DNA of 32,029 bases from Desulfotignum sp. (GTDB taxonomy: Bacteria; Desulfobacterota; Desulfobacteria; Desulfobacterales; Desulfobacteraceae), in contig JAIPDY010000004.1 of the NCBI GenBank assembly GCA_021737445.1, positions 1 through 32,029 of the forward strand, written 5' to 3'. Position 1 is the stretch's first letter, and each line of letters starts with the position of its first letter. Below the pieces are notes generated by a model. It was not told where the DNA came from and did not search any database. It saw only the letters and a program-made list of their open reading frames with translations. Made by a program: the position numbers and the translations under genes. Below, piece after piece: positions 1-32,029 of the stretch.

Positions 1-8
1 CCTCGTAT

Positions 9-737
9 ATGGGGGCATCAGATGTGCAGGCCATTGAGTGGCTGGCCAGGGAACTGCCCAATGCCCGGATCCGGATCTCCTATGACAGCCGGCGGACCCG
101 GCTGCATGCCAAGGCCTGGCATTTCCGGCGGGATTCCGGGTTTTCCACGGCCTACATCGGGTCGGCCAACATGTCCCATGCCGCGATGACCAGCGGGCTG
201 GAATGGAACCTCAAGGTGACCTCCCAGGACCTGGGCCATATCCTGGAAAAATTTTCCGCTGAATTTGAGACCTATTGGCACAGCCGGGAGTTCCTGCCCT
301 ATGATGCGGCCGATCCCGTGCCGTTCCGCCAGGCCATCGAACGTGCCCGGAAAAAGGATGGTGCGGGTCCGGCTGTGTTTTTTGACTTGCAGCCCCATCC
401 TTTCCAGGAACGCATTCTTGAGAAACTGGCCCTGGAGCGGACGTCCCGCCGCTGTTTCAAGAACCTGGTGATTGCCGCCACGGGCACGGGAAAAACCGTG
501 ATTGCCGCATTTGACTATCAGCGGTTTCGCCGGGACAACCGGGGCCAGGCCCGGGGATACACCATCCTTATTTTTGCCCGGCCGAAGAAAAAACACAATA
601 ACTGCACGGTGCCGTTTGTGTTTTTAGGACCGGCCAGGCATGTGAGCCACCAAAAAGAACGGCCCATCCAGATGGTATGGCAGCTGAGCAGTCCCATGCC
701 TGTGGAGTTGTTTGAGGAGAACAAAAGGGGCGGGTGA
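9..737 (+). pseudogene. DEAD/DEAH helicase with N-terminal PLD-like domain and C-terminal DUF3427-like tail, internally deleted; 5' end may lie outside the window
   Basis: PLD-like HAKAWHF...IGSANMS, then Walker A IAATGTGKTVIAAFDYQRF, then an abrupt jump to a DUF3427-like end (TILIFARPKKKHNNCTVPFVFLGPARHVSHQKERPIQMVWQL...LFEENKRGG). Helicase motifs Ia-VI are absent. Confidence 0.75.
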
Positions 738-738
738 T
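679..738 (+). repeat. Repeat R1 copy a: 3' end of DUF3427-type helicase gene
   Basis: ggcagctgagcagtcccatgcctgtggagttgtttgaggagaacaaaaggggcgggtgat recurs with few mismatches at 2809-2868; shorter matches at 4628-4638, 9332-9350 and 13167-13185. Confidence 0.8.
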
Positions 739-776
739 GGAAATCCATCATCACCTGTTGAAATCATCTGATGAAA

Positions 777-805
777 TTGACATAAAAATGCAGAAATGCT
801 AATTT
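777..805 (+). promoter_or_regulatory. Putative sigma70-type promoter for the 832-1035 gene
   Basis: TTGACA (777-782), 17-nt spacer, TAATTT (800-805). Confidence 0.4.
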
Positions 806-831
806 TTCTTTAAATATAAAAGGATTGAATC

Positions 832-1035
832 ATGCAGAATGCAATAGAAATAAAACACCTTACCAGAGAGGAAAAACTCAGGATGGTGGATGCTTTGTGG
901 GCGGATTTATTATCAGAAGAGGAACTCCTCGAATCACCCGCCTGGCATAAGGCGGCTCTTCAGGAAACAGAGAAGCGCCTTGTAGAGGGTAAAGAGAGAA
1001 TTCTGGACTGGCATACGGCCAAAAAAGAAAGATAG
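832..1035 (+). CDS. Addiction-module component (TIGR02574-like antitoxin), no adjacent toxin
   Basis: 67 aa, LTREEKLRMVDALWADLLSEEE...SPAWHKAALQETEKRL...WHTAK typical of this family; no RelE/ParE-like ORF follows. Confidence 0.7.
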   Translation: MQNAIEIKHLTREEKLRMVDALWADLLSEEELLESPAWHKAALQETEKRLVEGKERILDWHTAKKER

Positions 1036-1185
1036 TTACCACATGCCACCGGATGCTTTCAAGAAGATTTCCACATGCCGTCTACCTATGTCCAGAGATC
1101 CATTGAACAGCTTATTGTATGAAATAAAGGGAAATTTGATGGTTTTGTTTATCCAAATAGTATAAAAACACTCTTTACAAAAGGG

Positions 1186-1578
1186 GTGAAGATGCCATAT
1201 ACTTTCTTAAAACTGTTCATGAGGGCATGCAAACATGACCGGAAAAATGTGATCTTGTGGGGAACGGTGCTTGATGATGCTGAAAGAGATTTCAATTTAC
1301 GAACTGCAACTCAGCTCTATGAATTCATAGCACAAGGCGGCCTCGAAAATGTGACACATCAAAACACAAAGGAATGGGAAAAAAACCCGAAACCGGAAAA
1401 CCCCATATTGGTTCATGCCTATACATTCAGGACAATGTGTAAAATCGGTTACATGGCAATCATGCACAATAATTTGACAAAGAAATGGATTATCAAATCT
1501 TTTAAACGCTCTACCGATTCAAACCCGACCATGCAGATAGCACTGGAAAAAGCATTAATTGATTTGAAAGGAAAATAA
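1186..1578 (+). CDS. Hypothetical protein, first gene of a tight three-gene operon
   Basis: 130-aa ORF ending 2 nt before the next ORF; no recognised family. Confidence 0.6.
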   Translation: MKMPYTFLKLFMRACKHDRKNVILWGTVLDDAERDFNLRTATQLYEFIAQGGLENVTHQNTKEWEKNPKPENPILVHAYTFRTMCKIGYMAIMHNNLTKKWIIKSFKRSTDSNPTMQIALEKALIDLKGK

Positions 1579-1580
1579 AA

Positions 1581-2204
1581 ATGGAACAAGTCAGCTGCCC
1601 GGCCTGTGGGGATAACAACCTTGAAAAAAATACAATAAAAAAATCACTCCATGAACCATATGGCGGATCAAAAAATATTGATATAGTCTGTTATACGTGT
1701 AATTTTTGCGGTTTCTCCGGAGACATCTTCAATGAAAACGAGAAAGATCTTCAGGCCGCGATTGATGAACTTAAGGCCAACTCGGTTAAAAATATTTTAG
1801 AAAATTTTCAGAAGCAGCACTATAATTTTTCAGCGATCGAACGAGCACTTGAAATTCCTCAAAGAAGCCTCTCCAAATGGAAAAGCGCGTCCAAACCATC
1901 CGCTTCAGCGGTTGCGCTGTTAAAATATTTACACCTTTTCCCCTGGTTGATAGAGGTGGCGGAACATAAATTTGATTTTAATTCTGCCCAGCGTATCCAT
2001 ATTTCAGATGCATTTAATCAGTTGATCGGTCAGATGACCTTCAACGAAGATGCTCGGGGGTTTGAAACAACCACCACCATGGAAGTCTTGAGATTGAAGA
2101 TTGAAAAAAAATTTGATGCTGATTTGCAGGAAGGGGATGACCAGGATTTCGGGTTTTCTTTTATCAATCAGCGAAACGAATGTTTGGCAACTGTACAGGA
2201 ATAA
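1581..2204 (+). CDS. Zinc-ribbon plus HTH-like protein (MqsA/YgiT-type architecture suggested)
   Basis: CPACG...CYTCNFCGF zinc ribbon followed by helix-turn-helix-like NFSAIERALEIPQRSLSKWKSASKPSASAVALLKYL. Confidence 0.6.
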   Translation: MEQVSCPACGDNNLEKNTIKKSLHEPYGGSKNIDIVCYTCNFCGFSGDIFNENEKDLQAAIDELKANSVKNILENFQKQHYNFSAIERALEIPQRSLSKWKSASKPSASAVALLKYLHLFPWLIEVAEHKFDFNSAQRIHISDAFNQLIGQMTFNEDARGFETTTTMEVLRLKIEKKFDADLQEGDDQDFGFSFINQRNECLATVQE

Positions 2205-2206
2205 CA

Positions 2207-2653
2207 ATGAAACTGATCAATTTTATTATATGTGATGATATCAGGCAGGAACTAGGCAACAAACTTTCTTTGATGGGGGTTTATTCTGATTCCATAAATT
2301 TTCAATCAGTGGCTGAAAAAGATGGCCAGTGGCCAAAAACAAAGCGGATTGGGATATACGTATTGATTGAAACAGAAGAAAAGGAAAACTTAAGAGACAT
2401 CCAATCATTTGAGATTGAGATTGATTATAACGGTGAGGTTCAAAAAATAGGAGGAAGCGACGTTCCACCTCCCAACCTGAAAACACAAAAAGGGGTGGCC
2501 ATTCAAGCCATTTTTGAAAGATTCAAATTCAAAGAGCCCGGCACGATTCTTTTCTCAATTCAATTCTTTGATAAAAAAGGCGGTAAACTTTTCAAAGCCG
2601 AATCCCCTAATCCTTTAAAAGTTGAAGAAACGATTCTCCCCGTTAAAAACTGA
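2207..2653 (+). CDS. DUF6941-like protein
   Basis: MKLINFIICDDIRQELGNKLSLMGVYSDSI resembles the DUF6941 N-terminus; ATG at 2207 lies 2 nt after the upstream stop. Confidence 0.6.
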   Translation: MKLINFIICDDIRQELGNKLSLMGVYSDSINFQSVAEKDGQWPKTKRIGIYVLIETEEKENLRDIQSFEIEIDYNGEVQKIGGSDVPPPNLKTQKGVAIQAIFERFKFKEPGTILFSIQFFDKKGGKLFKAESPNPLKVEETILPVKN

Positions 2654-2675
2654 ACCTATCCAGCATTCTTTCTTT

Positions 2676-2772
2676 GCGCGCCATTCCGTTCGGCAGGCAT
2701 TTATACGACCCGCTCCAGCTCCGACCTGGAGACCCGTCCGTGATCTTGAACATCTTTGTGGTATCCAACACC
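2676..2772 (+). repeat. Repeat R2 copy a: degenerate coding fragment
   Basis: gcgcgccattccgttcggcaggcatttatacgacccgct...ccgtgatcttgaacatctttgtgg matches 8521-8630 with mismatches and an indel of about 11 nt. Confidence 0.7.
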
Positions 2773-2808
2773 CCGGTCCATGAAATGGAACATCTCTGGG
2801 GGTCACAA

Positions 2809-2868
2809 GGCAGCTGAGGCATCCCATGCCAGTGGAGATGTTTGAGGAGAACAAACGGGGCGGGTGAT
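2809..2868 (+). repeat. Repeat R1 copy b: 3' end of DUF3427-type helicase gene
   Basis: ggcagctgaggcatcccatgccagtggagatgtttgaggagaacaaacggggcgggtgat; near-identical to 679-738. Confidence 0.8.
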
Positions 2869-2955
2869 AAGGATTCAGGTTCGCTGGACCTGGAGCCGGT
2901 TGCAACTGCTGGTGAACAAAAACATTGACACTTTGTTCATAAACATATACCGTTC

Positions 2956-4020
2956 ATGAAAAATGAACACTCTTATTTTATGAACAACGTCACGGCTATG
3001 GAAAAAAAAATACTCAGGCAGGCGATAGAAGCTTTTAAGGAGAACTTTGGTTTTCAAGTGGAAATCATAGATTTTCAGCATGATAATGCTGATTTGAGGA
3101 TCGAAGCAGCAATAAAGATGACTATCCAAAAAAAGGAACTGACATTCCATGCAGAAATAAAACCCACAGTGAATAGATCTGTTATCGGTATCCTGATGCA
3201 GCATAAGAATGATTTTTCCCAGCCCCTGCTGCTGGTCTCTCATTATATAAATCCGGTAATGGCTGAAAAATTAAAAGAGAATGATATCAATTTTATTGAT
3301 ACTGCCGGAAATGCATACATCAATGCACGGCCTGTTTTTATCTTTGTGAAAGGGAACAAAGCAGGAAAATCACCGGCCGCACCCTCCAAAGGCAAAGCAT
3401 TTACCAAATCAGGTCTGAAAATGATATATGCCCTGCTCTGTGACAAAAATCTGTTAAACAGACCCTATAGAGAGATTGCCGGTGCATCCGGGGTTGCACT
3501 GGGGACAGTGGGGCAGGTGATCGAAAATTTAAAAGAACTGGGGTTTATTATCGATTTGGGCACACGGGGAAGGAAGCTGACAAACAATGACGCGTTATTC
3601 AATAGATGGTGCCTGGATTATACTGAAAAGCTGAAACCCAAACTGCTGCTTGGAAGATTTGAAGGGCCTGATGATTTCTGGAAGAACTGTCGTCTTGAAC
3701 CGGATCAGGGGCAATGGGGGGGTGAAGTAGCTGCGTTTAAGTTAACCGGCTATCTTAAACCGCAAAATGTGGTTTTATATGCAAAAGAGGAAAAATTGAG
3801 AGATATCCTGCTCCAGAACAGGCTTAAGAAAACAGAAAACGGGAATATTGAGATCTATAAAAAATTCTGGTCCATCGACGGCATGCAGGATAAGCCTTTC
3901 GTGCATCCGTTTATCATTTATGCGGATTTGCTGGAAATTAACAACCAGAGAACCATTGAAACGGCAAAAGTGATCTATGACCAGAATATCGCTGGATATT
4001 TCAGGAGCAGAGTTACTTGA
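2956..4020 (+). CDS. Type IV TA AbiEi-family antitoxin-like protein (orphan)
   Basis: 354 aa with NPVMAEKLKENDINFIDTAGNAYINARPVFIFVKG and a winged-helix segment PYREIAGASGVALGTVGQVIENLKELGFI; no AbiEii nucleotidyltransferase adjacent. Confidence 0.7.
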   Translation: MKNEHSYFMNNVTAMEKKILRQAIEAFKENFGFQVEIIDFQHDNADLRIEAAIKMTIQKKELTFHAEIKPTVNRSVIGILMQHKNDFSQPLLLVSHYINPVMAEKLKENDINFIDTAGNAYINARPVFIFVKGNKAGKSPAAPSKGKAFTKSGLKMIYALLCDKNLLNRPYREIAGASGVALGTVGQVIENLKELGFIIDLGTRGRKLTNNDALFNRWCLDYTEKLKPKLLLGRFEGPDDFWKNCRLEPDQGQWGGEVAAFKLTGYLKPQNVVLYAKEEKLRDILLQNRLKKTENGNIEIYKKFWSIDGMQDKPFVHPFIIYADLLEINNQRTIETAKVIYDQNIAGYFRSRVT

Positions 4021-4148
4021 ATCTGAAGCCTTTGATTATAAAATGGCCAGTATAAGGATCCTGGGCCGGGATTCTGGAGGCGCTTGTATGAAATCTGTAT
4101 AGAGTACTGCGGATAAACCACAGATTCTGAGCGTTCGCCTTTAAAAAC

Positions 4149-4178
4149 TTGACATGTACATACATATGTGCATATATA
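4149..4178 (+). promoter_or_regulatory. Putative promoter/operator of the brnT'-brnA operon
   Basis: TTGACA (4149-4154) and TATATA (4173-4178) with 18-nt spacer; AT-rich partly palindromic tgtacatacatatgtgcatatata between and after. Confidence 0.45.
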
Positions 4179-4187
4179 TAGTGTGCT

Positions 4188-4298
4188 ATGTTTGAATGGG
4201 ATAAATCAAAAGCCAATAAAAATCTGTTAAAACACGGTATTATTTCAGCACGTAAAGCCGTGCGTAGTGAGGTGAAGCAATATGAAAGCGAAATATGA
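4188..4298 (+). pseudogene. BrnT toxin with in-frame internal deletion (36 aa)
   Basis: Read directly: MFEWDKSKANKNLLKHGIISARKAVRSEVKQYESEI*. BrnT N-terminus (FEWDxxKxxxNxxKHGI) joined to BrnT C-terminus (RIISARxAxxxExxxYE). Confidence 0.75.
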
Positions 4299-4536
4299 TT
4301 TTAGCAAAGGCAAGCGTGGTGCAGTTCTCCCTCAAGCGGGGAATAAAGTCAGGATAACCATCAGGCTTGACCGTGATATTGTCGATTGGTTCCGGTCCAA
4401 AGTTGAGGAACAAGGAAGGGGAAACTATCAGTCGATGCTCAATGACGCCCTAAGAAAACACATTGAATACCAGGATCAACCCCTTGAAGAGGTTCTTCGT
4501 CGTGTTGTACGGGAGGAGTTACGCGCATCCCAATAA
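4282..4536 (+). CDS. brnA: BrnA-family antitoxin
   Basis: 84 aa: KVRITIRLDRDIVDWFRSKVEEQGRGNYQSMLNDALRKHI; overlaps the BrnT remnant as in brnTA operons. Confidence 0.8.
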   Translation: MKAKYDFSKGKRGAVLPQAGNKVRITIRLDRDIVDWFRSKVEEQGRGNYQSMLNDALRKHIEYQDQPLEEVLRRVVREELRASQ

Positions 4537-4540
4537 ATCA

Positions 4541-4641
4541 TGGCTGTGCCGGACCTTGGTGCACTGGCAGTCCCAGTCCAATGCGGCCCTGGATTCGCCC
4601 ACCGGACAGAACCTGGTGCATCACAGCAGGGCGGGTGATAC
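4541..4641 (+). pseudogene. DUF3427 helicase C-terminal fragment
   Basis: LVHWQSQSNAALDSPTGQNLVHHSRAG is the block normally just upstream of TILIFAR in DUF3427 proteins; ends in gggcgggtgat, as in the R1 gene end. Confidence 0.65.
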
Positions 4642-4683
4642 TTTTTAACATAGTTGTTGAACATCCAACATGACGAAACGTAA

Positions 4684-5505
4684 ATGAGATTTTGCAAAAC
4701 ATATGAATTTGAATTCCGTATTCAGGGAATCAAACTTGGATGGTCTCTTGCAGGCCCTCCTCTTATGACAGTTTACTGCTTTATTTTTGATAATATCATG
4801 ATTGATACAGGTCTTTCCCATATGGAAAAAGAAGTGGCCGGCATTGCACAGGAAAAGAAAATCGATCGGATTTATCTGACGCATCACCATGAAGACCATT
4901 CAGGAAATGCAGCACATATTAACAAGTCTATTGGTGCAGACGTATATGGACACAGGCTGACCGCAGAAAAACTTAAAAAACCCTATGCCATTTTACCTTA
5001 TCAGAAATATGTCTGGGGAAGGACAACGCCGGTACGTGTAAAAAGATTTCCGCAGACCATTGAAACACCATCAGGCAAAATGATTCCTGTCCATACGCCG
5101 GGTCATGCAAAGGATCATACGGTTTTTTTTCTGCCTGAAAAAGGAATTCTTTTCTCAGGGGATCTCTATCTGGCAGACCACATTAAATTTTTCAGATCAG
5201 ATGAGAACATGGGAATTCAGATCGAATCATTGAAAAAAGTGACAAATCTGGACTTTAACACGCTGCTTTGCGGCCACAACCCCAGGCAGAAAAACGGCAG
5301 AAAACATATTCAATCCAAACTTGAATTCATGGAAAATTTTTATGGTAATATTGTTTATCTCTGGAAGAAAGGTCTTCCTGAAAAGCAGATTTTCAATGAA
5401 CTGAAGCTCAAAGAAGCCTGGTTTACAAAATATTTCTGTTTTGGCAATGTGAGCATGATGAACGGGGTAAGATCAGCTATCCGCCATTATGAGAGTCAGA
5501 ATTAA
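4684..5505 (+). CDS. MBL-fold metallo-hydrolase
   Basis: THHHEDHSGN, HTPGHAKDH, FSGDLYL, LLCGHNP motifs. Confidence 0.9.
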   Translation: MRFCKTYEFEFRIQGIKLGWSLAGPPLMTVYCFIFDNIMIDTGLSHMEKEVAGIAQEKKIDRIYLTHHHEDHSGNAAHINKSIGADVYGHRLTAEKLKKPYAILPYQKYVWGRTTPVRVKRFPQTIETPSGKMIPVHTPGHAKDHTVFFLPEKGILFSGDLYLADHIKFFRSDENMGIQIESLKKVTNLDFNTLLCGHNPRQKNGRKHIQSKLEFMENFYGNIVYLWKKGLPEKQIFNELKLKEAWFTKYFCFGNVSMMNGVRSAIRHYESQN

Positions 5506-5647
5506 AAGTATGATTGGTATGATTGTATTGATGATTGGGTCGGGATACACTAACCAGCTGAAACAATATGGAAGGACTTCGAAATAAAATTGAAGAAGAA
5601 TTTGTCTGCATATCTTTTTGACAAATATAAACCGGCAGTAAAGAACA

Positions 5648-7564
5648 TTGATTGAAGAAACCTTAAAGCGAACATTCGGATTTGAAACATTCAAAACCGG
5701 CCAGCGTCAAGTAATAGAAAAGATTACAGCCGGTAATTCAGCTGCGTCCATTTTCCCCACAGGCGCAGGGAAATCCCTTTGCTATCAGCTGCCTGCGATC
5801 CTTGAACAGGGGATGACCCTGGTTGTTTCGCCGCTTTTATCCTTGATGAAGAATCAGATTGATTTTTTGAAAACGAAAAATATCCCTGCTGCGAAACTTG
5901 ACTCCGGGATGAGTGCCCAAGATTACCGGGAGACGCTTGAAGCGGCACGGACGGGACAATTGAAGATTCTGATGATTGCGGTGGAACGGTTTAAAAATGA
6001 AAGATTCAGAACGCAGCTCCGGCAGATGAATGTATCCTTGCTTGTGGTTGACGAAGCCCATTGCATATCTGAATGGGGCCACAATTTCAGACCGGATTAT
6101 CTTAAAATTCCTTTGTATCAAAAAGAATTCGGAATTAAAAAGGCCTTGTTGCTGACAGCCACAGCAACACCGGCGGTCATTGACGACATGTGTGAAAAAT
6201 TTGCAGTCAGCCGGGAAAATGTCGTGAAAACGGGTTTCTACAGGGAAAATCTGTTTCTTCGCATACGCCCTGTGGCTGAAGAAAAAAAAGACGCGCTGCT
6301 TCAGGAGGTCCTGGCAGGAAAACCTGCCGGCCCGGCGATTGTCTATGTGACCCTGCAAAAGACAGCGAACCGGATCACTCAGATGCTCAGGAACAATGGA
6401 CTGGATGCAGCGGCATATCATGCAGGAATGAAAAATGAGGACCGGGAAGCGGTTCAAAATGATTTTATGGCCGGAAAAACCCGAACCGTCGTCGCAACAA
6501 TTGCATTTGGAATGGGGATTGATAAAGAAAACATTCGAAAAGTGATCCACTATGACCTGCCAAAATCCATTGAGGGTTACAGCCAGGAAATCGGCAGGGC
6601 AGGCAGGGACGGCAATCCGTCTCTGTGTTGCCTTTTTGGAAATAAAAACGGGGTGCCGGTCCTGGAAAATTTTGCATATGGAGATACCCCTGATATTGAT
6701 GGCATCCGCAAGGTATTGGAGGATATCACCCAATCCAAAGGGAGTCTGTTTGAATTTCGTCCATACGCCGTAAGCCGGAAGTCGGACATCCGGCTGCTGC
6801 CGCTGAAGACCCTGCTGGTTTACCTGGAAATGGCCAACATCATTTCACCCAAATATACATATTTTGAAATTTATGCGTTCAAATACCTGATCCCTGCCCG
6901 GGCCATCATTGAAAAATTCAAAGGTGAACGGGCGCAGTTCGTAAAAACTATCCTGGATAATTCCAAAACCGCCAGGACATGGACCCAGATCGACATAGAC
7001 AATGCGGTTGACGAATCAGGCGCTGACCGGCAGCGGGTTCTCACGGCCCTGGAATATTTTCATGAAAAAAAATGGATAGACCTTCAACCGAAATCTGCTG
7101 TGGAAGTTTTTGAAATACGCAATTCGGCATTTGATCCGGAATCGACAGCCAGGGATCTCACAGATCTTTTTCTCGAAAAGGAGAAAAAAGAAATCTCCCG
7201 CCTCCATGCCATGGTTGAATTCTTTGAAACAGATCAGTGCCTGGCCAAAAGTTTATCCGGCTATTTTGGAGAACGGTTGGACAATAACTGCCGGAGATGC
7301 TCGGTCTGCATGGAGAAAAAACCGGTTAAACTGGTATCATCACAACTTCCTTCCCTGGAGAGGATGAACTATCATGCCCTTGTTCAACCTTTGCTTGACA
7401 CGGCAGATTCACCCGTGTCCGTGACCCTTGCGACACGGTTTTTATGCGGAGTTTCCTCCCCCCGCCTGGTCGCGTATAAAGCCAGGCAGATGCCGGGCTT
7501 TGGCAGACTCGAAGCCTGGCCGTATAAATCTGTTGAAAAATGGGTCCGGTTGAATCATGGGTGA
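5648..7564 (+). CDS. recQ: RecQ-family ATP-dependent DNA helicase (TTG start)
   Basis: FPTGAGKSLCYQLPA, VDEAHCISEWGHNFRPDY, TATATP, GMGIDKENIRKVIHYDLPKSIEGYSQEIGRAGRDG. Confidence 0.95.
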   Translation: MIEETLKRTFGFETFKTGQRQVIEKITAGNSAASIFPTGAGKSLCYQLPAILEQGMTLVVSPLLSLMKNQIDFLKTKNIPAAKLDSGMSAQDYRETLEAARTGQLKILMIAVERFKNERFRTQLRQMNVSLLVVDEAHCISEWGHNFRPDYLKIPLYQKEFGIKKALLLTATATPAVIDDMCEKFAVSRENVVKTGFYRENLFLRIRPVAEEKKDALLQEVLAGKPAGPAIVYVTLQKTANRITQMLRNNGLDAAAYHAGMKNEDREAVQNDFMAGKTRTVVATIAFGMGIDKENIRKVIHYDLPKSIEGYSQEIGRAGRDGNPSLCCLFGNKNGVPVLENFAYGDTPDIDGIRKVLEDITQSKGSLFEFRPYAVSRKSDIRLLPLKTLLVYLEMANIISPKYTYFEIYAFKYLIPARAIIEKFKGERAQFVKTILDNSKTARTWTQIDIDNAVDESGADRQRVLTALEYFHEKKWIDLQPKSAVEVFEIRNSAFDPESTARDLTDLFLEKEKKEISRLHAMVEFFETDQCLAKSLSGYFGERLDNNCRRCSVCMEKKPVKLVSSQLPSLERMNYHALVQPLLDTADSPVSVTLATRFLCGVSSPRLVAYKARQMPGFGRLEAWPYKSVEKWVRLNHG

Positions 7565-7750
7565 CACCATTTGGAAGGTTTGTCGGGAAAGAAGAAATAA
7601 AGCATTTTCTTGACTGGCAGAACAAGACCATGTCATGGAAGGCCGGCCGGTTAATCTATGTGCCATGTGTGCCTGGGAATTTGATGATAATGACAAGGTG
7701 ACCGAGGTAAGAACGGTATATGATCGATTTTCTACCCTGGAACACGCGGC
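7565..7750 (+). pseudogene. SnoaL/NTF2-like protein remnant, frameshifted
   Basis: TPFGRFVGKEEIKHFLDWQNKTMSWKA in one frame, then EGRPVNLCAMCAWEFDDNDKVTEVRTVYDRFSTLEHAA in another. Confidence 0.5.
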
Positions 7751-8468
7751 TACCGGGGTTCAGGTGCATTGTGCCCACGGCTTTCTGATCAACCAGTTTT
7801 TATCGCCGTTTTTTAACCGCAGGCAGGACAAATGGGGCGGATTGTCTGAAAACCGGTTCCGGTTCCTCAAACAGGTGATTACGTCCATAAAGAAAAAAGT
7901 GCCAGATGAGTTCTGCATTACCGTCAAGCTGAACACCCATGATTTCACCCCTAAACCGGGGATCACCCCTGAACTGGCTGTTGAATACGCCGGGATGCTC
8001 AAAGATCTCGGGGTTGACATGATAGAGGTCAGCTGCGGTTCATCCACCTTCTCCTACATGAACATGTGCCGCGGGGATGTGCCGGTCAAAGAGCTGGTTC
8101 AGAGCATGCCGCTGTGGAAAAAACCGGTGGCCTGGTTCATGATCCACAGCTTGAAAGGCCGGTATGATCTTGATGAAGGATATAACACGGCAGCGGCCAG
8201 ATCCATCCGTCCGGTGGCAGGAAATATCCCTATTGCCCTGGTGGGGGGAATGCGCACACTGGAGAAAATGTCGCAGGCTGTCAGAGGCGGAGATGCGGAG
8301 TTTATTTCCATGTCCCGTCCCTTTATCAGAGAGCCGTTTATTGTTAAAAAATTCAGGGAAAACAAAAGGGACCAAGTGGCCTGTGTATCGTGCAATCGAT
8401 GTCTGGCCGCCATTCCCAACGGCTTTCCCGTCCGTTGTTACAACAAAGCGTTTCCAAAAAGTTTTTGA
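7740..8468 (+). pseudogene. NADH:flavin oxidoreductase (Old Yellow Enzyme family) C-terminal part, N-terminus missing
   Basis: GVQVHCAHGFLINQFLSPFFNRRQDKWGGLSENRFRFL...GGMRT...SRPFIREP...CVSCNRCLAAIPNGFPVRCYN; ORF 7635-8468 starts in unrelated sequence. Confidence 0.75.
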
Positions 8469-8520
8469 AGTTACCGGCTGCTGATCCCGGCAAGCTGACA
8501 CCCTGGCGGTTTGCCGGGCT

Positions 8521-8630
8521 GCGCGTCATTCCGTTCGGCCGACATTTATACGAACCGCTGCTCTATCTGGCCGGCGCCGGCCTGGAGCTCCTTCCGTGAC
8601 CCTGAACAGCTTTGTGGATTTTATAACACC
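8521..8630 (+). repeat. Repeat R2 copy b: degenerate coding fragment
   Basis: gcgcgtcattccgttcggccgacatttatacgaaccgct...ccgtgaccctgaacagctttgtgga matches 2676-2772. Confidence 0.7.
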
Positions 8631-8650
8631 GTCTTGACCAATCATATTTA

Positions 8651-8678
8651 TAAGTTTATACTTTGAAATATAAACTTA
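8651..8678. promoter_or_regulatory. Inverted repeat, probable operator of the phd-vapC operon
   Basis: taagtttata-ctttgaaa-tataaactta: perfect 10-bp arms 18 nt upstream of the ATG. Confidence 0.55.
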
Positions 8679-8695
8679 AATGGTTGGAGTTTTTT

Positions 8696-8932
8696 ATGAA
8701 AGCCACAGCAAAAGATCTTCGGTTTCATTCAAAAGAAATTTTGAACACTGTAAATCGAGGGGAAGAAGTCATAATTACCTACCGGGGCAAACCCTGTGCT
8801 AAATTAGTTCCTTATGATGAGTTTGAAAAGGATAAAAACATCAAATCTAATTTATTTGGGATGTGGAAAGACAACGATATTATTGATGATGTTGATAGTT
8901 ATGTCCGAGATATAAGAAAAGGAAGATTTTAG
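8696..8932 (+). CDS. Phd/YefM-family antitoxin
   Basis: MKATAKDLRFHSKEILNTVNRGEEVIITYRGKPCAKLVPYDEFE; ATG at 8696 preferred over the 8663 ORF start. Confidence 0.85.
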   Translation: MKATAKDLRFHSKEILNTVNRGEEVIITYRGKPCAKLVPYDEFEKDKNIKSNLFGMWKDNDIIDDVDSYVRDIRKGRF

Positions 8933-9310
8933 ATGATTGTAGATACTGATGTTTTGATCTGGTATCTAAAAGGGAACGAAAACGCATTTGAGGCCATTGA
9001 GGAGTTAAATAAATTCTCCATTTCAGTCGTGACCTACATGGAACTCGTTCAAGGAATGAGAAATAAAAATGAATTAAACAGATTACGTCAAGCCCTTAAA
9101 ATTTGGAATACCAAAATCATCTATATCTCGGAGGATATTTCCGCAAAAGCAATGTTCTTTGTAGAACAACATTTTCTAAGCCATTCAATGCAATTAGCTG
9201 ATGCCCTTATCGCTGCAACGGCAGTCTTTTGTGGAGAGCCTGTTCTTACAGCTAATGACAGGCACTACCGGATTCTAACGGATCTTCAAATTAAAAAATT
9301 CAGACCATAA
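8933..9310 (+). CDS. PIN-domain toxin (VapC-like)
   Basis: MIVDTDVLIWYLKGN...SVVTYMELVQG...LADALIAATAVFCGEPVLTANDRHY. Confidence 0.9.
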   Translation: MIVDTDVLIWYLKGNENAFEAIEELNKFSISVVTYMELVQGMRNKNELNRLRQALKIWNTKIIYISEDISAKAMFFVEQHFLSHSMQLADALIAATAVFCGEPVLTANDRHYRILTDLQIKKFRP

Positions 9311-9357
9311 CTCTGTAAGGCTCAAATTCGTGCCTGTGGAGATGTTTGAGATGACCG

Positions 9358-9388
9358 TTGACATCATGACATTGTAACGCTATGATGT
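9358..9388 (+). promoter_or_regulatory. Promoter overlapped by inverted repeat, for the RHH antitoxin-RelE operon
   Basis: TTGACA (9358-9363), 17-nt spacer, TATGAT (9381-9386); inverted repeat acatcat (9361-9367)/atgatgt (9382-9388). Confidence 0.55.
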
Positions 9389-9414
9389 TTATTAATTTTT
9401 TCTGGAGGTGAACG

Positions 9415-9648
9415 ATGACCACATTATCTAAAAGATCAACCATATACCTGGATCCTGCCCTTCATCAGGCATTGCGGCTCAAAGCGCTTGAGACATCAAG
9501 ATCAATGTCTGAAATTATCAATGAGGCTTTAAAAGAAGCGCTGTCTGAGGACGCCGAAGATCTCGCCGTTTTTGATGAAAGGGCAGGCGAGCCTTTGATA
9601 AGCTACGAGCAGATGGTCAAGAGATTGAAAAAAGATGGCCGTTTATAA
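9415..9648 (+). CDS. Ribbon-helix-helix antitoxin
   Basis: KRSTIYLDPALHQALRLKALETSRSMSEIINEALKEAL. Confidence 0.8.
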   Translation: MTTLSKRSTIYLDPALHQALRLKALETSRSMSEIINEALKEALSEDAEDLAVFDERAGEPLISYEQMVKRLKKDGRL

Positions 9649-9874
9649 AATTTTTTTCAAAGATTCAGTGTGGAAAGATTTTAAATCAATTCCTGATAAG
9701 GATCTTACTAAAATTTTAGCCTGTATTGAATCTCTTGGCAAAAATTCGCGCCAGCCTGGATGTAAAAAATTAAGCAAACAGGAGCGGTATCGGCTCAGAT
9801 ATGGAAGATATAGAATTATCTATTCTATTCAAGAAGATGAGCTGACGATTTGGGTCGTTAAAGTCGGTCTTTGA
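9635..9874 (+). pseudogene. RelE/ParE-family toxin, C-terminally truncated
   Basis: KIFFKDSVWKDFKSIPDKDL...KKLSKQERYRLRYGRYRIIYSIQEDELTIWVVKVGL*; the usual tail after VVKVG (HR..VY. type) is replaced by recQ-derived sequence. Confidence 0.75.
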
Positions 9875-9963
9875 CGACATGTGTGAAAAATTTGCAGTTG
9901 AATTCTTTGAAACAGATCAGTGCCTGGCCGTATAAATCTGTTGAAAAATGGGTCCGGTTGAAT
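9871..9963 (+). repeat. Composite scar of three recQ segments
   Basis: 9871-9898 = 6180-6207; 9897-9929 = 7214-7246; 9922-9963 = 7514-7555, all identical by eye, in recQ order. Confidence 0.9.
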
Positions 9964-10029
9964 AATTAGGTGAATTGCATGGGCAAAATCGTTTGTAAAC
10001 GAGGCGGTTTTCAGTGATGTGACGCTGGT

Positions 10030-10155
10030 TATCTGGACCACGGATTCGGGAAATGCGTACCATCCCCGCCGCAGGTGAACGAGGTACCCCTTTTTCGTCC
10101 AGCGGACCAGATTATTGCGGTCAAATCCCGGTGCCTCTGACATCGAAATGTTCAA
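10030..10155 (-). pseudogene. AbiEi-family antitoxin N-terminal fragment
   Basis: FDRNNLVRWTKKGYLVHLRRGWYAFPE on the minus strand, then unrelated sequence. Confidence 0.6.
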
Positions 10156-10209
10156 TGGCAGGGTCGAGATACGGCTGTATGGAATAATTTTTAATAAGGA
10201 GGATAAAAT

Positions 10210-11274
10210 ATGAAAGTATTGGCGATCAATTCAAGCGCCAGAATCGGCGGCGAAAGCAAAACTGAATTCATTTTAGATTTTTTGGTGAAAGGTATGAAAG
10301 AAGAGGGTGCTGAAGTAGAGGTGGTGAATATTTTCAAAAAAAAGATCAATTACTGCATCGGGTGCTTTACCTGCTGGAGCAAAACACCGGGGGAATGTGT
10401 ACATAAAGATGACATGACCAAAGACCTTTTTCCCAGGTACATGGCCAGTGATCTATGTATCCTGGCAACGCCGCTGTTTCACTATACTGTAAATGCGAAT
10501 ATGAAAACCTTTATTGAACGCACATTACCATTTGTTTTGCCATTTTTTGAATTCCGGGAAGGGGTAACGACACATCCCCTCCGCCAGGTGCCTCCGCCTG
10601 TAGTTGCAGTGTCTGTTGCCGGTTTTCCTGAATATTCTGTATTTGAACAGCTGAGTTCGTATATGCATTATCTGTATGGCAAACATTTGCGCGCAGAAAT
10701 TTATATCCCCGGCGCTGAGAACCTGGTACAGAAAACCCGGACACCACTGGTAAAGAAAGTGCTGGATGCGGTCATCCAGGGGGGGAGGGAGCTGATCAGA
10801 AATAAAAAGATCTCTGCCGGGACAATGGAACTTATCAATACACCCACCTCAGATTTTAAAACCATGGCCACTCTGGGAAACGCGTTCTGGCAGACCTGTA
10901 TTGACGAGGGCGTAACACCGAAAGAATTTTACAAGCGGAATATGGTACCCAGGCCGAACTCCCTGGAGAGTTTCCTGACACTGATGAAAGAAGGATTTAA
11001 TCCGGAAAAAGCAGACGGCTTTAAAGGCTGCTGCCAGTTTGTTTTTTCCGGCAAACACGAAGGCACCTGTTATTATGAAATAAAGAACAACGAAATCCAT
11101 TGCGGCATGGGATCTGCCTCACGGCCTGATATTACCATCACCACCCCTTTTGAGGTCTGGATGGACATTTTAACCAAAAAGGCAGACGGGGCGGAAATGT
11201 TTATGGCGCAAAAATACACGGTTGAAGGCGATCTCGATTTGTTGATAAAATCAGGTGAATTTTTTGGTAAATAA
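10210..11274 (+). CDS. Flavodoxin-fold NAD(P)H-dependent oxidoreductase with C-terminal SCP2-like domain
   Basis: MKVLAINSSARIGGESKTEFILDFLVKGM...CIGCFTCW...ATPLFHYTVNANMKTFIERT; C-terminus CCQFVFSGKHEGTCYYEIKNNEIHCGMGSASRPDITITTPFEVWMDI is SCP2-like. Confidence 0.8.
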   Translation: MKVLAINSSARIGGESKTEFILDFLVKGMKEEGAEVEVVNIFKKKINYCIGCFTCWSKTPGECVHKDDMTKDLFPRYMASDLCILATPLFHYTVNANMKTFIERTLPFVLPFFEFREGVTTHPLRQVPPPVVAVSVAGFPEYSVFEQLSSYMHYLYGKHLRAEIYIPGAENLVQKTRTPLVKKVLDAVIQGGRELIRNKKISAGTMELINTPTSDFKTMATLGNAFWQTCIDEGVTPKEFYKRNMVPRPNSLESFLTLMKEGFNPEKADGFKGCCQFVFSGKHEGTCYYEIKNNEIHCGMGSASRPDITITTPFEVWMDILTKKADGAEMFMAQKYTVEGDLDLLIKSGEFFGK

Positions 11275-11307
11275 CTTGTTTTTCACCAATATTCAATTTG
11301 GCCAGCG

Positions 11308-11598
11308 TTATTCTTTGAGATACTTTTTCAAATCTCTATAGAAATTCTCATGAGATCCGAAAGTATACAGATATAAAGTCGATTCGATGACTTCGTAAGC
11401 CAATAATAATTGTTGATTCTGTAATTTGAACTTAAAAACCTTGACACCCTGTAAATCCCCTGTTTTGGCAACCCCGATGTCTGGATGTTGATAAATCGAT
11501 TTGACAGCCTTGTCCAGGTCTTTGATCTGTTTTTTGTGTAACTTTTTCTTTTGTCTGGCAAAAATCGGTGACTGGATTATTTCAATTATTTGGGTCAT
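11308..11598 (-). CDS. RelE/ParE-like toxin
   Basis: SPIFARQKKKLHKKQIKDLDKAVKSIYQHPDIG...GVKVFKFKLQNQQLLLAYEV...LYTFGSHENFYRDLKKYL. Confidence 0.8.
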   Translation of the reverse strand: MTQIIEIIQSPIFARQKKKLHKKQIKDLDKAVKSIYQHPDIGVAKTGDLQGVKVFKFKLQNQQLLLAYEVIESTLYLYTFGSHENFYRDLKKYLKE

Positions 11599-11822
11599 TC
11601 ACCTTCTCCAAATACATATGGAGTCCCCTGTCCTGCTTTGATTTGCTCTTTTCCTTCTAAAATGTCCTGAATAAAGGGAAGAGGGAGGTCCGGGTTTTCT
11701 TCAATCAATTGGCCTATTTTTGCCCAGTATTCAATTTGGCCGGCGATGGATCTTTTATACACTTTTGATTTTATTTTTGCTTTTTTAAACAGTTCATCTG
11801 ATACTTTTACTGCGGTTGCCAT
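11595..11822 (-). CDS. ParD-like antitoxin (PF11903-like)
   Basis: MATAVKVSDELFKKAKIKSKVYKRSIAGQIEYWAKIGQLIEENPDLPLPFIQDIL; internal ATG (11822) preferred. Confidence 0.8.
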   Translation of the reverse strand: MATAVKVSDELFKKAKIKSKVYKRSIAGQIEYWAKIGQLIEENPDLPLPFIQDILEGKEQIKAGQGTPYVFGEGE

Positions 11823-11986
11823 GGTAATCTCCTTGATAGTAGTTGGTTGTAAAATACCATCCAGGGTTGCAAAACGCAACTGAATATTTGAAACGCCCTA
11901 AAACGCTTGGGGTGTACACAAATGCCGGTGTTTTGCGGCGTTCGATGAAAAATATTTGATTTATCAAAAATTATGTATTATTCTTA

Positions 11987-12006
11987 CCAGTAATACGTAA
12001 TACTGG
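11987..12006. promoter_or_regulatory. Near-perfect 20-bp palindrome, probable AbrB/VapB operator
   Basis: ccagtaatacgtaatactgg matches its reverse complement at 18 of 20 positions, 8 nt upstream of the ATG. Confidence 0.5.
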
Positions 12007-12014
12007 AGGGAAAA

Positions 12015-12242
12015 ATGAGAGTGACGACAAAAGGGCAGGTTACGATACCAATTAACATCCGGGAAAAATTAGGGATAACCCCAGATACAGAGATTGATTT
12101 TTTACAAGAGGGAGACCGGGTCTTTTTGGTAAAGCGAAAAAGAACAGCCCGTGCAACCCGCAAGTTTAAAAAACTTCGTGGTATTGCGACTGTTAAAATG
12201 ACCACAGAAGAAATTATGGCACTCACAAGAGATGATTTATGA
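12015..12242 (+). CDS. AbrB/MazE/SpoVT-family antitoxin (VapB-like)
   Basis: MRVTTKGQVTIPINIREKLGITPDTEIDFLQEGDRVFLVKR. Confidence 0.9.
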   Translation: MRVTTKGQVTIPINIREKLGITPDTEIDFLQEGDRVFLVKRKRTARATRKFKKLRGIATVKMTTEEIMALTRDDL

Positions 12243-12646
12243 AAGGTCTCCTTGTTGATTCCAATATTATCATGGATGTTTTTCTCGATGATCCTGTTTG
12301 GGCTGAATGGTCGGAGGCCGCGCTTTCTGAATATGCCCATCATACTCCTTTATACATTAACCAAATCATATATTCCGAAATTTCCATTGGATTTAATAAG
12401 ATTGAGGAATTGGAAGTTGCAGTTTCAAAAAGCGGATTTCAGATGCTGGAAATTCCAAAGGAATCCCTTTTCCTTGCTGGTAAAGCTTTTCTCAAATATC
12501 GAAAGCATAAAGGTGCAAAGAAGTCCCCATTGCCGGACTTTTTTATCGGTGCACAAGCCGCTGTATTAGATCTTGATTTAATCACACGAGATAAAAACAG
12601 GTACCAAACCTATTTCCCAACTGTTAAAATTATTTCTCCGGAATAA
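12239..12646 (+). CDS. PIN-domain toxin (VapC-like)
   Basis: LLVDSNIIMDVFLDDPVW...INQIIYSEISIGF...PLPDFFIGAQAAVLDLDLITRDKNRYQTYFPTVKIISP; overlaps the antitoxin stop. Confidence 0.9.
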   Translation: MKGLLVDSNIIMDVFLDDPVWAEWSEAALSEYAHHTPLYINQIIYSEISIGFNKIEELEVAVSKSGFQMLEIPKESLFLAGKAFLKYRKHKGAKKSPLPDFFIGAQAAVLDLDLITRDKNRYQTYFPTVKIISPE

Positions 12647-12667
12647 CTGAACCCATCGGGCTCGCGG

Positions 12668-12800
12668 GTGAACTTGACCGGGCAAAACGACGCGCCCGGC
12701 GAAACCCTTGAACACTGCCTCAACCGGGAAATAGCCGAGGAACTGGCCATCAAGGTGACCGTGCACCATTCCCTGGCTGAAAATGGCCGGACCCGGCGGC
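12668..12800 (+). pseudogene. NUDIX hydrolase fragment
   Basis: APGETLEHCLNREIAEELAIKVTVHHSLAENG resembles the Nudix box GETxxxCxxREIxEELxI. Confidence 0.55.
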
Positions 12801-12844
12801 GGCAATCCACATCAGAATTCAGAAATTGTGTATCTGTCCACGTT

Positions 12845-13076
12845 ACCTTTTGAAACCATTGATTCATACGATCGGCCATTTTTCCCTTCAAATCGATCTC
12901 AATTTATCAAATCCTGGATCAATCAACCTGACAGTCATGCTCTGGGAATCATGCAAAAAGGCAAACTTGCTGGTTATGGTGTCATTCGCCAGTGCCGCTC
13001 TGGTTACAAAATCGGTCCTCTTTTTGCAGAAAGCCCGGAATTGGCTGAATCGCCTTTTTGGTATGACTTCTTTTGA
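12845..13076 (+). pseudogene. GNAT acetyltransferase fragment
   Basis: YDRPFFPSNRSQFIKSWINQPDSHALGIMQKGKLAGYGVIRQCRSGYKIGPLFAESPELAE resembles a GNAT middle region; ends are missing. Confidence 0.55.
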
Positions 13077-13134
13077 AATCGGATGAGCGAGGTTTGGCGG
13101 CTAACAAAAATCTGCAACGAAAATACTGCTTCAG

Positions 13135-13185
13135 AAGGCTGCTACCAGTTTGTTTTTTCCGGCAAAATGGTATGGCAACTGAAGC
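13135..13185 (+). repeat. Composite scar: SCP2-gene segment joined to helicase-tail segment
   Basis: 13135-13166 matches 11024-11055 with one mismatch; 13167-13185 atggtatggcaactgaagc matches 672-690. Confidence 0.7.
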
Positions 13186-13270
13186 TTTGGATGTGATATA
13201 CTTCAGTAAGCGTTAATAACCGCCTGACAGATATGGGCCGCCAGTGGCTGATGCACAATAAGGAGCAATA

Positions 13271-14536
13271 ATGTTTAAATTCATTCATGCGGCGGATATT
13301 CATCTGGACAGCCCGTTGCGCGGGCTGTCCAGATATGAGTCCGCACCTGTTGATGCCATTAGAGACGCCTGCAGAAGGGCGTTTAAGAACCTGGTGGATC
13401 TGGCTATCGAAGAAAAAGCCGCTTTCGTGCTTCTGGCCGGGGATCTCTATGATGGGGACTGGAAAGATTACAGCACCGGGATATTTTTCAGCCGGCAGAT
13501 GGGGAGACTGCATCAGCAAGGCATACGGGTATTTGCTGTCGCAGGAAACCATGATGCCGCAAACCGGATGACCAAAGCGTTACAGACGCCCGCTAACATG
13601 AAGATGTTTTCCGCCGGCAAAGTGGAAACCGTCATACTGGAAGACTTTTCCGTGGCTATTCATGGGCGCAGCTTTAAAACCCGGCATGTGGACGAAAACC
13701 TGGCAGCGGGATTCTGCCAGGGCCTCAAAGGCATGTGCAATATCGGGCTGCTGCATACCAGCCTTGACGGCCGGGAGGGACATGCCACCTATGCGCCCTG
13801 CACCCTGGATGATCTGCGCTCCAAAAATTACCAGTACTGGGCCCTGGGACATGTCCACAAGCAGGAAATCGTTTCCGAAGATCCCTTTGTGGTGTTCCCG
13901 GGGTGCATACAGGGCCGCCATATCCGGGAAAGCGGTCCCAAAGGCTGTGTGAAGGTCACGGTTGAGGAAGACACTGTCACACATATGGAACCGGTGTCTC
14001 TGGATGTCCTGCGGTGGACCCTGACAAAAATCGATCTGACCGATATGGAAGACCCCCGGGATGTCCTGGAAAAAGTCCGGGAAGCCATTGAACAGGAACG
14101 GGCACTGGCAGAGGACAGGCCCCTGGCTATGAGAATAAAACTGACAGGGGCCACAAACCTGTCTGATCACCTGGCTGCGTTTCCGGAAAAACTGGAACAG
14201 CAGATGAAAGCGCTGGGTGCTGAAACCGCCGGCGATGAGGTCTGGATTGAACGGGTTGAAAACAGGACCCGGGGAAAATATGATCTAAAAACCGCCCTGG
14301 CTGATGACACGTCACCGGGACAACTGCTCAGAGCCATTGTTTCAACCCCTGATGATCCGGGCCGGATAGACGGCCTGGAAGACAAAATAGCGGAGCTCAG
14401 GCAGAAAGTGCCGCCGGAAGCCTTTGGCACGGGATCTGTTTTGGATTTGAGCGACAAAGAAGCGCTTGAACGGATCACCAGGGAAGCCAAAAAAATGCTG
14501 ATCGGCAGACTGCTGGCAGCAGGGGGAAAAAAATGA
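13271..14536 (+). CDS. SbcD/YhaO-like DNA repair metallophosphoesterase
   Basis: FIHAADIHLDSPLRGL, LLAGDLYDGDW, VAGNHDA, WALGHVHK motifs. Confidence 0.9.
   Translation: MFKFIHAADIHLDSPLRGLSRYESAPVDAIRDACRRAFKNLVDLAIEEKAAFVLLAGDLYDGDWKDYSTGIFFSRQMGRLHQQGIRVFAVAGNHDAANRMTKALQTPANMKMFSAGKVETVILEDFSVAIHGRSFKTRHVDENLAAGFCQGLKGMCNIGLLHTSLDGREGHATYAPCTLDDLRSKNYQYWALGHVHKQEIVSEDPFVVFPGCIQGRHIRESGPKGCVKVTVEEDTVTHMEPVSLDVLRWTLTKIDLTDMEDPRDVLEKVREAIEQERALAEDRPLAMRIKLTGATNLSDHLAAFPEKLEQQMKALGAETAGDEVWIERVENRTRGKYDLKTALADDTSPGQLLRAIVSTPDDPGRIDGLEDKIAELRQKVPPEAFGTGSVLDLSDKEALERITREAKKMLIGRLLAAGGKK
13304..13332. repeat. Perfect 12-bp inverted repeat inside the sbcD-like CDS
   Basis: ctggacagcccg-ttgcg-cgggctgtccag. 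Confidence 0.9.
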
Positions 14537-17500
14537 GAATCAACCGCCTCGATCTCATTGCTTTCGGCCGGTTTACAGAAAAATCCCTGGACCTGTCTGA
14601 AGGTGATCTGGGGCTGCATCTGATTTACGGGGATAACGAAGCCGGGAAAAGTACCTCATTAAGGGCACTGACCGGCTGGCTGTTCGGCATCCCCGCCAGA
14701 ACAAGCGATAATTTTGTTCATGCAAATCCCCAACTTAGGATTGGCGGGGAATTGCAGCTGTCCACCGGAGAAACAATCGAATTTGTCAGGAGAAAAGGGA
14801 ACAAAGACACCCTGCTTGCATATGGAAGTGACGAACCCCTGGATGAAACCCGGTTCAGGCGGTTTCTACCACCAGGTATCGATGAAACCATTTTCACCAG
14901 ACTCTGGGGGATTGACCATGAAAGACTGATTGCCGGCGGCCAGGAACTGCTGGAACAGTCCGGGGACCTGGGCCAGGCCCTTTTCAGTGCAGCGGCCGGG
15001 ACGGCAAATCTTCGGGATATATTGATGGAAATGCAGAACAGTGCCGTTGACATCTTCAAGCCCCGGGGTTCCAAAGCGGTCCTGAACAGGGCCATCTCAG
15101 ACTATAAAGATGCGCTGAAAAGGATGCGGGAAGCCACCCTGCCGGTTTCTACCTGGAAAGCGCTGCAAAATGATTTATCCAAAATCAGTGCGGCTATCAA
15201 AGAGGTGGAAAAAAGAATCGATGAAAAGAACAAACTAAAAAGCGGTCTGAAACGAATCAACCGTGTCAAAGGGGCCCTGGCCCAGCGGCGGAACTGTCTG
15301 GCAAAAATGGAAGCGTTGGGCACGGTCCTGCTGCTGCCGGAAGATTTTTCAGATCAACTGAAAACAGCCCGAAAAACGCTTCAACACGCACTGGATTTAA
15401 AAGAACGCCTCGCGGCCAAACGGGATGCCCTGAATAAGGAATCCGGATCTTTGCAGGTTCGGGAGGATTTACTGAAAAATGAAGATGCCATTTCACGGCT
15501 TTACAAAGAACTCGGTGCGGTTGAAAAAACCCTGGCAGACCGGCCCGGTCAGGATGGAAAACGGCGGCTGCTGCGAAATGAAGCCCAAACCCTGCTCAAG
15601 GGGATCCGGCCGGACATGGGTCTGGATGACGCCGATCATCTCAGGCCGTTTCTCAACAATAAAAAATGGATCTCTGAACTGGCCCGGAAAAAAGGGTTGC
15701 TCATCCAGAAACGAGACGGATACAACGCCGCATTAAAGGATCTTCAGGACGAAATAAAATCGCTTGAAAGCAGACTGGAAAATCTGCCGGCAGGTGACAT
15801 CGATTTGACGGAGTTGAAAGCGGCCGTTGCCTCAGCACGCAAAGCCGGCGACATCGAGCAGCGCCTGAATGACATGACAACACAGGCGGCACAGGAAAAA
15901 GCCGCCTGCGAAAACGAATTTGCAAGACTGGGGAACTTTCACAAGGATGCAGACGCCCTGTTATCCATGGGGCTGCCGGTTGCTGAAACCCTGGACCGGT
16001 TCGAAAAAGAAACCGATGACCTCATGGAGCAATCCAGAACCGCATCCCAAAAAAAACAGGAGATCGAAGCGGAAAAAAGGCAGGCGGAACAGGAGTTAAA
16101 AGCGCTGCTGTTAAAGGAAGATGTGCCCAAAATTGCCGACCTGGAAGCATCCCGAAAAGACCGTGACCAGGGATGGGCCTTGATCAAACAGATATATATC
16201 GAGCAGCGGGATGTCGGCGGCCGTCTTTCAAGTGATGCCCATGACTCTGATTTGCCGGCCGTGTATGAAAAAAAGGTTGCGCTGGCAGACCATATATCCG
16301 ACCGCCTGAGACTGGATGCGGACCAGGTGGTGAAACGGGCAGGCCTGGAGGCGGCAATTGATCACATGACCTCTCGCATCGCTGATCTGTCAACGGTTTT
16401 GGAAAAGATAAATCAGGCCGGGGCTGATTTTGACACCCGATGGGCCGCTATCTGGAAACCGCTGCATGTTGCTGCCGGCACCCCCCGGGAAATGAAGCAG
16501 TGGGTGCTGAAAGCGGAAAAACTGATCGAAAAGATTCATGCGGCAAAGGGGGTTTCAGCCAGAGAAAAAAAACTGCGGGAAGAATGCGGTCATCTGAAAA
16601 CAGTGATGTCCCGCCAGATCGCCGGGTTTGACCCGTCGGCAAACATTCAGGGAAAGAGTCTGGAAGCACTGATTTCCCTGTGTGAACAGCGCATTGAAAA
16701 AGAGCAGAAAGCCCGCGACAGACGTCATAAAACTGCCGATTTACTGAAAGACCTTCACATCCGGCTGAAGCGGACCAGAGATGACCTGAAAACGGTTGAA
16801 ACCGGTTTGATCACCTGGACGGGTGAGTGGGAAAAAGCCATCTCCGGACTGGGACTGAAACGGGATGCCCACCCGGAAACCGCCATGGAAACCTTTGATC
16901 ACCTGGTGTCGTTCTTTAAAAAATTTGATCAGTCTGAAGAGCTGCGTAAACGAATTTACGGCATGGACAAGGTCAAAGAGGAATTTGACAGACGCGTTCA
17001 CGAATTTGCCGGCAGTATGGAAATGAAGACAGAGGACAAGGATGCTTTGACAATTGCCGGCCAACTCCATCGGGACCTGAATGCGGCCCGGGAAGCCCGG
17101 GCAGGTTTGATCAAAATCAAAGAACAGCTGGACGAAAAAAAACAGGAGATCAAAGATGTCTTCATCACCATCCGCCAGTCACAGGAAAAAATCAGTGAAC
17201 TGAAAACCCGGGCCGGGGTGGATACTGTGGAGGAACTGATCGAGGCCGGTGAAAAATCAACCCATAAACGGGAGCTGCTGAAACAGGTTGAAACGCTGGA
17301 ACAGGAACTGAACCGCAATGGGGACGGCTTTGGCATTGAAGCGCTGGAAAAAGAGGTGAACGGTTCAGATATTGACGGCATTGAAGGGGACATAGACAGA
17401 ATATCCAGTGAGCTGGGAGAGCTTCAATCCGAGAGAGACACGCTGCGGGACCAGCGGCAGACCATTCAGCATGACATCCGGCAGAATGACGGGAGTGCCG

Positions 17501-18045
17501 TGGCAGCCAACGCGTCTGAAGAAGCAGAAGCACACCTTTCCAGCATCACGGAAAATGCCGAGCAGTATCTGCGTTTCCAGATCGCCTCCCTTATCCTGGA
17601 ACAGCAGATAGAAACGTACAGAAAAGAAAACCAGGCCCCTGTTTTAGCCAGGGCCGGTGAACTGTTCTCAACACTGACACGGGGATCTTACGCAGGCCTG
17701 AGGGATGAACTGGATGCTTCCGGAAAGCCGGTGCTGCTGGGTGTCCGCCCGGACGATCAGGAGGTGGCCATCGACGGCATGAGTGACGGATCCCGGGACC
17801 AGCTCTATCTGGCCCTGCGCATGGCCACGCTTGAGCAGCATCTGAAAAAGGGGGAACCCATGCCTTTTGTCGTGGATGATATCCTGATCGGGTTTGATGA
17901 TCACCGCACCCGTGTCTGCCTGGAGGTGCTGGCACAACTGTCAAGGTGCATCCAGGTCCTGCTTTTTACGCACCACAGACGGGTACTGGAGCTGGCAGAT
18001 ACCTGTAATGAAACCGACAGGATCTTTCAGCACGCGCTTTTCTGA
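14533..18045 (+). CDS. SbcC/YhaN-like AAA ATPase
   Basis: IYGDNEAGKSTSLRALTGWLFG, long coiled coils, C-terminal DGMSDGSRDQLYLALRMA and FVVDDILIGFDDHR. Confidence 0.9.
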   Translation: MRINRLDLIAFGRFTEKSLDLSEGDLGLHLIYGDNEAGKSTSLRALTGWLFGIPARTSDNFVHANPQLRIGGELQLSTGETIEFVRRKGNKDTLLAYGSDEPLDETRFRRFLPPGIDETIFTRLWGIDHERLIAGGQELLEQSGDLGQALFSAAAGTANLRDILMEMQNSAVDIFKPRGSKAVLNRAISDYKDALKRMREATLPVSTWKALQNDLSKISAAIKEVEKRIDEKNKLKSGLKRINRVKGALAQRRNCLAKMEALGTVLLLPEDFSDQLKTARKTLQHALDLKERLAAKRDALNKESGSLQVREDLLKNEDAISRLYKELGAVEKTLADRPGQDGKRRLLRNEAQTLLKGIRPDMGLDDADHLRPFLNNKKWISELARKKGLLIQKRDGYNAALKDLQDEIKSLESRLENLPAGDIDLTELKAAVASARKAGDIEQRLNDMTTQAAQEKAACENEFARLGNFHKDADALLSMGLPVAETLDRFEKETDDLMEQSRTASQKKQEIEAEKRQAEQELKALLLKEDVPKIADLEASRKDRDQGWALIKQIYIEQRDVGGRLSSDAHDSDLPAVYEKKVALADHISDRLRLDADQVVKRAGLEAAIDHMTSRIADLSTVLEKINQAGADFDTRWAAIWKPLHVAAGTPREMKQWVLKAEKLIEKIHAAKGVSAREKKLREECGHLKTVMSRQIAGFDPSANIQGKSLEALISLCEQRIEKEQKARDRRHKTADLLKDLHIRLKRTRDDLKTVETGLITWTGEWEKAISGLGLKRDAHPETAMETFDHLVSFFKKFDQSEELRKRIYGMDKVKEEFDRRVHEFAGSMEMKTEDKDALTIAGQLHRDLNAAREARAGLIKIKEQLDEKKQEIKDVFITIRQSQEKISELKTRAGVDTVEELIEAGEKSTHKRELLKQVETLEQELNRNGDGFGIEALEKEVNGSDIDGIEGDIDRISSELGELQSERDTLRDQRQTIQHDIRQNDGSAVAANASEEAEAHLSSITENAEQYLRFQIASLILEQQIETYRKENQAPVLARAGELFSTLTRGSYAGLRDELDASGKPVLLGVRPDDQEVAIDGMSDGSRDQLYLALRMATLEQHLKKGEPMPFVVDDILIGFDDHRTRVCLEVLAQLSRCIQVLLFTHHRRVLELADTCNETDRIFQHALF

Positions 18046-19019
18046 TGAATCGATGGAGAAACCCCATGGACAATAACTGCAACGTGCAAAATGTTCAGGA
18101 AAAACATGTTATCTGGGTTCAAGCCGCCAGTGACAGCGGCTGTTCAATATCTGTGTTAAATTCCGTGAGACCGGAAATTCATTCCGTGCTTTTTGATGAA
18201 CTGGTACCGGGGCATCATATAAACCTGCTGTTTCAGGCCACGATCATGGCAGGGCAGGGAGAGCAGGTTGTGTCTGTTCTCGATGACCCGGTCCTGGCAG
18301 ATACGGACTTTCTGCTCGTTGTCGAAGGCGCGGTCCCCTTTGGAAAAAACTATTGTTCCCTGGGTGAGGAAGGGGGCAAAGACATCTCCATTGCCCGGCG
18401 GATAACCGATCTTGCGCGGCACGCCGAAGCGGTGATTGCTGTTGGTACATGTGCGTCGTTTGGAGGAATCTTTGCAAGCTACCCGAACATAACACAATGT
18501 GCAGGGGCGGGAGAACTGCTGGCAAAAGAAAAAATAAACAAACCCCTTATCAATATTCCCGGCTGTCCCCCGCATCCCGACTGGTTCCTGGGCACTCTCG
18601 CTCATTTGATTCTCTTTGGTTTGCCCGGGCCCGAAGAGCTGGATGAGCTGAATCGCCCGAAACTGTTTTACAGTCAATTGATTCATGAAAATTGTCCCAG
18701 ACGTGCGCATTTCGATGCGGGCAGGTTTGCAAAGCGCCTGTCGGAACCTTACTGCCTTTATCTTCTTGGCTGCCGCGGGCCGGTGACCCATGCCGATTGT
18801 CCCACCCGGCAATGGAATAACGGTGTGAACTGGTGCATTGAAAATAATCATCCCTGTATAGGATGTTGTGAGCCGGAGTTTCCAGACGGCACGTCCCCAT
18901 TTTTTGAAAAAAGGCTGGACATCCATGCGCCTGCTTTACGAAAGGACACGTCCGGCAGGCTCAAGGCGCAAAACACGGTAACCGCGTTTTCGGGCCGAAA
19001 TACGGAGGATGGTGATTAA
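18045..19019 (+). CDS. [NiFe]-hydrogenase small subunit, cytoplasmic type (alternative start 18066)
   Basis: GTCASFGGI, NIPGCPPHPDWFLG, HENCPRRAHFDAG, CLYLLGCRGP, DCPTRQWNNGVNWCIENNHPCIGC; no twin-arginine leader. Confidence 0.92.
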   Translation: MNRWRNPMDNNCNVQNVQEKHVIWVQAASDSGCSISVLNSVRPEIHSVLFDELVPGHHINLLFQATIMAGQGEQVVSVLDDPVLADTDFLLVVEGAVPFGKNYCSLGEEGGKDISIARRITDLARHAEAVIAVGTCASFGGIFASYPNITQCAGAGELLAKEKINKPLINIPGCPPHPDWFLGTLAHLILFGLPGPEELDELNRPKLFYSQLIHENCPRRAHFDAGRFAKRLSEPYCLYLLGCRGPVTHADCPTRQWNNGVNWCIENNHPCIGCCEPEFPDGTSPFFEKRLDIHAPALRKDTSGRLKAQNTVTAFSGRNTEDGD

Positions 19020-19020
19020 A

Positions 19021-20580
19021 GTGACAGAAATAACGATCGATCCTGTAACGCGGGTAGAAGGGCATCTTAAGGTTACCGCAAAGGTGGATGACAAAGAGGT
19101 CAAGGATGTCGAATGTTCCGGGGTTCTGTTCCGTGGTTTCGAAGTTTTCCTGAAAGACAGAGATCCCAGAGACGCACAACGCCTGACCCAGCGCATATGC
19201 GGCGTATGTCCTTCAGCGCATGCCACTGCGGCCGCGCTTGCCCTGGACAATGCGTTTGGCATTGAGAATCAGATAACTGACAACGGCCGGATAATCCGCA
19301 ATCTTATCCTGGGCTGCAATTTTTTGCAATCGCATATTCTGCATTTTTATCATCTTGCAGCGCTTGATTATGTGGATGTTACTGCCGCCGGCGGCTATGC
19401 CGGGCATGACCCTGATTTACAATCATTGCGCAAATTTCTTGCCAGAAAACATCTTGAGCCTTTTTTTCCCCGGTACGAAGGAGATTACAGATTATCCAGA
19501 AAGCAGAATCAAAAGGCATGCGCCCATTACGTCCAGGCCCTGCGGGTGAGGCGGAAGGCCCATGAAATTCTCTGTGTCTTCGGGGGAAAAATGCCGCATA
19601 GTATGACAATCGTGCCCGGCGGCGTAACCACCACGCCGTCAGCCGACAAGATCACCTCTTTTCTGAGCGGGTTGAACGAAATTCGCAGATTCATCAATAA
19701 TGTGTATCTGCCTGATATACTGATGATCGCCCGGACATATGACGATTATTTTGCGATCGGCAAAGGCGCTGATAGATTTTTGTCTTACGGCGTGTTCGAT
19801 CTTGAAGCGCGCTGCGGAACTCCGGTTGACCGCAGCTGTTTTCTGCCCCAGGGGGTTATGGACAGTTCCTTGAACAGGGCGGATACGGATCTGGCGAAAA
19901 TAACCGAGGAAGTCACGCATTCCTGGTACGATGATCAAGGGGGAAACACCCATCCTTCCAGGGAAAAAACAACCCCTCTCAGGGGAAAAAAACAAGCCTG
20001 TTCGTGGGTGAAGTCGCCGCGTTATCAAGGCAAAGTCACGGAGGTGGGTCCTCTTTCCAGGATGCTCGCTGCGTATGTTTCTGACCATAACGGCGCAAAA
20101 AACATCATCAATTCCGTATTGTCGGAAGTTGGCGCTCAACCGTCTGATCTGCTTTCGGTCTGCGGAAGACATGCGGCACGGGCAATTGAAGCCAAGCTGA
20201 TAGCCGATGCCATGGCAGAGTGGGTTTTACAGGTCAAGCCCGGGGTGCCTGTTTGCGTCGATTATCAGCTGCCCGATCAGGCAGAGGGTGTCGGCATTAC
20301 GGACGCGCCAAGGGGCGCACTGGGTCACTGGATCAAGATAGCAGACAAAAAAATCGCAAATTATCAGCTCGTGGCGCCGACCACATGGAATGCCTCGCCA
20401 AAAGATGCCGGAAATAATCCGGGCCCCATGGAGCAGGCCATACTGGGCACCAAAGTTCAGGATGAGAACAATCCATATGAAATTGTAAGAATCCTGCGGT
20501 CATTCGATCCGTGCCTTGCCTGCGCCGTGCATGCTGTGGACGTTAAGGGACGCAATTTAAGAGAATACAAAATTTCCTAG
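19021..20580 (+). CDS. [NiFe]-hydrogenase large subunit (probable GTG start)
   Basis: RVEGH, L1 RICGVCPSAH, L2 DPCLACAVH followed by a 15-aa tail AVDVKGRNLREYKIS. Confidence 0.93.
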   Translation: MTEITIDPVTRVEGHLKVTAKVDDKEVKDVECSGVLFRGFEVFLKDRDPRDAQRLTQRICGVCPSAHATAAALALDNAFGIENQITDNGRIIRNLILGCNFLQSHILHFYHLAALDYVDVTAAGGYAGHDPDLQSLRKFLARKHLEPFFPRYEGDYRLSRKQNQKACAHYVQALRVRRKAHEILCVFGGKMPHSMTIVPGGVTTTPSADKITSFLSGLNEIRRFINNVYLPDILMIARTYDDYFAIGKGADRFLSYGVFDLEARCGTPVDRSCFLPQGVMDSSLNRADTDLAKITEEVTHSWYDDQGGNTHPSREKTTPLRGKKQACSWVKSPRYQGKVTEVGPLSRMLAAYVSDHNGAKNIINSVLSEVGAQPSDLLSVCGRHAARAIEAKLIADAMAEWVLQVKPGVPVCVDYQLPDQAEGVGITDAPRGALGHWIKIADKKIANYQLVAPTTWNASPKDAGNNPGPMEQAILGTKVQDENNPYEIVRILRSFDPCLACAVHAVDVKGRNLREYKIS

Positions 20581-20628
20581 CAGGGGCGCAATCCATGACG
20601 AATGAGGCCGTTCAAAGGAGAATAAGCA

Positions 20629-21315
20629 ATGCTTGTCAGTGAAATGAAGCCGGATGAAGAAATCCTGGATATGCTCGAGATGGTTCACAGCATATATCTT
20701 GTGGGATGTAACGGGTGCGCCGAGGTATGCAAAACAGGGGGAGCAAAAGCGGTGGCGGCGTACCGAAAATTTCTGGAGACGCAGGATAAGGAAGTGTCCG
20801 GGATATGCAATGTAGACTTTCTTTGCAATAACGTGCTTACCGGCACCCGGCTGGTCAGAGAGATTGAGCCGATTGACCGGTCAGAAGCGATTCTGGTTTT
20901 TTCCTGTGGCGTGGGCGTACAGGTTGTAGGTGCGGTTGTGGACAAGCCGGTTTTTCCGGCGGCCAATACAATTTCGATGGGGGGGCATTTCGGGCTGTGG
21001 CCTGGGGCAGAAAAATGCGCGCAATGTGGTAACTGCGTGCTTGGCTATACCGGTGGTATATGCCCCGTAACCGGTTGTGCCAAAAGTCTGGTGAACGGAC
21101 AGTGCGGCGGAACCACCCGCGGCGGCGACTGCGAGGTGGAAAAAGGCCGGCCCTGTGCCTGGCTGCAGATTTACGAGCGCCTGAAGACAATCGACAGGCT
21201 CGATCTTTACCGCCGGATACTGGCGCCGCAGGATAAGTCCAAATTAATGCCGGGAGTGAAACAGAGAAAAACCCTTTACTGGGCCATCGATCAGGATGTG
21301 AAACGCAAAGAGTGA
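20629..21315 (+). CDS. metV: MetV-like protein (methylene-THF reductase C-terminal/zinc-binding domain)
   Basis: VGCNGCAEVCKTGGAKAV, CAQCGNCVLGYTGGICPVTGCAKSLVNGQCGG; directly precedes metF. Confidence 0.85.
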   Translation: MLVSEMKPDEEILDMLEMVHSIYLVGCNGCAEVCKTGGAKAVAAYRKFLETQDKEVSGICNVDFLCNNVLTGTRLVREIEPIDRSEAILVFSCGVGVQVVGAVVDKPVFPAANTISMGGHFGLWPGAEKCAQCGNCVLGYTGGICPVTGCAKSLVNGQCGGTTRGGDCEVEKGRPCAWLQIYERLKTIDRLDLYRRILAPQDKSKLMPGVKQRKTLYWAIDQDVKRKE

Positions 21316-21349
21316 TCATGGTCCCTGTATGTTGGAAAAAGAGGATACA

Positions 21350-22240
21350 ATGAGCGTCAGTCAGCTGCAACACAAACTTGAAAACAGGTCATTCGTTGTG
21401 ACCGGTGAAACAGGTCCTCCCAAGGGAACAAACATGAACCAATGTCTGCACAGGGCTGAAAACCATCTCAAGGGCAGGTGTGATGCGGTTAACGTGACTG
21501 ACAATCAAAGCGCGATCATGCGGACAGGATCGCTGGCCACCTGTCGCCTGTTCATGGACAGGGACATGGAACCGGTTTTCCAGATGGTGTGCCGTGATAG
21601 AAATGCGATTGCATTGCAATCCGACATACTGTCTGCATACGCCCTTGGCATCCGCAATGTACTGGCCCTTACCGGTGACCACCAGGCCCTGGGCGACCAT
21701 CCCCAGGCATCCGGGGTATTTGACCTCGATTCGGTAAGTTTATTGAAGGCGCTTTGCACTCTGGAATCGGGCAGGGATATCTCCGGAAATGTGTTGGACG
21801 GTGCCCCGAAATTCTGCAAGGGGGCTGTTGTTACGCCGGGTGCAGAACCCGTGGAGCCCCAGATCATCAAAATGGAAAAGAAGGTTGAAGCAGGCGCACA
21901 GTTTTTCCAGACACAGGCTGTTTACGACATCAAGCAGTTTGAAACGTTCATGAAACGGGTTGAAAAATTCAATGTTCCCGTTCTGGCCGGCCAGGTGATT
22001 CTGAAATCAGCTGGAATGGCGAGGTTCTTGAATGCCAACGTCTCCGGAATAAACGTACCTGAGCATCTTATCTCCAAACTGGAGAAAGATAAAGAAGCGG
22101 CCAAATCCGGTCAAACAGGAGCGAGAATTTGTGCGGACTTTGTAAAGGAAGCCAAAGCAATGTGCCAGGGTGTCCATTTGATGACGCTGGGCTGGGATCA
22201 TCTTGTGCCGGATATTTTTGAGATGGCAGATTTAGGCTGA
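21350..22240 (+). CDS. metF: 5,10-methylenetetrahydrofolate reductase
   Basis: FVVTGETGPPKGTN, DAVNVTDNQSA, ALTGDHQALGDHPQASGVFDLDSVSLLKAL, GAQFFQTQAVYD; ATG at 21350 preferred. Confidence 0.9.
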   Translation: MSVSQLQHKLENRSFVVTGETGPPKGTNMNQCLHRAENHLKGRCDAVNVTDNQSAIMRTGSLATCRLFMDRDMEPVFQMVCRDRNAIALQSDILSAYALGIRNVLALTGDHQALGDHPQASGVFDLDSVSLLKALCTLESGRDISGNVLDGAPKFCKGAVVTPGAEPVEPQIIKMEKKVEAGAQFFQTQAVYDIKQFETFMKRVEKFNVPVLAGQVILKSAGMARFLNANVSGINVPEHLISKLEKDKEAAKSGQTGARICADFVKEAKAMCQGVHLMTLGWDHLVPDIFEMADLG

Positions 22241-22323
22241 AATGGCCGGCATTTCCAGACGATTGCAGCGGAAAATTGCACGATCTTATCCAAAACACGA
22301 TGATGGGCGATCATGTCGGGCGG

Positions 22324-22458
22324 TCAGTGGAGCAACCCGAGCACGCCGATAATAATGAGATAACCGGCAACGATATAATTCAATAATTTCGGCATAACAA
22401 AAATCAATACGCCGGCGATAATAGAAATTATCGGTTGTAATGTGATATCAATTTGCAT
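22324..22458 (-). CDS. DUF3096-like 44-aa membrane protein (below the supplied ORF cutoff)
   Basis: Read by eye: MQIDITLQPIISIIAGVLIFVMPKLLNYIVAGYLIIIGVLGLLH*. Confidence 0.7.
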   Translation of the reverse strand: MQIDITLQPIISIIAGVLIFVMPKLLNYIVAGYLIIIGVLGLLH

Positions 22459-22748
22459 GACTTCATCCTTTCCAAGCGCTGCATGAACCGATATTTCATC
22501 CGTTCATGTATTCGATTATGGGGTAAACGTTTCATTCTTTCTTGTTACTTCAATCTTTGTGCCAGCGTTGTAACATGCAGGATCGTTTTCCATATCTAAC
22601 TGATTTCGTTTAATCAATCAATTACAAGCGTACTATCAGGTTGCCATGCGCAGTCATAAAAAAAAGATCATATGCGACCAGTGGCCATATATGGCCGATT
22701 TTTGATATCGCTTGTTTTTAAGGAGGTCTCAGCTGGGCAGGATCTCTG

Positions 22749-24125
22749 TCACGCCGCCTTTTTTACCATCAATTCTCTTGTTTTTGCCACTTCCGCACTC
22801 TCCACATACGCATCAAAGGTCATCAAACGGTCGATAATACCGGCGGGTGTAAGCTCGATTACCCGGTTGACAAGCGTATTGACAAACTCATGATCATGGG
22901 AGGTGAAAAGCACCACCTCCGGAAAATGGATCAGGCTGTTATTCAATGCCGTGATGGATTCGAGATCCAGGTGATTGGTGGGCTCATCCAGGATCAGGGC
23001 ATTGGATCGGGCAAGCATCATGCGCGAAAGCATGCACCGCACCTTTTCCCCGCCTGAAAGCACATCCGTGGTTTTGAGGGCATCCTCCCCTGAAAAGAGC
23101 ATGCGCCCTAAAAACGTGCGGGCAAAGCTTTCTCCCTCTTTGGGAGGGGCAAACTGAAGCAGCCATTCAATCAGGTTCAGGTTCCCGTTGAAATACCCCT
23201 GGTGCTCTTTGGGAAAATAGGAGTGGCTGATGGTGGTTCCCCACCGGTAGCTGCCTTTATCAGGTTCCATCTCTCCTGCAATGATCTGGAAGAGGGTGGT
23301 TTTGGCCAGGCTGTTACTTCCCATGAAAGCGATTTTGTCATTTTTATTGACGGTAAAACTGACATTATCAAGAACAATTTCCCCGTCAATGGTCTTTGAA
23401 ACCCCTTCCACTTCAAGGATAATATTGCCGCAGGGCCGTTCCGGGGTAAACCGGATAAACGGGTAATTTCTCGATGATACGGGCATGTCTTCAATGGTCA
23501 GTTTTTCCAGCAGTTTTTTTCTGGAGGTGGCCTGTCTGGACTTGGATGCATTGGAAGAAAATCTCTGGATAAAGGTCTTGAGTTCATTGGCCCGGTCCGT
23601 GATTTTTTTGTTGTCCGCCTGTTTTTGGTTCAGGTGCAGCTGACTGGCCTGGTACCAGAAATCATAATTTCCCGCGTACACGGCAATTTTACCAAAATCA
23701 ATGTCTGCAATGTGGGTGCAGACCTGATTCATGAAATGGCGGTCATGGGATACCACAATGACGGTATTTTTAAACCGGTACAGAAAGTCTTCCAGCCAGG
23801 CGATCGAGTGAATGTCCAGATTGTTGGTGGGCTCATCGAGCAACAGCACATCCGGGTTTCCGAACAGGGCCTGGGCCAGGAGCACCCGGTGTGTATCAAA
23901 GGCAAAGTGGTCCTGTCGTAACACGGCAATTCTTTCTTTGGGGCCCACACTGATGTCGCCTGTATCCGGTTCGATCTCTCTGGCCAGAATTTTTAAAAAA
24001 GTGGATTTTCCCGCGCCATTGGCCCCGATAAGCCCGTAACAGTTTCCGGGTTTGAACATAATGTTTACATCTTTGAACAGCACCTGTTTACCATAAGCCA
24101 GGGCTATGTTATTTGCACAGATCAT
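22749..24125 (-). CDS. ABC-F family ATPase (YbiT-like) with internal deletion in the first ABC domain
   Basis: GANGAGKST, LLLDEPTNNLDIHSI, SRFSSNASKSRQATSR-type linker, LSGGEKVRCM, LILDEPTNHLD; the segment between VLRQDHFAFD and RVLLAQALFG is missing. Confidence 0.85.
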   Translation of the reverse strand: MICANNIALAYGKQVLFKDVNIMFKPGNCYGLIGANGAGKSTFLKILAREIEPDTGDISVGPKERIAVLRQDHFAFDTHRVLLAQALFGNPDVLLLDEPTNNLDIHSIAWLEDFLYRFKNTVIVVSHDRHFMNQVCTHIADIDFGKIAVYAGNYDFWYQASQLHLNQKQADNKKITDRANELKTFIQRFSSNASKSRQATSRKKLLEKLTIEDMPVSSRNYPFIRFTPERPCGNIILEVEGVSKTIDGEIVLDNVSFTVNKNDKIAFMGSNSLAKTTLFQIIAGEMEPDKGSYRWGTTISHSYFPKEHQGYFNGNLNLIEWLLQFAPPKEGESFARTFLGRMLFSGEDALKTTDVLSGGEKVRCMLSRMMLARSNALILDEPTNHLDLESITALNNSLIHFPEVVLFTSHDHEFVNTLVNRVIELTPAGIIDRLMTFDAYVESAEVAKTRELMVKKAA

Positions 24126-24150
24126 ATGTATGTCAGCTTCCTTGTTATCG

Positions 24151-24184
24151 AAATAAAAAAAACCACAGGAGAAGTATCCTGTGG
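24151..24184 (-). terminator. Intrinsic terminator/attenuator hairpin just upstream of the ABC-F gene
   Basis: On the minus strand ccacagga-tacttc-tcctgtgg followed by TTTTTTTT; 38 nt before the ABC-F ATG. Confidence 0.65.
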
Positions 24185-24335
24185 CTGAAACAACTCACTG
24201 CATAGTGCCGGTTTTTTGAATAAAAAGCAAGACTTTTAAAGGAAAAGACAAGGATCAACTTACACAATGTCCAGCCTCACCGAACTGTGTGAACAGGAAA
24301 CGGATTGAACAGATTCGCATCCGTACTGGATTCCA

Positions 24336-24364
24336 TTGACAAATGAATTTGGACAGACTATTCT
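24336..24364 (+). promoter_or_regulatory. Putative hipBA promoter
   Basis: TTGACA (24336-24341), 17-nt spacer, TATTCT (24359-24364). Confidence 0.4.
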
Positions 24365-24425
24365 GTGATTTACAGGAAGAACATTAAGCTGTTTTATGAT
24401 CTATTTGTAAACCATTGGAGAAATA

Positions 24426-24764
24426 ATGCCAACACCTGTCATACGCACCTACTCACGCTATAGCCGCGATGCGGCTGCCTTGCTGGGCGTGTTGATTCGA
24501 AAAGCGCGTAATGAGCGTAAACTGACTGCTCAGGAACTGGCGGAGCGCGCCGGTATTTCCAGAGGATTGCTGCAACGCATTGAAAAGGGGAATCTCAAAT
24601 GTGAAATCGGGGCCGTGTTTGAAGTGGCAGCCATTGCCGGCATCAAGCTGTTTGATGCTGATGAGAGTGCTATGATGAAGCACCTGGAACGAACCAGGGA
24701 AACGCTGGCACTCCTGCCAAAATCTGTTCGAAAGAGATCAAAACCGGTGCACGATGACTTCTAA
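24426..24764 (+). CDS. HipB-like XRE-family antitoxin
   Basis: LGVLIRKARNERKLTAQELAERAGISRGLLQRIEKGNLKCEIGAVFEVAAIAGI. Confidence 0.85.
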   Translation: MPTPVIRTYSRYSRDAAALLGVLIRKARNERKLTAQELAERAGISRGLLQRIEKGNLKCEIGAVFEVAAIAGIKLFDADESAMMKHLERTRETLALLPKSVRKRSKPVHDDF

Positions 24765-26013
24765 CCCAGAGAAGGAAGCCTTTGTCTGGATATGGCTGCC
24801 CGGTGAAATCGAGCCTGTCGTGGCTGGACGGCTGGAAGCGGATAACGGCAATATCTTGTTCAATTATGGTAAAAGCTATCTGAATCGTGCCGGCAGCAGC
24901 AACCCTTTGATGGCAATCTATGAACCTGAATTGCCGCTGAAAGCCGGAGTACTCCCCTTGCCGGAGGGGTTGAGCATGCCTGGCTGTATAAGAGATGCCG
25001 GGCCTGATGCGTGGGGCAGGCGCGTGATTATCAATAAAAAATTTGGACGTAAAGGTGCCGGCACTGATACTGCCGAACTGGATGAATTGACCTACCTGCT
25101 GGAGTCTGGTTCGGACCGGATCGGTGCGCTTGATTTTCAACGCTCTCCTGCAGAATATGTTCCGCGTACGGCAGATAATGCCAGTATGGAAGAGTTGATT
25201 GAATCTGCAGAACGGGTCGAAAAAGGTGTCCCCCTCACACCGGAACTGGACCAGGCACTGTTTCACGCCAGCTCCATTGGCGGAGCCCGCCCCAAAGCCC
25301 TGGTTCAGGACCAGGGTAAAAAATACGTGGCAAAATTTTCATCCGGCACGGATCTGTACAGCGTCGTCAAAGCGGAGTTCATTGCCATGCGGCTGGCTGC
25401 ACTGGCTGGATTGAATGTCGCGCCAGTGAAACTGAAAAAAGCAGCCGGCAAAGATGTCTTGTTGATTGAGCGTTTTGACCGCATACCCAAAGGTGACAGG
25501 TGGACACGGAAGGCCATGGTTTCTGCCCTGACGCTTTTGGGCCTGGATGACATGATGGCGAGATACGCCAGCTATGAAACCTTATCCGAAATTATCCGCC
25601 ACCGGTTTACCCGTCCCGGGCATACATTGAAAGAACTTTTCTCCCGGCTCGTCTTCAATATCCTGTGCGGCAATACCGATGATCATGCCCGGAATCACGC
25701 AGCATTCTGGGACGGTAAAGCACTGACCCTGACGCCTGCCTATGACATCTGTCCGCAGGGCCGGACAGGCAATGTAGCATCTCAAGCCATGCTCATATCC
25801 GGTGACAATAACCTGAGCCAGCTGAAAACCTGCATACAGACGGCGCACAATTTTTTTGTTTCAGAACAGGCGGCCCGGGAAACATTCGGCGCCATGACGG
25901 ATGCAATAGAGCAGAACTGGGATGCTGTCTGTGAAGAAGCAGAACTGGGCGAGGTTGATAAAACGCTTCTCTGGAGGCGGCAGTTTCTGAATCCTTTTTC
26001 GGTTGAGCAATAG
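24754..26013 (+). CDS. HipA-family serine/threonine kinase toxin
   Basis: SSIGGARPKALV, FNILCGNTDDHARNHAAFWDG, LTPAYDICP. Confidence 0.92.
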   Translation: MTSNPEKEAFVWIWLPGEIEPVVAGRLEADNGNILFNYGKSYLNRAGSSNPLMAIYEPELPLKAGVLPLPEGLSMPGCIRDAGPDAWGRRVIINKKFGRKGAGTDTAELDELTYLLESGSDRIGALDFQRSPAEYVPRTADNASMEELIESAERVEKGVPLTPELDQALFHASSIGGARPKALVQDQGKKYVAKFSSGTDLYSVVKAEFIAMRLAALAGLNVAPVKLKKAAGKDVLLIERFDRIPKGDRWTRKAMVSALTLLGLDDMMARYASYETLSEIIRHRFTRPGHTLKELFSRLVFNILCGNTDDHARNHAAFWDGKALTLTPAYDICPQGRTGNVASQAMLISGDNNLSQLKTCIQTAHNFFVSEQAARETFGAMTDAIEQNWDAVCEEAELGEVDKTLLWRRQFLNPFSVEQ

Positions 26014-26072
26014 CCAAAGGCCTTTGCAGAATCGGGGATGAACGATCAAAAGCAAATATACTGGAATGCACC

Positions 26073-27251
26073 ATGAATAAAAATATAATTTCCTGTCAGG
26101 TAAATGATCTATCAGAAGCACCAGGGGCTGCTTTGTTTGATTTTGCACATCAGGAAACAGTCCGTCATGTCTATCAATTTCACTGCAGCCTGCCTGGTTA
26201 CAGGCCCAGCCCGCTGGTCAGGCTGCCGGGACTGGCCGGTTATCTGGGAATAAACCAGCTGTTTGTCAAAGATGAAAACTACCGCTTTGATTTAAAGGCG
26301 TTCAAGGTCCTGGGGGCAAGCTATGCCATGGCAAAATGCCTGGGTGAGGTGATCGGATTAAAAGATGATGAATTAACGTACCATAATATCATTGCTCACA
26401 AACTTGCATATGATCACCTCACTTTTGTTACTGCCACGGACGGCAATCATGGAAGAGCGGTTGCCTGGGCTGCAAAACTGTTCGGCTGCAAAGCTGTGGT
26501 GTATCTGCCAAAAGGGTCTTCTCCAATCAGATTGGAAGCCATAAAAAAATATGGGGCCCAGGCATCAATCACGGGTATGAACTTTGATGACAGCGTGATG
26601 CATGCCAGCCGCAAAGCTCAGGAGAAAGGCTGGACACTTCTCCAGGACACATCCTGGGAAGGGTACGAAAAAGTACCGCTTCATATCATGCAGGGGTATT
26701 CAACACTGATAACAGAATCCATCGGCCAGGGAAAAGAGAACCTTCCGACCCATGTCTTTGTACAGGCGGGTGTGGGCTCGTTTGCAGCTGCCATGGTTGC
26801 ATCTCTTGTCAGTCTGGCCGGCGGGGATGCACCGACATTTATCGTTGTGGAACCTGAAGGTGCCCCATGTCTGTTTGAATCGATCAAAAAAGGGGGACGG
26901 GTCAGGATCAAAGGCGGTTTGGACACTATCATGGCAGGACTGTCATGCGGGGAGCCCAGCCTTATGGGGTGGCAGATACTCAAATCTGCTGCCAGTGCAT
27001 TTTTAATGTGCTCTGATGAGGTGGCCCGGAGAGGGATGAAGGTGCTGGGCAATCCCCTGGCAGAAGATCCATGTATCATTTCCGGAGAATCCGGTGCTGT
27101 GACACTCGGTGCATTGTTTGAAATAATGTCTGACAAAGAGAATATGAAAATAAGGCAGGATATCGGCCTGGTCAGCGACTCCAGAGTCTTGCTGTTTTCA
27201 ACCGAGGGAGATACTGATCCGGGTGTGTACCGTGATATTGTCTGGGGTTAA
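26073..27251 (+). CDS. Diaminopropionate ammonia-lyase (PLP-dependent)
   Basis: LFVKDENYRFDLKAFKVLGASYAMAK, TATDGNHGRAVAWAAKLFGCKAVVYLPKGSS, VQAGVGSFAAAM. Confidence 0.88.
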   Translation: MNKNIISCQVNDLSEAPGAALFDFAHQETVRHVYQFHCSLPGYRPSPLVRLPGLAGYLGINQLFVKDENYRFDLKAFKVLGASYAMAKCLGEVIGLKDDELTYHNIIAHKLAYDHLTFVTATDGNHGRAVAWAAKLFGCKAVVYLPKGSSPIRLEAIKKYGAQASITGMNFDDSVMHASRKAQEKGWTLLQDTSWEGYEKVPLHIMQGYSTLITESIGQGKENLPTHVFVQAGVGSFAAAMVASLVSLAGGDAPTFIVVEPEGAPCLFESIKKGGRVRIKGGLDTIMAGLSCGEPSLMGWQILKSAASAFLMCSDEVARRGMKVLGNPLAEDPCIISGESGAVTLGALFEIMSDKENMKIRQDIGLVSDSRVLLFSTEGDTDPGVYRDIVWG

Positions 27252-27394
27252 AACAGGCATTCTCTGGTTTCATCTTCGGGAAGGGTGGCCCGGTTATGAT
27301 ATGAGATCACCCGGCAGATCAGATCGGCCTGATCCGGGGGCAGGCAGTCAAGCACCTGGTGTTGCTGCAGAATTCTGACCACCCGTTCTGAATG
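27248..27394 (-). pseudogene. HD-domain phosphohydrolase fragment
   Basis: Read by eye: [48 protein letters not shown]. Confidence 0.5.
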
Positions 27395-27650
27395 ATTCTT
27401 TTTCAGCCCCTTTGCCCGTGGTCCCCGGCAGGATAATCACGAACTCTTCTCCGCCATATCGAACCGCCACATCGATCCCCCGGATATTTTTTTTAATGAT
27501 GTCAGCCAGGTGCTGAAGTATCCGGTCCCCGGCCTCATGGCCGTGCCGGTCATTGATGGCTTTGAAAAAATCGATATCCAGCATGATGACAGACAATGGT
27601 TTGTTCAACAGCAGGGTACTGGTGAACTCCCGGTTGCCGGAATGGATCAT
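27395..27650 (-). pseudogene. GGDEF-domain fragment
   Basis: [60 protein letters not shown]-terminal start and C-terminal end of the domain are missing. Confidence 0.75.
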
Positions 27651-29003
27651 GAACCGCCGGTATGATCCCTGATAAGGATGTTTTCTGCAGGCAGGTCATC
27701 ATTTTTCCAGGAGATGCTCTGTTTTGTGTCAGGTTGTTTTCCGGTCAGGCCTTTTTCAAGTGTAAAGGAGAATATGGACCCTTTGTTTTCAACAGACCGC
27801 ACAAGGATGTTACCGCCCATAAGTTCCACCAGTTTCCGGGTGATGGGCAGGCCCAGGCCGGTGCCGCCATAGGTTCGAACCGTGGTGCCGTCGATCTGCT
27901 CAAAAGACCGGAAAATGTCATCCAGCATATGTTCCGGTATTCCCATACCCGTATCTTGAACATGGACCATGACAACAGATCCTTTTCAGGTTGGCCGTGG
28001 CCTGGCCGGGCAGGCTCCCTGCGATACCGTCGATTAACGAATCACAGATACCGATAATCCCGTTGAGAGGGGTCCGCAGTTCATGGGAGGTGTTGGCGAG
28101 AAATTCATCTTTGAGCCTGTCACTGACCTGGAGTTTATGGGAGAGTGCTTCAACCATTTTATGTTCATTGGCAAATTTAATGGCCAGCATGACCGACTGT
28201 GCGGCAATGAAGAAAGAAAACCACAAAGACAAAAAATATCCTGTGTTGATGACCTGCAGGTAGTGGAGGGTGTCATTGACCACCCCGGCAAAGACAAATA
28301 CAAATCCGGCCAGAAAAATGAGGGCATACCCGTGCCGGGCCACCACCGACCGGACATTGACGGCCATCAGAAACAGGCAGGTTAAGATCGTCAGCATCAG
28401 ATAGGGGGTAAACAGGATTGAATAGGTCATTGGAGAAAGGGTCAGCGGCGCGATCAGATACAGACCATGCAGTGTCAGTAACATGCAGAAAAGCCCGAAA
28501 AACAGCAGTTCCTTTTCTTTTTTGCGCAGTGAAAACAAGATGCAGTGGTAGATTCCGGCAAACAGGCAGACCGCAACCAGTATCATCTCTATGAGTGTGC
28601 TCAGGCGGTACTTTTTGTGAATATTTTCAGGAGAGCCCAGAAAAAAACTCTGGCCGATACCTGCATTTGCATGGTTTTGATTGGCGATGTTAAGCACAAT
28701 GTCGATGGTGTTCCGGTTGTTGTGAAAGGTATAGATCTTTGGCGACAGAAACCGGATTCGTCCATCTGAAAACCGTCCGTGGCTGTCCATGAGATGCCCG
28801 TTGACAAATAACCGGTATTCGGTGAAAATTTCCGGGATCAAAAGGCTGAGCGGTCTGTTTTTCTCTCTGATGTTGACCAGCACCCGGTAGGTGGCATTCC
28901 CTTCCGGCGGCAGTGACAGGCCTTTATAGGATGTCCAGTAGCCGGGAACCGGGTAATATCGCGCCGGTTCAGGTTCATCGGTTTTTAAAAATGCCGCCGG
29001 CAA
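27647..29003 (-). pseudogene. 7TMR-DISM sensor histidine kinase with a deletion between HisKA and HATPase
   Basis: YYPVPGYWTSYKGLSLPPEGNATYRVLV (DISM), seven-TM region, DEFLANTSHELRTPLNGIIGICDSL (H-box), then a frame change into VHVQDTGMGIPEHMLDDIFRSFEQ...YGGTGLGLPITRKLVELMGG; the N-box is absent. Confidence 0.8.
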
Positions 29004-29199
29004 CAGGGTAATCCCCTTTATCTATCCTTGAATACCAGATATTGGGGGGGGGATTATAGCACAAACTTTGGTTGCTGCCGGATTTTTTTGCATGGGCTTT
29101 CCACCCGGCCGGAAATGGATGTTGACTTTTCAGCGGTTTATATTTTAACTTTATACTGTCGAACCGGTCACTCATCTAAAAAAAGGAAAAAATCAGATA

Positions 29200-29796
29200 A
29201 TGACAGATTTAGTGGATCTTACCTATTTTACACAACTGGCAGAACAGAATCCGGCAGATGTCTGCCGCAGGGCATTGTGTGCATATGATAAAACGGCCGG
29301 AACCTATGCGGTAAAAGTGTGGGGGAGGCAGTATGCAGTGGATCCTGGGAAGGCAAAAATTTTTTGTGTCAGCCCGGATCATGAACCGCTGCATCCCTAT
29401 TTTGACCTTTTTCTGGTGCATTATCTGCTGGGGGCACAGGAAATCCAGCCGGCAGGCCAATGGATTTCTGAAAAAGATATTGCCGGCGGCGCCACCTTTT
29501 TCAGAGGGCCCCATGAGATTCCGACCCGTCAGATTACCGCCCGGTTTGACGGGGATATCCAGGGATTCAAGCGCCTGTGCGAACAGTATGGAGGCACTGA
29601 ACTGGACCTGGCAGATGCTGCGTTTTCGTTTTTGATCACCCCCAGGGTGCCGGTGGCCGTGCTTTTCTGGGAAGGGGATAAGGAGTTTCCTGCTGAGGCA
29701 AAGCTTCTGTATGACAAAACCATTGTCCGCCATCTGGCATCAGATATTGTGTATGCCCTGGCCGTGGGGGTGTGTGAGCAGCTGGGAAGCGCTTGA
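29200..29796 (+). CDS. DUF3786-like protein
   Basis: 198 aa: KVWGRQYAVDPGKAKIF...LFLVHYLLGAQEIQPAGQWISEKDIAGGATFFRGPHEIPT. Confidence 0.75.
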   Translation: MTDLVDLTYFTQLAEQNPADVCRRALCAYDKTAGTYAVKVWGRQYAVDPGKAKIFCVSPDHEPLHPYFDLFLVHYLLGAQEIQPAGQWISEKDIAGGATFFRGPHEIPTRQITARFDGDIQGFKRLCEQYGGTELDLADAAFSFLITPRVPVAVLFWEGDKEFPAEAKLLYDKTIVRHLASDIVYALAVGVCEQLGSA

Positions 29797-30018
29797 AACA
29801 ATCCAGCTGCCGGGCATAAAACAGGCAGAAACCCTGCATACCCAAGAATACACATCTGCCAACTCCAGGATACACCCGCCGGCTGGCCCAAATCTTTGCA
29901 ACCCCTGCCAACAGGGGCTTTTGACTCATAACCCGCGCCGGTATACTACTTGCTTTTATTTCAGGTTTGAACAGTTGCAGTGCTATTGTGTTAACCTTTA
30001 ATCAAAGCGAGGATAATT

Positions 30019-31776
30019 ATGGCAGATAAAAATGACATAGTTGTCGACCAGGGAAAGTGGGAATGGTCGGAAATGTGGAAAAAAGAGGATTGGTGGGCCA
30101 TCTGGATCGGATTTTTTATCCTGATAGCCGCCATGTTCATTTACTTCCCCCACAGCGGAAAAATGAGCGATATCATCACCCAGGCACAAAAAGAATACGG
30201 AGAGCAGGCCGGCAGGACCTCTGCCATCAAGACCATTGCCTGGTATAGATTGTCCGATGCAAAGAAAAAGGCAGAGGCCAGGAAAATACCGGCTGGAAAA
30301 TGGCTGGCCAATGTGACCCATAAAACCCATTCCTGGTCCAACAACCCCCTGGACGCCTTTTTCATGAGCAAGGAAAAGGCCGACGCAAAAGCCGCAAAGG
30401 CCATGGCAGCATATGAGAAGAAAAAGGCGGCGGAAGCCCAGGCCCTTGCTGCGGCCGAGGCGGCAGAAGCCAGGGCCGAGGCGGCCGGATTCAAGGATGA
30501 GACCCTGAATGCCGCTGCCACTCAAGCCATTGACAATTGGCGGGATGCCAAACTTGCGGCTGGTAACGCCAAAAAGAAAACCCAGGTCAGCGCCTATAAC
30601 CAGATCGGAGAACTGATCCTTCTGGGGGTGTTTTTCTGTTTTCTTTTCGGCATTCCCATGGTGATCATGGGCACGCCCTTTAAAAAATTCGCCATCGGTT
30701 TTATATTTGTATACGGAATTACGGTTCTGGCATGGTTCTTCAGTTACCAGACCACCATGAAACACTATGGCATCGGGTATGCGGCCTGGGCAATATTTCT
30801 CGGCATGCTCATCTCCAACACCGTGGGAACGCCCAAGTGGGCGGAACCGGCAATTCAGACCGAATACTACATCAAGACCGGACTGGTGCTGCTCGGCGCC
30901 AAAATCCTGTTTGAAAAAATCATCACCATCGGCACTGCCGGTATTTTTGTGGCCTGGGTGGTCACCCCCACGGTGTGGCTGACCACCTACTGGTTTGGAC
31001 AGAAAATTATCAACATGCCCTCCAAACGCCTGAATGCAGTTATCTGTTCGGATATGTCGGTCTGCGGCGTTTCCGCCGCCATTGCAGCGGCATCCGCCTG
31101 CCGGGCCAAAAAAGAGGAGCTGACCCTGGCTGTCGGGCTTTCCCTGGTATTTACCGCCATCATGATGATCGCCATGCCCGCCGTCATCAAGGCCACATTC
31201 CCTGTGGACAAACAGATGATCCTGGGCGGCGCCTGGATGGGCGGCACCATTGATGCATCCGGCGCAGTGGCTGCTGCGGGTGCTTTTCTGGGTGAAAAAG
31301 CGTTGTACGTCGCCGCCACCATCAAAATGATCCAGAACGTGCTCATCGGTGTCATCGCCTTTTTCGTTGCCCTCTACTTCACCACCCGGGTGGAAGTGGC
31401 GGAAACCGGTGCAAAAGTCGGCCTGAATGAAATCTGGTTCAGATTCCCCAAATTTGTCATCGGGTTTATTGTGGCATCCATCACCTTTTCTTTGATATAT
31501 TCAGGCTTCAATGACAGCCTGGACGGTCTTGGCCGTGCCATGATCGACAAAGGAGCCATCAAGGGCGGATCAGATCTGTTCCGGAAATGGTTTTTCACCC
31601 TTTCTTTTGTCAGCATCGGCCTGGCCACCAATTTCAGGGAACTCAAAGAGCACTTCAAGGGGGGCAAGCCGTTTATTCTGTATGTAACCGGCCAGTCGCT
31701 CAATCTTGTGTTGACTCTGTTGATGGCTTATCTTATGTTCTACGTGGTCTTTCCGGAACTGACGGCGACCATTTAA
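30019..31776 (+). CDS. YeiH/PF03601-like putative sulfate exporter with extended N-terminal region
   Basis: TGLVLLGAKILFEKIITIGTAGI, SDMSVCGVSAAIAAASACRAKKEELTLAVGLSLVFT, GGTIDASGAVAAAGAF, ATNFRELKEHFKGGKPF. Confidence 0.85.
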   Translation: MADKNDIVVDQGKWEWSEMWKKEDWWAIWIGFFILIAAMFIYFPHSGKMSDIITQAQKEYGEQAGRTSAIKTIAWYRLSDAKKKAEARKIPAGKWLANVTHKTHSWSNNPLDAFFMSKEKADAKAAKAMAAYEKKKAAEAQALAAAEAAEARAEAAGFKDETLNAAATQAIDNWRDAKLAAGNAKKKTQVSAYNQIGELILLGVFFCFLFGIPMVIMGTPFKKFAIGFIFVYGITVLAWFFSYQTTMKHYGIGYAAWAIFLGMLISNTVGTPKWAEPAIQTEYYIKTGLVLLGAKILFEKIITIGTAGIFVAWVVTPTVWLTTYWFGQKIINMPSKRLNAVICSDMSVCGVSAAIAAASACRAKKEELTLAVGLSLVFTAIMMIAMPAVIKATFPVDKQMILGGAWMGGTIDASGAVAAAGAFLGEKALYVAATIKMIQNVLIGVIAFFVALYFTTRVEVAETGAKVGLNEIWFRFPKFVIGFIVASITFSLIYSGFNDSLDGLGRAMIDKGAIKGGSDLFRKWFFTLSFVSIGLATNFRELKEHFKGGKPFILYVTGQSLNLVLTLLMAYLMFYVVFPELTATI

Positions 31777-31788
31777 ACTTGTAACCCC

Positions 31789-31826
31789 TCCTTCACCCGT
31801 CCCGGCGCAAACGGACGGGTGAAGGA
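31789..31826 (+). terminator. 14-bp perfect intercistronic hairpin without a U-tract
   Basis: tccttcacccgtcc-cggcgcaaac-ggacgggtgaagga. Confidence 0.5.
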
Positions 31827-31852
31827 CCGAACCAGGCGTAAACGAGGCAACC

Positions 31853-32029
31853 ATGTCACATACGAAAATACAGACGTCCGGTGTCAGAAAAGGCCTAAAA
31901 CCCTGGGCCATGCTGCTTTTCAGCGTATTTATCATCTGGCTGTTCGGATGGGTGGTCGGCCCGTTTATCGACAACAGTATCCCTGTGTACAAACAGATCG
32001 GCCAGGTGGTTGAGGCAAGGGACATGGAT
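31853..32029 (+). CDS. Small membrane protein, 3' end outside the window
   Basis: MSHTKIQTSGVRKGLKPWAMLLFSVFIIWLFGWVVGPFIDNSIPVYKQIGQVVEARDMD... open to the window edge. Confidence 0.6.
   Translation, partial: MSHTKIQTSGVRKGLKPWAMLLFSVFIIWLFGWVVGPFIDNSIPVYKQIGQVVEARDMD

Follow-up and report, generated by a model that had tools for sequence, protein, structure and literature searches.

Defense islands and hotspots combine a conserved flank with variable restriction-modification (R-M), Abi and toxin-antitoxin content and with horizontal transfer. The locus described here shares these features, with sbcDC as the conserved flank. Unlike in such islands, its spacers consist mostly of eroded fragments from a few restriction genes, found in one orientation and genus-wide. 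Insertion with long target duplication has been reported for Helicobacter pylori R-M genes (Nobusato 2000, as described in PMC1643837 and PMC4978471). Here, too, cargo of the R-M and toxin-antitoxin type is located between directly repeated partial gene copies. However, the copies are old, diverged and internally deleted, and many occur in series. Homology-facilitated illegitimate recombination has been reported in naturally competent species and in E. coli conjugation (PMC3240628). One homologous anchor combined with a microhomology joint would produce junctions similar to those at this locus. Integron cassette arrays also contain serial small toxin-antitoxin cassettes split by a recurring sequence. 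In contrast to them, this locus has no intI next to it, its recurring helicase tail does not fold unusually, the boundary is variable and the scars are of mixed origin.

The locus is a fast-changing block of toxin-antitoxin and defense genes adjoining sbcDC in Desulfotignum sp. and sister species. The window, which is the whole stretch of DNA analyzed, is an entire contig (C172, 32,029 bases) of a 3.0 Mb draft genome (G000). Most genomes of relatives are also drafts, their contigs frequently end at the sbcDC locus, and one genome per species was compared. Gene functions were assigned by family matches or resemblance alone.

Cargo upstream of sbcDC

The window contains the following features.

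1-737, + strand: helicase copy with its 5' end cut by the contig edge; in-frame internal deletion joining nt 1152 to nt 3006 of the gene, with a 4-nt overlap at 551-554
679-738, + strand: helicase tail copy 1, the final 60 nt of the gene through TGAT
832-1035, + strand: addiction module component (Unstab_antitox); copies in four other species are 96-98% identical in nucleotides
1192-2653, + strand: three-gene operon (1192-1578, 1581-2204 and 2207-2653); the last gene matches DUF6941 weakly, below cut-off
2675-2817, + strand: res scar, made of two type III restriction (res) gene pieces stitched together, directly before tail copy 2
2809-2868, + strand: helicase tail copy 2, the final 59-60 nt of the gene, stop included
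2956-4020, + strand: AbiEi-type antitoxin gene (AbiEi_2), present in four relatives just as eroded pieces
4122-4536, + strand: brnT remnant and BrnA antitoxin (BrnA at 4282-4536)
4548-4639, + strand: helicase fragment 3, nt 2924-3000 (4548-4624) fused to the final ~15 nt of the gene (AGCAGGGCGGGTGAT)
4684-5505, + strand: metallo-beta-lactamase-fold gene
5648-7564, + strand: RecQ helicase gene
8483-8617, + strand: res scar, again two type III res gene pieces stitched together
8663-9310, + strand: Phd/YefM antitoxin and PIN toxin pair
9331-9350, + strand: 20-nt helicase tail remnant (nt 3152-3171); the full gene end is kept at the same place in G011 and G002
9415-9874, + strand: RHH antitoxin and ParE toxin pair
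9865-9966, + strand: RecQ scar of three stitched pieces, with overlaps of 2 and 8 nt; the last piece ends 6 nt or less from the RecQ stop
12694-12783, + strand: MutT (NUDIX) scar, a piece of the gene that precedes the helicase in relatives
13125-13166, + strand: scar of the FMN reductase gene located at 10210-11274
13271-14536, + strand: sbcD (metallophosphoesterase domain), conserved right flank of the island
14533-18045, + strand: sbcC, named from position and resemblance without a domain scan; with sbcD it forms the conserved right flank (13271-18045)

Cargo upstream of sbcD differs among six species (G000, G002, G003, G004, G008 and G011) in comparisons anchored on sbcD, the one flank compared. 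As a gene list and not as statistics, the toxin-antitoxin and defense families across these loci are Unstab_antitox, AbiEi, BrnA, Phd/PIN, RHH/ParE, PIN, Fic, RhuM and restriction genes. The original prediction, made from the window alone, had named several of the cargo genes. Its addiction component, AbiEi and BrnA assignments were confirmed, with matches to Unstab_antitox, AbiEi_2 and BrnA. The three-gene operon has a family match for one gene alone, the DUF6941 match listed above, and no counterpart in the relatives' loci examined. Downstream of sbcDC, a diverged (77%) copy of an HTH (HipB-like) gene from the G011 island is found at 24426-24742.

Compared with other species, sbcD in the window is 90-94% and sbcC 87-93% identical over the aligned parts. 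Intact shared cargo, including BrnA, the beta-lactamase-fold gene, RecQ, Phd/PIN and the Unstab antitoxin, is mostly 96-98% identical. Lower values are found for RecQ in G003 (93.6%) and for RHH/ParE (just 76%). At four-fold degenerate sites the tested cargo is 91-99% identical between species, versus 76-80% for sbcD (window against other species) and 84% for sbcC. G008 and G011 are close (sbcD 99%) and were treated as one comparison. Since cargo identity exceeds that of sbcD and sbcC, the shared cargo tested has been exchanged horizontally after the species split. Phage or plasmid vehicles were considered: there were no phage matches, and among the matches listed the plasmid ones are weak and located around the beta-lactamase-fold/RecQ part of the query.

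The helicase gene and its fragments

An intact copy of the helicase gene is present in a relative (G011). It encodes 1,047 aa from its ATG (1,063 codons from stop to stop) and contains PLDc_2, ResIII, Helicase_C and DUF3427 domains. It matches PADLOC mREase_IV with an E value of 1.9e-198, and its predicted domains comprise the full set of the PADLOC type IV restriction class (PLD-helicase-DUF3427). In the window, the ORF at 3-737 encodes the PLD domain and the beginning of the ResIII helicase domain, and then continues in frame with the DUF3427 C-terminus. It corresponds to nt 599-1152 followed by nt 3006-3192 of the intact gene. This ORF is therefore not an intact helicase gene: it is internally deleted and, because the window is a whole contig, it lacks its 5' end at the contig edge.

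The 60-nt direct repeat predicted between 679-738 and 2809-2868 is real, with 90% identity (self-BLAST E 1.6e-16). It matches the last 59-60 nt of the intact copy, in agreement with its assignment to the 3' end of a DUF3427 helicase gene. A third fragment, placed at 4541-4641, does belong to the same gene, but it has a different make-up, with an internal segment joined to the last ~15 nt, and it ends at 4639. Its junction of BrnA to nt 2924 is also present in G004, G006, G008 and G011. The other scars went unnoticed in the earlier reading: the second res scar, the 20-nt helicase remnant, the RecQ, MutT and FMN-reductase scars, and the identity of 2675-2817 as res pieces.

Across the genus, helicase tails are found again and again between cargo units, as was anticipated. 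With DNA 541-760 as the query, matches were found in 13 of 13 genomes of the genus and in none of 26 genomes outside it. A 90-nt tail probe showed the same distribution across the genus, with the weakest signal in G005. A 37-nt tail pattern (up to 3 mismatches) was present in 10 of the 13 genomes, and the reversed control pattern had no matches. Across an order-wide sample, 5 of 292 genomes match; three of these five are outside the genus, with one match each. The six species named above carry 5-14 helicase or res stretches each, within ~17 kb of sbcD. All 54 stretches share the strand of sbcD and, with one exception, are located upstream of it, between toxin-antitoxin and defense genes.

Helicase tails are also found away from sbcD; in G011, for example, they occur at positions 185 kb and 3,958 kb. 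Diverged tails outside the island on the G011 chromosome (L119:10061-10159 and L120:10418-10506) have neighboring ORFs that resemble HTH antitoxins and a ParB/methylase gene. At three loci (L136, L006 and L036), related sequence (TGCTGAAGAGCA or similar) is located immediately after the helicase stop. In L136 it runs into a ParB-like gene, which is also downstream of the helicase in L147 and resembles L120:8403-9830 (N6/N4 DNA methylase domain). This ParB-like/methylase gene is possibly an old operon partner of the helicase.

Joins, erosion and the 3' bias

The 15 joins within helicase fragments have a median overlap of 9 nt, compared to 0 in 300 simulated joins at 8% divergence (p=5e-5). Such short homologies are the pattern left by deletion between short direct repeats, and they therefore point to this type of deletion. 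One-sided recombination would also yield the microhomology seen, so these data cannot tell it from decay.

Partial copies were found for nearly all island genes, including RecQ, FMN reductase, MutT, AbiEi, an HTH gene, Fic and RhuM. The helicase differs from the others in its bias. Its fragments reach the 3' end in 21 cases versus 4 for the 5' end; for the other cargo genes pooled, the numbers are 20 and 15. The final 60 nt of the helicase occur ~25 times in the loci searched, versus 0-5 times for most of the gene. These fragments share ancestry, so the counts are not independent. The junctions of BrnA to nt 2924 and of the res end to nt 3067, for example, are inherited by several loci. The tails are 60-270 nt long and in direct orientation. 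Their starts vary from about nt 2674 to nt 3150, the 3' end alone being near-constant, and several unrelated cargo units start within a few nt of the same helicase TGAT.

Three other candidate signatures were rejected. Mini-helicases selected through in-frame deletions would fit the window, G004 and G006, where the reading frame is kept, yet ~5 of 13 joins overall are in frame, near the one-third expected. The island holds 25 repeat pairs, and this density alone proves nothing because 3 of 15 control stretches from this chromosome reach comparable counts, with 11 to 64 pairs. A palindrome is present at helicase nt 3036-3086 and is not exceptional within the gene.

The abutment of cargo units on the helicase stop within a few nt would be expected of a site-specific cassette system, integron-like or of the tyrosine-integrase island type, whose attachment site would be the helicase gene end. 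Integrase genes of the integron type, scoring above the curated NCBIfam cut-off, do exist in G000 (C135:311-1249, L153) and in G011 (C1:2496132-2497070, L154). However, in G000 the integrase gene sits on a different contig from the island and in G011 it is 1.6 Mb distant; its surroundings contain no helicase fragments, and no recombinase or integrase genes were found among the array genes scanned. The left ends of the tails vary widely, and no fixed attachment core is present at both ends. The tail was also rejected as a folded recombination site, its single-strand fold being no better than that of shuffled sequences (z -0.2 to 1.0). A simple attC scan found none in the locus; it also found none near the integrase and is therefore uninformative. 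The variable tail end, the ordinary fold and the distant integrase make a site-specific system very unlikely.

Duplication, exchange and decay

We consider it probable that the locus is a transfer hotspot beside sbcDC in which dead restriction genes are shortened by short-homology deletion. The helicase tails are eroded remnants of helicase gene copies. They are most likely scars of recombination and deletion within a swap zone, and not a dedicated insertion device. DNA with a type IV-like PLD-helicase-DUF3427 gene, a type III res gene and numerous toxin-antitoxin modules would have been repeatedly transferred between species and rearranged here. Several partial helicase copies would thereby have built up in the same orientation between toxin-antitoxin units, and deletions between short direct repeats would later have trimmed the dead copies. 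The piece nearest the next cargo unit plausibly survives because a deletion that extended into the promoter or antitoxin of this unit would do harm. The series of fragments, their shared orientation, the transfer of cargo between species and the short homologies in the joins are observed. We infer the order of events, the reason for the persistence of the 3' ends and the origin of the extra copies, which may have arisen by insertion with target duplication or by unequal recombination. Against this reading, simple erosion requires neither the 3' bias of the helicase nor the cargo starts near the same TGAT. In addition, the 9.3 kb upstream of sbcD in G012 contain no helicase fragments, and the tail of this genome is located on another contig.

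Insertion with long target duplication offers another origin for the series. Each cassette would insert at the helicase end and duplicate tens to hundreds of bp, keeping the full gene and displacing a partial copy, so that repeated insertions build a series. The layout in the window and in G011 is consistent with this, as partial copies flank cargo there, though they are diverged and eroded. The H. pylori R-M genes provide the precedent, as described in the reports cited above. The best case is L140, from a different family of the same order. Among 19 helicase loci outside the genus, 18 are without extra helicase fragments (several have little flanking sequence), and L140 is the sole exception. 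In L140 (4444-13507), a C5-methylase and DUF4928 pair, which is R-M-like, is located between a 139-nt 5' partial helicase copy (95% identity) and the full gene. Toxin-antitoxin-like genes are located between the helicase 3' end and a tail copy, which is internally deleted with an 11-nt overlap. By its arrangement this independent case resembles the insertions of H. pylori R-M genes. However, its 5' copy is not continuous with the native upstream sequence. The duplicated stretches at these loci differ by 5-15%, so that no recent event is visible, and the comparison of one genome per species contains no pair of empty and filled strains. We regard target duplication as unlikely to be the main origin of the series.

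The tails could also serve as anchors of short homology. Recombination between incoming and resident tails, either RecA-dependent or of the one-sided homology-facilitated illegitimate type, would then swap cassettes. Cargo does move between species, the length and direct orientation of the tails suit such a role, and one BrnTA cassette is preceded by different tail variants (L028, L024 and L128) and by other left neighbors (L026 and the window). However, many tails are short or 10-15% divergent, no breakpoint has been mapped inside a tail, and the microhomology is expected from one-sided events and from decay alike. We find such swapping improbable. A broader version treats the helicase 3' end as a cassette-exchange anchor, where toxin-antitoxin and defense units recombine via tails beside a complete helicase, in an integrase-free system that arose in at least two families; this is distinctly unlikely in our view. 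Target duplication and tail-anchored exchange are not mutually exclusive in nature.

The original prediction had proposed an insertion hotspot in which each acquisition leaves a helicase tail behind. The variable content beside sbcDC and the horizontal transfer of cargo bear out the hotspot. The data do not bear out the second part: RecQ, MutT, FMN-reductase and toxin-antitoxin genes leave fragments too, the starts of the tails vary, the joins carry deletion-type microhomology, and neither an integrase nor a fixed site was found at the array. Neither cassettes without repeats nor repeats far from variable genes were found in clean form, but some G011 tails are located elsewhere and some cassettes adjoin res, RecQ or other scars.

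The integrase-free entry and exit of defense and toxin-antitoxin genes in chromosomal islands are poorly understood. Short repeats found between cassettes may be scars of erosion and not attachment sites, which is a warning for the interpretation of such repeats. The locus represents a natural series of scars, in at least six species with the same flank, in which it might be possible to distinguish acquisition from exchange and deletion.
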